Shown here: positions 1 through 60,125 of the stretch, piece by piece
How positions within the stretch are numbered: position 1 is the stretch's first letter
Layout: each line of letters opens with the position of its first letter
DNA from: an uncultured Clostridia bacterium
GTDB taxonomy: Bacteria > Bacillota > Clostridia > Oscillospirales > Ruminococcaceae
DNA: 60,125 nucleotides
Direction: 5' to 3'
Assembly (NCBI GenBank): GCA_947625195.1
Contig: CANQNK010000014.1
Coordinates: 1 to 60,125 of the forward strand
Translations under genes and position numbers: made by a program
The notes under the pieces: generated by a model
The model's input: only the letters and a program-made list of their open reading frames with translations
Database searches by the model: none
Told to the model about the DNA's origin: nothing

Positions 1-156
1 GGCGATAATTCTGTTATCGGAGCAGGGAGCGTTGTGACCCATGATATTTCTGCGAATGTAGTCGCCTTTGGCGTTCCCTGTCAGGTTGTTCGTGAAATCG
101 GTGAAAAGGACAGGGAGTTCTATTATAAAGACAGGAAACTTGACGTTTGGGAATAA
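1..156 (+). CDS. Hexapeptide-repeat acetyltransferase, C-terminal end (partial)
   Basis: This is the last 51 codons of a gene that begins before the window. The frame reads GDNSVIGAGSVVTHDIS and then VVAFGVPCQVVREI, the final coil and C-terminal cap of a left-handed beta-helix acetyltransferase of the maltose/galactoside O-acetyltransferase (Maa/LacA) type. Such enzymes transfer acetyl from acetyl-CoA to a sugar hydroxyl in the cytoplasm. The tail FYYKDRKLDVWE is typical of the small-sugar branch. The active-site histidine lies upstream and cannot be checked, so the exact substrate is open. Confidence 0.8.
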   Translation, partial: GDNSVIGAGSVVTHDISANVVAFGVPCQVVREIGEKDREFYYKDRKLDVWE

Positions 157-191
157 CCCACCTAATCGGGCTTTACGGAGATGACGATACC

Positions 192-851
192 ATGTTTGAA
201 GATATTTTTCTGCGAAAAAAGGCTGTTCCCGAAAGGCTGGAAAGTTACGGCTTTCAGAAAATACGAAGCGGTTACAGATACGGTACGAATATTCTGGACA
301 ATGCCTTTGCGTTGGAGATCACAATCGGCAAAGGAAAAGTGCCGGATACGAAACTGACGGAAATTTCCACCGGCGAGGAATATGTCCTTTACAAAACAGA
401 CGCGGTCGGCGCATTTGTCGGCGAGGTCAGAACGGCTGTAACAAACATCTTGCAGGGTATCGCCGATCGCTGTTATGAAACGGCGGTCTTCAAGGCGGAG
501 CAGTCCGTTGCGCTCATCGCCTATGTTCGTGAAAAATACGGGGACGAGCTTGAATATCTATGGGATAAATTTCCCGATAATGCCGTATGGCGTCGGAAGG
601 ACAATGAAAAATGGTACGGCGCGTTACTGACTGTTTCCCGTCGTAAACTCGGCGCCCCATCAGATGAGATTGTGGAGATCATCGACCTGCGCACCGCACC
701 GGAAGTAATGGAGGACCTTATTGATAACACTCGTTTCTTCCCCGGTTGGCACATGAATAAGAAACATTGGTACACAATCATTTTGGACGGAACGGTTTCG
801 GCGGATGAAATATGCCGCAGGGTGGATGAAAGTTACTTGCTGGCAAAGTGA
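192..851 (+). CDS. MmcQ/YjbR-family (DUF419-like) protein with N-terminal extension
   Basis: The C-terminal half (about residues 110-219) carries the hallmark of the MmcQ/YjbR family: a W-x-KDNEKWY strand and the signature MNKKHWYTIILDG followed by a helix ending DESYLL. The fold resembles the CyaY-like double-wing fold and is proposed to bind DNA or nucleic acid, but the biochemical role is unknown. The N-terminal half is an extra conserved module seen in clostridial members. I chose ATG 192, with GGAG at 177-180, over the TTG at 147 that would overlap the preceding acetyltransferase gene. The two genes are probably cotranscribed. Confidence 0.75.
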   Translation: MFEDIFLRKKAVPERLESYGFQKIRSGYRYGTNILDNAFALEITIGKGKVPDTKLTEISTGEEYVLYKTDAVGAFVGEVRTAVTNILQGIADRCYETAVFKAEQSVALIAYVREKYGDELEYLWDKFPDNAVWRRKDNEKWYGALLTVSRRKLGAPSDEIVEIIDLRTAPEVMEDLIDNTRFFPGWHMNKKHWYTIILDGTVSADEICRRVDESYLLAK

Positions 852-921
852 ACATAAGGACAACTTCCTATTTGACGGAAAGTGGAGCAGAACGAAAAAT
901 CGAAGTATAGTGGAGGTAATT

Positions 922-1011
922 ATGGCTTTTGATTATAAGAAAGAATACGGCAGCCGTTATGAGCTGATGAAACAAACAGAAGCTATGCTGTGCGGCTTAG
1001 TTGTCCAGTAG
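922..1011 (+). pseudogene. 29-codon remnant of an unrecognised gene
   Basis: A very good ribosome binding site (GGAGG at 912-916) precedes ATG 922, but the frame stops after 29 codons (MAFDYKKEYGSRYELM and so on). The first nine residues resemble the start of GyrI-like small-molecule-binding proteins, which commonly begin MAFDYKKE. I infer a truncated gene start left by a deletion, since the next gene is also broken. A genuine small protein cannot be excluded. Confidence 0.35.
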
Positions 1012-1075
1012 GACTTTCTAACTGCTTCGTTTCAGTTTAGAAAAGAATGTTATTCTTACTCAGGAGGTGGAAACG

Positions 1076-2029
1076 ATGTTCCAAATTCTTGTTGTTGACG
1101 ACGATAAAAATACACGCAGGCTGCTCAAAGCTGTGCTTGAAACGGAGCATTATTCCGTATTTACTGCTGCAAACGGTGAATAAGCCCTCGATGTAATGGA
1201 TAAAGAGTATATTGACCTTGTGATCCTTGATATCATGATGCCGAAAATGGACGGATATGAATTTACAAAGACCCTCTGTGAAAGCAAGGATAATCTTCCC
1301 ATTCTTATGGTTTCGGCAAAACAGCTTCCCGAAGATAAGCATAAAGGTTTTTCGTTAGGAATCGACGACTACATGACAAAACCGATTGATGAGGAAGAAA
1401 TGCTCTGGCGAATCAAAGCGCTCCTACGCCGCGCTCAGATTGCCAACGAACATAAAATGACGATTGGAAGCGTAGTTTTGGATTACGATTCCTTTACCGT
1501 GACCAAGAACGGCGAAACACAGGAACTCCCACAAAAGGAATTTTTGCTGCTTTATAAGCTGCTGTCATACCCCGGAAAGATTTTTACACGGATTCAACTG
1601 ATGGATGAAATCTGGGGCGCTGACAGCGATACCGGCTGGGAAACGGTGACGGTTCACATCGGACGGCTGCGCAAACGGTTTGAGGGCTGGGAGGAATTCG
1701 AAATAGAATCTGTGCGCGGGCTTGGATATAAGGCTATCAAAACACTAGCCAAGGGTACATCAGTTTACATATCCGAGTTTAAATATGTAGGTACGCAAAC
1801 ATGGGGCAAAATATCCAGCGGCTGGATATGCGTCAATAACAATTCTGTGTTTTACATCCGTGTGTACGGCACGGTGCAAGGCGACGGAGTCAATGTGCGC
1901 AAAACAGCAGGTGGAACAGTATGCGGAAGCGTAAAGAAAGGACAGAAGTTTGTATTTACGCAGGAGAATAACGGCTGGAGCTACTCGCCAGAAGCCGGCG
2001 GTTGGGTAAGTAATGAGTATTTGAGATAA
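1076..2029 (+). pseudogene. OmpR-family response regulator, interrupted by a stop and fused to an SH3 fragment
   Basis: From ATG 1076 (GGAGGTGG just upstream) the frame reads MFQILVVDDDKNTRRLL, a normal receiver start, then meets an in-frame TAA at 1181-1183 where a GAA codon would be expected (ANGE-stop-ALDVM). The same frame continues through the phosphoacceptor region (LVILDIMMPKMDGYEF), the conserved lysine (TKPID) and a complete OmpR/PhoB winged helix (about 1460-1740). Instead of ending there it runs into about 95 residues of bacterial SH3-like sequence (WGKISSGWICVNN and then GVNVRKTAGG), normally found in secreted wall hydrolases. The stop and the fusion both suggest decay by deletion. 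Restart at ATG 1196 would give a receiver lacking its acidic pocket. No kinase gene is adjacent. Confidence 0.8.
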
Positions 2030-2078
2030 TCCACAAAGGATAACAGTATACAAGACAAGCCTAAGGGCAAAGAGAAAG

Positions 2079-2112
2079 GAGCTAAATTCTTACGAGTTTA
2101 GCTCCTTTTTTG
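2079..2112 (+). terminator. Intrinsic terminator
   Basis: A 9-bp stem (GGAGCTAAA with TTTAGCTCC) is followed by a run of six T. It ends transcription from the response-regulator pseudogene. Confidence 0.85.
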
Positions 2113-2308
2113 TCGTTTGAACGACAGATTTTGACATATTTCTTGATTTTTTAATTTATTGTGATATAAAAACTATAGATTTAAGCTATAGATGAAATAA
2201 CAGCAATATGTAATAAATTACAATTTATGGTTAAATCAGTCAAAATGTGAAAAATTGATATGAAGAAATATTTTTTAAGATTGCAGTATACGATAATTGA
2301 GGTGTATA

Positions 2309-3352
2309 ATGGAAAATAATATTAAAATCATTATAGCCGTAATATCTCTCATTGTGGCTATAATCGGATTGCTAACTGCTTATTTACATTGGAGAAAAGA
2401 AAAAAAGGAATTTAAAAATGAGGAAACCAACTTGAACAGTGGCAATGATAAAGCATCAAATAATAGTGACTATAATAATATAATATTAAAGCCAAAATAC
2501 ACCTCATTATTTGCCGAAAAAGGAGAACTTCATAGTGAAACAATTAATATTACTAACAAGGGCGATGGAGAAATTGAGGGAGAAGTATATTTGGGTACAA
2601 ATAATACATACCACCTTACGGGAACATTTAAAAATCGTGTGTTAACAGGCGAATTTACATCTATGGGTCAATATGTTGATGAAAGAGGAACAATTAATTT
2701 AAAACTGATATCGGAAAATATCTTAAGCGGCTTTTGCTCCTTTTCCAAAACCTCTAAAGTGGACGATGATCAAATAAGAATGAGCCCATATGTTTGGATA
2801 GCTGGAAAAGATGAAAGCTTAATTAGTGGTACTTATGAATTTTGCACCGAATGTCATAATCAACGCAAAAAGTGTTGCTGTGCTTCTCCAGATGTTGATA
2901 TGCCTGTTTTATTACCAAGTGAAGCTAGAAAAATTCAGTCAATAAGCCCTAGACATCAACGGATGCGTGATTTTTCTCGGAATATTGGTAATACAACTAT
3001 ACGTCAAATCATTGCTAAAGATAGTGGTCTTAATGGACAACATTGTCATTTTTATGATTATAATGAAAATAGATGTAAAATATATGACATGAGACCTGTT
3101 GATTGCAGACTATTTCCTTTCGATATAAAATTGGATCCTAATACCAATGAGTATTGGGTTGGATATTATAATGATTTATGTGATAGGCATTTACCTGATA
3201 TAAGCATTATGAGACAGTATGCACACATATTGAGACCACAATTATTTCTTTTGTTTCCATATGCTAATACAATCAATAACAAAGAGGTTTGCACACATTT
3301 AAGCGAAGCAACTTTTGAGAGTTTATATAAGCTTGATCAGTTTATTTTTTAA
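2309..3352 (+). CDS. Membrane-anchored protein with C-terminal YkgJ-type cysteine cluster
   Basis: The 347-residue protein starts with one hydrophobic segment (about residues 5-25, IKIIIAVISLIVAIIGLL), then a charged linker and a beta-rich middle region (about 60-170). The last 170 residues hold a YkgJ-type metal-cluster domain (PF03692 family): FCTECHNQRKKCCC, later QHCHFYDYNENRCKIYD and DMRPVDCRLFPFDI. YkgJ-type domains are predicted to hold zinc or iron; no defined reaction is known. ATG 2309 is preceded by GAGGT and is preferred over TTG 2297. The gene is clearly more AT-rich than its neighbours and stands alone between two terminators, which suggests horizontal acquisition. Confidence 0.7.
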   Translation: MENNIKIIIAVISLIVAIIGLLTAYLHWRKEKKEFKNEETNLNSGNDKASNNSDYNNIILKPKYTSLFAEKGELHSETINITNKGDGEIEGEVYLGTNNTYHLTGTFKNRVLTGEFTSMGQYVDERGTINLKLISENILSGFCSFSKTSKVDDDQIRMSPYVWIAGKDESLISGTYEFCTECHNQRKKCCCASPDVDMPVLLPSEARKIQSISPRHQRMRDFSRNIGNTTIRQIIAKDSGLNGQHCHFYDYNENRCKIYDMRPVDCRLFPFDIKLDPNTNEYWVGYYNDLCDRHLPDISIMRQYAHILRPQLFLLFPYANTINNKEVCTHLSEATFESLYKLDQFIF

Positions 3353-3376
3353 CGATCAATTAATAACTAACAAAAT

Positions 3377-3418
3377 AAAAGTTTTTGTTTCACTTAGTGT
3401 GGCAAAAACTTTTTTATT
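3377..3418 (+). terminator. Intrinsic terminator of the YkgJ-type gene
   Basis: Arms AAGTTTTTG (3379-3387) and CAAAAACTT (3403-3411) are followed by T-rich sequence. Confidence 0.75.
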
Positions 3419-3459
3419 TATAAAATTTCTATTGCAGACAGGTTGCAGACGTAAATTTA

Positions 3460-3486
3460 AAAACCCCCGAAAAATCGGGGGTTTTG
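3460..3486. terminator. Bidirectional GC-rich terminator
   Basis: The stem CCCCCGA / TCGGGGG is flanked by A-runs on the left and T-runs on the right, so it can work on both strands. On the minus strand it lies just downstream of tRNA-Ser. Confidence 0.85.
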
Positions 3487-3501
3487 TCGTTTAGAATCTG
3501 G

Positions 3502-3591
3502 CGGAGAAGGAGGGATTCGAACCCTCGATGCGCTACAAACGCATACACGAGTTCCAGTCGTGCGCCATAAACCGGGCTAGGCGACTTCTCC
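3502..3591 (-). tRNA. tRNA-Ser (anticodon GGA)
   Basis: Read on the minus strand, a 7-bp acceptor stem (GGAGAAG with CTTCTCC) encloses a D arm, an anticodon arm (CACGA, loop CTGGAAC, TCGTG; anticodon GGA), a long variable arm typical of serine tRNA, and a T arm containing GGTTCGAATCC. The discriminator base is G. CCA is not encoded. It is followed on its strand by the terminator at 3460-3486. Confidence 0.95.
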
Positions 3592-3733
3592 GAACAAGGT
3601 ATATAGTACCATGTTTTAAGGCGTTTGTCAAGATGAAAATTTAATCAACAGCCGAAACAGAACAAAAGCGGAAAGAAAGGACCTTTCCGCTTGAATGTCG
3701 GATATTTATAAGTAGGCTAAGTAGGCAATCAGA

Positions 3734-4273
3734 CTATTTGCAGAAGTTATCAACGTATCTGTCAATGCAGTTTTGTATTATCTCCTTGGCTTTTTCTGCA
3801 CCTTCTATTTCGTTTACATCAGTCTGCTTTCCCTCAAGTGTTTTATAAACCGAGAAAAAGTGGCTCATCTCATCAAAAATGTGCTTTGGAAGATGGGATA
3901 TGTCCGTATATGGATTAAAGGTGGGATCGTTGTGAGGAATTGCTATGATTTTCTCATCGGCCGCTCCGTTGTCAAGCATTTTAATAACTCCTATCGGATA
4001 GCACTTTACAATCGACATCGGGAACAGAACCTCAGAGCATAGTACCAATACATCCAGAGGATCACCGTCCTCTGCGTAAGTTCTTGGGATAAATCCGTAG
4101 TTTTCAGGGTAGTGAGTGGATGTATAAAGTATTCTGTCCATCATCAATACGCCCGTCTCCTTGTCAAGCTCATACTTTATCTTTGAGCCTTGCGGGATCT
4201 CAACAACAGCCATAAAGCTGTCTTTGGATATTCTTTTCGGTGAAATGTTGTGCCATATGTTCATAAAATCCAC
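3734..4273 (-). CDS. ppa: Family I inorganic pyrophosphatase
   Basis: The 179-residue protein matches soluble family I inorganic pyrophosphatase, which hydrolyses pyrophosphate to phosphate with Mg2+ and pulls biosynthetic reactions forward in the cytoplasm. The family signature is visible as EDGDPLDVLVL (three metal-binding Asp), with the upstream lysine (KIKYELDKETG) and Tyr (HYPENYGFIP) positions, and the later Asp-Lys region (ADEKIIAIP). Length is normal for the prokaryotic enzyme. It lies 3 bp downstream of the hypothetical gene on the same strand, so the two are almost certainly cotranscribed. Confidence 0.95.
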   Translation of the reverse strand: MDFMNIWHNISPKRISKDSFMAVVEIPQGSKIKYELDKETGVLMMDRILYTSTHYPENYGFIPRTYAEDGDPLDVLVLCSEVLFPMSIVKCYPIGVIKMLDNGAADEKIIAIPHNDPTFNPYTDISHLPKHIFDEMSHFFSVYKTLEGKQTDVNEIEGAEKAKEIIQNCIDRYVDNFCK

Positions 4274-4276
4274 TCC

Positions 4277-4861
4277 TCAAAATTTTATTTTTTTGTCAAA
4301 ATACAGCCCTGCCGACTTTAAATTCTCGACTGCGTCATAAACCGTTTCGCCGTCAAGTTCCACAGGCATAACCTCGTCCATGTCAGGGTCAAAGTTGTCT
4401 GCAACAGTATTTGCCGGATCATCGGAAATTTCAAGAGCTTTTAATATCTTTTCATATTTCTCTGTGCTTTCCGTAAATAAAAACACTCTCTGAAATAAAT
4501 GAAAATAAATTTCATCACCCGTTTTGTGAGAGCCAAAGCCGAAGCGGGATATCCCGTCGTTTATGAGCAGATCGCCGTAACGCTTGATTATCGCCTCCGC
4601 AACAGGTTTTGTACATTCAAGATAGTATAGGTCAAATGCGTCTTCGTCATTCCGGCAGGGAAGCTCCAAAAAGAAAAACATAGGCTCATAAAGCTCTTTT
4701 ACAACGCTCAAAGCCAGAGCGCACATATTTTCGGCAGACGGATAAATCCAGAAACCGCTGTCGGCTTTTTTATAAAATTCGCCCAAGCCGCGGGTGTCTG
4801 ACAGAGAAATCCCGTTTATAAGCTGAAAACCCTTTGCCGCACTGTTTTCGGCATTATTCAT
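4277..4861 (-). CDS. Hypothetical protein in operon with pyrophosphatase
   Basis: This 194-residue soluble protein was not recognised. It has no signal peptide or membrane span, is rich in acidic and aromatic residues, and reads like an alpha/beta cytoplasmic protein (for example ALALSVVKELYEPMFFFLELP and GSHKTGDEIYFHLFQRVF). The stop is 3 bp from the ppa start, so translation is probably coupled. It may be a Firmicutes-restricted family, but nothing in the sequence names a function. Confidence 0.6.
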   Translation of the reverse strand: MNNAENSAAKGFQLINGISLSDTRGLGEFYKKADSGFWIYPSAENMCALALSVVKELYEPMFFFLELPCRNDEDAFDLYYLECTKPVAEAIIKRYGDLLINDGISRFGFGSHKTGDEIYFHLFQRVFLFTESTEKYEKILKALEISDDPANTVADNFDPDMDEVMPVELDGETVYDAVENLKSAGLYFDKKIKF

Positions 4862-4980
4862 TTTAATTCTCCGTTTCTATATTTAGTAAATTTTTCAAAA
4901 AGTCTTCCATTTTAAGACAATATGTGGTATGATATATATGGCCGGATAAGAAGATATAGAATATTAAATCCAAAGATACT

Positions 4981-5040
4981 TGTATGTACAAAAAAATGTA
5001 CATACAGTCCAAAATTTACAATTAGTCCGGATTTTTGGAC
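4981..5040. promoter_or_regulatory. Two adjacent dyads upstream of a small membrane-protein gene
   Basis: The first dyad has perfect 9-bp arms TGTATGTAC (4981-4989) and GTACATACA (4998-5006) around an A-rich 8-bp centre. Directly abutting it, GTCCAAAA (5007-5014) pairs with TTTTGGAC (5033-5040). They lie 83-142 bp upstream of the start at 5123, in AT-rich non-coding DNA between divergent genes. Both look like operators rather than terminators because no T-run follows. Confidence 0.45.
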
Positions 5041-5122
5041 AAATTATATGTTATGATAATACACGGGGAGCAACATATAAATAAAGCTACCCTGAATAAC
5101 ATTAACAGGAGAGGATTTTAAA

Positions 5123-5293
5123 ATGTTTGAGTTGATTGCGATTTTAGGACTGAGCACAATTTTAGTATCGTGCGCTGTTAATCTTTTTGAGCTGGCTTTT
5201 TATGAACCGAAGCAGGAGGCTGAGACAGACAAGTCTCATACTGCGGCAGATACAGCCGAAAAGGGCGAAAGCGCGAAAGAATTCATTGCTTAG
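5123..5293 (+). CDS. Small single-span membrane protein (56 aa)
   Basis: ATG 5123 follows AGGAGAGG at 5107-5114 with good spacing. The product begins MFELIAILGLSTILVSCAVNL, one N-terminal hydrophobic segment, followed by an acidic Lys/Glu-rich cytosolic tail ending KGESAKEFIA. No family was recognised. It sits 53 bp before rmuC and is probably the first gene of that transcript. Coding status is supported by the ribosome binding site and composition only. Confidence 0.55.
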   Translation: MFELIAILGLSTILVSCAVNLFELAFYEPKQEAETDKSHTAADTAEKGESAKEFIA

Positions 5294-5346
5294 TACCTAT
5301 ATTATCACACAAAAAAAGTAAAAAGTCAAGGAAGGTGAAATAGGCT

Positions 5347-6711
5347 GTGTCAGGTATTTGGCTTATAGCTTTGCTGTCGCTCGCTTTTATCGCGGCGGCT
5401 GCCGGGGTTGTCTGTATCGTAAAGCTCTCAAACAGCAGTATGGCTGAGAGCGACAAGCTTGCAATGTTAAAGGAACTAAAGCTGCTCAAGGAACAGCAAG
5501 GGCGGGAGCTGTCTTATTTCAGACAGGAAATAAACCGCACTACCGCCGATTCAATAGAAAAGCTGGGTAAAATAATAAGCGGCAACCAGATGGACCTTAA
5601 CAAGACTGTAAATGAAAAGATAGAAACGCTGGACAAAAATCTATCGGATAAGCAGTCCGCTTTGCAAAAGTCCGTTCAGGACAACCTTACCGGTCAGGAG
5701 CAGAGATTCAGAACCTTCTCTGAGCTTAATGAGCAAAAGCTTGAGGGCATAAGGGGGGTTGTGGAAAAGCAGCTCAACACGCTTCAGAATGAAAACTCAA
5801 AGAAGCTTGATGAGATGCGGCAGGTAGTCGACGAAAAGCTTCAGAAGACCCTTGAGGACAGGATGAGCCAGTCGTTCAAGCTTGTAAGCGAACGTCTTGA
5901 GCAGGTTTACAAGGGCCTTGGAGAAATGCAGGCGATTGCTTCAAATGTGGGCGACTTGAAAAAGGTGCTTTCAAACGTAAAAAGCAGAGGTATCCTGGGC
6001 GAGATACAGCTTGGCGCAATACTCAAGGAGATACTTGCACCGGAGCAGTACGAGGAGAACGTTGAGACCAAAAAGGGAAGCGGAAAACGGGTCGAGTTTG
6101 CAATAAAGCTTCCCGCAGATAACGAAAGATACGTTTATCTGCCGATAGATTCAAAGTTCCCCGGAGATTCGTACTCGGCTCTTGTATCGGCGTATGATAC
6201 GGGCGACAAGCAGCAGATAGATACAGCGGCGAGGACCCTTGTTTCCACCATAAAGTCAGAGGCGAAGGATATTCACGACAAGTACATATCGGTTCCTGAC
6301 ACGACTGACTTTGCAATCCTGTTTATTCCGTTTGAAGGGCTTTACGCAGAATCGGTCAACAGGGGTCTGGTGGAAGAGCTTCAGCGGCTTTACAAGGTAA
6401 ACATAGCGGGGCCGAGCACCATGGCGGCGCTTTTAAACAGCCTGCAAATGGGTTTTAAAACGCTTGCCATCCAAAAGCGCTCGAGTGAGGTCTGGGATAT
6501 TCTCTCTGCGGTAAAGACCGAATTTGCCCGGTTTGAGGACGTTATAGACGCAACGCAGAAGAAAATCATCGCCGCAAACGATGAGCTAGACAAGCTCGTG
6601 GGTGTTCGTACCAGAGCCATAAACCGTAAATTAAAAAGCGTAACCGCTTTGAGCGAGACATCGCAGAGTGACGCCATTTTAGGACTTTCATCTGAGCAAG
6701 GAGAGGAGTAA
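5347..6711 (+). CDS. rmuC: RmuC-family DNA recombination protein
   Basis: The 454-residue product has an N-terminal membrane anchor (about residues 3-27), a long coiled coil (about 40-190, many heptad L/E/K/Q repeats), and then the conserved RmuC domain (about 200-420) with SRGILGEIQLGAILKEIL, FAIKLP, LPIDSKFPGDSY, and IPFEGLYAESV. RmuC is linked to limiting rearrangements between inverted repeats and resembles PD-(D/E)XK nucleases. The start is GTG 5347, with GGAAGGTG about ten bases upstream. Loss or presence could matter here because the window also carries inverted repeats, but that link is only speculative. Confidence 0.9.
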   Translation: MSGIWLIALLSLAFIAAAAGVVCIVKLSNSSMAESDKLAMLKELKLLKEQQGRELSYFRQEINRTTADSIEKLGKIISGNQMDLNKTVNEKIETLDKNLSDKQSALQKSVQDNLTGQEQRFRTFSELNEQKLEGIRGVVEKQLNTLQNENSKKLDEMRQVVDEKLQKTLEDRMSQSFKLVSERLEQVYKGLGEMQAIASNVGDLKKVLSNVKSRGILGEIQLGAILKEILAPEQYEENVETKKGSGKRVEFAIKLPADNERYVYLPIDSKFPGDSYSALVSAYDTGDKQQIDTAARTLVSTIKSEAKDIHDKYISVPDTTDFAILFIPFEGLYAESVNRGLVEELQRLYKVNIAGPSTMAALLNSLQMGFKTLAIQKRSSEVWDILSAVKTEFARFEDVIDATQKKIIAANDELDKLVGVRTRAINRKLKSVTALSETSQSDAILGLSSEQGEE

Positions 6712-6807
6712 CGGCGATTGCCGGATCATACTGCGAAAAGTATCACTATAAGTATGTTAAAAGTCATTTGGCGTACATTTTAATGTGCGTCAAAGTTTAT
6801 TTGATAC

Positions 6808-6836
6808 TTGTTTTTTCCTGATATATGTGCTAAAAT
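6808..6836 (+). promoter_or_regulatory. Predicted promoter of the ECF S-component gene
   Basis: TTGTTT and TAAAAT are separated by 17 bp, 48 bp before the start at 6884. The -35 is weak. Confidence 0.4.
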
Positions 6837-6883
6837 AAAGCGGACGGCTTTATCGTTTGTAATATGATCAGTGAGGTCAAAAT

Positions 6884-7399
6884 ATGAAAGTAAGTGTAAA
6901 AAATCTTATTGTGGCAGCACTTTTACTTATGCTGTCGGTAGCTTTATATAAATTTTTCGGCTCGGTAAGGATTTTCGGCGGATACCTGTGCGTTATGCAG
7001 GCGCCTATCCTGCTTTGCGGGCTTTTGTGCGGTCCGGTCTTGGGCGGACTTGCGGGAGTGGCAGCTCCGTTTATCTGCTCGCTTTTGTTTAATTCACCCG
7101 CAATGTATCCGGACACCTATGCGCTTGCGGTTGAGCTTGTGTTCTTCGGAGTGATGTGCGGAGTGCTTTACAAAACGATGTACCAAAACGTATATGTATC
7201 GTTGCTGTTGTCTATGTACATAGGAAAAACCGCTTACGAATTTATGATGAAATTTCTATCAAACGCATATTCGGCAGAGAGCTTTTTAAACGACGTGTTT
7301 TACGGTTGTATTCCCGGAATAATCGTCATTATAGTTATACTTCCGCTTATTGCAATACTTCTTGATAAAACAGGTCTTATGCGCAGGGGAGAAAAATAG
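6884..7399 (+). CDS. ECF transporter S component
   Basis: This 171-residue integral membrane protein has about five to six hydrophobic segments and the pattern of vitamin-binding S components of energy-coupling factor transporters (PF12822-like): a short N-terminal helix, QAPILLCGLLCGPVLGGLAG, LVFFGVMCGVLYK, YIGKTAYEFMMKF and a final helix ending in a basic tail. It would capture a vitamin or related substrate and pair with shared EcfA/A'/T subunits encoded elsewhere. The substrate cannot be told from sequence. It is monocistronic with its own terminator. Confidence 0.75.
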   Translation: MKVSVKNLIVAALLLMLSVALYKFFGSVRIFGGYLCVMQAPILLCGLLCGPVLGGLAGVAAPFICSLLFNSPAMYPDTYALAVELVFFGVMCGVLYKTMYQNVYVSLLLSMYIGKTAYEFMMKFLSNAYSAESFLNDVFYGCIPGIIVIIVILPLIAILLDKTGLMRRGEK

Positions 7400-7418
7400 A
7401 AAAAGAGATGTTAATTAA

Positions 7419-7449
7419 AAAACGGTTGCGGTGCGGCAACTGTTTTTTT
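7419..7449 (+). terminator. Intrinsic terminator
   Basis: AACGGTTGC and GGCAACTGTT form a stem followed by seven T, 20 bp after the ECF S-component stop. Confidence 0.8.
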
Positions 7450-7609
7450 GTGGGCCGTTATGCTTAGACTTGGCTGTACGGATATCGGATCAAGCGGCAG
7501 TTTTACTTCCGACAAGATATTTTAACAGGTTATGACAGCAGCCAAGCATTTACCGATTCTTTTGGAAAACAAGAGATGCAATAAACAGCGAGTTTTTACT
7601 GCAAATTCC

Positions 7610-7638
7610 TTGACGGTAAAAAAACATTGTGGTATACT
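7610..7638 (+). promoter_or_regulatory. Predicted sigma-A-type promoter
   Basis: TTGACG (7610-7615) and TATACT (7633-7638) are separated by exactly 17 bp, about 65 bp upstream of the nucleotidyltransferase start. The stretch 7450-7609 before it holds nothing I recognise. Confidence 0.7.
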
Positions 7639-7704
7639 TATTACATAAATAATGACAGAATTGGGTTTAATAAAGGAATCTGCATAAAACGGGAGATGAT
7701 CATT

Positions 7705-8619
7705 GTGAAAAACACAACGCTTGTGATTATGGCGGCAGGCCTTGGAAGCCGTTACGGAAAGGGCATAAAACAGCTTGCAAAAATAGGGCCGAGCAATGAG
7801 ATAATCATGGATTACTCGGTTTACGACGCTGTAAATGCCGGGTTTAACAAAATTGTGTTTATTATAAGAAAGGATATTGAAGAGGACTTCAAAGAAATCA
7901 TCGGCAACAGAATTTCAAAGCATGTCAATATCGAATACGCATTTCAGGCGCTTGAGGATCTGCCTGAGGGCTTTACCTGTCCTGAGGGAAGAACCAAGCC
8001 CTGGGGAACCGGTCAGGCTGTGCTTGCGGCTAAAAACTATGTGAACGAGCCGTTTGCGATCATCAATGCGGACGACTATTACGGACGAGAAGCTTTTAAG
8101 CTGGTGCATGATTATCTGGTGTCGGACGATTTTGACGAGCAGAGCTTACGCCTATGCCTTGTCGGATTTATACTTAAAAATACGCTCAGCGACAACGGCT
8201 CTGTAACAAGAGGCGTTTGTACCGCAGAAAACGGAAAGCTGAAAAGCCTTGAGGAAACCTATGAGATAAGAAGACTTCCTGACGGCAGAGTAGTAAGCGG
8301 TGAGGGCAAAGAAACAGAAGTAAGTGAAAACGCCGTTGTTTCTATGAATATGTGGGGCTGCACCCCTGAGTTCATGCAGGTTCTTGCGGACGAGTTCAAG
8401 ACGTTTTTATCTGAGCACGGAAATGAAATGAAGAGCGAGTACCTTGTTCCGATTTTGATAGGAGAGTTATTGAAGAAGGGCAAGGTAAGCGTTGATGTTT
8501 TGGAGTCTCACGACAAATGGTTCGGTGTTACATACGCTGAGGACAAGGAATACGTTGAGAGCGAAATAAGAAAGCTCGTCGACGCGGGAGTTTATCCCGA
8601 TAACCTCTGGGGAGAGTGA
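7705..8619 (+). CDS. Sugar-phosphate nucleotidyltransferase-like protein
   Basis: The protein begins VKNTTLVIMAAGLGSRYGKGIKQL, the G-x-G-x-R nucleotide-binding loop of the NTP_transferase family, and has the metal-binding INADDYYG motif near residue 115, so it likely joins a nucleotide to a phosphorylated sugar or polyol. Overall length (304 residues) and the single catalytic domain fit. The GTG at 7705 is preferred because GGGAG (7691-7695) sits nine bases upstream; the alternative ATG 7696 would abut that site. The exact substrate is unknown. It is followed closely by a membrane-protein gene. Confidence 0.8.
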   Translation: MKNTTLVIMAAGLGSRYGKGIKQLAKIGPSNEIIMDYSVYDAVNAGFNKIVFIIRKDIEEDFKEIIGNRISKHVNIEYAFQALEDLPEGFTCPEGRTKPWGTGQAVLAAKNYVNEPFAIINADDYYGREAFKLVHDYLVSDDFDEQSLRLCLVGFILKNTLSDNGSVTRGVCTAENGKLKSLEETYEIRRLPDGRVVSGEGKETEVSENAVVSMNMWGCTPEFMQVLADEFKTFLSEHGNEMKSEYLVPILIGELLKKGKVSVDVLESHDKWFGVTYAEDKEYVESEIRKLVDAGVYPDNLWGE

Positions 8620-8680
8620 TCTAAGTTATTTCTAAGGGCGTTTTACTTTGCGCCCTTTTATTATTGAAAGGAAAATTATC

Positions 8681-9298
8681 ATGACTTATTCAAAAGGCTT
8701 ATTCTACGCAATAGCAAGAGTTCTTATGCTGCTGCTTATAAACGTGTTTTCTGCGATAGTTTCAATAACTTTGTTTGCGTGGGTACTCAATCTTTTAATA
8801 CCGTCCATCGGAGACAGCAACTTCAAGCAGAGGTTTTTCTCAAGCGGGGTATGGTCTGTTCTTGCTTGGGTGCTGCTTATCGCAATGCTTGTCTTCCTCT
8901 TTTACAAGGATGGCAAAAAGCATTCGGCATACGGAATGTTTGATATGTTCACGATAACGATAACTGCTGTATTTATGTTTGCTGTATACTTTGTTCCTGT
9001 TTTGTTTATGGACAAGGCGGGCGGTAATGTGCTTATCGCTTTTGAGGGCTTTTACTTCCCGTGCAAGTGGCTCTTATCATTATTTGATAACGACTATATG
9101 CTTGCGGTGCTTGTAGGGATAATTCCGCCTGTGGCGATATCGGTGATAACCTACTGTATTTCGCACATAATTTACAAAAAGAGATTTCCCGATGTTGACT
9201 GGCGGGTGCAAAACCCGTATTTTCACGATGAAGAATCCGAGAAAACAGAACCTGACGAGGGCGATGAGCAAAACGAGTTAAGCGATAAAGGAGAATAG
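8681..9298 (+). CDS. Multi-pass membrane protein, unknown function
   Basis: The 205-residue product has four hydrophobic stretches (about residues 12-37, 56-75, 88-108 and 139-163) and an acidic C-terminal tail (EESEKTEPDEGDEQNELSDKGE region). No family was recognised. ATG 8681 follows GAAAGGAAAA. It lies 61 bp after the nucleotidyltransferase gene with no terminator between, so the two may be cotranscribed, and a terminator follows at 9308. Confidence 0.6.
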   Translation: MTYSKGLFYAIARVLMLLLINVFSAIVSITLFAWVLNLLIPSIGDSNFKQRFFSSGVWSVLAWVLLIAMLVFLFYKDGKKHSAYGMFDMFTITITAVFMFAVYFVPVLFMDKAGGNVLIAFEGFYFPCKWLLSLFDNDYMLAVLVGIIPPVAISVITYCISHIIYKKRFPDVDWRVQNPYFHDEESEKTEPDEGDEQNELSDKGE

Positions 9299-9307
9299 AT
9301 AAACAAC

Positions 9308-9338
9308 AAAGGTCAGACAAAAAGCCTGACCTTTTATT
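9308..9338 (+). terminator. Intrinsic terminator
   Basis: AAAGGTCAG and CTGACCTTTT form a stem with a short A-rich loop, followed by T-rich DNA. A near copy (AAATGTCAGG / CCTGACATTT) recurs at 9573-9602 as part of the tandem duplication. Confidence 0.75.
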
Positions 9339-9340
9339 TT

Positions 9341-9445
9341 GTTGAAGTTAGTAAATGTGCTTGATGTGGCATAAAATAACCGCCCTTTTCAAATCAGGGG
9401 CGGCATCAGTGAGGCACTGCCTGTTGGTGGACCCAAAGTGGATCG
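9341..9445 (-). repeat. Tandem duplicate of the tRNA-Ala 3' region (copy 1, truncated tRNA)
   Basis: About 105 bp here are nearly identical to 9605-9708, including the tRNA-Ala terminator (CCGCCC...GGGCGG), the encoded CCA and acceptor/T-stem 3' half (minus strand: GATCCACTTTGGGTCCACCA). The copy breaks inside the T loop. The tRNA body is missing and a structured insert follows at 9446. The preceding terminator hairpin is duplicated too, so the repeat unit began near 9300. Confidence 0.85.
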
Positions 9446-9556
9446 CCGTCTGCTTCGCAGGCTAACGGCTTGCGACAAGTCGCTGCGCCAAATTTTCTAA
9501 AAACAGTCCACAGGACTGTTTTATTAACGAAAATTTCCCTCTCGGGTTCGATCCCC
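9446..9556. repeat. Structured repeat element at the broken tRNA-Ala T loop
   Basis: Three hairpins lie in a row: GCCGT-CTGC/GCAG-ACGGC (9447-9471), GCGAC-aa-GTCGC (about 9473-9484), and a long one with outer arms AAATTTTC (9489-9496) and GAAAATTT (9530-9537) around ACAGTCC/GGACTGT. The element ends with CTCGGGTTCGATCCCC on the plus strand, a second tRNA T-arm-like sequence in the opposite orientation to the first. No open reading frame is present. It looks like a small non-autonomous palindromic element that sits in tRNA T arms. Confidence 0.6.
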
Positions 9557-9633
9557 AGAAATCATAAAAAACAAATGTCAGGCAAAAAAACCTGACATTT
9601 TATTTTTGAAGTTAGTAAATGTGCTTGATGTGG

Positions 9634-9669
9634 CATAAAATAACCGCCCTTTTCAAATCAGGGGCGGCA
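9634..9669 (-). terminator. Likely tRNA-Ala terminator
   Basis: GGGCGG and CCGCCC pair across a 12-bp loop; the minus strand then runs into GGTTATTTTA. The same hairpin is in the truncated duplicate. Confidence 0.55.
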
Positions 9670-9688
9670 TCAGTGAGGCACTGCCTGT

Positions 9689-9764
9689 TGGTGGACCCAA
9701 AGGGGATCGAACCCTCGACCTCCGCATTGCGAACGCGGCACTCTCCCAGCTGAGCTATGGGCCC
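9689..9764 (-). tRNA. tRNA-Ala (anticodon CGC)
   Basis: The minus strand reads an acceptor stem GGGCCCA / TGGGTCC with the alanine identity pair G3-U70, a D arm (TAGCTCAGCTGGGAGA), an anticodon arm with loop TTCGCAA (anticodon CGC), a short variable loop, a T arm (GGGTTCGATCCC), discriminator A, and an encoded CCA (9689-9691). Confidence 0.95.
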
Positions 9765-9876
9765 GTACTCACTTTTACATATTATATCACCCATTTTTGC
9801 AAAATGCAAGCTTTTTTAGATAATTCATGTAAGCTGTTTCTTTACGGGTTTTCAGCGGCTATTTGATCGGCTGAGG

Positions 9877-9905
9877 TTGACATTTTTTATCACTTGTGCA
9901 ATAAT
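9877..9905 (+). promoter_or_regulatory. Predicted valS promoter
   Basis: A consensus TTGACA (9877-9882) is followed after 17 bp by AATAAT (9900-9905). The leader of about 135 nt up to 10048 shows no T-box specifier or AGGGTGG antiterminator motif that I could find. Confidence 0.7.
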
Positions 9906-10047
9906 AATTATAACTGATATATTGAAAGGGTTGAAAAAATGTGGCTTTGTTTGTTATGAGCAAAACGACCTTTCTTTTTTTGATGGATACGTGAGTCTGA
10001 CCTGTACTTAAATCAACTCAAAAAACAATTTGAAAAGGACGGATATT

Positions 10048-12666
10048 ATGAAAAAAGAACTTGAAAAACAATACAATCCTGCCGCATTTGAGGACAGGAT
10101 ATATAAATACTGGATGGATAACGACTGCTTTAAGGCCTATATAGACCCTGAAAAAAAGCCTTACACTATCGTGATCCCGCCTCCGAATATCACCGGACAG
10201 CTCCACATGGGACATGCTCTGGATGAAACGCTTCAGGATATATTGATAAGGTGGAAAAGAATGAGCGGATATTCAGCACTCTGGCTTCCGGGAACCGACC
10301 ATGCCGCAATCGCAACAGAGGCGAAGATAGTTGAGGCAATGCGCAAGGAAGGACTTGCCAAGGAGGACATAGGCAGAGAAGCGTTTATGCAGCGCGCCTG
10401 GAAATGGAAGGAGCAGTACGGCGGAAGAATCGTTGAGCAGCTAAAAAAGCTCGGATCTTCATGCGACTGGTCAAGAGAGCGCTTCACCATGGACGAGGGC
10501 TGCAACAAGGCTGTAAAAGAGGTTTTTGTAAGTCTTTATGAAAAGGGCCTTATCTATCGCGGCGAGAGAATGATAAACTGGTGTCCGCATTGTAAAACGT
10601 CTATTTCAGATGCAGAGGTTGAATATGAGGATCAGGCGGGACACTTCTGGCATATACGCTATCCTCTTACAGACGGAAGCGGATTTGTTGAGCTTGCTAC
10701 AACACGACCCGAAACGCTTTTGGGAGATACGGCGGTAGCGGTAAATCCAAACGACGACAGGTATAAGGGCATTGTCGGAAAAACGCTTACGCTTCCTCTT
10801 GTTGGACGAGAGATACCGATAGTTGCGGACGATTATGTAGAAATGGATTTTGGAACGGGAGTTGTTAAGATCACCCCTGCTCACGACCCGAACGATTTTG
10901 AAGTCGGAAAAAGACATGATCTGCCTGTTATAAACGTTCTTACCGACGACGCCAAAATCGTTGACGACTATCCCGATTATGCCGGACTTGACAGGTATGA
11001 GGCCAGAAAGAAGATAGTAAATGACCTTGAAAAGGGCGGATATCTGGTTGAAACTGAGGATTACAGTCACAACGTAGGCACCTGCTATCGCTGCTCATCT
11101 ACGGTAGAGCCGAAAGTTTCAACACAATGGTTTGTAAAAATGGAACCGCTTGCAGGTCCTGCGATAAAGGCGGTAAAGGACGGTAAAACAAAGTTTGTTC
11201 CCGAAAGATTTGAAAAGATATATTTCCACTGGCTTGAAAATATCCGTGACTGGTGCATATCCCGTCAGATATGGTGGGGACATCAGATACCCGCATTTTA
11301 CTGCGACGACTGCGGCGAGACAGTCGTTACCAAAGAAAACGAGGCGTTCTGTCCTAAGTGCAAAAAGAAGATGCGTCAGGACGAGGACACGCTTGATACG
11401 TGGTTTTCTTCTGCGCTGTGGCCGTTCTCCACGCTCGGATGGCCGGACAAGACGGAGGACCTTAAGTATTTCTATCCCACAAACACACTTGTTACGGGAT
11501 ATGATATAATTCCTTTCTGGGTAATGAGAATGATGTTCTCGGCACTTGAGCAGACGGGAGAGGTTCCGTTTGACACGGTGCTCATACACGGCCTTGTAAG
11601 GGATTCCCAGGGAAGAAAAATGTCTAAGTCGTTAGGAAACGGAATAGACCCCCTTGAGGTTATCGAACGGTACGGAGCTGACGCATTGAGGTTTATGCTT
11701 GCAACGGGAAATTCGCCCGGAAACGATATGAGATATATCGATGATAAGGTAAAGGCCTCAAGAAACTTTGCCAATAAGCTCTGGAACGCGGCAAGATTTA
11801 TTATGATGAATCTTCCGGACGGGTATGAGATAACTGATCTTCCGGATAATCTCACCACGGAGGATAAGTGGATAGTTTCAAAGATAAACTCGCTTGCAAA
11901 GGATATAAACGCAAACCTTGCAAGTTATGAAATAGGCGTTGCGGTACAAAAGCTTTATGATTTTATCTGGGACGTTTACTGCGACTGGTATATAGAGCTT
12001 ACAAAGCCAAGACTTTTAGCGGGCTCAGAGACTAAAGAGACGGCTCAGGCAGTGCTTGTATGGGTCATGAAGGAAATGCTTAAGCTTTTGCACCCGTTTA
12101 TGCCGTTTATCACGGAGGAAATATGGCAGACTTTAGTGGGCGGCAGTCCGCTTATGCTTGAAAGCTTTCCGGTATACAACGAGTCGCTTTGCTTTGAAAA
12201 GGAAGAAAAGGACTTTGAAAAGATAATAGACGCTATAAAGGGAATAAGAAACCGCAGAGCTGAGATGAATGTTGTGCCAAGCATAAAAGCAAAGGTGTTT
12301 ATTGAAACGCCTTTTGCCGAGGTGTTTGAGTCTGGAACGATGTTCTTTGAACGTCTGGCTTCAGCGAGCGAGGTTGAGGTTTCTGACATCGCCTACGAAG
12401 GAGAAGCTCTGACGGTAGTTACCGATTCTGCAAGGATATTTATTCCTCTTGACGAGATAGTTGACAAGGATAAGGAAACCGAGCGCCTTAACAAGGAAAT
12501 GAAGATCGTTAAAAAGGACATAGATTTCTTAAGCGGAAAGCTTTCAAATCAGGGCTTTTTGGCAAAGGCTCCAAAGCAGCTTATAGAAAAAGAAAAGGCG
12601 AAGCTTGAAACTGCAATGCAAAAAATGGCCAAAATAAAAGAGAGTATAGAAAAGCTTAATAATTAA
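10048..12666 (+). CDS. valS: Valyl-tRNA synthetase
   Basis: The 872-residue class Ia synthetase charges tRNA-Val. The HIGH motif appears as PPPNITGQLHMGHAL and the KMSKS loop as GRKMSKSLGNG. Between them lie the editing (CP1) domain with TTRPETLLGDTAVAV and zinc-knuckle Cys pairs (CDDCGE, CPKC). The C-terminal anticodon-binding helices and the final coiled coil (about the last 60 residues) complete a full-length enzyme. ATG 10048 is preceded by AAAGGACGG and is preferred over TTG 10030. No editing-site or catalytic loss is visible. Confidence 0.97.
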   Translation: MKKELEKQYNPAAFEDRIYKYWMDNDCFKAYIDPEKKPYTIVIPPPNITGQLHMGHALDETLQDILIRWKRMSGYSALWLPGTDHAAIATEAKIVEAMRKEGLAKEDIGREAFMQRAWKWKEQYGGRIVEQLKKLGSSCDWSRERFTMDEGCNKAVKEVFVSLYEKGLIYRGERMINWCPHCKTSISDAEVEYEDQAGHFWHIRYPLTDGSGFVELATTRPETLLGDTAVAVNPNDDRYKGIVGKTLTLPLVGREIPIVADDYVEMDFGTGVVKITPAHDPNDFEVGKRHDLPVINVLTDDAKIVDDYPDYAGLDRYEARKKIVNDLEKGGYLVETEDYSHNVGTCYRCSSTVEPKVSTQWFVKMEPLAGPAIKAVKDGKTKFVPERFEKIYFHWLENIRDWCISRQIWWGHQIPAFYCDDCGETVVTKENEAFCPKCKKKMRQDEDTLDTWFSSALWPFSTLGWPDKTEDLKYFYPTNTLVTGYDIIPFWVMRMMFSALEQTGEVPFDTVLIHGLVRDSQGRKMSKSLGNGIDPLEVIERYGADALRFMLATGNSPGNDMRYIDDKVKASRNFANKLWNAARFIMMNLPDGYEITDLPDNLTTEDKWIVSKINSLAKDINANLASYEIGVAVQKLYDFIWDVYCDWYIELTKPRLLAGSETKETAQAVLVWVMKEMLKLLHPFMPFITEEIWQTLVGGSPLMLESFPVYNESLCFEKEEKDFEKIIDAIKGIRNRRAEMNVVPSIKAKVFIETPFAEVFESGTMFFERLASASEVEVSDIAYEGEALTVVTDSARIFIPLDEIVDKDKETERLNKEMKIVKKDIDFLSGKLSNQGFLAKAPKQLIEKEKAKLETAMQKMAKIKESIEKLNN

Positions 12667-12822
12667 AAAATCGAATTGACGCCGTTTGGCCTTTATCAGT
12701 GTATTATAATTTGCAAAACATGATGTAATATTGATAATCGCCATCCGGCATATATAAATATGCGGTATACTATATGGTTTACTTTATAAAATTACAGGGA
12801 AATCCTATAGGAGGGATTAGTT

Positions 12823-14922
12823 GTGATTTGCAGACGATTTCGGTTTATTTCCGCTTTTATAATAGCTTTTTTGGCATTGTTTTGCGCCACGGTACCGCAG
12901 GTCAATGCCAATGAAGAACAGAATACGCTGTCTTTAACGTCCGAAGAGAAAAACTATATATCATCTCATGAATCGTTTAAAGTAGGCTATGTACAGGACC
13001 GTATACCCGTATCTTTTTCAAATGAGGATGGAGATGCGGACGGGATATCACGCTACATATTTGATCGCGTAAGTGAGCTTTTGGGAATAAAGTTTGAATA
13101 TGTACCTCTTCCATCCGGAGATGTCACGTACGATTATCTTCTGGGTGAGGGCTTTGATCTTGTCACAAGCGTAGAATATAACGAGGAGAATAAAAAAGCG
13201 CGGGGAATACTTATCAGCAATCCCTATTTTTCAAGCCGTAAGGTAGTGGTTGCAAGAGATAATCTGGAGTTCAGATATGATGCAGACTGGTCTGTTGCAG
13301 TTTCAACAGGCTCACAGACACTTAGAAATGTGCTTGCCAAGATGTTTCCGAATTTTGAACTGAAAGATTACGATACGATATCAGACTGTTTCGATGCGGT
13401 AAATACAGGCGATGCCGATCTTATGATACAAAATCAGTATGTTGTTGAATACTGGCTTTCAAAACCCGAATATGAAAAACTAAACGTAATACCAGTTGTC
13501 GGACTTGACGACCGCCTTTGCTTTTCCGCTGTTGTAGCGTTTGACAATCAGGCAGGAACCTCACAGCAGGACGGACAGATTCTTATAGATATTCTTGATA
13601 AAGCCATAGCGGCTATTACCGATGATGAGGTCGGCAACTACACAATACAGGGAGTAATGGAAAATCAGTATGAGTATACTTTGTGGGATTTCATTAGCCG
13701 CTACCGTTATTCAGTGGGAATATTTGTCGTATCGTCTTTTGTTATTTTAATACTGGCGATTTTGCTTGTACGTCAGCGTATCCGTTTTGCTGAAAGCAAG
13801 GCTGACGCTAAAGCAAAGGGACGTTTTTTGTCTACAATGAGTCACGAGATCCGTACGCCATTGAACGGACTTATCGGACTTAACTATCTTATGTCTCATA
13901 AACTTGAGGACAAAGAAAAAATGGAAGAATATCTGCGGCAGTCTTCTGTTACAGCAAAGTATCTTTTGTCGCTTGTAAACGATATTTTGGATTCTTCAAA
14001 GCTTGAGGAGAAAAAACTGAAACTGATGATTCACCCGGTGGAACTTGAGCTTGTTATAGAAACCGTAAGTTCAATAGAACAAAACGCTATGACAGATAAA
14101 CAGCTTAAATACACCGTTCATTCAGATTTGATATATCCTTGTGTTATGGGAGATGAGGTCCGTATTCAGCAGGTATTGCTGAATTTGCTTGACAATGCCC
14201 GCAAATTCACACCGGAGGGCGGCAGCGTTAAGCTTTCTCTTAAACAGGAAAAAACGGACAGCAATAAGGTGCTTACCACAATTACCGTATCTGATTCAGG
14301 AAGGGGTATGAGCGAGGAATTTCAAAAACACATATTCAGCGTCTTTTCACAGGAGCTTGAAACCGTATCCAAGGGAAATCAGGGAACAGGTTTAGGACTT
14401 TCAATCAGCCGTAGGCTTGCACAGCTAATGGGCGGAGATTTGACTTGTGTAAGCAAAAAGGGTATGGGCAGTACATTTACATTCACTTTTGCCGCAGAGC
14501 CTGTCAAGCCTTCTGAAAAGGCGAAGGTTAAGATATTTGACCGGGAGAGGGTGCGTCCGCGCGTATTGGTAGCTGAGGACAACGAACTCAACGGAGAGAT
14601 AATAATTGAGCTTCTGCGCAGCGAAGGGTTTGAAGCAGAGCTTGCGGAAAACGGAAAAAAAGCTTTGCAGATGTTTGCAGATTCAGCGCCCGATACATTC
14701 AATGTTATTCTTATGGATCTGCTGATGCCCGAAATGGACGGATTTGAAACTACAAAAGCTATTCGTGCGCTTAACAGGGATGATGCAAAAACAGTCCGTA
14801 TATTCGCCTGCACGGCAAACTCCTTTTCAGAAGAAAGGGACAAAGCGTTTGCAAGCGGCATGGATGATTTTATCACCAAGCCCGTAAACATTGAAGAGCT
14901 GATAAAAAAGCTCTATAAATAA
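12823..14922 (+). CDS. Hybrid sensor histidine kinase with periplasmic-type solute-binding sensor
   Basis: This 699-residue protein has a signal/anchor (about 5-28), an extracytoplasmic solute-binding (SBP_bac_3-like) domain (about 40-270, starting FKVGYVQDRIPVSF), a membrane span (about 296-318), a HisKA domain with the phosphoacceptor His341 in MSHEIRTPLNG, a HATPase domain (NLLDNARKF, DSGRGMS, GTGLGLS) and a C-terminal receiver (VLVAEDNELN, phosphoacceptor Asp632 in ILMDLLMPEMDG, TKPVN). The layout is that of BvgS/EvgS-like kinases. GTG 12823 follows GGAGGG. No separate output regulator is adjacent, so its target is unknown. Confidence 0.9.
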   Translation: MICRRFRFISAFIIAFLALFCATVPQVNANEEQNTLSLTSEEKNYISSHESFKVGYVQDRIPVSFSNEDGDADGISRYIFDRVSELLGIKFEYVPLPSGDVTYDYLLGEGFDLVTSVEYNEENKKARGILISNPYFSSRKVVVARDNLEFRYDADWSVAVSTGSQTLRNVLAKMFPNFELKDYDTISDCFDAVNTGDADLMIQNQYVVEYWLSKPEYEKLNVIPVVGLDDRLCFSAVVAFDNQAGTSQQDGQILIDILDKAIAAITDDEVGNYTIQGVMENQYEYTLWDFISRYRYSVGIFVVSSFVILILAILLVRQRIRFAESKADAKAKGRFLSTMSHEIRTPLNGLIGLNYLMSHKLEDKEKMEEYLRQSSVTAKYLLSLVNDILDSSKLEEKKLKLMIHPVELELVIETVSSIEQNAMTDKQLKYTVHSDLIYPCVMGDEVRIQQVLLNLLDNARKFTPEGGSVKLSLKQEKTDSNKVLTTITVSDSGRGMSEEFQKHIFSVFSQELETVSKGNQGTGLGLSISRRLAQLMGGDLTCVSKKGMGSTFTFTFAAEPVKPSEKAKVKIFDRERVRPRVLVAEDNELNGEIIIELLRSEGFEAELAENGKKALQMFADSAPDTFNVILMDLLMPEMDGFETTKAIRALNRDDAKTVRIFACTANSFSEERDKAFASGMDDFITKPVNIEELIKKLYK

Positions 14923-15024
14923 AGACAACTAAAAATTTCAATCAATTACTTTATAATAATTGCCTAAATGTATTTTCAGGCAGGATGAATGCAAATTTAT
15001 ATGTTTTACTGTTTATTAACCGCA

Positions 15025-15053
15025 AGGGCCATAGCAATATGGCTCTTTTTTTA
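15025..15053 (+). terminator. Intrinsic terminator after the hybrid kinase
   Basis: GGGCCATA and TATGGCTC form an 8-bp stem with a GCAA-type loop and a run of seven T. Confidence 0.85.
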
Positions 15054-15245
15054 TCCATACAAAGGAAACGTCAAATTTTTTTATATAATTTTAACTTACC
15101 TGATTACATGAAAAACTATTTTAATTAGCGGCAGCTTCTATAATTATTCCATTTTTTGTTAACTGCTTCACAATTTCTGATGTTTGTACAGTCAAAATGG
15201 TTTTGAAACTATATATAGTAGTTGCACATAACATAAATATGTTAA

Positions 15246-15400
15246 ATCAAGGTAATAAAAACAAGGTTTATTTAGATTGTTTTGGGTTGACACATACTAT
15301 ATGTTGTGGTAAAATATATGTAATACGAGAATTTTGTCGCACGTTCTTCGTTTTAGCGGAGATATACTATATGTTGTGTGTTGCTATATATTACCTTGAT
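15246..15400. repeat. 12-bp inverted repeats flanking a promoter and a 15-bp direct repeat
   Basis: ATCAAGGTAATA at 15246-15257 recurs in reverse complement at 15389-15400, with 131 bp between. Inside, ATACTATATGTTGTG occurs twice in direct orientation (15294-15308 and 15364-15378), 70 bp apart. The first copy forms the spacer of the promoter at 15287-15315. Confidence 0.7.
15287..15315 (+). promoter_or_regulatory. Strong predicted promoter upstream of mraZ
   Basis: TTGACA (15287-15292) and TAAAAT (15310-15315) with a 17-bp spacer point toward mraZ, 350 bp upstream of its start. It is enclosed by the 12-bp inverted repeats. Confidence 0.65.
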
Positions 15401-15553
15401 TGTGCGATAATCTGTCATGTCAGATAGAATAGTTTTATCAAACCGCTCCCAAATTGTAAATTTTCTGTGAATTTATACCCATATTTGGCAATATTGTATA
15501 AACGAGCAGGTTTTTATTAGGCAATTTGTCTACAAGTTTTTTTGACATTGGGC

Positions 15554-15582
15554 TTGCATTTCCTTAAATAATAGTGTATAAT
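15554..15582 (+). promoter_or_regulatory. Predicted dcw-cluster (mraZ) promoter
   Basis: TTGCAT (15554-15559) and a perfect TATAAT (15577-15582) are separated by 17 bp, 83 bp upstream of the mraZ start. Confidence 0.75.
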
Positions 15583-15622
15583 TAGCTTGCAGTGGTTAAT
15601 TGTGCAAAAAAGTGGTGATAAT

Positions 15623-15654
15623 TCCCAAACCGGGACTAAACCGCTTGTTTGGGA
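15623..15654 (+). promoter_or_regulatory. Hairpin overlapping the mraZ ribosome binding site
   Basis: TCCCAAAC (15623-15630) pairs perfectly with GTTTGGGA (15647-15654), with a small internal CGG/CCG helix in the loop. The right arm overlaps GGGAGGTG, the mraZ ribosome binding site, so the hairpin would limit translation when formed. Confidence 0.5.
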
Positions 15655-15664
15655 GGTGAACGGA

Positions 15665-16096
15665 TTGCCGACGTCAAATTTAATGGGAACATACTATCTG
15701 TCTATGGATGTAAAGGGCAGAATGAGCTTTCCTACAAAGTTAAGGGAGATAATCGGCGAGAGGTTCATCGTCACGAGAGGAGTTGACGGATGCTTGTTTG
15801 TCTATTCGCTTGAGGACTTTTCGCTTATCGCCGATAAGATAAGAAATCTTCCCATCTCAAAGGGAAGACAGATCCAAAGGCACTTTATGGCGGGGGCGAC
15901 AGAGGTTGAAGCGGACAAACAGGGAAGGATCCTGATCCCGCAGGATTTAAGGAAGCTTGCAGGTCTTTCAAAGGACATAGTTGTTGCCGGAGTCACAGAC
16001 AGGGCGGAGATCTGGGATAAGGACAGATGGGAGACAGCCAGTGCCGTGTTTGACGACGAATGTGCTTTAAAGGCTATGGAGGAGCTCGATTTCTGA
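15665..16096 (+). CDS. mraZ: Transcriptional regulator/nucleoid protein MraZ
   Basis: MraZ is an AbrB-fold double SpoVT-like protein that binds repeated sites upstream of its own operon and regulates the dcw cluster. The first half reads MGTYYLSMDVKGRMSFPTKLRE and the second half contains EADKQGRILIPQDLR, the two tandem AbrB-like motifs expected. TTG 15665 is chosen because GGGAGGTG lies at 15651-15658; the internal ATG 15683 is 25 bases from that site. The predicted product is 143 residues, the normal length. It is the first gene of the division cluster. Confidence 0.93.
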   Translation: MPTSNLMGTYYLSMDVKGRMSFPTKLREIIGERFIVTRGVDGCLFVYSLEDFSLIADKIRNLPISKGRQIQRHFMAGATEVEADKQGRILIPQDLRKLAGLSKDIVVAGVTDRAEIWDKDRWETASAVFDDECALKAMEELDF

Positions 16097-16135
16097 TGGA
16101 GCTTTTGTCTGAGACCGTAAGGGTTGGTGTAACGA

Positions 16136-17062
16136 TTGGAATTTAATCATATCCCCGTTTTGCTTGATGAGTGTATAGACGGACTTAACATTAAGCCGGA
16201 CGGCGTTTACATCGACGGCACCGTTGGAGGAGCAGGTCATTCCAAGGAGATCGCAAAGCGGCTTACAACGGGCAGACTTATCGGGATAGACAGAGACCCT
16301 GAGGCAGTATGTGTTGCAAGGGAAAGACTCAAGGGCTTTAACGCAGAGGTGATCGAGGCTAATTTTTCTGATCTTGACGGTATAATGAAAGAGAGAAATA
16401 TACCGAACGCAGACGGAATTTTACTTGATCTTGGGGTATCATCTCACCAGCTTGACGATGCTCAAAGAGGCTTTTCTTATCATGCAGACGCTGTGCTTGA
16501 TATGAGAATGAGCAAGGCGGGAATGAGCGCTAAGGACGTTGTGAATACATATTCATATGAGAGCTTGGCGAAAGTCATTTCTGAGTACGGTGAGGAAAAG
16601 TTTTCAAGGCAAATTGCACATGCCATTGTTAAATACAGAGAGGAAAAAGAAATTGAGACGACCTCAGAGCTTGCGGACATTATACGGTCCGCCGTTCCGC
16701 AAAAGGCAAGGAGAGAGAAAAATCCCTGTAAAAAGACCTTTCAGGCGATAAGGATTGCGGTAAATGACGAGCTCGGTCACATAAGCGCTGCTCTTGACAA
16801 GGCATTCGACGCACTTAGCGTCGGAGGGCGGCTTTGCGTTATATCCTTTCACTCGCTGGAGGACAGGCTTGTAAAGCAAAGGTTCAAAGAGTTTTGTCGA
16901 GGGTGTGTTTGCCCGCCGGACTTTCCGGTTTGTGTGTGCGGAAAAACGCCGAGAGGCGCTCTTGTGAACAGAAAACCGATAGAACCGGGAGCGCAGGAGC
17001 TTGAGAAAAATAAAAGAAGCAAAAGCGCAAAGCTGCGAATTATCGAAAAGATAAAGGAATGA
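16136..17062 (+). CDS. rsmH: 16S rRNA (cytosine-1402-N4)-methyltransferase
   Basis: RsmH (MraW) methylates N4 of C1402 in 16S rRNA using S-adenosylmethionine. The 308-residue product begins FNHIPVLLDECIDGL, then shows the SAM loop YIDGTVGGAGHSKEI, the IDRDPEAV acidic motif, DGILLDLGVSSHQLD, and the C-terminal VISFHSLEDRLVKQRF. All are standard for the family. The start appears to be TTG 16136; the ribosome binding site is not strong. The gene follows mraZ by 39 bp. Confidence 0.95.
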   Translation: MEFNHIPVLLDECIDGLNIKPDGVYIDGTVGGAGHSKEIAKRLTTGRLIGIDRDPEAVCVARERLKGFNAEVIEANFSDLDGIMKERNIPNADGILLDLGVSSHQLDDAQRGFSYHADAVLDMRMSKAGMSAKDVVNTYSYESLAKVISEYGEEKFSRQIAHAIVKYREEKEIETTSELADIIRSAVPQKARREKNPCKKTFQAIRIAVNDELGHISAALDKAFDALSVGGRLCVISFHSLEDRLVKQRFKEFCRGCVCPPDFPVCVCGKTPRGALVNRKPIEPGAQELEKNKRSKSAKLRIIEKIKE

Positions 17063-17264
17063 TAGTTTGCAAATTTAACCGAAAAGCAGAACAAAGATAA
17101 GATAAAAGCTTTTTGGAACTTAAGAAAAGACAACAACAGAAAAAAGAAAGTAAAGCAGAAAAACAACAAAGATAAAAAGAAAAACTAAAGCTTAAAAGAA
17201 AAGACAGACAAAACGAAAAGGGAAACAAAAAAGTAAGGACTTATATTGTCGGAAGGGCAAGGAA
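17063..17264 (+). other. A-rich intercistronic leader before ftsL
   Basis: About 200 bases between rsmH and ftsL are extremely A-rich on the coding strand with very few T. All three frames have stops, though one reads as Lys/Gln-rich stretches. It may be an unstructured mRNA spacer or a decayed Lys-rich coding segment. Confidence 0.5.
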
Positions 17265-17738
17265 ATGGCGAAAATAAATAATCTCGCTTATGATTATTCT
17301 GAGTATGATCAGATGGCAGAGCCAAAGTTCCGCCCGAAAATCAAGCATATACGAAATCTGAAATTGCAGCCGAGGGCGTCAAAATCCATTCGGATTACGA
17401 TAACGGGTTTTATTACGGCACTTTTGCTTATGGCGATTGTTTTCGGAAGGGTAGAGCTGAGCAAAATATATTCTGAACAGTCAGATCTTCAGTCAGAGCT
17501 TTCGCAGCTCACAGAGGCTAACCTGAGCCTTAAGTCTGAGCTGGAATCAAAGACCGGCTTGTCGCAGGTTGAGGAGTATGCAGAAAAAACACTCGGACTG
17601 CAAAAGCTTGATAAATCTCAGGTGGAATACGTAGAGGTAAAGACCGACGCGGTGATTGAGCCTGTTGAAACTGATGAGAATATTTTTGTAGCCATCAAGA
17701 AATGGTTTCAAAATGTTTTGGAATATATCGGAGCATAA
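17265..17738 (+). CDS. ftsL: FtsL/DivIC-type septum protein
   Basis: A small bitopic protein of 157 residues: a basic cytoplasmic N-terminus, one membrane span (about residues 43-63, ITGFITALLLMAIVFGRV), and an extracytoplasmic coiled coil (about 65-115) with leucine-zipper spacing. This, together with its place between rsmH and the division PBP, identifies the FtsL/DivIC family, which bridges FtsQ/DivIB and FtsW/PBP in the divisome. Sequence conservation is low in this family, so position in the cluster is the main argument. Confidence 0.8.
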   Translation: MAKINNLAYDYSEYDQMAEPKFRPKIKHIRNLKLQPRASKSIRITITGFITALLLMAIVFGRVELSKIYSEQSDLQSELSQLTEANLSLKSELESKTGLSQVEEYAEKTLGLQKLDKSQVEYVEVKTDAVIEPVETDENIFVAIKKWFQNVLEYIGA

Positions 17739-17856
17739 AGAATAGGATTTATTAGTGGAAAAGTTAAGCTTTTACTTGTGTCAGTGACAAAGAGTTAAAA
17801 CTTAGCTTTTTTACGCTTTTTTATGGGAATCGAAATCGGGCGAAAGGAGCATAAAT

Positions 17857-20316
17857 ATGGGAGATAAGCCTACGGTGCTTATGAGAAAGCGCCTGAATAT
17901 ATGGATAGGGCTTGTAATGCTTGCGGTAATAGTCTGGATTATCATAAACATCTTCAAAACCTCTGTTGTAGAGGGCGAGGAATACAGAGAGCTTGCAAAT
18001 GCGCAGCAGCTTAAAAGCACAACGATAAAGGCAAGCAGAGGCTCGATAGTTGACCGCAACAATCAGATTTTAGCCCAGAGCGCGACCGTTTATACAGTGT
18101 TTATAGATCCGAACACTCTTAAAGTCTACCTTGCAAGCGACCCTAAGGCTACGGTTGATGAAATATCGAATAAGCTTGCTCAGATATTAGAGCTTGAGCC
18201 TGAAAAGGTAAAGGAAAAGTGCTTAAAGGCCTCAAGCTATGAGGAGCTTAAAAAAAGTGTTGAAAAGGAAGCCCTTGACAGGGTTTTGGAATATAAAAGC
18301 GAAATCAGCTGCGGAGCTATAGGAACCGTTCCTATGACAAAGAGATATTATCCGCAGAACGACCTTGCGGCGGCAGTTATCGGCCATATTCACTACGACG
18401 GATACGGGCTTTTGGGACTTGAGGCGTACTACGACGATTACCTTGCGGGTACGGACGGAAAAACAGTTACCGCAGAGGGACGCGACGGCACTCAGATGCC
18501 GTACAGATACAAACAGAATTACGATGCGATAGACGGCTCAACGCTGGTGCTGAATATGGACGTAAATATTCAGAGCTATCTTGAAAAGGCACTTAAAGAG
18601 GCAGTTGAGCTTCATAAGCCCAGAGACAGAGCCTGCGGTATTATTATGAATCCCAACACAGGTCAGGTTTTGGCAATGGCGACAACGCCCGGATACGATC
18701 TGAACAACCCGGCAGAGATTTATGACGTAGAGACAAGAGAAGAAATAGAGAGGCTCAGACAAGAGGAAGAAGAAAAGAAAATAGCGGGAACAACCGAGGC
18801 CACCGAGGCGGATCAAACAGAGCAGGCTACCGACGAGTACGGAAACGCAATTGAAAATCCTACCGAAGAGGAAGATGAAGAACAGACTTATGAAGAGGCT
18901 TTAAACGCAGCGTGGAGTCTTCAGTGGAAGAACAAGGCGGTTTCTGAAATTTACTATCCCGGATCGGTATTTAAGGTAATAACCGGTTCTTCCGCTCTTG
19001 AGGAAAAAGCAATAGACCTTAAACAGACGTTCAGCTGCAACACGAGCTATACGGTTGCGGACACGACCATCAGATGCTGGAGCACAAAGGACCACGGACT
19101 TCAGAACTTTGCGCAGGCTATGACAAATTCCTGCAACCCTGCGTTTATTCAGATAGGTCTTGCGCTTGGCGCAGATAAATTCTGCGATTACTTTGACGCC
19201 TACGGCTTCAGGGAGATGACGGGAATAGACCTTCCGGCAGAGGCGTCAAGCATTACATATAACAGAGACACCATGGGAATAGTAGAGCTTGCGACTTCTT
19301 CCTTCGGACAGGCGAACAAGATAACACCCATACAGATGATAACGGCGTATTCTGCGGTAATTAACGGAGGATATCTGGTTACACCGCAGATGGTCGATAA
19401 AATAATAGATTCAAACGGAAATGTTGTTGAGGACTATAAGCCGGTAATAAAAAGACAGGTGATTTCTGAGGAAACCTCTAAAAAGATGAGAGAGGTTCTG
19501 GAAAACGTAGTGCAGTCAGAGCCGGACAGCAACGCATATATCCAGGGATATAACATTGGCGGTAAATCCGGTACGAGTGAAAAGCTCGACGTTATCGACG
19601 AGGAGGGACGCCAGCACGTAGCATCCTACTGTGCGTTTTATCCTGCCGATAAGCCGGAGCTTGTAATGCTTGTTATGGTAGACGCTCCTGAAAGCGGAGA
19701 AATTTACGGAAGCCAGATAGCGGCTCCCGTATGCGTAAATGCATTAAAGAACATTTTGCCGTATCTGGGGTATTATCCGCAGTATTCTGAGGAGGAACTG
19801 AGTACTCTTGCGGTATACGTTCCAAGCGTTATGAATCAAAGCGTAAACGACGCAAAGACCTCTATTGAAAAAGTGGGACTTAATGTTCAGGTGTTAGGAT
19901 CGGGCAAAAAGGTAATTAAGCAAACTCCGTCGTCCGGCTCAGTTCAGCGCGGAGGCACGGTGATACTGTATACCGAGGAAGGCATAGAACCCGAGCTTAA
20001 ATACGTACCCAACGTGATAGGAATGTCAAAAGACGCCATACAGGAGACTATGCATCAGGCAGGCTTTAACGTGACCTTTATCGGAGATTATGAGGCAAAA
20101 GGAGCTTTTTGTATAGAGCAGACACCTCTTGACGGTGCTGAGGCGTATGCTTCAACCGTGGTGACGGTAAATATGTCTACTGCCTGGCCGGAAACAACTG
20201 AAAATTCTCAGCAGGAAGAACAGAACAATAACGCCGATGTCTATAACGAAGAAATTTATTACGATGACGGATATAATGAATCTTTTGAAGACGCATATTA
20301 CGACGAGGAATATTAA
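17857..20316 (+). CDS. ftsI: Division/spore-type class B penicillin-binding protein with two PASTA domains
   Basis: The 819-residue protein has an N-terminal membrane anchor (about 13-32), a PBP dimerisation domain (from RGSIVDRNNQILAQSA), and a transpeptidase domain with Ser370 in YPGSVFK, SCN in MTNSCNPAF and the KSG triad at 570-572. Two PASTA repeats follow (about 654-710 and 715-775), each opening with YVPxV. It crosslinks peptidoglycan at the septum. A low-complexity acidic insert (about 290-345) interrupts the transpeptidase domain just before the catalytic serine, and the tail is rich in Asp/Glu/Tyr. It belongs to the PbpB/SpoVD group. ATG 17857 follows AAAGGAG. Confidence 0.93.
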   Translation: MGDKPTVLMRKRLNIWIGLVMLAVIVWIIINIFKTSVVEGEEYRELANAQQLKSTTIKASRGSIVDRNNQILAQSATVYTVFIDPNTLKVYLASDPKATVDEISNKLAQILELEPEKVKEKCLKASSYEELKKSVEKEALDRVLEYKSEISCGAIGTVPMTKRYYPQNDLAAAVIGHIHYDGYGLLGLEAYYDDYLAGTDGKTVTAEGRDGTQMPYRYKQNYDAIDGSTLVLNMDVNIQSYLEKALKEAVELHKPRDRACGIIMNPNTGQVLAMATTPGYDLNNPAEIYDVETREEIERLRQEEEEKKIAGTTEATEADQTEQATDEYGNAIENPTEEEDEEQTYEEALNAAWSLQWKNKAVSEIYYPGSVFKVITGSSALEEKAIDLKQTFSCNTSYTVADTTIRCWSTKDHGLQNFAQAMTNSCNPAFIQIGLALGADKFCDYFDAYGFREMTGIDLPAEASSITYNRDTMGIVELATSSFGQANKITPIQMITAYSAVINGGYLVTPQMVDKIIDSNGNVVEDYKPVIKRQVISEETSKKMREVLENVVQSEPDSNAYIQGYNIGGKSGTSEKLDVIDEEGRQHVASYCAFYPADKPELVMLVMVDAPESGEIYGSQIAAPVCVNALKNILPYLGYYPQYSEEELSTLAVYVPSVMNQSVNDAKTSIEKVGLNVQVLGSGKKVIKQTPSSGSVQRGGTVILYTEEGIEPELKYVPNVIGMSKDAIQETMHQAGFNVTFIGDYEAKGAFCIEQTPLDGAEAYASTVVTVNMSTAWPETTENSQQEEQNNNADVYNEEIYYDDGYNESFEDAYYDEEY

Positions 20317-20339
20317 AAAGACAAAAGGGGAGATTTACA

Positions 20340-21776
20340 ATGCGGCTTTACGACCTTATAAGAGATAATGCAAGGACAGAGCTTGAAAATATCGAGATAA
20401 CGGGGATTCTTTCTGACAGCAGAAGTGAAATAAAGGGCGGAGAGCTTTTCGTATGCATAAAGGGCGAGACCTTTGACGGACATACCGCTGCTCCGGATAT
20501 GCTGAACAAGGGAGCGGCAGCCGTTTTAACCGAAAAGGATATGGGCCTTAAGCAACAGATAATCGTTCCCGATACCAGAGCGGAATACGCTTATATATGC
20601 GCTGAGTGGTTTGGCAATCCGCAAAAAAGGCTTAAGCTTGTAGGCGTTACGGGAACAAACGGTAAAACTACAATTACAACAATGCTAAAGGCCGTTATTT
20701 CGGGCTTTGGAAAAAAGACGGGGCTTATCGGCACCTGTCATAATGAGATTGGCGACAGGGTGCTTCACACTGAAAGAACAACACCGGAGGCGTATGAACT
20801 GTTTGAGCTTTTTGCTAATATGGCGGACGAAGGCTGCGAATACGTTGTTATGGAGGTCTCATCTCAGGGTCTTGAGCAAAAAAGGCTGGGGCCGTGCCGG
20901 TTTGAGCTGGGTGCTTTTACAAACCTTACGCAGGATCATCTGGACGTTCACAAGACAATGGAGAACTACTATCAGGCAAAAAAGCTTTTGTTTTCAATGA
21001 CGGATACGGCTGTAATAAATTCGGACGACGAATGGGGAAAAAGGTATATCAGCGAAATCAATTGCAATATCAAAACCTTCAGCACGCGCGGTGAGGCTGA
21101 TTTTACCGCAAGCGGTGCAGAGCTTTTGCCAAGCGGCGTAAGGTATACATTTTCAGACGGAAAGCTTGATATCCCGGTAAGCTTTAATATGCCGGGAGAG
21201 TTTAACGTGTCAAACTCTCTTTGTATTATAGCCTGTGCTGAGGTTCTGGGCTTTGACTTAAAAAGGACTGTTGAGATATTGAATTCTCAGAAGGGAGTAA
21301 GAGGAAGAGCTGAGGTAGTACCTACCGGACGGGATTTTACCGTTATATGCGATTACGCTCACACTCCGGATGCAATCGAAAACATATTAAGCGCAATGAA
21401 AGCAAGCGCAAAGGGAAGAGTGGTTTGCCTGTTTGGATGCGGCGGAAACAGAGATGCGCAAAAGCGTCCGCTTATGGCTAAGGCGGCAGCAAGGTACGCG
21501 GACTTTCTTATTGTAACCTCGGATAATCCGAGAAACGAGGATCCCGAGCTTATAATTAAGGATATACTTGCCGGAATAGACGGAGAAAAAACAGAGTATA
21601 TAACTATTACCGACAGGATAAAGGCTATCCACTGGGCGGTGGAAAACGCGAGAAAGGACGACGTTATCGTGCTTTGCGGAAAGGGCCACGAGGATTATCA
21701 GATACTTTCCGGTGGCGTAAAGATTCACCTTGACGAAAGAGAAGTTGTAAAAGACGCTCTTTCAAAACTTAAGTAA
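20340..21776 (+). CDS. murE: UDP-MurNAc-tripeptide synthetase (meso-diaminopimelate adding)
   Basis: MurE adds the third amino acid to the peptidoglycan stem peptide with ATP. The 478-residue product shows the Mur ligase P-loop GVTGTNGKTTITTML, the central EVSSQGL and NLTQDHLDVH motifs, and the C-terminal recognition motif DNPR (TSDNPRNEDPE), which marks meso-diaminopimelate-specific enzymes, so the wall is probably of the A1-gamma type. ATG 20340 follows AAAGGGGAG. It is 23 bp after the PBP and directly followed by murF. Confidence 0.96.
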   Translation: MRLYDLIRDNARTELENIEITGILSDSRSEIKGGELFVCIKGETFDGHTAAPDMLNKGAAAVLTEKDMGLKQQIIVPDTRAEYAYICAEWFGNPQKRLKLVGVTGTNGKTTITTMLKAVISGFGKKTGLIGTCHNEIGDRVLHTERTTPEAYELFELFANMADEGCEYVVMEVSSQGLEQKRLGPCRFELGAFTNLTQDHLDVHKTMENYYQAKKLLFSMTDTAVINSDDEWGKRYISEINCNIKTFSTRGEADFTASGAELLPSGVRYTFSDGKLDIPVSFNMPGEFNVSNSLCIIACAEVLGFDLKRTVEILNSQKGVRGRAEVVPTGRDFTVICDYAHTPDAIENILSAMKASAKGRVVCLFGCGGNRDAQKRPLMAKAAARYADFLIVTSDNPRNEDPELIIKDILAGIDGEKTEYITITDRIKAIHWAVENARKDDVIVLCGKGHEDYQILSGGVKIHLDEREVVKDALSKLK

Positions 21777-21791
21777 TTGACGGAGAAACAA

Positions 21792-23147
21792 ATGGACAAA
21801 GTAAAACTTAGCGAAATAGTAAACGCCTGCGATGGAAGTTACGGCTACGCAAGCGACGTTTACATAGACAGTATAACTATAGACTCTGAAAAAGTGCAGA
21901 AAAACAGTGTTTTCATAGCAATAAAGGGAGAAAGGTTTGACGGCCACGACTTTGTACTGAAGGCGATAGAAAAAGGTGCTGAGTGTGCGGTTACCGAAAG
22001 AGCGGTAGACGGCGCAAAATGTATAATAGTAGACTCCACCCGAGCGGCTTATCTGAATATTGCGCACGAATACAGAAAAAGGTTTGACATACCTCTTGTT
22101 GCCGTTACGGGAAGTGTCGGAAAAACCACTACAAAGGAGTTTATATGGCGCGCTTTGAGCGAGAGCTTCAAAACGCTTAAGACTGAGGGCAACCAAAATA
22201 ACGATATAGGACTTCCCCAAACGCTCCTCAGGCTTTCTTCAGATGATCAGGCGGCGGTTATTGAAATGGGAATGAATCATCAGGGGGAGATTTCCCGACT
22301 TTCTCAGTGCGCGGCGCCAACCGTATGCGTGATAACAAATATAGGCACATCTCATATAGAAAACCTCGGTTCAAGGGAAAACATACTCAAAGCAAAGCTT
22401 GAGATACTTGACGGTGCAGACTTATCCGCACCACTTATCATCAGCCTCGACGATAAGTACCTGTCAGGCGTTGACGCAAGAAGCAGAAAGCTTATAACTT
22501 ATTCGGTAAAGAGTAAATCGGCGGATGTTTTCGCAGATGATATCGTTAAGAATGATTCCGGCATAAGCTTTAGGATATGCTTTGACGGCAAGGAAAGCAT
22601 TGACGCTTGTATAAATGTTCCCGGAGTTCACAACGTAAAAAATGCACTTGCCGCATTTTGCGTGGGCAGATATCTCGGTATGAACGCAGAGGATATAGTA
22701 AGGGGCATTGCAAAGTTTGAACCTGACGGAATAAGGCAGAATATTGAAAAGATAGGCTCTGTCACAGTGATAAAGGACTGCTATAATGCGTCATATGAAT
22801 CTATGCAGTCGGCACTTGACATTCTGTCATCGCTTAGTGTGTCCGGCAGAAGGATAGCCGTTTTGGGAGATATGAAGGAATTGGGCTCAATGTCTAAGGA
22901 GCTTCATAAGAAGGTTGGCGAGTTGGTTTATAAAAACAGCGTTGATATACTGCTGTGCCTTGGTGAAGACACAGGATACATAATAAAGGGCGCTGTGAAA
23001 GCGGGTTTTGATGAAAATAACGCAAAGCATTTTGACAGTAAGGATAAGCTTATTGAATATATTTTAAACCTAAAGCAGGACGGCGATGCGTTTTTGTTTA
23101 AAGCAAGCCGTCTGGTTAAGCTGGAAGAGGTAATAGAAAGGCTTTGA
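21792..23147 (+). CDS. murF: UDP-MurNAc-tripeptide--D-alanyl-D-alanine ligase
   Basis: MurF adds D-Ala-D-Ala to complete the pentapeptide precursor. The 451-residue protein has the P-loop VTGSVGKTTTKEFIW, EMGMNHQGEISRL, GTSHIENLGS and the C-terminal DCYNASYESM and VLGDMKELG motifs of MurF. ATG 21792, with CGGAG six bases upstream, is preferred over the TTG 21777 that directly follows the murE stop. In many relatives mraY and murD follow; here ftsW comes next. Confidence 0.96.
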   Translation: MDKVKLSEIVNACDGSYGYASDVYIDSITIDSEKVQKNSVFIAIKGERFDGHDFVLKAIEKGAECAVTERAVDGAKCIIVDSTRAAYLNIAHEYRKRFDIPLVAVTGSVGKTTTKEFIWRALSESFKTLKTEGNQNNDIGLPQTLLRLSSDDQAAVIEMGMNHQGEISRLSQCAAPTVCVITNIGTSHIENLGSRENILKAKLEILDGADLSAPLIISLDDKYLSGVDARSRKLITYSVKSKSADVFADDIVKNDSGISFRICFDGKESIDACINVPGVHNVKNALAAFCVGRYLGMNAEDIVRGIAKFEPDGIRQNIEKIGSVTVIKDCYNASYESMQSALDILSSLSVSGRRIAVLGDMKELGSMSKELHKKVGELVYKNSVDILLCLGEDTGYIIKGAVKAGFDENNAKHFDSKDKLIEYILNLKQDGDAFLFKASRLVKLEEVIERL

Positions 23148-23200
23148 GCCGTGTAAATTAAGACGGCCTGTAGCCGCTTTGGGCAGGGGAGTGAAAGCAT

Positions 23201-24415
23201 TTGGAAATAAATCAAAAAAAGATAAAAACCAGGCTTTTGCCAACGCACCAGCCGGTTGCGCAGGCAAGAAAAAAGCTTAACTTTCGATTTGTAAAGGATA
23301 AGATAGACCGTCCGTTTCTGATAATAGTTCTGGTGCTTTTGCTTTTTGGATTTGTTATGATGTTCTCGGCGTCCTACGCATGGGGACTTTACGACGCAGA
23401 CGACGGATACTACTACATAAAAAGACAGCTTTTTTCGGGAATATTAGGCCTTGTGGGAATGTTTTTCGTCTCCTATCTTGATTATCATTTTTATCAGAAT
23501 ACCAAAATAGCGTTTACACTGTTTGCAGGAGCGCTTTTGTTGAACTTTTTAACGGCTTTTATCGGAGACGAGGTAGCCGGCGCAAGGCGATGGATAACCG
23601 TTGCGGGAATGCAGTTTCAGCCGTCTGAGATATTAAAGGTAGCGGTAATCATAATATTTGCGTATATCCTTGCGGTGAACTGGCAAAGATTTGACAACTG
23701 GCTTTATTCTATTGTACCCTTTGCGGTGCTTTTGGGACTTTGCGCGGTGGCTGTGGCGGCCCAGAGACATATGTCGGGAGTTTTGATTTTCGGAATAATC
23801 GGACTGTCGCTTATGTTTGTCGGCGGTGTGCCCAGAAAGTATTTCTGGCGGTTTATAGGATGTCTTGGCATAGCACTGGCTTTGTTTTTGATATACAAGG
23901 TGCTTTTAGACAGCGACGGAGGCTTCGGATACATAACCGAGCGTTTTGAGTCGTGGCAGAATCCTAAGTCTGATCCGCAGGGAAGTACCTATCAGACGTA
24001 TCAGTCGCTGCTTGCGATCGGTTCCGGCGGAATTTTCGGTCTTGGTTTCGGCGAATCAAGGCAGAAGTATCTGTATCTGTCAGAGTCTCAAAACGACTTT
24101 GTTTTCTCCATTATATGCGAGGAATTGGGCTTTGTCGGTGCGTGCGTTGTAATAATTCTGTTTGCTATATTTATACTTCGGGGCTTTTATATAGCCTCCC
24201 GTTCGAGAGACCGCTTTGGAATGCTGCTTGTATCGGGAATAACCATACAGATTGGCTCTCAGGCGCTTTTAAACATTGCGGTTGCTACAAACGCTTTTCC
24301 TAACACGGGTATATCGCTGCCGTTTTTCAGCTACGGAGGAACAGCGCTTTTGATACAGCTTCTTGAAATGGGAGTTTTGCTGTCGGTATCAAGACAGGCG
24401 AACAAATCGCCGTAG
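23201..24415 (+). CDS. ftsW: Septal peptidoglycan polymerase FtsW (SEDS family)
   Basis: The 404-residue protein has about ten membrane spans and the SEDS signatures: MMFSASYAW, the periplasmic GARRWI near FQPSEILK, GSTYQTYQSLLAIGSGG, SQNDFVFSIICEELGF, and the final PFFSYGGTALL. SEDS proteins polymerise lipid II glycan together with a class B PBP, here the neighbouring ftsI product. Start TTG 23201 follows AGGGGAGTG. The soluble basic N-terminus of about 40 residues is a little long. Confidence 0.94.
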   Translation: MEINQKKIKTRLLPTHQPVAQARKKLNFRFVKDKIDRPFLIIVLVLLLFGFVMMFSASYAWGLYDADDGYYYIKRQLFSGILGLVGMFFVSYLDYHFYQNTKIAFTLFAGALLLNFLTAFIGDEVAGARRWITVAGMQFQPSEILKVAVIIIFAYILAVNWQRFDNWLYSIVPFAVLLGLCAVAVAAQRHMSGVLIFGIIGLSLMFVGGVPRKYFWRFIGCLGIALALFLIYKVLLDSDGGFGYITERFESWQNPKSDPQGSTYQTYQSLLAIGSGGIFGLGFGESRQKYLYLSESQNDFVFSIICEELGFVGACVVIILFAIFILRGFYIASRSRDRFGMLLVSGITIQIGSQALLNIAVATNAFPNTGISLPFFSYGGTALLIQLLEMGVLLSVSRQANKSP

Positions 24416-24455
24416 ATATAAAGCCTTTAAGTTTATTTGGAAAGGAAGGACTCTG

Positions 24456-25583
24456 ATGCTTAGAATTTTGCTTGCAGGCGGCGGAACGGCAGGACATGTA
24501 AATCCTGCGCTTGCTATTGCCGAGATAATAAAGGATAAAAACCCCGACGCCGAATTTGCCTTTGCGGGAACTCCCGACGGACTGGAATCAAGGCTGATCC
24601 CGAAAGCAGGATATAAGTTTTATCCGATAAAGGTAAAAGGCTTTCAAAGAAAGCTTAACTTTAACAATATAAAACGAAACGTAAAAGCTGCTTCGTATCT
24701 TCTTACAGCGGGAAAAAGAGCAAACAAAATTTTAAGCGAGTTTAAGCCGGATCTTGTCATCGGAACGGGCGGATATGTTGCCGGGCCGATAGTAAGGTCT
24801 GCCGCAAAGAAAGGGATAAAAACCGCCATTCACGAGCAGAACGCTTTCCCAGGTGTGACGAATAAGCTACTTTCTAAGGTTGCCGACAAGGTTATGCTTA
24901 CTGTTAGTGAGGCAAAGAAGTATCTCGATTCCTCTGCTGACTGCACTGTTACGGGGCTTCCGGTAAGAAAGTCTTTTTTGGCAATGGAAAAATCAGACGC
25001 AAGAAAAAAGCTTGGGATTCCCGGTAACGCGATCTGTGTTTTGTCAACGGGAGGAAGTTTGGGCGCAAGAACCATAAACAATGCGGCATCAGCGCTTTTT
25101 AAATGGTATCAGGAAAGCGGCAGGGAGGTTTATCACATACACTCCTACGGAACCTATCCCGGGTATAAGGATTATGTTTCAGAGCTTTCCCGAAAGGGCA
25201 TAGATACACACAGCAAACGCCTTATCATCTCGGATTACGTGGATATGTCGGTGTGTATGGCTGCAAGCGATCTTGTTATCAGCAGGTGCGGAGCAAGTAC
25301 CTTGTACGAGCTTGAGAGCATGGGCAGGGGCTCGGTGCTTATACCCTCGCCGAACGTTGCGGGAAATCATCAGTATTATAACGGAATGGTTTTGCAAAAC
25401 GCAGGTGCAGCGGTTGTTATAGAAGAAAAGGATCTGACAGATGACAGGATAGTCAAAACCGTGTCAGAGCTTATAAGTGACAGGGACAGGCTGTCGGAGC
25501 TGTCAAAAAATGCGAAGAAAATATATATATCCGACACAAACGACAGAATTTATTCCGTGCTGTCTGAGCTTATAAAGGCATAG
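24456..25583 (+). CDS. murG: UDP-GlcNAc--undecaprenyl-PP-MurNAc-pentapeptide GlcNAc transferase
   Basis: MurG converts lipid I to lipid II at the inner membrane face. The product (375 residues) has the N-terminal GGGTAGHVNPALAIAE glycine-rich loop, GTGGYVAGPIVRSA, HEQNAFPGVTNK, and the C-terminal donor-binding STGGSLGA and SRCGASTLYE motifs. ATG 24456 follows AAGGAAGGA and is preferred to the longer frame that overlaps ftsW. It is 40 bp downstream of ftsW in the same operon. Confidence 0.96.
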   Translation: MLRILLAGGGTAGHVNPALAIAEIIKDKNPDAEFAFAGTPDGLESRLIPKAGYKFYPIKVKGFQRKLNFNNIKRNVKAASYLLTAGKRANKILSEFKPDLVIGTGGYVAGPIVRSAAKKGIKTAIHEQNAFPGVTNKLLSKVADKVMLTVSEAKKYLDSSADCTVTGLPVRKSFLAMEKSDARKKLGIPGNAICVLSTGGSLGARTINNAASALFKWYQESGREVYHIHSYGTYPGYKDYVSELSRKGIDTHSKRLIISDYVDMSVCMAASDLVISRCGASTLYELESMGRGSVLIPSPNVAGNHQYYNGMVLQNAGAAVVIEEKDLTDDRIVKTVSELISDRDRLSELSKNAKKIYISDTNDRIYSVLSELIKA

Positions 25584-25661
25584 TGTAAATATAAGCGTGT
25601 ATCACCTAATCACTTTTATCTGCATAATATGTGTTATGCAATATGAAAAGGAGAGAGGGTT

Positions 25662-26915
25662 ATGCAGAGGCTTAAAATCGAGGGCGGCAGAAAGCTCTCG
25701 GGAGAAATTTGCGTTCACGGAGCTAAAAATGCTGCGCTGCCTTTGCTTGCGGCGTGCGTTTTGGCAAAAGGAGAAACGGTATTACATAATTGCCCTAAAT
25801 TAAGCGATTCGTATGCGGCGCTCAGAATATTGTCCTGTCTAGGCTGCAAGTGCAAAAGAGAGGGCGATACGGCAATAGTCAATACAGACGGACTTTCCGG
25901 ATTTGACGTGCCGGACGATTTGATGAGAGAAATGCGCTCGTCAATAGTTTTTCTCGGGGCAATTCTGGGAAGATGCGGAAAATGTAAGCTGTCTTTTCCG
26001 GGTGGGTGTGAGCTTGGTCCCCGTCCTATTGATCTTCACATTAAGGCGCTGAGAAAGCTCGGCGCAGTTATAAAAGAGGAATACGGGCTGTTGGACTGCG
26101 AAGTGCCTTCGGGGCTTAGGGGAAGCAGGATATCGCTTTCGTTCCCGTCGGTCGGCGCAACAGAAAACATAATACTTGCCGCAAGCACTGCAAGAGGTGA
26201 AACGGTAATTGAAAATGCAGCGAGAGAGCCGGAAATAGCAGATCTTGCTGGATTTCTCAACAGGTGCGGCGCAAAAATAAAGGGCGCCGGCACAAGCAGA
26301 ATTGTAATTTTAGGGGTCAATGAGCTCTTCGGCTGTGATTATAACGTAATGCCGGACAGAATAGTTGCGTGTACTTATATGAGCGCGGCTGCGGCAACCG
26401 GCTCGGAGCTTAATATAAAAAAGGTTAATTATCACGATCTGACCAGCGTTATCCCAGTTTTTGAAGAGATGGGCTGCACGGTCTTTCCGTTTGCGGATAA
26501 TATTTATATCAGCGCAAAAAAGCGCTTAAGCGCGGTAAAAACCGTAAGGACTATGCCCTATCCGGGCTTTCCGACAGACGCTCAGGCTATCATGATGCCG
26601 CCGCTTTGCACTGCGAAGGGAACAAGCGTTATAGTTGAGAATATTTTTGAAAGCAGATACCGTCATATAGATGAGCTTTGCAGGATGGGCGCAAAAATAA
26701 AGACCGAGGGCAGAGTTGCGGTAATAGACGGAGTAAAAACACTTTACGGAGCAAACGTTATGGCAACCGACTTAAGAGGCGGCGCGGCACTTGTTCTTGC
26801 GGGGCTGGGAGCTCAGGGCGAGACGATAGTGAGCAACGTAAAGTATATAGACCGGGGATATGAGTCGATAGAAACCGATTTGTCTTCGGTAGGGGCAAGT
26901 ATAATAAGAATTTAA
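25662..26915 (+). CDS. murA: UDP-GlcNAc 1-carboxyvinyltransferase
   Basis: MurA transfers enolpyruvate from PEP to UDP-GlcNAc, the first committed step of peptidoglycan synthesis. The 417-residue EPT-fold protein begins RLKIEGGRKLSGEICVHGAK and carries the active-site loop PGGCELGPRPIDLH with catalytic Cys116, the residue attacked by fosfomycin. Other family motifs are SVGATENIILAA and PYPGFPTDAQA. ATG 25662 has GGAGAGAG upstream. Its position inside the dcw cluster is common among clostridia. Confidence 0.95.
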   Translation: MQRLKIEGGRKLSGEICVHGAKNAALPLLAACVLAKGETVLHNCPKLSDSYAALRILSCLGCKCKREGDTAIVNTDGLSGFDVPDDLMREMRSSIVFLGAILGRCGKCKLSFPGGCELGPRPIDLHIKALRKLGAVIKEEYGLLDCEVPSGLRGSRISLSFPSVGATENIILAASTARGETVIENAAREPEIADLAGFLNRCGAKIKGAGTSRIVILGVNELFGCDYNVMPDRIVACTYMSAAAATGSELNIKKVNYHDLTSVIPVFEEMGCTVFPFADNIYISAKKRLSAVKTVRTMPYPGFPTDAQAIMMPPLCTAKGTSVIVENIFESRYRHIDELCRMGAKIKTEGRVAVIDGVKTLYGANVMATDLRGGAALVLAGLGAQGETIVSNVKYIDRGYESIETDLSSVGASIIRI

Positions 26916-26928
26916 AAAAGAGGTGAGG

Positions 26929-27843
26929 ATGTTGAAGGATATAGTAAAGAGCGACCAGACTCAGGAAGAGGTTAAAATTATTAACGGAGAAGAGGTCGTT
27001 GTTTCACGAAAAAAGCGAAGAAGAAACTTTTCTCTTTATTATTTGCTGATAATTGTTTTTGTTATCCTTGCAATGATAGCTTTGTCCTTCACCTTCCTGT
27101 TTAAGATAGATACGATAAACGTAAAGGGAAACACCCTCTATACTGCCGATCAGATTATAGAGGTTTCAGGAATAAATATAGGAGATAATCTTTTTAGAAC
27201 GAATACATCTGAGGTGGAAAGCAAAATACTTTCTGCTTTTCCGTATTTTGAAAGTGCGTCTGTAAGCAGAAAGCTTGCTTCAACGGTAAATATTGAGCTT
27301 GTTGAAGCTACACCCGCGGTTTCTATAAAATACGGAGACACAAAGTTTATGGTCGTAAGTACAAAGGGAAAAATCCTTGAGACTGGGCTTACCTCTCCAA
27401 AGAAGGGTACTGCTGAGGTTTACGGAATGGATATGACAGAGACCTCGGTTGGTATGGAGTACAGCGACGACGACGATATGAAAAAGATGATTTTAGACGA
27501 AATCATCGCGCAAAGCAGAAAGCTTGAGCTTGACAAAATAACGCAGATAGATATTACCGCCAGAACGGATATAAGGCTTGTATATAACGGTACTATAAAA
27601 ATTAAGCTTGGAAGCTCACAGGACATATCGTTTAAGCTAAGCTATGTAAAGTCGGTTATCAATCGGATAGGAGAGGAATATTCGGGCACGCTTATCTATC
27701 ATAGTGCGGAAAGCGGAATTTCAGCGATTCCGGATGCTACCGAGGCTGTCGCAGAGACGGAAACATCCGAAGAAACGGATACTTTTAACGAAGAAACACA
27801 GGAGCCTGCAACAGAAGAAGACTGGTACAACTATGTTAGATAG
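26929..27843 (+). CDS. ftsQ: Cell division protein FtsQ/DivIB
   Basis: The approximately 304-residue protein has a basic cytoplasmic N-terminus, one membrane span (about 37-58, LYYLLIIVFVILAMIAL), and a POTRA domain directly after it (FKIDTINVKGNTLYTADQIIEVSG) followed by the beta domain (PYFESASVSRKLASTVNIELVEATP). The acidic Glu/Thr-rich tail is extracytoplasmic. It scaffolds the divisome with FtsL/DivIC. AGAGGTGAGG lies just before the start; ATG 26929 or TTG 26932 are both possible. ftsA, which often follows, is not present. Confidence 0.88.
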   Translation: MLKDIVKSDQTQEEVKIINGEEVVVSRKKRRRNFSLYYLLIIVFVILAMIALSFTFLFKIDTINVKGNTLYTADQIIEVSGINIGDNLFRTNTSEVESKILSAFPYFESASVSRKLASTVNIELVEATPAVSIKYGDTKFMVVSTKGKILETGLTSPKKGTAEVYGMDMTETSVGMEYSDDDDMKKMILDEIIAQSRKLELDKITQIDITARTDIRLVYNGTIKIKLGSSQDISFKLSYVKSVINRIGEEYSGTLIYHSAESGISAIPDATEAVAETETSEETDTFNEETQEPATEEDWYNYVR

Positions 27844-27918
27844 GACTTTTTATTAACAAAAAACGGCAAAAAGCGATAATTTTACCGCTGCATTTGCGAA
27901 AAATGTTGAAAAAAAGTC

Positions 27919-27947
27919 TTGCAAAACTAAATGTTTTGTGCTATCAT
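27919..27947 (+). promoter_or_regulatory. Predicted ftsZ promoter
   Basis: TTGCAA and TATCAT separated by 17 bp lie 73 bp upstream of ftsZ, which suggests ftsZ has its own transcript besides read-through. Confidence 0.65.
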
Positions 27948-28020
27948 ATAAGAGTATAGGTAAGTAAAAAATTCAGAAAATAATCAATTACCGTAAATTA
28001 TTTTAGGAGGACTGCAAATT

Positions 28021-29106
28021 ATGAGTTTTGCTATTAGCCCAGAGGAATTATTCGGAGCTAAGATCAAGGTTGTCGGAGTTGGCGGCGGCGGCGGAAATGC
28101 TCTTAACTGCATCGCTGACGAGGGAATGATCGGAAACGTTGATTACATAGCCGTAAATACAGATGTTCAGGCGCTTCAGCGCTCAAAGGCAACAGATAAG
28201 ATTCAGATAGGCTCTAAGCTTACAAGAGGTTTAGGAGCGGGCGGCAGACCTGAGGTTGGAGAGGCTTCCGCTCAGGAGAGCAAGGAAGAGATATCGGATG
28301 CTATCAAGGATGCAGATATGGTATTTATCACCGCAGGTATGGGCGGCGGAACAGGAACCGGAGCAGCTCCTATAGTTGCCGAGATTGCTCAGGACCTTGG
28401 AATTTTGACTGTTGCAGTTGTTACAAAGCCTTTTGATTTTGAGGGATCAAAGAAGATAGCACAGGCGGAAAAGGGTATTTCAGAGTTGCTGGAGCACGTT
28501 GACTCGCTTATAGTAATTCCTAACCAAAAGCTTTTGACGGGTGAGCAGAGACTCACTATGAGAGATTCGTTTAAGCTGGCAGATAACGTATTAAAGACGG
28601 GTGTAAAAAGCATTGCTGACTTGATTTTGAGAAACGGCTTTATGAATGTTGACTTTGCAGACGTAACCACGATTATGAAAGATGCCGGAAAGGCTCACAT
28701 CGCAATCGGCTACGGCGAGGGCAAGGATAAGGCTAAGGACGCTGCAAATCAGGTTATATCTTCTCCGCTTCTTGAAACTTCGATAAGCGGTGCAAGAAGA
28801 CTTCTTGTAAACATAGTAATGAGCGACGACATTATCACAAGCGATATGGACGAGCTTACTCAGCTTATAACACAGGCTGTTGACCCTGACGCTACAATTA
28901 TCTTCGGTGCTGACTATACGTCTGACGCAACCGACTGCATCAGCGTAACCGTTATCGCTGCTGATTTTGCAGGCGACGCAGGAAGATTTACAACCCCTGT
29001 TTCCTCGGCAAAGCTTGATTCAGAGGCGATGGCAAAGGCAGGAGTTAAGGCTCCAGACAACCCGAATTACTATGACGACATATTTAATATTATTAAGAAC
29101 AAGTAA
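28021..29106 (+). CDS. ftsZ: Cell division GTPase FtsZ
   Basis: FtsZ is the tubulin-like GTPase that forms the Z ring. The product shows [15 protein letters not shown], the tubulin signature [10 protein letters not shown], the synergy-loop region [11 protein letters not shown] and the C-terminal GTPase-activating domain. At 361 residues it is short: after the globular core only about 28 residues of linker separate it from the last segment [12 protein letters not shown], which stands where the usual conserved C-terminal peptide (consensus like DIPxFLR) is expected. AGGAGG precedes ATG 28021. Confidence 0.97.
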
Positions 29107-29120
29107 CATTTGATTTTCGA

Positions 29121-29155
29121 GGCGTCTCGCAAGGATATTTGTGAGATGCCTTTTT
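29121..29155 (+). terminator. Intrinsic terminator after ftsZ
   Basis: GGCGTCTCGCAA pairs with TTGTGAGATGCC around a short loop, followed by five T. Confidence 0.85.
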
Positions 29156-29171
29156 GACTAGAGGTAGCTTG

Positions 29172-29735
29172 ATGGATGAGATAAAAAGAATAAATACAAG
29201 CGACTTGAAGGATCGGGCAAAGGATTTAAAGGCGGGTGAAAAGATACTTCTTTCGGGTGTTATCTACACGGCAAGGGACGCTGCTCATAAACGCTTTGAC
29301 GCACTTTTAAACGAGGGTAGAGACCTTCCGTTTGACATAAGAGGAGCGGTTATTTATTATGCGGGCCCGACTCCTGCGCCTAAGGGCAGGGCGGTAGGTG
29401 CGTGCGGGCCTACCACCTCCGGCAGAATGGACAGGTTTGCGCCCAGACTTCTTGATCTAGGTCTTGCCGCAATGATAGGAAAGGGTGAGCGCAGCGCCGA
29501 GGTAAGAGAGGCGGTAAAGCGAAATAAAGCGGTTTATCTCTGTGCTACGGGCGGTGCGGGTGCTTTGGCGTCAAAATGTATAAAAAGCTGCGAGGTAATA
29601 GCCTTTGACGAGCTGGGGTGCGAGTCGGTGAAGAGTATGGAGATTGAGGATTTTCCGCTTGTTGTGGCAAACGACGCTATGGGAAACGACTTGTTTGAGT
29701 GCGGAAGGCAGACCTTTGGGAGATGCGCAGTATGA
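29172..29735 (+). CDS. Fe-S fumarate hydratase, beta subunit (class I, C-terminal domain type)
   Basis: The 187-residue product matches the beta subunit (Fumerase_C) of class I fumarate or L-tartrate dehydratases, which interconvert malate/fumarate with a 4Fe-4S cluster held by the alpha subunit. Motifs seen are GVIYTARDAAHKR, YYAGPTPAP, GPTTSGRMD, GKGERS and FDELGCESV. ATG 29172 follows GAGGT. The alpha-subunit gene, normally just upstream, is absent here because ftsZ occupies that position, so the partner must lie elsewhere. The stop overlaps the start of the sigma-factor gene. Confidence 0.88.
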   Translation: MDEIKRINTSDLKDRAKDLKAGEKILLSGVIYTARDAAHKRFDALLNEGRDLPFDIRGAVIYYAGPTPAPKGRAVGACGPTTSGRMDRFAPRLLDLGLAAMIGKGERSAEVREAVKRNKAVYLCATGGAGALASKCIKSCEVIAFDELGCESVKSMEIEDFPLVVANDAMGNDLFECGRQTFGRCAV

Positions 29736-30289
29736 GTGACAGGGTAAGCGACAGCGCTTCGGACGAAGAGCTTATAAGGAATTTGAGCGACACTACCCTT
29801 ACTGAACTTATTGTGAGATACAAAAAGATCGTTGAGATAAAGGCAAAAAAGCTGTGTCAGCAAAACAAAGATGCGGAGCTTAATGACCTTATTGACGAGG
29901 GACTTGTTGCGGTTTTCTACGCGGTGAGGACTTATGATGAAAGCAGAGGCGCACTTTTTTCGACCTATGCGGATACCTGCATAACAAACAGAATGCTTAC
30001 TTCTGCCGGCAGACGGCAGCGAGTAACCGACTGTGCGGACGGTGGAGTTTCGACTAAAGGCGCTGACTTAAAAAGTCCGGAAGCGATATTCATTGAAAAA
30101 GAGCGTTTTGATGAGGTTATGAAAAAGGCGTCACGGGAGCTGTCGGAAATGGAGCTTTCGGTGCTTGAAATGTACCTGCAATACGAGAGCTGTAAAATAA
30201 TAGCAGATAAGCTTGGCATTACCGAAAAGGCGGCGGACAATGCAATGCAGCGTGTTCGCAAAAAGCTCAGAACGGTATTGCTGGCTTAA
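29732..30289 (+). CDS. Sigma-70 family RNA polymerase sigma factor
   Basis: This 185-residue protein has a region 2 (DLIDEGLVAVFYAVRTYDES, FSTYADTCITNRM) and a region 4 helix-turn-helix (LSVLEMYLQYESCKIIADKLGITEKAADNAMQRVRKKLR). The layout resembles SigH/SigI-sized alternative sigma factors rather than the housekeeping type. ATG 29732 overlaps the fumarase stop by ATGA, showing translational coupling, with GGGAG ten bases upstream. The target promoters are unknown. Confidence 0.85.
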   Translation: MSDRVSDSASDEELIRNLSDTTLTELIVRYKKIVEIKAKKLCQQNKDAELNDLIDEGLVAVFYAVRTYDESRGALFSTYADTCITNRMLTSAGRRQRVTDCADGGVSTKGADLKSPEAIFIEKERFDEVMKKASRELSEMELSVLEMYLQYESCKIIADKLGITEKAADNAMQRVRKKLRTVLLA

Positions 30290-30399
30290 AATATATGGCC
30301 ATCTAGCTTAAACAGAGCGTTGTAAATCTTGTAGGTTTGGCAAAGGTGTCGGTGTAAGTCCGGCGTGGCTTAAAAATTAAATCAAGCGAGGGAACTGGT

Positions 30400-30678
30400 A
30401 TGTTTGAAGACAAAACATTAGTCTGCAAGGACTGTGGCAAGGAGTTCGTTTTCACAGCCGGCGAGCAGGAGTTTTACGCTGAGAAGGGCTTTGAAAACGA
30501 GCCTACCAGATGTAAGGAATGCCGCGATGCAAAGAAAGCGAGAATAAGGCAGTCCAGAGAGTACTTTACGGCAACCTGTGCAGCTTGTGGCGGCGAGGCG
30601 AAAGTGCCTTTTAAGCCAAGTGAGGACAGGCCTGTGTACTGCAGCGATTGCTACGCTAAAATGAAGGAAGCGGAGTAA
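30400..30678 (+). CDS. Zinc-ribbon protein (probable zinc-ribbon domain family)
   Basis: The 92-residue product contains two CxxC zinc ribbons: CKDCGKEFVFTAGEQEFY with CKECRDAK (PF13451-type, common in Firmicutes) and a second CAACGGEAKVPF with CSDCYAKM. Such proteins are thought to bind nucleic acid or help ribosomes, but their role is not defined. GAGGGAACTGGT precedes ATG 30400. A terminator follows at 30689. Confidence 0.8.
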   Translation: MFEDKTLVCKDCGKEFVFTAGEQEFYAEKGFENEPTRCKECRDAKKARIRQSREYFTATCAACGGEAKVPFKPSEDRPVYCSDCYAKMKEAE

Positions 30679-30688
30679 TAAGGAATAA

Positions 30689-30725
30689 AAGGAAAGCGGA
30701 GTTTTAAATCTCGCTTTCCTTTTTG
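30689..30725 (+). terminator. Intrinsic terminator
   Basis: AAAGGAAAGCG and CGCTTTCCTTTTT form a strong stem ending in T-rich DNA. Confidence 0.85.
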
Positions 30726-30730
30726 TTTGT

Positions 30731-30759
30731 TTGACTTTTTGAACTCAATGATATATACT
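30731..30759 (+). promoter_or_regulatory. Predicted promoter of the 30780-34365 operon
   Basis: TTGACT (30731-30736) and TATACT (30754-30759) with a 17-bp spacer lie just upstream of the first gene; the leader would be about 15-25 nt. Confidence 0.7.
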
Positions 30760-30779
30760 GTTTATATAGATAATTTTGT

Positions 30780-31613
30780 ATGGTGATGATGTTGAAAAAA
30801 CTTTTGATAATAATTAAGGCGGCTGTATTGATAGCCGCATTTTCGTGGCTTATGTCGTTCAGCATTATGGCTGTGTGCTGGGTATTAAGGATAAAGGGAG
30901 GCTATTTAAACGAATATATAAGAATAATGGTGTATGCGTTTTTGATAAATCTATGCGTTTTCACGGCTCTGTTTTTAATTTATTGTGTTGTGAAAAATTC
31001 AAAGCGCCGCAAGCTTTTATGTTTAATCGAAGAAAAAGGTTACTGCGATGAGTATTACGATATACTCAGAAAGCGTCTTGAAAGGGGCGGCAGAGCAAAA
31101 ACCGTGCTTAAAAATGCACTTTTTTACAACGATGAGCTTTTAGACGGCGAAAGATATGCCGCCGCCAGGGACGCTTTGGAAGCTGTAAATACCGATACGG
31201 TAAGCGTTTTGGGTAAAATCTCTTTAAGCGCTGCATATCTTAAAACGGCGGCAATGTCAAGGAATGAGGACGAAGCCCGGAAATATTATACTGTTTTAAA
31301 CGATATATCGGATTATATAATTGACAAAAAAGGGATAGGCTCAGAGATAGCGTACGCAAAGGCTCTGTATCATTTTCTTTGCAGAGATTATGATAATACC
31401 GCGCAGCAAAGCCTGAAAGCAATAGCTTTGTCGGAAAGCAAGAAGCAAAGTGTGGATTCACGTCTTTTATATGCGCTGTCGCTGCTGAAATTGGGAAATA
31501 AGGAAAAGGCAAAGGAAGAAACGCTTTTTATCTGCCGTGAGGTATTTACAAAAAGGCAGCGTGAAAATCTTATTAGCCTTATGACCGCCGTAGAGAGGGA
31601 GTATGGAATATGA
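30780..31613 (+). CDS. Membrane protein with cytosolic TPR-like helices
   Basis: The 277-residue protein has two membrane spans near the N-terminus (about 8-36 and 49-69) followed by a long helical region with TPR-like A/L patterning (YAAARDALEAVNTD, KALYHFLCRDYDNTAQQSL, LLYALSLLKLGNKEKAK). No enzymatic motif was seen. Several in-phase starts exist (ATG 30780, 30786, 30789 and TTG 30792); GGTGAT at 30782-30787 could serve the TTG. Its stop overlaps the HAD gene start, so it begins a coupled operon. Confidence 0.65.
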   Translation: MVMMLKKLLIIIKAAVLIAAFSWLMSFSIMAVCWVLRIKGGYLNEYIRIMVYAFLINLCVFTALFLIYCVVKNSKRRKLLCLIEEKGYCDEYYDILRKRLERGGRAKTVLKNALFYNDELLDGERYAAARDALEAVNTDTVSVLGKISLSAAYLKTAAMSRNEDEARKYYTVLNDISDYIIDKKGIGSEIAYAKALYHFLCRDYDNTAQQSLKAIALSESKKQSVDSRLLYALSLLKLGNKEKAKEETLFICREVFTKRQRENLISLMTAVEREYGI

Positions 31614-32254
31614 CGCTTGATTGCTTCAAGGGATATATATTCGACCTCGACGGAACACTTGTGGATTCCTTTGGCGTGTGGGACACGGTAGATAAGCTTT
31701 TTTTGTCGAAAAGAGGCTTTAGTGTTCCCGAAAATTACGGCAGGGAGTTGTCTTCACTGGGCTTTGATGCGGCGGCAGAATATACCATCAGGCGGTTTGG
31801 TTTAAAGGAGAAAAAGAGCGATATAATAGACGAGTGGAACAAAACGGCGATCAAGCTTTTTGAAAACGAGGTGTTTTTGTTTGAGGGTGCAAGGGAGTAT
31901 CTTCTGAGACTTAAAGCCGAGGGTAAAAAGCTAAGCGTTGCAACGGCCTCTCACCGTGAGCTTTTGGATCCCTGCCTTAAAAATAATAACGTGTATGAGC
32001 TTTTTGACTCTATCGTCACGGTATACGATGTAAAAAGGGGAAAGGGTTTTCCGGATATTTACTTAAAGGCGGCTGATGAGATGGGCTTAAGTGTGTCAGA
32101 ATGCGTTGTTTTTGAGGACGTTCCAAAGGCGATAAGATCTGCTAAGCTGGGCGGCTTTAAGACGGTTGCGTATTTAAGCTATGGAAATATTTTTGACAGC
32201 GAGGAGTTAAAGAGCATAAGTGATGAATATATAGAAGGGTACAGTGAGCTATGA
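31610..32254 (+). CDS. HAD-superfamily phosphatase (beta-phosphoglucomutase-like)
   Basis: The 214-residue protein shows the four HAD motifs: IFDLDGTLVDS (nucleophile Asp), SVATASH, the Lys in VKRGKGFPDIYLKAA, and VVFEDVPKAI. The alpha-helical cap between motifs 1 and 2 makes it subclass I, like sugar-phosphate phosphatases or beta-phosphoglucomutase. The substrate is unknown. It starts within ATGA of the preceding gene and its own stop overlaps the next start. Confidence 0.85.
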   Translation: MTLDCFKGYIFDLDGTLVDSFGVWDTVDKLFLSKRGFSVPENYGRELSSLGFDAAAEYTIRRFGLKEKKSDIIDEWNKTAIKLFENEVFLFEGAREYLLRLKAEGKKLSVATASHRELLDPCLKNNNVYELFDSIVTVYDVKRGKGFPDIYLKAADEMGLSVSECVVFEDVPKAIRSAKLGGFKTVAYLSYGNIFDSEELKSISDEYIEGYSEL

Positions 32255-32649
32255 AAGAGATAGTTATAAACACTCAAATGAAATCGGAAAGAAAGGTAGA
32301 GGCAGATATGACTGCTGCTTCTGTGGGAAGTGGCACGGCAAGGGTCCTTTCAACACCAATGATGGTAGCACTTATGGAAAACGCAGCGCTTAAATGTCTT
32401 GATGTCTTTCTCGAGGAGGGGGAAACAAGCGTCGGAACGTATATATCAGCACAGCACAGCAGCGCGACTCCTATGGGAATGGATATCTATGCTATTGCAA
32501 AGATCACAGCGGCTCAGGGCAGGCAGGTAGACTTTGAGATAACCGCCTTTGACAAATGCGGTGAGATTGGAAAAGCAGCACACACAAGAATGGTTGTATC
32601 TGCTCAAAAGTTTGAGCAGAAAGCTAACGAAAAGCTTAAGAATGTATAG
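32251..32649 (+). CDS. Hotdog-fold thioesterase (FlK-like)
   Basis: The 132-residue protein has the hotdog thioesterase pattern: GSGTARVLSTPMMVALMENAA, then a strand TYISAQHSSATPMGMD and a C-terminal TRMVVSA strand. It most resembles the fluoroacetyl-CoA thioesterase-like family found widely in clostridia, whose physiological acyl-CoA substrates are mostly unknown. It overlaps the HAD gene by ATGA and precedes the patatin gene by 21 bp. Confidence 0.8.
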   Translation: MKEIVINTQMKSERKVEADMTAASVGSGTARVLSTPMMVALMENAALKCLDVFLEEGETSVGTYISAQHSSATPMGMDIYAIAKITAAQGRQVDFEITAFDKCGEIGKAAHTRMVVSAQKFEQKANEKLKNV

Positions 32650-32670
32650 ATTAACGGAGAGTGACAGAAC

Positions 32671-33522
32671 ATGAAATTAGGTCTTGTGTTAGAGGGCGGC
32701 GCCAGCAGAACGGTTTTCTCGTGCGGAGTAATGGACGTACTTTTGGAAGCAGGCATAAAAGCGGATTATATTATTGGCACATCGGCGGGAATTTCATACG
32801 GTGTGTCGTATGCCTCGGGACAGTATGAGAGAAACCTTAAGATAACAAAACAGTATATGTCGGACAAAAGATATATGGGTATAAGGCACTTGATAAGTCG
32901 AAAAACCAAATGCTTTTATAATATGGACTTTGTATACGATGAGATTCCTAACAAACTGATACCGTTTGATTACGATGCCTTTGAGAAATTTTCGGGCAGC
33001 TGCAAGGCAGTCGTTACTGATATAGAAACGGGAGCGGCGGAGTATCTTGAGGTTGACAGACATGATGAAAAGTGGAACGTTCTGCGCGCCACCTGTTCTC
33101 TGCCGATATTATTTCCCATTGCCGAAATAGACGGAAAAAAGTATCTTGACGGAGGAATTTCAGATTCTGTTGCTTATCAAAAGGCGTTTGCGGACGGTTG
33201 TGACAAGGTTATAGTTGTGCTCACAAGAGAGCGTGGATATGTTAAAAAGACAGATATGTCAGTAAGGCTTGCTTGCGCGATGTATGGAAAGTACCAAAAC
33301 CTGTGCGCTTCTCTTTTATGCCGTGCCGAGGTTTATAACGCTCAGATAAAAAGATTAAGAGAGCTTGCGGCTGAGGGAAAAGCCTTTGTGATAGAGCCGT
33401 TTTCCACAATGGGTGTTGGGAGAACCGACAAGGATCCCCAAAAGCTGATACCCCTTTACGCGCACGGAAAAGAGGTAATGAATATGAAGCTTGACGCATT
33501 GAAAAGATACATAGGGGAGTGA
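32671..33522 (+). CDS. Patatin-like phospholipase
   Basis: This 283-residue protein has the patatin anion-hole motif LEGGASR, the nucleophile elbow IIGTSAGISYG (Ser38) and the catalytic Asp160 in YLDGGISD, so it should be an active lipid acyl hydrolase of the YjjU/RssA-like bacterial group. It is cytosolic with no signal peptide. GGAGAGTG precedes ATG 32671. It shares an operon with a thioesterase and a phosphatase, hinting at membrane-lipid or acyl turnover. Confidence 0.88.
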   Translation: MKLGLVLEGGASRTVFSCGVMDVLLEAGIKADYIIGTSAGISYGVSYASGQYERNLKITKQYMSDKRYMGIRHLISRKTKCFYNMDFVYDEIPNKLIPFDYDAFEKFSGSCKAVVTDIETGAAEYLEVDRHDEKWNVLRATCSLPILFPIAEIDGKKYLDGGISDSVAYQKAFADGCDKVIVVLTRERGYVKKTDMSVRLACAMYGKYQNLCASLLCRAEVYNAQIKRLRELAAEGKAFVIEPFSTMGVGRTDKDPQKLIPLYAHGKEVMNMKLDALKRYIGE

Positions 33523-33528
33523 TAAGCG

Positions 33529-34365
33529 GTGCCGTACTTAGCTTTTATTATCGGAGCTATTGCAGTTTTGGCTGCGGTACTGATAGGTTGGCACAATACG
33601 CAACTTAAAACCGTAAAAAAAACAATAGAGACACGCCGTTTCCCAAAGGAATTTGACGGCTTGAGGATCGTCATAATCTCAGACCTTCACAAAAAAATAT
33701 TCGGAAAGAATAATTACAGGCTTATTGATGAGATAAAAAAGCAAAAGCCGGATATGATATTTTTCCCCGGCGACCTTATCAGCAGATATGAGACGAGCAT
33801 AAAAACTCAAAAATCACTTATTTGCGAGCTGTTAAAGATCGCACCCGTTTGTTATACCTACGGTAATCACGAGGTAGATGCCGATAAGGAAATTAGAGAC
33901 GAGATAAATGATTTTGGTATGACAATGCTTCTAAACGACAGTGTGAGGGTGGAAAAAAACGGCGGCAGTATAAATATTGCCGGAGTTTATTTTGAGCCGG
34001 AATATTATAAAAACAAAAAAGGAGGCTATAGAAATCTTCCCAGAGTAACCTGTCAAGAAATCAAAAAGCGCCTTGATAATAAGCCCGATGGCTTTACCTT
34101 TTTGCTTTGCCACAATCCCGATTATTTTCCTGCCTGTGCAAAATGGGGCGCTGATATTACAGTGAGCGGTCACATTCACGGCGGAGTTATAAGGATAGGC
34201 AAAATAGGTCTGTTGCACCCTGAAAGAAAGCTTTTTCCTAAGTATTCTTCAGGCGTTTACAAGCTCGGTAAAAAAGCGCTTGTAGTTTCAAGAGGCCTTG
34301 GAAAGTTCAGGATAAACAATGCGCCGGAGGTGCTTGTACTGACTATGAAAACAAACACTGATTGA
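33529..34365 (+). CDS. Membrane-anchored metallophosphoesterase (YkuE-like)
   Basis: The 278-residue protein has an N-terminal hydrophobic anchor (about 3-21) and the calcineurin-like metallophosphoesterase motifs IISDLH, FFPGDLIS, YGNHEVD, LLCHNPD and VSGHIHGG, which bind two metal ions. YkuE-type relatives act outside the membrane on phospholipid or wall-linked phosphate esters. GTG 33529 follows GGGGAGTGATAAGC. It is the last gene of the operon. Confidence 0.88.
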   Translation: MPYLAFIIGAIAVLAAVLIGWHNTQLKTVKKTIETRRFPKEFDGLRIVIISDLHKKIFGKNNYRLIDEIKKQKPDMIFFPGDLISRYETSIKTQKSLICELLKIAPVCYTYGNHEVDADKEIRDEINDFGMTMLLNDSVRVEKNGGSINIAGVYFEPEYYKNKKGGYRNLPRVTCQEIKKRLDNKPDGFTFLLCHNPDYFPACAKWGADITVSGHIHGGVIRIGKIGLLHPERKLFPKYSSGVYKLGKKALVVSRGLGKFRINNAPEVLVLTMKTNTD

Positions 34366-34380
34366 ATAACGATAAAAAAT

Positions 34381-34435
34381 CAACCGACAGTTTAATTTAT
34401 AAGCTTATATTCGCTTGAATTAAACAGTCGGTTGT
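34381..34435. promoter_or_regulatory. Long palindrome overlapping the XRE-regulator promoter
   Basis: A 17-bp arm CAACCGACAGTTTAATT (34381-34397) faces AATTAAACAGTCGGTTG (34419-34435); 16 of 17 positions pair. The right arm lies inside the promoter at 34415-34443. No T-run follows, so operator use is more likely than termination. Confidence 0.6.
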
Positions 34436-34443
34436 GTTATACT
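34415..34443 (+). promoter_or_regulatory. Predicted promoter of the XRE regulator at 34471
   Basis: TTGAAT (34415-34420) and TATACT (34438-34443) are 17 bp apart; the spacer is largely the right arm of the palindrome. Confidence 0.65.
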
Positions 34444-34470
34444 TGGACAAAGGGAAGGGAGGTTTTTGAT

Positions 34471-35322
34471 TTGGGTGCTTTTAACGAAAATCTAAAGAGG
34501 ATCAGAAAGCAAAAGGGCATAACACAGGAGGCTGTCGCGAATGCAGTCGGAGTATCTACTCAGGCAGTTTCAAAATGGGAGACTGCGTCTTATCCTGACG
34601 GCGCTCTTTTGCCGCAGATTGCAGACTTTCTCGGCGTTACGATAGATGAGCTATACGGAAGAGCCGACGAAAGCGTTTCGATTGAAACGAGGGTCCTGCG
34701 TTATCTAAAAAGCATTGATCAGGAAAAGAGGATTCCGGCGATGTTTGAGATATGCAGATGTCTTTTTTTGACATTGTCGGCCGACTCGGTATATCAGCCG
34801 GCAAGCAACGCGTCTAAGGAAGAAGAAAGTATGTCGGTTTCACAGTTAAGCTTTGACAACGGCTGGGCTCAGGCAAGAACAAAAAACAAACAAAGCTATT
34901 TTGTCCTGCTCCCGGAGCCTGAGAATGGATATGATGATTATTTAAAATACGATGAGAGATTTGTTTCGCTGTTTAAGTTTTTATCTCTGCCGAATGCTCT
35001 TAGGGCGATGTACTTTTTAACCGAGAACACATCCTCTAAGTTTTTTACGGTAGAAAGCCTTATGAAAGAGCTTGAGATAACAAAGCAAAATGCTCTTGAA
35101 ATATTAAACGGTATGCTTGAATTTGATTTTATCTGGAAAGCCAGTCTTGATAATGGTGAGAATAAAGAGGACATATACCAATACACACTTTACGGAAATT
35201 TTGTTCAGTTTATGACATTTACAAAGGAACTGATAACACTTCATAACGGATTTACCTATCAGTCAAATTGCCGCTCGGATGTTCCTTGGTTTAAAAACTC
35301 AACATTTAAAAACCGCGCATAA
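34471..35322 (+). CDS. XRE-family transcriptional regulator
   Basis: The N-terminal 65 residues are a Cro/C1-type helix-turn-helix (FNENLKRIRKQKGITQEAVA, VSTQAVSKWETASYPD, IADFLGVTIDELYG). The remaining 215 residues are a soluble domain ending in what looks like a winged helix (about 195-250). TTG 34471 is chosen because GGGAAGGGAGG lies at 34452-34462. The promoter is embedded in a long palindrome, so autoregulation is likely. A bidirectional terminator separates it from thrB. Confidence 0.82.
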   Translation: MGAFNENLKRIRKQKGITQEAVANAVGVSTQAVSKWETASYPDGALLPQIADFLGVTIDELYGRADESVSIETRVLRYLKSIDQEKRIPAMFEICRCLFLTLSADSVYQPASNASKEEESMSVSQLSFDNGWAQARTKNKQSYFVLLPEPENGYDDYLKYDERFVSLFKFLSLPNALRAMYFLTENTSSKFFTVESLMKELEITKQNALEILNGMLEFDFIWKASLDNGENKEDIYQYTLYGNFVQFMTFTKELITLHNGFTYQSNCRSDVPWFKNSTFKNRA

Positions 35323-35353
35323 AAAGCCTGCTGAGTTTGTCAGCAGGCTTTTG
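35321..35353. terminator. Bidirectional terminator
   Basis: AAAAGCCTGCTG and CAGCAGGCTTTT form a 12-bp stem with A/T tails on both sides, between the convergent XRE gene and thrB. Confidence 0.88.
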
Positions 35354-35361
35354 TCGTTATA

Positions 35362-36255
35362 TCAATCCTCAACTATCCTTATTCCATCATTGTCGATATG
35401 AAACAGCTTTACATCCCAGCCTCCTAGTCCTTCCGTTTCAAGAGAAAACCTGACTTTTCCTGTGAAAAATTCATTTTCCTCATCAACGACAGCCATAACG
35501 GTAGGACCCGCGCCGCTTATGTATGCGGCGTATGCGCCGTGGTTATATGCGATGTCGAATACCCGCCTGCAATTAGGGATAAGCTTAGTTCTGTAAGGCT
35601 GATGAAGCTTGTCATGACAGGCAGTACGAAGGTTTTCAAATTTACCCGTGAGAAGCGAGGCTGAAAAAAGTGCCGCACGGGAAAGGTTATAAACAGCGTC
35701 TTTGTGGGATACCTCTTTTGGAAGACACGCTCTTGCGCTTTCCGTTTTAAGCTCAAAGTCAGGGATAATAGCTATAAATTTAAGCTTTGTGGTGACCTCT
35801 TGTTTTACCCAGTGTACCTTTCTGCCGTCGAACACCGCTGTTACTATTCCGCCTAAAAGTGCGGGAGCGGTATTATCCGGATGCCCCTCTATCTGTGCGG
35901 CAAGGTCAACAAGCTCATCGTCGGAAAGAGGATTTTTAAGAAGCGTGTTTGCACCGACAAGTCCCGCAACTATACACGCGGAGGACGAGCCAAGCCCCCT
36001 TGCCATCGGGATATTGTTTTCCTGCTCAATTTTCAGTCCCGAAAGGGTTTTGCCGCATATTTCATAAAGGTGAGCTGCGGATTCGTAAACAAGGTTTGTC
36101 TTGTCGGTAGGAATTTTGACCCCGTCAAGGCTTTTTATTTCGGTTGCATCCGATTCCTCAATGTTTACATAGTTGTAGTATGTCATAGCAAGCCCCAGAG
36201 CGTCAAAACCGGCTCCGAGGTTTGCGCTTGTTGCGGGAATCTTAAGTTTAATCAT
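35362..36255 (-). CDS. thrB: Homoserine kinase
   Basis: ThrB phosphorylates homoserine with ATP, the step before threonine synthase. The 297-residue GHMP kinase starts IKLIPATSANLGAGFD-like (read IPATSANLGAGFDALG), has the ATP loop PMARGLGSSSACIVAG, and the C-terminal GHMP motif SGAGPTVMAV. Length and motifs are complete. It lies 52 bp downstream of hom on the same strand. Threonine synthase (thrC) is not in this cluster. Confidence 0.95.
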   Translation of the reverse strand: MIKLKIPATSANLGAGFDALGLAMTYYNYVNIEESDATEIKSLDGVKIPTDKTNLVYESAAHLYEICGKTLSGLKIEQENNIPMARGLGSSSACIVAGLVGANTLLKNPLSDDELVDLAAQIEGHPDNTAPALLGGIVTAVFDGRKVHWVKQEVTTKLKFIAIIPDFELKTESARACLPKEVSHKDAVYNLSRAALFSASLLTGKFENLRTACHDKLHQPYRTKLIPNCRRVFDIAYNHGAYAAYISGAGPTVMAVVDEENEFFTGKVRFSLETEGLGGWDVKLFHIDNDGIRIVED

Positions 36256-36307
36256 AAAAATCTCCGTTTTAATAAAAGATAAAGTGCAGCAGTTTTATGG
36301 GAACACG

Positions 36308-37549
36308 TTACAGCACCCTGATGAGATTCAATATTTCAATGTTCTCGTCTAATAAGCCAAGCTTCTGGTCAATAAGAATTTCCTTCATAGGCGCTGTGAT
36401 AAATGCGACCTCGCTGTCCGGGCGGTTTTGGCGTTCGATGAACATCGGGTGATCAAAGGTTTTTGAAATGCTTTCTCTTGCCTCGTCAGCGTCGCCCTTT
36501 ACGCTTACCTTGATAAAAGCCGCTGTTTTTGACTGTTTATAATCTGATATGAGATTTTCACCGTCAGACTTTTCCCAGGATACCGTAAGAGGTCTTTCCC
36601 TGTGTAAAAGCGCGTCAATAAGATCGCCTACAACGGCGGACGCCGTGGGGAGCTTTCCTGCGCCCTGACCGTAGAAAACAACATCGCCGACGCCGTTTCC
36701 GGTAACGCTAATAGCATTGTATACTCCATCTACGTGAGAAAGAAGATTATCTTCCGGAATGAGCCTAGGACAGACCGTAACAGAAAGCTTTCCGCCCTCT
36801 GTGGGATACGCAGAGCCTATAAGCTTGATTTTATATCCTGCGTTTCTGGCGTACTCAACGTCCTCCGGTGTGATTTTTGAAATACCCTCGCAGTATGCGT
36901 CCTCGGGATAGATTTGTTTTCCCAAAGCAAGAGACGCTAAAATGCAGATTTTTCTGCAAGCGTCGTGACCTTCAATGTCGGCGGTCGGGTCAGCCTCGGC
37001 AAATCCGTTTTCCTGAGCGAGCCTAAGCGCGTCGGAAAAGCTCATTTGATCCTTTATCATTTTTGTCAGAATAAAGTTTGTAGTGCCGTTTAAAATGCCG
37101 GAGATCTGCTCTATTTTGTTTCCCGCAAGGCATTTGTGAAGAGGCCTTATTATCGGGATACCCCCGCCAACTGAAGCCTCAAACAGGTAGTTTGCATTAT
37201 TTTTTCTGGCAACCTCAAAAAGCTCTGCGCCCTTTTGGGCAACAAGCTCCTTGTTTGAGGTAACAACGCTTTTTCCCTTTTGAAGAAGCTGTTTTGTAAA
37301 TTCAAAGGAGGGGTGTATTCCGCCTATCACTTCAGCAACCGCCTCGACCTCAGGATCGTTTAAAATGTCGTTAAAGTCCTTCGTATGAATATTTCCGTAA
37401 GGGCTGTCGGGAAAATCACGAAGATCGAGTATGTATCCCAGCTTTACATCCCTTCCGATTTTGTTGGTAATAGAATCGCGGTTTTTCTCAAAAAGCTCAA
37501 CCGTGCCGGAGCCTACTACTCCGTAACCTATAACTGCGTATTTGCTCAT
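36308..37549 (-). CDS. hom: Homoserine dehydrogenase
   Basis: Hom reduces aspartate semialdehyde to homoserine with NAD(P)H. The 413-residue protein has the Rossmann loop VIGYGVVGSGTVEL, the conserved SNKELVAQKG, EASVGGGIPIIRP, LNGTTNFILT, AEADPTADIEGHDA and a C-terminal ACT-like regulatory domain (about 335-413) for threonine feedback. ATG 37549, preceded by AGGGAAAG, is preferred to ATG 37570, which lacks a ribosome binding site. Confidence 0.95.
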   Translation of the reverse strand: MSKYAVIGYGVVGSGTVELFEKNRDSITNKIGRDVKLGYILDLRDFPDSPYGNIHTKDFNDILNDPEVEAVAEVIGGIHPSFEFTKQLLQKGKSVVTSNKELVAQKGAELFEVARKNNANYLFEASVGGGIPIIRPLHKCLAGNKIEQISGILNGTTNFILTKMIKDQMSFSDALRLAQENGFAEADPTADIEGHDACRKICILASLALGKQIYPEDAYCEGISKITPEDVEYARNAGYKIKLIGSAYPTEGGKLSVTVCPRLIPEDNLLSHVDGVYNAISVTGNGVGDVVFYGQGAGKLPTASAVVGDLIDALLHRERPLTVSWEKSDGENLISDYKQSKTAAFIKVSVKGDADEARESISKTFDHPMFIERQNRPDSEVAFITAPMKEILIDQKLGLLDENIEILNLIRVL

Positions 37550-37589
37550 AAAATATTTCTTTCCCTTCATAAAGTATATGTTTTGAGTA

Positions 37590-38045
37590 TTATTCTCCTG
37601 AAATTATCTTAACATCAACAACTCCGCTTGTGTTGAGAAGCTTTCTTTTTACATCGGAGGACGAAATCTCATCGCTTTCTATCCTCACGGATATGGTTAC
37701 GCTTGCAACCGAGTCCACCGGAATATTCTGATTTATTGTTATGATATTTGCGCCTGTCTCATAAAGTGAGGATATAATTGCAGAAAGCACGCCTTTTTCG
37801 TCTTTAAGCAAAAGATAGAGAGAAAGCAGCTTGTTCTGGGTTTTCTCTTCATATCCGAAAACGCAGTCCTTATATTTATAGTATGCACTTCTTGATATTC
37901 CCGTTTTACGGCACGCATCTGAAGAGCTTTTTACTTCACCGCAGGCTTTAAGCCTTTTGGCTTCTAAAACCTTTAAAATTATATCCGGCAGAACCTTGGT
38001 ATTTACCACCACCAGCTTTTGAATACCGTTATCGCTATCGCTCAC
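37590..38045 (-). CDS. ACT-domain regulatory protein (PheB-like)
   Basis: The 151-residue product has an N-terminal helix-turn-helix-like part (CRKTGISRSAYYKYKDCVF) and a C-terminal ACT domain (about 72-148) with LLLKDEKGVLSAIISSLYETGANIITIN-type pattern. Such UPF0735 proteins sit next to hom/thrB in Firmicutes and are thought to sense an aspartate-family amino acid. GTG 38045 is favoured by GGGGGTGG just upstream. It heads the hom-thrB operon. Confidence 0.85.
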   Translation of the reverse strand: MSDSDNGIQKLVVVNTKVLPDIILKVLEAKRLKACGEVKSSSDACRKTGISRSAYYKYKDCVFGYEEKTQNKLLSLYLLLKDEKGVLSAIISSLYETGANIITINQNIPVDSVASVTISVRIESDEISSSDVKRKLLNTSGVVDVKIISGE

Positions 38046-38183
38046 AAGTCCACCCCCTGTATACACATGTTTTTGCGACAGATACAACTATAACATACTT
38101 GGAGTAAAAAGTCAAGATGAAATTAGTCATTAAAATAATTGTGCTTAAGGTTGCCCTGATAAGTGTTAACAAAATGTAAAAAA

Positions 38184-38208
38184 TGCAGGAAATAAAAAAA
38201 TTCCTGCA
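38184..38208. promoter_or_regulatory. Dyad upstream of the gdhA promoter
   Basis: TGCAGGAA (38184-38191) and TTCCTGCA (38201-38208) form a perfect 8-bp inverted repeat with an A-rich centre, ending 7 bp upstream of the -35. It lies in the region shared with the divergent ACT-hom-thrB operon. Confidence 0.5.
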
Positions 38209-38215
38209 AAATTCC

Positions 38216-38244
38216 TTGCCAAACGAACGGATTTATGTTATCAT
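38216..38244 (+). promoter_or_regulatory. Predicted gdhA promoter
   Basis: TTGCCA (38216-38221) and TATCAT (38239-38244) have a 17-bp spacer; leader of about 75 nt. Confidence 0.7.
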
Positions 38245-38320
38245 TATTTTTAATGTTAAGTGCAGAATTTGCCAAAAACGGCTGTGCTTGATAATAATTT
38301 ATAAGACTTGGAGGTTTTAA

Positions 38321-39676
<1,356 letters not shown>

Positions 39677-39695
39677 ATACGATTGAGTATAATAA

Positions 39696-39735
39696 GAAAG
39701 ACACAGTGAATTAAGATTACTGTGTCTTCTTTATA
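39696..39735. terminator. Terminator between gdhA and the small XRE gene
   Basis: AAGACACAGT and ACTGTGTCTT form a 10-bp stem; the right side runs into T-rich sequence. It lies between convergent genes. Confidence 0.75.
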
Positions 39736-39946
39736 TGTTTACTTCTTTTTTTGAAGTTCGCCCCAGAATATAATCGGTTGAGACGTTATAAAAATCTGCC
39801 AGTATCAGCAGATGTTCTACCGGGATCGTCAGAGCTCCCCGTTCGTATCTCGAGTAAACCGTCTGGCTGGTAAACAATAGTTTTGCAACCTCAGTCTGAT
39901 TGAGATCTCTGTCCTCACGCAGATCCTTGAGTCGTTGAAAATACAT
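39731..39946 (-). CDS. Small XRE-family regulator (71 aa)
   Basis: The whole protein is one Cro/C1 helix-turn-helix: LKDLREDRDLNQTEVAKLLF, SQTVYSRYERGALTIPVEHL, LADFYNVSTDYILGR. Such stand-alone HTH proteins usually repress their own promoter and a divergent gene. Upstream on the minus strand lies a perfect AGTAC-N6-GTACT dyad (39991-40006), and beyond it a promoter pointing the other way. GGGGGATG precedes the start. Confidence 0.88.
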   Translation of the reverse strand: MYFQRLKDLREDRDLNQTEVAKLLFTSQTVYSRYERGALTIPVEHLLILADFYNVSTDYILGRTSKKEVNI

Positions 39947-39990
39947 AAAACATCCCCCTTGTTTTTGTATATTTCCACAAAAATAAAATT

Positions 39991-40006
39991 AGTACCTTTT
40001 TGTACT
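39991..40006. promoter_or_regulatory. Probable XRE operator
   Basis: AGTAC (39991-39995) and GTACT (40002-40006) are perfect inverted half-sites 6 bp apart, sitting 1 bp upstream of the plus-strand -35 and upstream of the XRE gene on the other strand. Confidence 0.6.
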
Positions 40007-40007
40007 A

Positions 40008-40036
40008 TTGACTTTACAGCATTTTATATGTATAAT
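40008..40036 (+). promoter_or_regulatory. Strong plus-strand promoter with no downstream gene
   Basis: TTGACT (40008-40013) and a perfect TATAAT (40031-40036) are 17 bp apart. The next plus-strand element is a terminator 55 bp downstream. Confidence 0.72.
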
Positions 40037-40042
40037 GTTTGT

Positions 40043-40134
40043 GTTAAAACTTTTAGGTACTAATTCTTCTCCTTATCGGGTAAAGAAATAAAAAAACAGC
40101 CACAGAGAAATTTTTTCTCCGTGGCTGTTTTTAT
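40043..40134 (+). ncRNA. Candidate small RNA of about 90 nt
   Basis: A transcript starting about 7 bp after the -10 would end at the hairpin AACAGCCAC / GTGGCTGTT (40095-40129) with a T tail. There is no ATG with ribosome binding site inside, so an RNA product is more likely than a peptide. It contains a GGTACTAA sequence at 40056-40063 resembling the XRE half-site. Inference only; the terminator may exist solely for mfd. Confidence 0.45.
40091..40134. terminator. Bidirectional terminator (mfd and candidate sRNA)
   Basis: AACAGCCAC-GAGA and TCTC-GTGGCTGTT form a long stem flanked by A-run on the left and T-run on the right. Confidence 0.88.
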
Positions 40135-40271
40135 GCACAAAAGCTGAATTAAACGGCAGCTTGTAAATATTTTGTGAACAAGCGCAGATGTTTAGTGTTA
40201 TTTCATCTTTGCATTCGATTTTGCCAAAAACCACCTTCAAGCCAAGGGTGTTTTATAAAAGCAAAACCTTG

Positions 40272-43200
40272 TCAGTCAGGCTGCTTATCTGTCTGCATAA
40301 TTTTAAGCGTTTGGTTAATAAGATCAATAGGCTTTGTCTTGCTGTCAACTGCTATCATAAAGCATGGACGCTTGCCGTCGCTAAAGGTTATACGTTTTTT
40401 ATAGGTCCTGGCAAGTGCCGTTATCTGCTCTGGCAGTATATCTTTCAGATAAAAGCAAATGCTTTTTCCGCGCTGAGCTATTTCGGAAATTCCCAGAGAT
40501 GAGGCCGTGTTTCTCAAAAGAGAGATCTCAATAAGACCGTAAACACTGCGAGGGATCTTACCGTAGCGGTCGCTGAGCTCATCGGTTACATCGTTTGCGT
40601 CATCCTTGGTGTAGATTGCGGCAATCCGCCTGTAAGCGTCAATTCTCTGGGCAAGGCTTTCAATATAGCTTTCGGGAATATAGGCGTTCACTGCGATATC
40701 TACCAGACAGTCTTCAGGAGAAGCAGGCAAGGCTTCGCCCTTTTGTTCGGCGATGGCCTCGTTTAAAATTCTAAGATACATTTCGTATCCGACCGCCTCC
40801 ATATGACCGTGCTGCTTTGAAGAAAGTATAGATCCTGCACCGCGCAGCTGCAAATCCCTCATAGCAATTTTAAAGCCGGAGCCGAACTGAGTAAACTCTC
40901 TTATCGCCTGAAGCCTTTTTGAAGCGATCTCGGAAAGCTCTTTTCCTCTTGTAAAGGTGAAGTAGGCAAACGCTCGCCTTGGGCTTCTGCCCACGCGGCC
41001 TCTTAACTGATACAGCTGTGCAAGACCGAATCGGTCGGCGTTTTCAATGATAAGAGTGTTTACGTTGGCGACGTCAACGCCGGTTTCGATAATGGTGGTA
41101 CAAACGAGAATGTCGATTTCTTTGTCGACCAGCTTGCGCCAGATGTCAGAAAGCTCGTTTTCGTTCATTTGACCGTGCGCAACTCCGATGCGGGCGTCCG
41201 GTATTAGAGCGGAAAGTTTTGCTGCGGTATGGGAGATTGTCTCGACCCGGTTGTGTATATAATAGACCTGACCTCCGCGCCTCAGTTCGCGCTCGATAGC
41301 GTTTATCAAAACACCGTCGTTTTGCTCAATAACGTAGGTCTGCACGGGAAGTCTGTCCTGAGGCGGATCGTCGATGGTAGACATATCTCTGATTCCGCTC
41401 ATAGCCATATTAAGCGTTCTTGGGATAGGAGTAGCTGAAAGAGTGAGAATATCGGCTGAAGGGAACAGCTCCTTGAACTTTTCCTTGTGCTTTACACCAA
41501 AGCGCTGTTCCTCGTCTATTACCGCAAGGCCCAGGTCTTTGAATGCTATATCTTTCTGAATTAGCCTGTGGGTGCCTATGACCATATCAACGAGTCCGGA
41601 CTTTAAGTCCCTGACTATTTTTCTTTGCTGAGAAAGCGGAACAAACCTCGATAAAAGCTCTATTCTTACGGGAAAGTGTTCAAAGCGTTTTATTGCAGTC
41701 TGATAATGCTGCCAGGCAAGAACCGTTGTGGGAACCAGTATGGCACACTGCTTTGAATCTAATATACACTTCATACAGGCTCTTAAGGCGACCTCTGTTT
41801 TGCCGAATCCCACGTCTCCGCACAAAAGTCTGTCCATAGGATACGACTTTTCCATATCCTCCTTGATTTCCTTTATAGAGCGAAGCTGATCGTCCGTCTC
41901 GTCATAATCGAATCGCTCCTCAAAATCAAGCTGCCATTCACTGTCGGGAGAGAAGGCGTGTCCCTTTGAAAGCTGCCTCTTGGCATAGATCGAAATAAGC
42001 TCCTTTGCCATATCTTCGGCAGCGGATTTTACCCTTGATTTTGTTTTCTTCCATTCGGTTGAGGTAAGCCTGTTCAGTCGCACCGAACTTTCATCTCCCG
42101 AGCCGACGTATCTCGTTACAAGGTCAAGCTGGGTAACGGGTACGTACAAAACATCGGTACCCGCATATGAAATGGTGATGTAGTCCTTTATGACACCGCT
42201 GTTTTCAAGCTTTCTGATACCCTGAAATTTCCCTATGCCGTAAAGCGAGTGCACGACCAGATCACCCGGGTTAATATCGCTTAAGCTTTTAAGCTTTTCA
42301 CCGGCCTTAAAGCGCTTTATACGTTTTGAAGCGCTGTCGTTGTGAAGCTTTGTTATAAGGGCAAGAGATGCATCTGCGTAATCAAATCCGTTTGAAACGG
42401 AGCCTGGAGTAACGTATACAAAGCCCGCAGTAAGCTCTGAACTGTTCTTAAGCCGCTCACAGGGGATACCGCCCTCACGAAGATCAGAAATCAAAATATC
42501 AAGAGTTTTTTCGCTTCCGGCAAAAAGCACGGTTGTATATCCTCTTTCACAGAAGGTGGTAAGCTCAGAGATAAGCGACTTTATGTCGCCGTTCCAGGCT
42601 CCGGTCTGATAGCAGGTCGCGTTTATAAGTGACTTAAGACTTAAATGTCCGCCCTGCAAAAAGGTGTCGAGATAGACGGTTTTTGAGTTTTCAAAAACCT
42701 CTGTTACGTCTACAGCGGACATATAAAATCCGTCGAGAGCCTTAAACATAATCCCTTGCTCGGTTAGGATTTTCAAGTTCTCACTGAGCTGAGTAATAAA
42801 TGCCTTTGCACGGTTTAATACCGACACACGCTCGCATACAACTATTTTATTTGAAGAAAAATAGTCAAAAACCGTTGCTTTTTCGGGGTATACAAGCGAA
42901 TAGTATTTGTCAAGATTAGTCAGTGTAATTCCGCTTGATAAAAGCTCACGATCGTGCTCAATATTTTGCTTTATAGCTTCGGATTGTTTACCTCTTGGCT
43001 TTTTCATAAGAGATAAAAGATTATCTGAAAAGTCATCTTCGCTTATCAGGATCTCTCTGGCGGGACTTATAACGCAGTCTGAAATTTCATATATCCTTCT
43101 CTGACTTTCGGGGTCGAAGGTGTATATGCGCTCAATTTCATCTCCCCATAGTTCAAGTCGGACAGGGTCTTTCATCGACACGCCATATATGTCAATAATA

Positions 43201-43730
43201 TCTCCTCTCCTTGAAAATTGCGCAGCGCCTTCTACCTGTGGGTATTTTACGTATCCTGAGCTGATAAGAGTTTTGGTAAGCGTATCTATGTTTATCTCAT
43301 CGCCTTTTCGCAGCGTAAGCATATGAGAGGTAAGCACGTCTTTGGGTACGGTCGCCTGCATGGCGGCTTCAACAGGAGCGATAAGTATTTTTGCCTGTGA
43401 CGAAAGTATAAGGGTGAGAGCTCTTATTCTCATCTGCTCGTATTCAAATGAAGCGCCCTCGGTAGGAGTGAAAAGGTAATCCTTCTGAGGAAAAACCACC
43501 GCGGTGTTTTCTCCTGACATAGCGTTTATGTCAGATGCCATTTTTCTGGCTTCGCTTTCAGAGTCGGTCACAACACAAACAGGCTCATGCGCCGATAACG
43601 CATAAGCCAAATGTGATTTGTGTATATTTGATACGCCTGTTACGGCGACGGGATAACCTTGAGTTTCAACGGCGTCAAAAAGCTCTTTTATAAACGGAAC
43701 CCTTTGAGCCATTTTAATAAAAATGTTCAC
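40272..43730 (-). CDS. mfd: Transcription-repair coupling factor
   Basis: Mfd removes RNA polymerase stalled at DNA lesions and recruits UvrA. The 1152-residue protein has an N-terminal UvrB-like module, the CarD-like RNA polymerase-interacting domain (LKSLSDINPGDLVVHSLYGIGKFQGI), the RecG-like translocase with Walker A GDVGFGKTEVALRA, the DEEQ box (VIDEEQRFGVKHKEK), TATPIPRT, the RGRVGR motif, and the C-terminal TRCF domain. Start GTG 43730 follows AAAGGAAT. Full length for the family. Confidence 0.96.
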   Translation of the reverse strand: MNIFIKMAQRVPFIKELFDAVETQGYPVAVTGVSNIHKSHLAYALSAHEPVCVVTDSESEARKMASDINAMSGENTAVVFPQKDYLFTPTEGASFEYEQMRIRALTLILSSQAKILIAPVEAAMQATVPKDVLTSHMLTLRKGDEINIDTLTKTLISSGYVKYPQVEGAAQFSRRGDIIDIYGVSMKDPVRLELWGDEIERIYTFDPESQRRIYEISDCVISPAREILISEDDFSDNLLSLMKKPRGKQSEAIKQNIEHDRELLSSGITLTNLDKYYSLVYPEKATVFDYFSSNKIVVCERVSVLNRAKAFITQLSENLKILTEQGIMFKALDGFYMSAVDVTEVFENSKTVYLDTFLQGGHLSLKSLINATCYQTGAWNGDIKSLISELTTFCERGYTTVLFAGSEKTLDILISDLREGGIPCERLKNSSELTAGFVYVTPGSVSNGFDYADASLALITKLHNDSASKRIKRFKAGEKLKSLSDINPGDLVVHSLYGIGKFQGIRKLENSGVIKDYITISYAGTDVLYVPVTQLDLVTRYVGSGDESSVRLNRLTSTEWKKTKSRVKSAAEDMAKELISIYAKRQLSKGHAFSPDSEWQLDFEERFDYDETDDQLRSIKEIKEDMEKSYPMDRLLCGDVGFGKTEVALRACMKCILDSKQCAILVPTTVLAWQHYQTAIKRFEHFPVRIELLSRFVPLSQQRKIVRDLKSGLVDMVIGTHRLIQKDIAFKDLGLAVIDEEQRFGVKHKEKFKELFPSADILTLSATPIPRTLNMAMSGIRDMSTIDDPPQDRLPVQTYVIEQNDGVLINAIERELRRGGQVYYIHNRVETISHTAAKLSALIPDARIGVAHGQMNENELSDIWRKLVDKEIDILVCTTIIETGVDVANVNTLIIENADRFGLAQLYQLRGRVGRSPRRAFAYFTFTRGKELSEIASKRLQAIREFTQFGSGFKIAMRDLQLRGAGSILSSKQHGHMEAVGYEMYLRILNEAIAEQKGEALPASPEDCLVDIAVNAYIPESYIESLAQRIDAYRRIAAIYTKDDANDVTDELSDRYGKIPRSVYGLIEISLLRNTASSLGISEIAQRGKSICFYLKDILPEQITALARTYKKRITFSDGKRPCFMIAVDSKTKPIDLINQTLKIMQTDKQPD

Positions 43731-43830
43731 ATTTATTCCTTTCAGTGTGTGTTATGCCGCTGCTTATAAATGGCTTGCCCGCCACTGATAATGATTTTTT
43801 AAAAGCTTAGCTTCGATATTTTTATTCTGA

Positions 43831-44448
43831 TCAGTTGTATTTATTCATCGCTTCGTCTGTTTTTCCGTTTAAAATAAGCTTTACACTTTGAGCCGCCGAG
43901 TCAAGCGCACGGCTTAAAGCCTCCCTTTCTGATTCAAAAAATTTTGAAAGTACCCATTTTGCCAGGTCATAGTCGGGTCTTGGCTTTTTGCCAACGCCGA
44001 TTTTCACTCTGGGGAAGTCTTCGGAGCCTGTCAGATCAATAATGCTTTTTATTCCGTTGTGTCCGCCGGAAGAACCCTTTCGCCGTATTCTGATTTTTCC
44101 TACATCAAGGGATATGTCGTCGGACAAAACTATCAAGTTTTGCACGGGTATTTTATAAAAGCTCATAGCGGCTTCGATCGCCTCTCCCGAGTTGTTCATA
44201 AAGGTTTCCGGCTTTAGTATCAAACAGCTTTTTCCAGAGATCGAAACGGTAGTACACTTTGATTTGAATTTCAGCTTAAAGCCCGTGTTCTGTACTTCAT
44301 CTAAAAGCCGGTCTACCGCCATAAATCCGGCGTTGTGTCGTGTGTTTTCATAGGCAAGTCCGGGATTTCCGAGCCCTGCTATTATGAATTGAGGCTTTAA
44401 AGACGACCTTTCACCCTCGATTTTTTTGAAAACATCCCAAATACTCAT
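43831..44448 (-). CDS. pth: Peptidyl-tRNA hydrolase
   Basis: Pth releases tRNA from peptidyl-tRNA dropped by the ribosome. The 205-residue protein carries IIAGLGNPGLAYENTRHNAGF (catalytic His), LKPETFMNNSGEAI and LSDDISLDVGKIRIRRKGSSGGHNG-type motifs (read in pieces: SDDISLDVG, KGSSGGHNGIKSI). An extra 20 residues precede the usual start (MSIWDVFKKIEGERSS), seen also in clostridia. It overlaps the glmU stop by 4 bp and is cotranscribed with it. Confidence 0.96.
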   Translation of the reverse strand: MSIWDVFKKIEGERSSLKPQFIIAGLGNPGLAYENTRHNAGFMAVDRLLDEVQNTGFKLKFKSKCTTVSISGKSCLILKPETFMNNSGEAIEAAMSFYKIPVQNLIVLSDDISLDVGKIRIRRKGSSGGHNGIKSIIDLTGSEDFPRVKIGVGKKPRPDYDLAKWVLSKFFESEREALSRALDSAAQSVKLILNGKTDEAMNKYN

Positions 44449-45875
44449 TCTTTTTCCGCTTTAGCCTTTTCGGCTTCCTGCTCCTTTTTAGCGTTGAACT
44501 TTTCCACTCTGTTTTTAAGCATTCTGTCCGCATAGCCCTCTTTAATAGCCGCCGAACCTCGCTCTATTGCAAGCGCTCCGTCTGGAATGTCTTTCGTGAT
44601 AGTCGAACCTGCGGCGGTATATGCGCACGATCCGACGCTTACGGGAGCAATAAGGTTTGTGTTGCAGCCTATAAATGCGTTGTCGCCGATTTTCGTTCTG
44701 AACTTTTTATCACCGTTGTAGTTTACAGTTACAACTCCGCAGCCAAAGTTTACGTTTTCGCCAACATCGCTGTCGCCGATATAAGTAAGATGCGCAACTG
44801 AGGTGGAATCGCCTATAACAGAGTTTTTGATTTCAACAAAGTCGCCGATCTTTGCATTGTTTGCGATCTTTGTTCCCGGCCTCAGATTTACCCATGGGCC
44901 TATCTTTACGCCGCTTCCTATCTCAGTTTGGTTCGCCTGAACGTTATTGAGTATGCAGTCTCTGCCAACTACCGTATCGTTTAAGCAGGTGTTAGGGCCT
45001 ACCACGCATCCGTTTCCTATTTTAGTGTTTCCCGTTAAGACGCATCCTGCGTTTATTACACTGCCTGCGCCTATTTCGACGTCGTTTCCTATGATAACGC
45101 CGTCTGTGCAGGTAAACTCTATCCCGTTGTCGAGGTGCTTGTTTATGTTCTTTTCTCTGGCTATGGTGTTTAGTCGCAAAAGGCTCTTCCTGTCGTTTGC
45201 GCCGAGAGATACGTTTTCGTTTTCGGAAATATAGGCATCCGCTGTTTTGCCCCTTTTGATAAGAAGTCCTATACAGTCGGTGAGATAGTACTCTCCCTGT
45301 GCGTTGTCGGGAGTTATCTCGAACAAAACATCAAGAAGATCCTTTGTCTTAAACCAGTAGCAGCCGGAGTTTATTTCTCGGATATTTCTCTGTGAATCAT
45401 CGCAGTCTTTTTCCTCAACAATTGCAGAAATGCCGTTTTCGTTTCTTACTATTCTTCCGTAGCCTGTAGGGTTATCTACGACTGAGGTGACAACAGTTAC
45501 CGAGCGGTTTTTCTGTGTGTGAAGCTTTAATGCTCCCTCAATCGTTTCCTTATCTATAAAAGGAGCGTCGCCGCATAAGATAAGGGCGTTTGAGTCTGAA
45601 TTCTCTCTCAAAAAATCCACCGCCTGCATAACAGCGTGTCCGGTGCCCAGACGATCTCGCTGCAAGACGGTAGGATATCTGCCGTTTAAGTAATTTGTGA
45701 TAAAATGTCCGGCAAAGCCCCGAACTATGCATATATTTGTCTCTCCAGCACTTTCACACGCCTTTATTACCCATTCAAGCATAGGCTGACCGAGAACCTC
45801 GCAAAGCACCTTGGGTTTGTCTATTTTCATTCTTTTGCCCTGTCCGCCTGCAAGTATTATTACAGAGTTTTTCAT
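44445..45875 (-). CDS. glmU: Bifunctional GlmU: GlcN-1-P acetyltransferase / GlcNAc-1-P uridyltransferase
   Basis: GlmU makes UDP-GlcNAc for peptidoglycan. The N-terminal half is a uridyltransferase with LAGGQGKRMKIDKPKVL, RLGTGHAVMQA and LCGDAPFI; the C-terminal half (about 255-455) is a left-handed beta-helix acetyltransferase with many I-G-x-x hexapeptides and the catalytic His in HLTYIGDSDVGENVNFG. Start ATG 45875 gives MKNSVIILAGG; in-phase ATGs at 45887/45884 lie too near the AAAGGA site. Its stop overlaps pth. Confidence 0.96.
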   Translation of the reverse strand: MKNSVIILAGGQGKRMKIDKPKVLCEVLGQPMLEWVIKACESAGETNICIVRGFAGHFITNYLNGRYPTVLQRDRLGTGHAVMQAVDFLRENSDSNALILCGDAPFIDKETIEGALKLHTQKNRSVTVVTSVVDNPTGYGRIVRNENGISAIVEEKDCDDSQRNIREINSGCYWFKTKDLLDVLFEITPDNAQGEYYLTDCIGLLIKRGKTADAYISENENVSLGANDRKSLLRLNTIAREKNINKHLDNGIEFTCTDGVIIGNDVEIGAGSVINAGCVLTGNTKIGNGCVVGPNTCLNDTVVGRDCILNNVQANQTEIGSGVKIGPWVNLRPGTKIANNAKIGDFVEIKNSVIGDSTSVAHLTYIGDSDVGENVNFGCGVVTVNYNGDKKFRTKIGDNAFIGCNTNLIAPVSVGSCAYTAAGSTITKDIPDGALAIERGSAAIKEGYADRMLKNRVEKFNAKKEQEAEKAKAEKE

Positions 45876-46321
45876 AAAAAGCATCATTCCTTTTTTGTAT
45901 ATTCGGGTGTATTCTATTTATTTTAAACGTAATTTTCCGCCGTAAATTCATACGAGGTAAAAGCTTTCTGTATAAGGATATTATACAATAAAAAAAACAG
46001 CTTTACAACACTATTTGTAAACTTTTTATGCTTGTTTTTCAAAAAATATACACCAGAAATTTACTCAAAAGCGTTAATAGATAACCTGTTGACAGATATA
46101 CGCCGTTGCTGCGTCACAAATAATTGCACGGAGTGTTGGGAAAAAAGCCGCAGTAAGCGAAAATTGGTACCTTTTTGTTAAATTGGAAAAAAATTTAAAA
46201 GTTGCCAAAAAGGACTAGCAATTTACAAAAGTTTATGCTATAATCTATTTAAGTCCGCAGCTTTAAGGCAAATATTGGCTGTATGGCGAATAAATTACTA
46301 TTTTTTTGGAGGTAGATACCA
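45876..46321. other. Divergent intergenic region glmU/ppdK
   Basis: About 445 AT-rich bases between divergent genes. It contains the ppdK -10 (TATAAT at 46239-46244; a matching -35 is weak) and, at 46167-46178, GTACCTTTTTGT, identical to 12 bp of the small XRE operator at 39992-40003. No gene or RNA was recognised. Confidence 0.6.
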
Positions 46322-48949
46322 ATGGGCAAAAAGTGGGTTTACTTATTCTCAGAGGGCGACGCAACAATGAGAGAGCTTCTCGGTGGTAAGGGCGCTAACC
46401 TTGCTGAGATGACAAAACTCGGCCTTCCTGTTCCACAGGGCTTCACTATCACTACAGAGGCCTGCACACAGTACTATGAGGACGGAAGACAGATCAATGA
46501 TGAAATCCAGTCTCAGATCAATGAGTACATCGGAAAGATGGAGGAAATAACAGGAAAAAAATTCGGCGACAACGAAAATCCTCTTTTAGTATCGGTTCGG
46601 TCAGGAGCAAGAGCTTCCATGCCTGGAATGATGGATACTATTCTTAATCTTGGCCTTAACGAGACGGTTGTTGACGTAGTTGCAAAGAAAACCGGAAACG
46701 AAAGATGGGCTTGGGACTGTTACAGAAGATTTATTCAGATGTATTCCGATGTTGTTATGGAGGTCGGAAAGAAATATTTTGAAGAACTCATCGATGAGAT
46801 GAAGGCTAAGAAGGGCGTTACTCAGGACGTTGACCTTACCGCTGATGACCTTAAGGAGCTTGCTTCAATGTTCAAAGCTGAATACAAGGAAAAGATCGGT
46901 GAGGACTTCCCGAATGATCCTAAGGAGCAGCTTATGGGTGCGGTCAAGGCAGTTTTCCGTTCATGGGACAACCCCCGTGCAAACGTTTATCGCCGTGACA
47001 ACGATATTCCTTATTCCTGGGGTACTGCTGTAAACGTACAGGAAATGGCATTCGGTAACTGGTCGGACGAGTCTGGCACCGGAGTTGCGTTTACACGTGA
47101 TCCTGCAACGGGCGAGAAAAAGCTTATGGGAGAGTTTCTTATGAACGCTCAGGGCGAGGACGTTGTTGCAGGTGTAAGAACTCCGCAGCCGATCTCTCAG
47201 CTCGCTGAGGTTATGCCGGAGGTATTCGAGCAGTTTAAGAATGTTTGTCAGACACTTGAAAATCATTACAGAGATATGCAGGATATGGAGTTTACCATTC
47301 AGGACAGAAAGCTCTTTATGCTTCAGACCAGAAACGGTAAGAGAACGGCTCAGGCTGCTCTTAAGATCGCTTGCGATCTCGTTGACGAGGGCATGATCTC
47401 TGAGCAGGAAGCCGTTGTTATGATCGACCCTAGAAACCTCGATACGCTTCTTCACCCGCAGTTCGACGCTGCTGCTCTGAAGGCTGCAACACCGATCGGA
47501 AAGGGACTGGGCGCTTCTCCGGGAGCTGCGTGCGGTAAGATAGTATTCACCGCAGAGGACGCCGAAGAGTGGGCTGCAAGAGGAGAAAAGGTAGTTTTAG
47601 TAAGACTTGAAACTTCTCCTGAGGACATTACCGGTATGAAGTCTTCACAGGGAATCCTCACGGTTCGCGGTGGTATGACCTCTCACGCTGCGGTTGTTGC
47701 CCGCGGTATGGGTACCTGCTGTGTATCCGGCTGCTCTGATATAAATATGGATGAGGCTAATAAGAAGTTTACTCTTGCAGGAAAGACCTTTAACGAGGGA
47801 GACTGCATCTCTATCGACGGATCAACAGGTAACATCTACGACGGACTTATCCCGACGGTTGACGCAACCATTGCAGGAGAGTTCGGAAGGATAATGGCCT
47901 GGGCTGACAAGTACAGAACTCTGAAGGTGAGAACAAACGCTGACACTCCGGCTGACGCTAAGAAGGCTAAGGAACTTGGCGCTGAGGGTATCGGACTTTG
48001 CCGTACAGAGCACATGTTCTTTGATCCGGCAAGAATCGCTGCTTTCAGAGAGATGATCTGTGCTGACACGGTTGAGGAGAGAGAGGCAGCTCTGGCTAAG
48101 ATTGAGCCGATGCAGCAGGGCGACTTTGAAGCTCTTTATGAGGCTTTGGAGGGCAATCCGGTTACTATCAGATTCTTAGACCCGCCGCTTCACGAATTCG
48201 TTCCGACGGAAGAGGCTGATATCAAGGCGCTTGCTGAAGCACAGGGCAAGAGCGTTGAGCAGATCAAGGCAATTATCGCATCGCTTCACGAGTTTAACCC
48301 GATGATGGGACACCGCGGATGCCGTCTTGCGGTAACATATCCGGAAATTGCCAAGATGCAGACCAGTGCTGTTATCAAGGCTGCTATCAACGTAAAGAAA
48401 GCACATCCTGACTGGAATGTTGAACCTGAGATCATGATTCCTCTTGTAGGAGACATAAAGGAGCTTAAATACGTAAAGAAGGTTGTAGTTGAGACCGCTG
48501 ACGCTGTAATTGAGGCTGCCGGAAGCGATCTTAAGTATGAAGTTGGTACTATGATCGAGATCCCGAGAGCTGCTCTTACGGCTGACGAGATCGCTACTGA
48601 AGCTGATTTCTTCTGCTTCGGTACTAACGACCTTACGCAGATGACGTTCGGTTTCTCAAGAGATGACGCAGGTAAGTTCCTTGATGCTTACTATGACAGA
48701 AAGATTTACGAGTCTGATCCGTTTGCAAGACTTGACCAGACAGGTGTAGGAAAGCTTATGGATATGGCTATCAAGCTCGGCAAGCCGGTCAATCCGAATA
48801 TTCACATCGGTATCTGCGGAGAGCATGGCGGTGACCCGACCTCTGTTGAGTTCTGTCACAAAATCGGCCTTGACTATGTATCATGCTCACCGTTCAGAGT
48901 TCCGATTGCAAGGCTTGCTGCTGCACAGGCGGCTATAAAAAGTAAGTAG
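46322..48949 (+). CDS. ppdK: Pyruvate, phosphate dikinase
   Basis: PPDK interconverts pyruvate + ATP + Pi with PEP + AMP + PPi, central to PPi-linked glycolysis in clostridia. The 875-residue protein has the N-terminal ATP-grasp domain (GGKGANLAEMTKLGLPVPQGF, SVRSGARASMPGMMDTILNLG), the swivelling phosphohistidine domain (GGMTSHAAVVARGMG, His455) and the C-terminal PEP/pyruvate barrel (GLCRTEHMFF, GTNDLTQMTFGFSRDD, GICGEHGGDP with the catalytic Cys). TTGGAGG precedes ATG 46322. Full length and intact. Confidence 0.97.
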   Translation: MGKKWVYLFSEGDATMRELLGGKGANLAEMTKLGLPVPQGFTITTEACTQYYEDGRQINDEIQSQINEYIGKMEEITGKKFGDNENPLLVSVRSGARASMPGMMDTILNLGLNETVVDVVAKKTGNERWAWDCYRRFIQMYSDVVMEVGKKYFEELIDEMKAKKGVTQDVDLTADDLKELASMFKAEYKEKIGEDFPNDPKEQLMGAVKAVFRSWDNPRANVYRRDNDIPYSWGTAVNVQEMAFGNWSDESGTGVAFTRDPATGEKKLMGEFLMNAQGEDVVAGVRTPQPISQLAEVMPEVFEQFKNVCQTLENHYRDMQDMEFTIQDRKLFMLQTRNGKRTAQAALKIACDLVDEGMISEQEAVVMIDPRNLDTLLHPQFDAAALKAATPIGKGLGASPGAACGKIVFTAEDAEEWAARGEKVVLVRLETSPEDITGMKSSQGILTVRGGMTSHAAVVARGMGTCCVSGCSDINMDEANKKFTLAGKTFNEGDCISIDGSTGNIYDGLIPTVDATIAGEFGRIMAWADKYRTLKVRTNADTPADAKKAKELGAEGIGLCRTEHMFFDPARIAAFREMICADTVEEREAALAKIEPMQQGDFEALYEALEGNPVTIRFLDPPLHEFVPTEEADIKALAEAQGKSVEQIKAIIASLHEFNPMMGHRGCRLAVTYPEIAKMQTSAVIKAAINVKKAHPDWNVEPEIMIPLVGDIKELKYVKKVVVETADAVIEAAGSDLKYEVGTMIEIPRAALTADEIATEADFFCFGTNDLTQMTFGFSRDDAGKFLDAYYDRKIYESDPFARLDQTGVGKLMDMAIKLGKPVNPNIHIGICGEHGGDPTSVEFCHKIGLDYVSCSPFRVPIARLAAAQAAIKSK

Positions 48950-49068
48950 AGAGTAATCCATACTTAAAATTAAGATTACAAGCAGGAGCCGACTTTTCAT
49001 AAAGAAAACGGCGAGTATCTGCGAAAGAATCTATAATTGGCCTTAATTCATAATTTTTATGATATGAA

Positions 49069-49110
49069 ACACAACGCTCTGTTTTGCAAAAGCAGAGCGT
49101 TGTGTTTAAT
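49069..49110 (+). terminator. Intrinsic terminator after ppdK
   Basis: ACACAACGCTCTG and CAGAGCGTTGTGT form a 13-bp perfect stem followed by TTTAATT. Confidence 0.88.
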
Positions 49111-49130
49111 TGATAAAATAGATAGTATTT

Positions 49131-49175
49131 AAAAGCCGCTTATTCTTAAATAAAAGTATAAGCGGCTTTTAATTT
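49131..49175. terminator. Second terminator
   Basis: AAAAGCCGCTTAT and ATAAGCGGCTTTT form a 13-bp stem with A/T tails on either side, able to work on both strands. It insulates ppdK from the invertible region and would stop leftward transcripts leaving it. Confidence 0.85.
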
Positions 49176-49263
49176 GTTACAAATTCACAAAATATTATAC
49201 ATATACAATACTTGTCTGAGACAACAATGAAAATGTAAAAAAAATACTGATTATAGACAAAAT

Positions 49264-49296
49264 TCGACAAAACTATCATAATTTCTGCGTTATAAT
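49264..49296 (+). promoter_or_regulatory. Promoter-like element left of the invertible segment (21-bp spacer)
   Basis: TCGACA (49264-49269) and a perfect TATAAT (49291-49296) are 21 bp apart, pointing right into the left inverted repeat. The layout (GACAAAA, 19 bp, ATAnT) is the same as in the promoter before agrD at 52764-52796. Confidence 0.45.
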
Positions 49297-49318
49297 AAAT
49301 ATAGATTTAAGTGATCGG

Positions 49319-49343
49319 TTCGCAAATTATACTACTTTGCGAA
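49319..49343. repeat. Left inverted repeat of the invertible segment (IRL)
   Basis: The 25-bp site has arms TTCGCAAA and TTTGCGAA around the asymmetric 9-bp centre TTATACTAC. The whole 25 bp recur exactly in reverse complement at 50684-50708. Two short inverted arms around a 9-bp centre is the architecture of a tyrosine-recombinase core site. Confidence 0.92.
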
Positions 49344-49414
49344 AAACTCATAAAATCACGGAAAATTAATAACATTCTTAAATATTCTATTTGCTTGACG
49401 GCTGAAAAGTTTTA

Positions 49415-50524
49415 TTATGCAATGTTCAGTCTTTCAACATATTTTTTCTTTGCTTCAATAGACGAATGAACATACCTGTTAAGTGTGATGTTTACATTTG
49501 TGTGGCCTAACAGCTCGCTGACTGCTTTAATATCAAAACCCTTTTCTATACATAACGTAGCGTATGTGTGCCTGAGTAAATGAAAATTTACATTTCTTAC
49601 GCCACATTGCTTAAGCACCATCTTGAATCTGTACTGCATGGTTCTCGGTTCTACAGGCTTGCTCGTACCGGAAAGAATAAAGCTATTTTTGTCTTTTTTG
49701 TTTTCACCAAGCAGCTTTAATATAAATTCCGGCAGGGGTATATCACGAATGGAAGCTGTACTTTTTGGATCTGAGAAGTGCAGCATTGTTTTTTTGATTC
49801 CTTCTGAATTGTCAATTATACGCTGAACGGTTCTGGAAACGTGAACGGTTCCGTTATCCAAATCAATATCTTCCCATTTTAAGGCGCACACCTCTCCTAT
49901 GCGAAGTCCGCTGTACATAGTAATGAGAATACCAAGATTGCCGCAGTTTAGATTTTCAAGCAGGTATCTTTTGAGCTTTGAACGTTCGGAGTCGTTTAAT
50001 ACAGGTATGTTTTTCTTCTCCGTCTTCGGCAAAAAAACATTTCTTATCGGGTTCGCAAAGTCGTATTTATATTCGGCGTATTTTGTTATGGATCTAAGTG
50101 TGGATAGAATATCCCGTACCATCTTTACAGATAACCCGCCGACTCCGTTTGCTCTGCCGTAAGCAAGCTTGTACTCAATGAATTCGTTTATCACAGCCGT
50201 GTCGATCTCTGCGTAATCCATGTCTTCAAAATACGGTATTATATGCCTTGTTACTATTCTTTCATAGCAGCAAAAGCTTGATTGCTTCACTCTTAGCTTT
50301 ACGGAGCAAAGCCACTCAAGTGAAAGCTCGCGCATGCTTTTATGACAGAAGCTATGTGAAGAATTTCCGTTCTTATATGCCTCAAGCATTTTTTCTTTTA
50401 ATTCCTTGACTGTTCTGGCATAAAAGTACTGATATTTAAGCTTTCCAGAGCTGTCTCTGTCAATGGGAATACGTCCCTCGTAACGGCCATCTTTTCTTTT
50501 GTAAATGTTCATAGTACTTCTCAT
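49415..50524 (-). CDS. Tyrosine recombinase (probable DNA invertase)
   Basis: The 369-residue protein has an N-terminal arm-binding-like part (MNIYKRKDGRYEGRIPID, similar to Tn916-type integrases), a SAM-like core-binding domain (about 65-165) and a catalytic domain with all five key positions: Arg208 in YSGLRIGEVCALKW, the beta-hairpin Lys in DPKSTASIRD, His315/Arg318 in HLLRHTYATL, His341 in LGHTNV and nucleophile Tyr351 in NRYVHSS. AAGGAGG gives a strong start at 50524. It lies wholly between the 25-bp inverted repeats and is the obvious candidate to invert them. Confidence 0.93.
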   Translation of the reverse strand: MRSTMNIYKRKDGRYEGRIPIDRDSSGKLKYQYFYARTVKELKEKMLEAYKNGNSSHSFCHKSMRELSLEWLCSVKLRVKQSSFCCYERIVTRHIIPYFEDMDYAEIDTAVINEFIEYKLAYGRANGVGGLSVKMVRDILSTLRSITKYAEYKYDFANPIRNVFLPKTEKKNIPVLNDSERSKLKRYLLENLNCGNLGILITMYSGLRIGEVCALKWEDIDLDNGTVHVSRTVQRIIDNSEGIKKTMLHFSDPKSTASIRDIPLPEFILKLLGENKKDKNSFILSGTSKPVEPRTMQYRFKMVLKQCGVRNVNFHLLRHTYATLCIEKGFDIKAVSELLGHTNVNITLNRYVHSSIEAKKKYVERLNIA

Positions 50525-50598
50525 AACTATCCTCCTTAATTGACTAAACTTTTGACGGTTTATTATTTTTTATTGAACACAGAGCACTGTGAATCGGC

Positions 50599-50627
50599 TT
50601 TACAAATAAAAAAACTTGTGATATACT
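50599..50627 (+). promoter_or_regulatory. Invertible promoter reading into the agr operon
   Basis: TTTACA (50599-50604) and TATACT (50622-50627) are exactly 17 bp apart, with transcription expected near 50634, through the right repeat and into the gene at 50758. It lies inside the invertible segment, so its direction would change upon inversion. Confidence 0.7.
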
Positions 50628-50636
50628 TTAGTTGTT

Positions 50637-50665
50637 ATTCTACCAGATCATTTTTAGTGTTACAA
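50637..50665 (-). promoter_or_regulatory. Predicted recombinase promoter
   Basis: On the minus strand TTGTAA (50665-50660) and TAGAAT (50642-50637) are 17 bp apart, about 115 bp upstream of the recombinase start. It diverges from the promoter at 50599-50627, overlapping its start region. Confidence 0.55.
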
Positions 50666-50683
50666 AAATATTCATAATCGCCA

Positions 50684-50708
50684 TTCGCAAAGTAGTATAA
50701 TTTGCGAA
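50684..50708. repeat. Right inverted repeat of the invertible segment (IRR)
   Basis: Arms TTCGCAAA and TTTGCGAA surround GTAGTATAA, the exact reverse complement of the left repeat. It lies 50 bp upstream of the agr response-regulator start. Its centre plus first arm base contains TATAAT (50696-50701) on the plus strand. Confidence 0.92.
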
Positions 50709-50757
50709 AAATACATGAAAAGTATATATTTTTATTATGTCTGCGGAGGTTAAAAAT

Positions 50758-51462
50758 ATGCTTAGAATTGCAATATGTGATGATGATATAAACTTTTGCT
50801 ACAAGCTCGAAAGCATTATTTTAGATTATATGGACAGTATTAGTGAACTGGCGGAAGTGATGGTGTATTTTTCAGGAGAGAGGCTTTTGCAGGAAATGCG
50901 GAACTCCGTAGGGTTTGATATTATCTTTCTTGACATTGAGCTAAAGCAAATAAATGGAGTTCAGGTCGGAATTGCAATAAGAAAAGAATTAAATTTGTTT
51001 TTACCACAGATAATTTATGTCACATCCTTTGAATCCTATGCTGTTCAGCTGTTTCAGAATCAGCCGTTTGGATTTGTAACCAAACCCGTGAATGAAGAAA
51101 AAATTCGAGATATAATAAAAGAATACAAACGCCAGTTTGATAACGCCAATGTTTATTATGAGTTCACAACCGGAAAAAACATCTGTAAGGTAGCAGTAAA
51201 AGATATTTACTACTTAAACAGCATTGCAAGAAAGCTCGTTATCCATACCAGGGAAGATGAGTTTGAAACTTATAAAAAGCTGGATGATTTTTATAAGCTG
51301 CCAATAAGTAAATACTTTATCCGAATACATAAATCATTTGCAGTTAATCAATTGCATATTTCGGTTTATCATTATGACCGTATTAAATTGTCAAACGGAG
51401 AGGAATTGTCTATCAGCAGAAATTATCGAAAAGAGGTACGAAAAGAACTGATAAAATTATAA
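50758..51462 (+). CDS. AgrA-like LytTR response regulator
   Basis: The 234-residue protein has a receiver domain (IAICDDDINFC, phosphoacceptor Asp59 in IIFLDIELKQINGVQVG, conserved Lys in VTKPVNEEK) and a LytTR DNA-binding domain (about 135-232, CKVAVKDIYYLNSIARKLVI, FIRIHKSFAVNQLHI, LSISRNYRKEVRKEL). AgrA/ComE-type regulators activate promoters with overlong spacers. GGAGGT at 50745-50750 supports ATG 50758 over the longer frame. It is the first gene to the right of the invertible segment, with the kinase gene 17 bp downstream. Confidence 0.92.
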   Translation: MLRIAICDDDINFCYKLESIILDYMDSISELAEVMVYFSGERLLQEMRNSVGFDIIFLDIELKQINGVQVGIAIRKELNLFLPQIIYVTSFESYAVQLFQNQPFGFVTKPVNEEKIRDIIKEYKRQFDNANVYYEFTTGKNICKVAVKDIYYLNSIARKLVIHTREDEFETYKKLDDFYKLPISKYFIRIHKSFAVNQLHISVYHYDRIKLSNGEELSISRNYRKEVRKELIKL

Positions 51463-51479
51463 CTAGAGGATGTGTAAAT

Positions 51480-52715
51480 ATGGAAAGCATCACTTATTTG
51501 TGTTGGAATCTGCTGAGAATATATGCTATTTTTATTTTCATAGATGTGTTTTTAAAAAGAAAAGATATTAAAAGCAGATACTTGTTGTTAGCTTATACTG
51601 CCTTTTTTGCTATTAATTCATTTTCCTACTTGTACTTTAATTCTTATATCGTTAATATAGCGTCAAATATAGTGCCTATATTTTTAATTACTTTTTTATA
51701 TGATTCAAAAATCTGGAAAAAAATATTTGTAACTATTCTTATGTACGCCATTTTGATGTTTTATGAAAGTGTTTTATATACTTTATTTAAAGCTTTGCAT
51801 ATTGCAAATTTAGTAATAGTTGGCGGTTTAGCAGAATCAATAATGCTGTTTATAACAGCACTGTTTTTAAAAACACATATAAAACAAAAATTCCAGCTTG
51901 CAACTCACATTAAAGCGTTTTATTATTTTATGTTGATTTTTATCCCTGTTGGAAGTATAGTTATCGGTCACCTAACTATGCACGATTGGAATATAAGATC
52001 TTTAATAATCAGTGCAATATTACTTTCAATAAATTTCCTTATATTTTATCTGTTTGATGAAATTATTAAATCATATGCGCGTCAACAGGAGGCTGAAAGC
52101 ATTAAGCAGAATAAACTGTACTTTCAGCATGAACTTGAGGTGATGGAGAAATCACAGCTCAAAATGGATTGCTTGCGGCATGATATGAAAAATCACTTTT
52201 ACCGGATCGAAGCGTTTGCAAAAGAAGACAATGTTGATGAACTGTTGAATTACATTGAGCAGGGAAAGAAATCGCTCCTTTCAAATGAAGGATATGTTTT
52301 TACCGGCAACAAAAGTGTAGATTGTATTTTGAATTTTAAATTAGACGAGGCAGCTAAAAACAATATTGCTTTTTCCGTCAGTGCAGCTATACCGAATAAT
52401 ATTAAAATAAATTCATTCGACTTGAACACTATCTTAGGAAATATTTTGGATAATGCCATTGAAGCTGCGTCCAAATCCAATGATAAAAAGATCGACATTT
52501 CAATAAATTACAATAAAAACATCTTGGCAATTATAATTATAAACTCATTTAACGGAAAGATAAATAAAAATTTTGAAACTGCTAAAGCAAATCCATTAGG
52601 ACACGGTCTGGGACTTAAAAGCGTACAAATTACCGCTGAAAAATATAACGGTTTGGTTGAATACGAATATGATAATATTTATTTTACGACAAAAATCCTC
52701 TTATATGATGAATAA
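51480..52715 (+). CDS. AgrC-like sensor histidine kinase
   Basis: The 411-residue protein has six hydrophobic N-terminal segments (about residues 5-195) forming the peptide-sensing domain, a coiled linker, the HPK10-type H-box with His234 in CLRHDMKNHFYRIEAF, and a GHKL-type ATPase domain with NILDNAIEAASKS and GHGLGLKSVQ. This is the architecture of AgrC/ComD, the receptor for a cyclic peptide pheromone. AGAGGATG precedes ATG 51480. The gene for the ligand precursor lies 114 bp downstream. Confidence 0.92.
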   Translation: MESITYLCWNLLRIYAIFIFIDVFLKRKDIKSRYLLLAYTAFFAINSFSYLYFNSYIVNIASNIVPIFLITFLYDSKIWKKIFVTILMYAILMFYESVLYTLFKALHIANLVIVGGLAESIMLFITALFLKTHIKQKFQLATHIKAFYYFMLIFIPVGSIVIGHLTMHDWNIRSLIISAILLSINFLIFYLFDEIIKSYARQQEAESIKQNKLYFQHELEVMEKSQLKMDCLRHDMKNHFYRIEAFAKEDNVDELLNYIEQGKKSLLSNEGYVFTGNKSVDCILNFKLDEAAKNNIAFSVSAAIPNNIKINSFDLNTILGNILDNAIEAASKSNDKKIDISINYNKNILAIIIINSFNGKINKNFETAKANPLGHGLGLKSVQITAEKYNGLVEYEYDNIYFTTKILLYDE

Positions 52716-52763
52716 TTTTGTTGATAAAGTGCAATTTTTACATTCATAAAACCATTTTTTTCA

Positions 52764-52796
52764 TTGACAAAAATAACCTTTCTTGTTTGATATACT
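52764..52796 (+). promoter_or_regulatory. Promoter before the autoinducer gene (21-bp spacer)
   Basis: A perfect TTGACA (52764-52769) and TATACT (52791-52796) are separated by 21 bp, too long for unaided sigma-A promoters but like AgrA-activated promoters in staphylococci. It would drive agrD-agrB separately from the kinase and regulator genes. Confidence 0.55.
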
Positions 52797-52829
52797 GTAC
52801 TTAGCATATTAAACAAGGGAGGTTTTTTT

Positions 52830-52973
52830 ATGAAGAATTTTTTGAGAAAGTACGGGCATATTTTTGCGGCTCTTGCGTTGGTGTTTACAACAATTACCGC
52901 TAATTCAACTTGTTCGTATGTAATTCACCAAGAAAAGCTGCCTGAAAATGCGAAATTATTACGAAGGTTCTGA
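52830..52973 (+). CDS. AgrD-like cyclic peptide autoinducer precursor (47 aa)
   Basis: ATG 52830 follows AGGGAGG. The peptide has an amphipathic/hydrophobic leader (MKNFLRKYGHIFAALALVF), a small core around Cys28 (ANSTCSYVIH) and an acidic-then-basic tail (QEKLPENAKLLRRF) that matches the AgrD recognition tail with its conserved Pro. By analogy with clostridial AgrD the thiolactone ring should be C-S-Y-V-I with any N-terminal overhang from the NST residues. The stop overlaps the AgrB start (TGATG), so the two are coupled. It was too short for ordinary gene calling. Confidence 0.88.
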   Translation: MKNFLRKYGHIFAALALVFTTITANSTCSYVIHQEKLPENAKLLRRF

Positions 52974-53554
52974 TGTTTAACTCAATATCAGAAAAAATTA
53001 CCGGGTTGTTAATCAGGCAGGGAACGATAGCTGATTCACAAAAAGAATTATACCGGTATGGCTTTAATCAAGGCTTTACCATGGTTTTTAATGTGATTAC
53101 TACTTTAATAATCGGTTGTGTATTCGGTATGGTTATCCAAAGCATAGTTTTTTTAATGGCGTACATACCGTTAAGAAGCTATGCAGGAGGATACCATGCA
53201 AGCACACCATGGCGATGTTATTTTATTTCGCTGATTTTAATGATTGTGGTTTTAGCGATAATAAAGCTTATGTCGTTTTCTGTTATTGGTTCCGGTGTTA
53301 TTCTCGGGATAGGAACGATCATATGCGTTGCTTTAGCTCCGGTAGAAGACAAAAACAAGCCTCTTGATGAAGCAGAGCAGAAGGTTTACAAGAGAAGAAC
53401 ATACATAATACTATTTGCGGAGGTTTGTATCTCAATACTGATTTACCTTGCAATGAAAGAAATGTTTTCTGTTATTTGTTTATCGGTATTTACAGAGAGC
53501 ATAATGCTTATTTTCGGTAAAGTAAAGAACGCATTTAATAAAGCACTGATATAA
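52973..53554 (+). CDS. AgrB-like autoinducer-processing membrane protease
   Basis: The 193-residue protein has about five to six membrane spans and the AgrB catalytic pair His75 (SYAGGYHAST) and Cys82 (PWRCYF), seven residues apart as in the family. AgrB cleaves the C-terminal tail of AgrD and forms the thiolactone. It starts inside the agrD stop codon. No exporter gene follows. Confidence 0.93.
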   Translation: MFNSISEKITGLLIRQGTIADSQKELYRYGFNQGFTMVFNVITTLIIGCVFGMVIQSIVFLMAYIPLRSYAGGYHASTPWRCYFISLILMIVVLAIIKLMSFSVIGSGVILGIGTIICVALAPVEDKNKPLDEAEQKVYKRRTYIILFAEVCISILIYLAMKEMFSVICLSVFTESIMLIFGKVKNAFNKALI

Positions 53555-53781
53555 TCCTATCATTTAAATTTTTTATTATTGTAGATAATCGTCGGTTTAA
53601 TTTAATATTGATCTGGCGATTTCTAGCATACGGCATTTCACATTTTTGACTGGGCAATAATTTGCCGGGATATTGTTCATATCAAAAAGAGTGAAATATT
53701 GAAGCTGGCAGAGCGAGCGGCATGCTTCAATTAAACAAAACTCGCAAACTATCAAATATACTATCAAGGAGGTTGAATAGT

Positions 53782-55854
53782 ATGAAAATGAAGAAGATTA
53801 TAGCTGCAGCAGCAGCTATGGCAATGTCGGTAACAGCGTTTACATCGATGATAAGCGCGTCGGCATTGGATGGAGCAGGTACGTATACCGGAAACGCGGC
53901 ATACATCGGAACATATTTTAAGTCCGATTATTACGGAAACACTGCGTTTAAGATCAGCTACAAGTACGATAAGTTCGATGAGGACGGTACGTATGAAGAT
54001 CCCGACACAGGAAAGACAGTGACTATTGATTATAATGACACTTTTCAGTTCCTTGTGTTTGACTCGCAGTGGCTCGGTTGGGACAAGACGTCTGTAGGAC
54101 CGAACGGAGTTAACGTTACTGAACCGGTACTTACGGCAGAGGATTTGAACACAACTGAGATTTATACGGCTACTGTACCGATTGCAGCGATTGAAAGCCA
54201 ACTTAGTACTGTAGACCCGGTACAGGGAATCAATCTTCAGCTCGGTGGAGTAGGAGACACAACTGTAACGCTTGAGTCGATCGAGTATGTACAGGGTGAA
54301 ATACCTGGTGAGGAAGTAACCATTGTCGGTGAATGGGAAAAGCTTCCTGATGGATCAGAAGAACCGGTCGGAGAAATGAAGGTTACAGAAGGCTCGGCAT
54401 ATGTAACGACAAATCAGTGGAACATTCAGGTATCACAGTTCTCAACAAGTGGTTTTGTAAATCCGACAGTCGATGTAACAGTAACGTATGATACGGCGCC
54501 GAATGAGTATATTCAGGCAGAGCTTTTGAATACCAGCTGGGAGCCGATTGTTGCAAACTGGCCATATGTAGATGTAACGGGAACATATACCTACACTACA
54601 GAGCTTCCCAGCGGCACAAATGCATTTATAGCTTGCTATGATCTGTGTACAGTCAAAGAGATTCACATTTATGACAACCACGAAGGCAAGGCGCTTAATG
54701 TTTCCGGTAAAACAGCAAGCGAAGTAAACACAGCACTCCAGCCATGTTTTGCTGTAGGTGGAGCACTTGAAGGTTTTGAAGTGGATGAAAGTGGTAATGT
54801 ACATGCAAGTGAAACAGCATGGGGCAATCCCGTACTCACAGAAGCGTTGTTCCAGACAGTAAAGGAAGCAGGCTTTAAGAGCGTAAGAATTCCTGTAAGC
54901 TATCTTGACATGATAGATGCTAATGGTAATATTGTTAAAGATAGACTTGACAGAGTTCAGAAAGTCGTAGATGATGCTCTTGATACAGGCTTATATGTAA
55001 TAATCAATATCCATAACGACGGCGGAGAAGGCGTACCTGGAAAATGGATTGATATAAGTCTTGATCATGAGAGTGACGCATTTGCTAAAGTTGTAGCAAA
55101 GTTCTCGACAGCATGGACGCAGATAGCAACCAGGTTTGAAAACTACAATGAAGCTCTTATCTTTGAAGGTATGAACGAAGTTATGATTTCAGGCAAGTAT
55201 TCATTGAATCAATTTACAGGCGATGAGCTTGAAAACGCATATGCAAATATTGTTGAACTTAATCAGGCATTTGTAGATGCAGTACGAGGAACTGGTGATG
55301 ACGCAAATGATGACCGTTGTCTGATAGTACCCGGGTACAATACAAATATTGATATAACAGCATATGGATTTGATGAAGGAATGTTCTATATGCCTACAGA
55401 TACTGTTGATGACAGACTTATCCTCTCTGTACATTACTATGATCCATATGATTTTACCTTAAATGAAAACGGAACAGCTACGTGGAACATTGATAGTAAT
55501 ACTGATGGTAAGCCCTATATGGTTTCACAGCTCAAAAAGATAGCAGAATACGGATATCCTGTATATGTTGGAGAATACTGTGCAATATTCAAAAATAACA
55601 TATCTGAAGTCGCAGAATATGTAGGTGCATTTAATGCAGCAATCACTGACGTTGTGGCAGAGACAGGAGTGAGCATCTCAGCGGCATACTGGGATAACGG
55701 TGTAATTGGCGATGATAACAAGGGTTCTGGTATAATTGACAGAAGGTTTAATATTGTAACTGCAACAGGAACAACTATCATTAATGCGATTTTTAATAAT
55801 ATTCCTCCGAAGTATGCACCTGTTTATCCAACGCCAACAGATGAACAGATATGA
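53782..55854 (+). CDS. Secreted GH5 endoglucanase with N-terminal beta-sandwich modules
   Basis: The 690-residue protein has a signal peptide (MKMKKIIAAAAAMAMSVTA, cleavage near SASA-LDG), two beta-rich, probably carbohydrate-binding modules (about 30-175 and 180-310) and a GH5 catalytic domain (about 320-675). GH5 landmarks are GFKSVRIPVSYL, VIINIHNDGG, the acid/base Glu466 in FEGMNEV, SVHYYDPYDF and the nucleophile Glu598 in VYVGEYC; they suit a cellulase/glucanase of subfamily 4 type. It ends in a Pro/Thr linker-like tail (YAPVYPTPTDEQI) with no dockerin. AAGGAGG precedes ATG 53782. Confidence 0.88.
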   Translation: MKMKKIIAAAAAMAMSVTAFTSMISASALDGAGTYTGNAAYIGTYFKSDYYGNTAFKISYKYDKFDEDGTYEDPDTGKTVTIDYNDTFQFLVFDSQWLGWDKTSVGPNGVNVTEPVLTAEDLNTTEIYTATVPIAAIESQLSTVDPVQGINLQLGGVGDTTVTLESIEYVQGEIPGEEVTIVGEWEKLPDGSEEPVGEMKVTEGSAYVTTNQWNIQVSQFSTSGFVNPTVDVTVTYDTAPNEYIQAELLNTSWEPIVANWPYVDVTGTYTYTTELPSGTNAFIACYDLCTVKEIHIYDNHEGKALNVSGKTASEVNTALQPCFAVGGALEGFEVDESGNVHASETAWGNPVLTEALFQTVKEAGFKSVRIPVSYLDMIDANGNIVKDRLDRVQKVVDDALDTGLYVIINIHNDGGEGVPGKWIDISLDHESDAFAKVVAKFSTAWTQIATRFENYNEALIFEGMNEVMISGKYSLNQFTGDELENAYANIVELNQAFVDAVRGTGDDANDDRCLIVPGYNTNIDITAYGFDEGMFYMPTDTVDDRLILSVHYYDPYDFTLNENGTATWNIDSNTDGKPYMVSQLKKIAEYGYPVYVGEYCAIFKNNISEVAEYVGAFNAAITDVVAETGVSISAAYWDNGVIGDDNKGSGIIDRRFNIVTATGTTIINAIFNNIPPKYAPVYPTPTDEQI

Positions 55855-58136
55855 AAAAATTTTTATCTGGTTTAACAGCAGCAGTCATATTATTGACTGC
55901 TGCTGCTATACCTGTTTTTGCGGAGTCCACATCTGCTTCCGGTAACTGCGGAGAAAACGCAACATGGTTTATTAATTCCGACGCAGTGTTGGTCGTATCA
56001 GGTAACGGAGCACCAGACACAAGCAAGCCGTGGCGGTTATTTGGAAACGATATACAAAAAGTAGTTGTTGAAGATGGTATTACAGAGCTATGCAACGGAC
56101 AATTTTCGTTTTGCAAGAATCTGACAGAAATATTTTTTTCGTCAACAGTTACAAACCTTGGATCCTGTATAGCAGGTGATATGGATAGTCTGACTGATAT
56201 ATGGCTTTATTCCGATAGCGTTAAAAATACTTTTTCTGGTAGTTCTAGCCTATATCCAAAATCGGGAAGCGGAACAAAGTGGCATGTGTATCAGGGCACA
56301 ATAACTGAAACCTCGTTAAGAGAGGGTCTTAAGCTCACGGACGAGGATTTTGAGTATATCACAAATGATCAGGCATTTCCTGAAATTGAAAACCGTGCGC
56401 CTGTCAACGTGCCAGAAGTGAATGAGACAAGCGGACCATGTGGATTACTGTCCTCATACTCTTGGGATGAGGAGACGAAAACTCTTACCTTTAAGGGAAG
56501 CGGCGGTATTACAATTACTGAATACTATCAGAAGTTTGCCGATAAGGCCGAAAATGTTGTAATGGATAATTCAAAAATCACAAGCATTTGCGATTTGGCG
56601 TTTGGGCGGAAGATATCAAATTCTAATGATGCGTTGTTTCCTAAGCTTAATAAAGTGACACTTCCAACAACGTTAGAAGTAATCGGAAAGTATGCTTTTT
56701 ATATGGCAAATATAACTACCATTAGTCTGCCAGAAGGCCTTGAAACAATTGACGAAGGAGCATTTAGCGGTACTTCATTATCAGGTAATTTAATTTTGCC
56801 GAGAACACTTAATACTATCGGTCAATCTGCATTCTCAAATACCAATATTACATTGGTTAATCTGAATGAGGGAATGACATTAGGTGGTAAGGCTTTTTCT
56901 AACTGTAATAATTTAAAAGAAGTAATTATACCAAAAGGCATATTTTATCTAATGACAGGCACATCTAATGCCGGACGCTCTAATGCTGCTTTTTCAGGAT
57001 GTGAGGGACTTAAAAAAGTAACAATATACGGTGGAGGTATAGTTGCTATAGCTTTTAGCAGTATAGAAAACGGACTAAGTCGAGAATTGTTTTTGAATTG
57101 CCCATCTCTAGAAGAGGTAATAATTAGAGCTGATGATATTGAATATGTAGAAGAAGCAACGCTTAAAGCAGATGGAACACAAAATGTCGGAACCTTTGAC
57201 ATTAAAAATGGCATAACATTCTATATCTATAAAAACAGCACTACAGAAAAAACACTGAGAAATGCAGGATATCTTACAGATTCAAATTCAAATGTTGTGT
57301 ATATTGCTAATATTTCTGCTTTAGAGAAAGCTGTAAAGTCGGCTGAGGATATGGACACCAGTCTTCACACAGATGAATCAGTCGGAAGTCTTGATAAAGC
57401 TGTTAAGGATGGAAAAGATTTAATATTAGATGAAAATGCAACACAAGATGATGTAGATAATGCAATAAAAGCTATTGAAGACGCAATTGCCGGTCTTACA
57501 CATAAGCCTGCAGACTACACGGCAGTAGATGAAGCAATAGCAAAAGTACCTGCTGATCTGAGCATTTACACAGACGAGACTGCGGCGGCGGTTACTGCGG
57601 CAGTTGAGGCAGTTGACAGGACAAAGAATATCACCGAGCAGGAGATAGTTGACGGATATGTAAAGGCAATAGAGGACGCCGTTGCGGGCCTTGAGTTAAA
57701 GCCTTTGGGTATGGTCAGTGGAACTATAACAGCACCGGGAGTTGACACTGAGATTACGGTTACTGTAACGAACACTGACGGTGAAGTAATAGCCGAAGCA
57801 ACAGCAACAGACGGCAAGTATACTGTTTCCGATCTTGAAGACGGAGAGTATGTAATAACCGTCACTTCAGAAAACTGTGCACCGAGAAGCTACGAGGCAA
57901 TAGTAGCAGACGGTGATGCAACGCTTGACGCAGAGATACATCTCTACGGAGACATAAACGGCGACGGAGAGATAACCACAGCTGACGCAGGAATGGCAAA
58001 TGCACATGCAAGAGGAGCAAAGATGCTGGAGGGTTACGACTTTGAAGTAGCCGAAGTAACTGGCGACGGTAAGGTAACAACCGCAGACTTTGGTGCAATA
58101 AATGCGCATGCTCAAAGCGTAAGAGCGTTGTGGTAA
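55851..58136 (+). CDS. Secreted BspA-like leucine-rich-repeat protein with C-terminal type I dockerin
   Basis: The 761-residue protein has a signal peptide (about 1-25), BspA/LRR_5 repeats (about 40-470: TTLEVIGKYAFYMANI, LPEGLETIDEGAFSG), two helical FIVAR-like repeats (about 490-620), a small beta-sandwich like carboxypeptidase regulatory domains (GMVSGTITAPGVDTEI) and a type I dockerin with two calcium loops, DINGDGEITTADAG and DVTGDGKVTTADFG. The dockerin should bind a cohesin scaffold or surface anchor. The start overlaps the GH5 stop by ATGA and lacks its own clear ribosome binding site, so translation is coupled. Confidence 0.88.
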   Translation: MKKFLSGLTAAVILLTAAAIPVFAESTSASGNCGENATWFINSDAVLVVSGNGAPDTSKPWRLFGNDIQKVVVEDGITELCNGQFSFCKNLTEIFFSSTVTNLGSCIAGDMDSLTDIWLYSDSVKNTFSGSSSLYPKSGSGTKWHVYQGTITETSLREGLKLTDEDFEYITNDQAFPEIENRAPVNVPEVNETSGPCGLLSSYSWDEETKTLTFKGSGGITITEYYQKFADKAENVVMDNSKITSICDLAFGRKISNSNDALFPKLNKVTLPTTLEVIGKYAFYMANITTISLPEGLETIDEGAFSGTSLSGNLILPRTLNTIGQSAFSNTNITLVNLNEGMTLGGKAFSNCNNLKEVIIPKGIFYLMTGTSNAGRSNAAFSGCEGLKKVTIYGGGIVAIAFSSIENGLSRELFLNCPSLEEVIIRADDIEYVEEATLKADGTQNVGTFDIKNGITFYIYKNSTTEKTLRNAGYLTDSNSNVVYIANISALEKAVKSAEDMDTSLHTDESVGSLDKAVKDGKDLILDENATQDDVDNAIKAIEDAIAGLTHKPADYTAVDEAIAKVPADLSIYTDETAAAVTAAVEAVDRTKNITEQEIVDGYVKAIEDAVAGLELKPLGMVSGTITAPGVDTEITVTVTNTDGEVIAEATATDGKYTVSDLEDGEYVITVTSENCAPRSYEAIVADGDATLDAEIHLYGDINGDGEITTADAGMANAHARGAKMLEGYDFEVAEVTGDGKVTTADFGAINAHAQSVRALW

Positions 58137-58899
58137 TCTGCAATTCTATTTAAAACATTAAAACAAAAAACAATGCAGGTGGATTTCTCTGCCTGTGTAG
58201 TTTCTTGTTATCTCAGATAATAAATCACTATACTATTTTACCCGTTAATTACTATAAAGAACTAATAAACGTATGTACTTTTTTTCTAATCTTCAAGTAT
58301 AGCATAATGCTCAAACTTGATAATAGTGTAGAGACATTAATTCGTGAACTTTAATTTTTATAAAAATAATTATGGTGTTTTAAAGATTATTTTTTGGGGA
58401 GGTACGATAATAAGGGAATAAAACAAATCAATAATAAATTATTTAGTTTATGGTAAAACGGTTTAACACCCGGTAAGATAAACGTTATGAAATATGAAGC
58501 TCATAAATATGCATTTAAAGTAATGTAAATATGATATTTGTGATGTTATAATACTTTGTTGCATTTTGCAGTTTTACGTACATTTTATTTTTTAACTTTA
58601 TCATAAGCAGGGTTCAGCTGTTTTCAATAAACGTTTTTTATAAGCATTATTAGCAAGACTACTTAATGCTAGGGTGAGTGGTTTTGCTAAATAATATATT
58701 GAATTAATATTAATATTGATGTGCTCGTTATAACTATGATATAATTTACTTTCTGTATATATATCTGTTAAAGTGATATAGTTAGAAATGTGAGTAGTCA
58801 AAAATAATGAATATTTTATAATATATTCTATATTCGACTTATGTTGATAATTTAATTATTTTAATTGTCTGTTGATCATATTGAGAGTTAATAGTATAT
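58137..58899. other. AT-rich region without recognised genes
   Basis: About 760 bases of very AT-rich DNA follow the dockerin gene. A weak hairpin (CAGG/CCTG near 58176-58194) could end its transcript. No frame with a ribosome binding site, RNA gene or repeat was recognised. Confidence 0.6.
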
Positions 58900-59156
58900 C
58901 TATATCTTCAAGATTGTTTGTCCTTCCACAGCTTTCTTCATAAGCTCAGGCAAAGACATACTCTCATCAAAAAATTCTGATGAAGTAATATTAAAATAAT
59001 TACATATAGCAAATAACTCGTTTGGTGGGGGAAGAGATTTCCCGGATGAGATATTATAAATATAGTCTCTGATGCGGCCCAAGTCGTATTATATTCGAAA
59101 ACAACTTTTTCCATACAAATCTGTGTATTCCTGTTGCGTACAGAATCTTCATTCAT
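58900..59156 (-). pseudogene. XRE-family regulator, frameshifted
   Basis: On the minus strand GGAGGCG precedes ATG 59156, and the frame reads MNEDSVRNRNTQICMEK through FEYN. The expected continuation (DLGRIRDYIYNISSGKSLPPPNEL, ICNYFNITSSEFFDE, LPELMKKAVEGQ) lies in another frame starting about 59084. Together they make a normal Cro/C1 helix-turn-helix protein of about 85 residues, so one base has probably been lost near 59080-59090. This may be a true pseudogene or a sequencing error. Confidence 0.7.
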
Positions 59157-59189
59157 TATTTTTCGCCTCCATGAATATTTTATACCACG

Positions 59190-59256
59190 AATATTCGACA
59201 ATATTCTATAAATATATGTCTAATTTAATTATTTCTTACTCGACAAGTCGAATATT
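59190..59256. promoter_or_regulatory. Inverted operator arms between XRE gene and LRR gene
   Basis: AATATTCGAC (59190-59199) recurs in reverse complement as GTCGAATATT (59247-59256), and the right half also contains the small palindrome CGACaaGTCG (59241-59250). They sit between the divergent regulator and LRR genes, so binding by the XRE protein is likely when intact. Confidence 0.5.
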
Positions 59257-59299
59257 ATATGTTATTGTGAGCGCAAAAATTATTTGTGGAGGGAGATTT

Positions 59300-60125
59300 A
59301 TGAAATCCAAAAGTTTTTTTAAGCGTATAACTGCATTAGCTACAAGCGCAGTAATGATTGCTTCGTGTGTAGCGCTTTCTTCTTTGTACGCGTCGGCAGA
59401 AGGTTCTTGGGATCTGGATATTGGTATTAAAGCTGAATTAAACTCAGATGGAGTTTTTACAGTTAGTGGCAAGGGAGCAATTCCTGACTATACTGGTGCT
59501 AGTGCCAGACCGTACAATAGCGAAATATCCAATGTAACTTCCGTAGTTATCGGTGACGGAATAACTGCTATTGGTAAAATGGCTATGGCTAACTTTAGAC
59601 AAGCCACTAAGATTGATGTTGCTGAAAGTGTAACAACTATTGGCCAGCAAGCATTTAGTGGCTGTAATAATAAAAGTTTAGAAATAGATATAAAGGGTGT
59701 AGTTACATCTGTTGGAAATTTAGCTTTCAATTTAGTGAACAATGCTGCCAGAATCTATGTTCATAACCAAACTGCATATGATGCCATTAATGCAGTTCTT
59801 ACAGGCCCTCAGAAAAGCAATGGCGTATTGGTTTTGCAAGGTGTTGATTTGACTCAAATTAAGGATGCATTGCAAGGGGTTATTAACGATACCAAAGCAA
59901 AATATCCTGAGTGGTACTATACTGAGGAATCATATAGTGATTTAAAAGAAAAAATAACTAAAGCTGAGGAAGTTATAAAAAATACTAATGCAACATCAGC
60001 TGATATTTCAAGTGCGCAACGTGCCTTAGAAAATAATCCTGGGTTGGGTCTTATCTCAAAACTCAACGCAGCAATAGACGCGGCACAGAAGTTGAATACA
60101 TCAGCCTACACAGCATCATCAGTAG
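59300..60125 (+). CDS. Secreted BspA-like LRR/FIVAR protein (partial, runs off the window)
   Basis: GGAGGGAG precedes ATG 59300. The first 275 residues stay open to the window end. There is a signal peptide (MKSKSFFKRITALATSAVM, cleavage near YASA-EG), a short LRR_5/BspA-like part (VVIGDGITAIGKMAM, VTTIGQQAFSGC) and then helical FIVAR-like sequence (EWYYTEESYSDLKEKI, LNAAIDAAQKLNTSAY). It resembles the 55851 protein and may also end in a dockerin outside the window. Confidence 0.85.
   Translation, partial: MKSKSFFKRITALATSAVMIASCVALSSLYASAEGSWDLDIGIKAELNSDGVFTVSGKGAIPDYTGASARPYNSEISNVTSVVIGDGITAIGKMAMANFRQATKIDVAESVTTIGQQAFSGCNNKSLEIDIKGVVTSVGNLAFNLVNNAARIYVHNQTAYDAINAVLTGPQKSNGVLVLQGVDLTQIKDALQGVINDTKAKYPEWYYTEESYSDLKEKITKAEEVIKNTNATSADISSAQRALENNPGLGLISKLNAAIDAAQKLNTSAYTASSV

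Follow-up and report, generated by a model that had tools for sequence, protein, structure and literature searches.

We propose that a segment of the window (the whole 60,125-nt stretch of DNA analysed here), at 49319-50708, is a promoter inverton that carries its own recombinase and controls an agr quorum-sensing operon, likely serving two further loci, B and C, in trans and probably sharing a signal with them. We consider this reading, taken as a whole, highly probable. In the proposed mechanism, (i) the recombinase would pair two inverted sites, each with palindromic arms around a locus-specific spacer, and flip the segment (segment A); (ii) in the orientation found in the window the segment promoter would read into agrA-C-D-B, the ON state, and after inversion it would face two hairpins with no gene on that strand, an OFF or low state; and (iii) the same recombinase would probably flip B and C, which are promoter-only segments ahead of LytTR-kinase pairs. 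The initial annotation had called segment A self-contained. The recombinase does lie inside its own segment, but that description is too narrow, as the enzyme probably also works in trans on recombinase-less segments.

Segment A (49344-50683; 1,340 nt) is enclosed by an inverted repeat, 49319-49343 and 50684-50708, whose two 25-nt copies are 100% complementary. In 25 first-order Markov simulations of 60,125 nt, the longest inverted repeat within 3 kb by chance was 12-16 nt. The left site, on the plus strand, reads TTCGCAAA-TTATACTAC-TTTGCGAA, with 8-nt arms (TTCGCAAA and TTTGCGAA) around a 9-nt centre (TTATACTAC); the right site, on the agr side, is its inverted partner on the minus strand. 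Both the perfect 25-bp repeats and their division into 8-bp arms and a 9-bp centre had been noted earlier, and both are borne out here. The arms recur elsewhere with other spacers, and an orthologous segment lies between inverted sites in two further genomes of the genus (G008 and G014). With up to three mismatches the site pattern has three matches in the window; the third, at 56570 (three mismatches), was taken as chance, since 4 of 100 shuffles also reached three. We note that three species retain GACAAAATTCGACA shortly beyond the distal site of segment A (49256-49269 in the window; L045, 3973; L046, 6572), although the neighbouring gene differs in one of them. No RNA element in the leader matched Rfam at gathering score between 48900 and 54000.

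The only credible gene inside segment A encodes a tyrosine recombinase of 369 aa (49415-50524, minus strand; Pfam Phage_integrase, E 5.1e-26, and Phage_int_SAM_3). R208, K254, H315, R318, H341, and Y351, to which we presumptively assign catalytic roles, are invariant in an alignment of 14 sequences that includes the window's. The Pfam match and these residues agree with the earlier statement that the sole gene between the repeats is an intact tyrosine recombinase. Among solved proteins, Tn1549 Int is its best match by sequence (E 1e-13), with an MRSA integrase scoring almost the same (1.1e-13). A Foldseek search with the predicted fold returned Tn1549 Int chains at ranks 1-5 (best E 7.0e-15; TM 0.60-0.65 by query length). 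In the predicted fold this match spans the core-binding and catalytic domains, the solved chains covering aa 82-397 without the N-terminal domain. Tn1549-type integrases are thus the nearest solved relatives by both sequence and fold; here the gene sits between inverted sites.

In the recombinase model (mean pLDDT 84), the core-binding region is preceded by three strands and a helix. For this reason we read two TTGACGG elements inside the segment (49395-49401 and 50552-50558, both plus strand) as candidate arm-type sites, which, at fixed distances from the ends, may serve the recombinase. TGACGG recurs at like positions in relatives. On the left it stands at segment position 76-80 in all three A segments, in B of the window's own genome (G000), and in C of G014, and is missing there in C of G008; on the right it stands 155-165 nt from the end in all three A segments and both C segments, and is missing in B of G000. 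The next recombinase in G000 is 35% identical over 291 residues, with one short match at 36%. A prophage or phage origin was considered and rejected, the viral and phage relatives among the matches listed (8 loci; 8 of 14 records) being only 25-42% identical. The segment promoter had no exact match in viral_contigs. All 12 plasmid records that matched the recombinase were at most 42% identical, and no agr gene is listed in the stretch shown for two of the 12 plasmids (R. albus 7 pRUMAL02 and a Vescimonas plasmid).

Directly beyond the right site lie four plus-strand genes side by side, which together identify the operon as agr. These are an agrA-type LytTR response regulator (50758-51462; domain match), an agrC-type GHKL histidine kinase (51480-52715), the peptide precursor agrD (52830-52973; ending in NSTCSYVIHQEKLPENAKLLRRF; NCBIfam TIGR04223, 34.8 bits versus a cut-off of 19), and the peptide-processing protease agrB (52973-53554; Pfam AgrB, E 1.2e-41). 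For agrA we preferred the start at 50758, which follows GGAGG, over the start at 50737 in the ORF list. ORFs similar to agrD are present in G008 and G014. A full agr system outside the right repeat had been claimed before; all four genes were matched, AgrD above its cut-off. Downstream on the same strand lie a GH5 cellulase (53779-55854) and a BspA-type leucine-rich repeat protein with a dockerin (55851-58136). Judged from position, the neighbouring cellulase and dockerin proteins are probably the targets of the switch. To the left of segment A are two hairpins and a convergent gene that by eye resembles pyruvate phosphate dikinase.

Sites of the same design occur elsewhere in the genome and the genus. 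In G000 (33 contigs), the site pattern with two mismatches allowed matched at five places, all with one mismatch at most, versus three places for a reversed control. The further same-arm sites are an inverted pair at C28:2768-2792 and C28:3118-3142 and a single site at C29:6-30. Sites with one mismatch or fewer were found in 5 of 15 genomes of the genus, at 18 places (the control occurred once each in 4 genomes); 16 of these places are in G000, G008, and G014, and G006 and G012 hold one each. They define locus A, present in G000, G008, and G014 with the recombinase inside and agr beside it, and loci B and C, which lack a recombinase, have segments of 351-376 nt including the sites in the three resolved cases, and each adjoin a LytTR regulator and a kinase. 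All three proteins tested among those that follow the B and C regulators have BspA-type repeats; a dockerin match passed the Pfam cut-off in both C loci and narrowly missed it in B of G014. On its other side, switch B of G000 has a GH5 gene as neighbour. The second flank of C in G000 and that of B in G014 were not found, and neither was the regulator of locus C in G000.

Eight site pairs were available for comparison: three of A and two each of B and C (one per genome in each case), and one around a further self-flanked recombinase in G012. Within six of the eight pairs the two 9-nt spacers match exactly, and in all eight their central 7 nt do; between loci of the same genome, spacers differ at 3-4 nt. 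Because the two remaining pairs have one spacer mismatch each and several arms are imperfect, some copies of the switch may be locked. The inner sequences of the segments differ between species. Each of the six segments resolved (the three A copies, B of G000, and C of G008 and G014) contains the segment promoter, TTTACAAATWAAAAAWCTTGTGNTATACT, always facing the LytTR gene. With up to two mismatches this promoter occurs in 8 of 396 family genomes, a draw that does not include G012 and G014; five of the matches, each with two mismatches, fall in other genera (G040, G152, G240, G251, and G370). In a sister species (G003), a two-mismatch copy stands ahead of a LytTR-kinase-AgrB operon, and the 9 kb read there contains no site-like sequence with up to three mismatches. 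Related recombinases lie beside GH5-like and BspA/dockerin-like genes at L055 (G001:C13), L047 (G006), and L048 (G012), with inverted sites on both sides at L055 and L048 and one site only at L047; the stretches mapped at these three loci contain no agr. Some switches may act directly on GH5 or BspA-dockerin genes.

The recombinase-agr arrangement extends beyond the genus. With a relative 59% identical to the window's recombinase as query, 13 of 396 family genomes gave a match of E 1e-100 or better; the window's genus accounts for three of the 13. From these matches and further recombinase loci we mapped, outside the genus, 16 loci in 12 genomes in which a LytTR gene comes after a recombinase enclosed by inverted repeats. 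Thirteen of the 16 show AgrB; in L102, L104, and L117 the contig ends before it could appear, and the recombinase of L104 is split. No agr follows the recombinase in L100 or L161, L164 ends 175 nt past the site, and the mapped relatives of 35-45% identity have no AgrB within the stretch listed. At L153 (G126:C2), a 408-aa opposite-strand ORF, by eye perhaps a transposase, lies between the LytTR gene and the AgrC-type kinase. Distant relatives (34-43%) lie beside other genes, some of them glycosyltransferase-like by eye (L106, L109, L111, L112, L113, L114, and L115). Inverted repeats around these recombinases are clear in L106, L109, L111, L112, and L113 and weak in L114, and no flanking inverted repeat was reported for L115.

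In the window, the promoter TTTACA-17-TATACT, with an extended -10, lies at 50599-50627 on the plus strand and faces agrA, as the initial annotation had it. A promoter match on its own is weak evidence: between 48000 and 54500 a consensus scan gave 30 promoter-like sites, with 23.6 expected. The same annotation had two terminators awaiting the inverted promoter. Two hairpins are indeed present, at 49064-49110 (met first or second by the inverted promoter) and at 49129-49172 (a strong hairpin with no T-run behind it leftward), but neither counts as a leftward, minus-strand terminator in the consensus scan, and only the first was accepted by a looser leftward test (-18.8 kcal/mol; tail TTTCATATC). 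The best hairpin facing the inverted promoter under the looser test reaches -18.8 kcal/mol in the window, -3.1 in G008, and -8.5 in G014. Just outside the segment, at 50702-50730 on the plus strand, a weak promoter-like TTGCGA-17-TATATT has its -35 in the outer arm of the site and is a candidate source of leak in OFF. After inversion the recombinase would read toward agr, 146 nt ahead of agrA, and we found no terminator-like sequence between the two in that arrangement. Given the weak leftward terminators, this outside promoter-like sequence, and the possible read-through from the recombinase, the OFF orientation may be leaky rather than silent. The promoter directed toward agr, to which the earlier annotation tied the predicted ON state, is borne out; a silent OFF is less secure.

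These observations lead to an alternative in which the switch is real and toggles agr between strong expression and an autoregulated or basal level driven by a promoter outside the segment. At each of the 16 loci beyond the genus, agr has a fair promoter-like sequence of its own between the site and the regulator, with an extended -10 and scores of 9-11 (for example, TTGATT-17-TATAAT), so there the switch would modulate agr rather than turn it on and off. The weaker outside sequence of the window and the possible read-through after inversion point the same way. Against this, the outside match in the three loci of the window's genus scores 9 without an extended -10, versus 11 for the segment promoter. 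We regard the toggle between strong and basal expression as a credible reading that nonetheless falls well short of an even chance.

We next consider whether the segment still flips. In the promoter inverton that we favor, both orientations should coexist in a population. Across the family, both orientations exist. Segment A has its promoter toward agr in all three species of the window's genus; outside the genus, in 16 of 16 loci, it is the recombinase that reads toward agr and the best inside promoter-like match points away (scores of 10-12 away, 7-10 toward). Within 300 nt beyond the distal site, 14 of these 16 loci have a hairpin (-4.4 kcal/mol or better) with a tail rich in T (the hairpin of L157 is weak, at -4.0 kcal/mol, and L156 runs off its contig). 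The split of 16 versus 3 is, however, uniform within each group, and this is an argument for a different explanation, namely that the recombinase cassette is real but fixed per lineage, a passenger or mobile cassette beside agr that no longer switches. In keeping with a fixed cassette, segment A was assembled without a break in all three species, none of the three copies found is reverse-oriented, and several upstream genes outside the genus look mobilisation-like by eye.

Three observations speak against a fixed cassette. The first is the spacers, alike within pairs and different between loci. The second is the position of contig ends at loci B and C. De Bruijn assembly of a mixed population would end contigs where two orientations diverge. 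In G008, C32 ends 1 nt past a B site and C34 begins 1 nt before the other B site; C2 of G014 starts 1 nt ahead of a B site, and C29 of G000 starts 5 nt ahead of a C site. At all four ends it is the segment side that is lacking. Hence 4 of the 16 sites in these three genomes lie 1-5 nt from a contig end (chance P of about 6e-12, from rounded contig counts), or 4 of 18 when G006 and G012, whose sites are inside contigs, are included. The third is G139:C44, where the 3' side of the recombinase is joined to the agr flank through one site, and where, at the end of the contig (47780-47834), the other site links the 5' side of the recombinase to the opening 35 nt of that same agr flank. Reverse-complemented, these final 55 nt match the agr-side junction exactly; 55 is a common assembly word length. 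We read the end of G139:C44 as an inverted junction that the assembler captured. The copy on C121 of G139 contains this 55-mer too, and the junction may belong to either locus or join the two copies. On this evidence we consider a cassette that has ceased to switch unlikely. The earlier inverton reading is therefore supported by the relatives, through pair-specific sites at B and C, the promoter in six of six segments, the contig ends, the two orientations family-wide, and G139:C44; that the window copy itself flips we infer from these, with one orientation in all three species of its genus.

The contig ends at B and C could also reflect mixtures of strains with different segment content, and not inversion. 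G008 and G014 are metagenome assemblies, and inner segment sequences do differ between species, as such mixtures would have it. Both B flanks in G008 nevertheless stop exactly 1 nt past the site, where an ordinary strain difference need not start, and G139:C44 shows the inverted junction itself; we judge strain mixture, too, an improbable source of these ends. Finally, the 25-bp palindromes lie close upstream of regulator genes, as operators of a transcription factor might, and we rejected this very improbable reading since an operator needs no 9-nt centre that is the same within a pair, different between loci, and inverted around a recombinase, nor would it account for contig ends at the sites.

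Returning to the inverton and its relation to B and C, we compared the kinases of the three loci. Their sensor halves (residues 1-200) are 45-50% identical, and their kinase halves 23-26% in the multiple alignment (28-32% pairwise), with the identity breaking near residue 200. For comparison, 11 kinases from the 16 family-wide loci are 10-31% identical to kinase A in the sensor and 20-38% in the kinase half. The regulators of B and C are 22-28% identical to that of A. No AgrD-like ORF follows the B or C kinases in four loci (B of G000 and G014; C of G008 and G014). AgrB has one match in G008, one in G000 (the agrB of locus A, in an assembly from which part of locus C is missing), and in G014 a second, short one. 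Because the three kinases share a sensor half and AgrB and AgrD occur together only at locus A, the B and C kinases, with their different kinase domains and regulators, probably hear the peptide of locus A and route it to other outputs. Two observations weigh against a shared peptide. Sensor similarity is 45-50% whichever genomes are paired, and so gives no sign of co-evolution with the peptide. In addition, four sister species that lack these sites have an A-type sensor as well, at 51-59% identity; in two of the four (G005 and G004, the latter 79% complete) AgrB had no match.

In those four sister species, the LytTR operon has two or three tandem kinases, the third short or absent (L184 in G005, L185 in G010, L186 in G011, and L187 in G004), and the stretches read contain no site-like sequences. 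G-runs of 11, 12, 11, and 11, respectively, end 98-99 nt before the LytTR gene and, going by sequence, are a candidate slipped-strand switch.

The most specific form of our hypothesis is that one peptide addresses three AgrC-type receivers with the same sensor and insulated outputs, each behind its own switch of a single self-inverting recombinase. We advance it tentatively, as a possibility only slightly more likely to be wrong than right.

Several known switches resemble parts of this arrangement. Hin is a serine recombinase that controls flagellin, and thus differs from segment A in class (tyrosine here) and in target (agr here); Mpi acts on surface-polysaccharide promoters; and the recombinase of the cmr switch is encoded elsewhere. 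The Salmonella Hin switch is like segment A in that the recombinase lies within the invertible segment (PMC5903667). Mpi of Bacteroides fragilis, itself a serine-type master recombinase with at least thirteen invertible regions (PMC5903667), is like the trans action proposed here in that one recombinase serves several regions. In Clostridioides difficile, the cmr switch (Cdi6) is an inverton that precedes the two-component system CmrRST and has an ON and an OFF orientation (PMC6837544, PMC5903667), and so, like segment A, stands ahead of a signal-transduction operon; its switching mechanism is called undefined in PMC6837544. Unlike agr here, CmrRST comprises two response regulators together with a kinase, and the parts of these two papers that deal with it name no peptide-maker (PMC6837544, PMC5903667). 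Phase variants of agr in Staphylococcus aureus show reversible loss of agr function and arise by duplication and inversion in agrC or by changes in a poly(A) tract; the word "recombinase" is absent from the main text of that paper (PMC6686034). Likewise, "agr" and "quorum" are absent from the main text of a paper on gut invertons (PMC11892184). Among the papers listed (at most 20 of up to 232 per search) by searches of a full-text library with few subscription papers and no bioRxiv preprints, none has a title or start of abstract that describes a recombinase-switched agr or other peptide quorum-sensing operon, in line with the earlier remark that none was known.

Quorum sensing is usually seen as a response that the cells of a clone join. 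If our reading is correct, a recombinase-switched agr makes participation heritable and random per cell, which bears on how secreted cellulases, as public goods, survive cheating. With the recombinase-agr module present in other genera too, many natural test systems would be available. Should the three-receiver form of the hypothesis also hold, a clone would contain up to eight heritable listening states, which would decide which of its cells make the shared cellulases and dockerin proteins.
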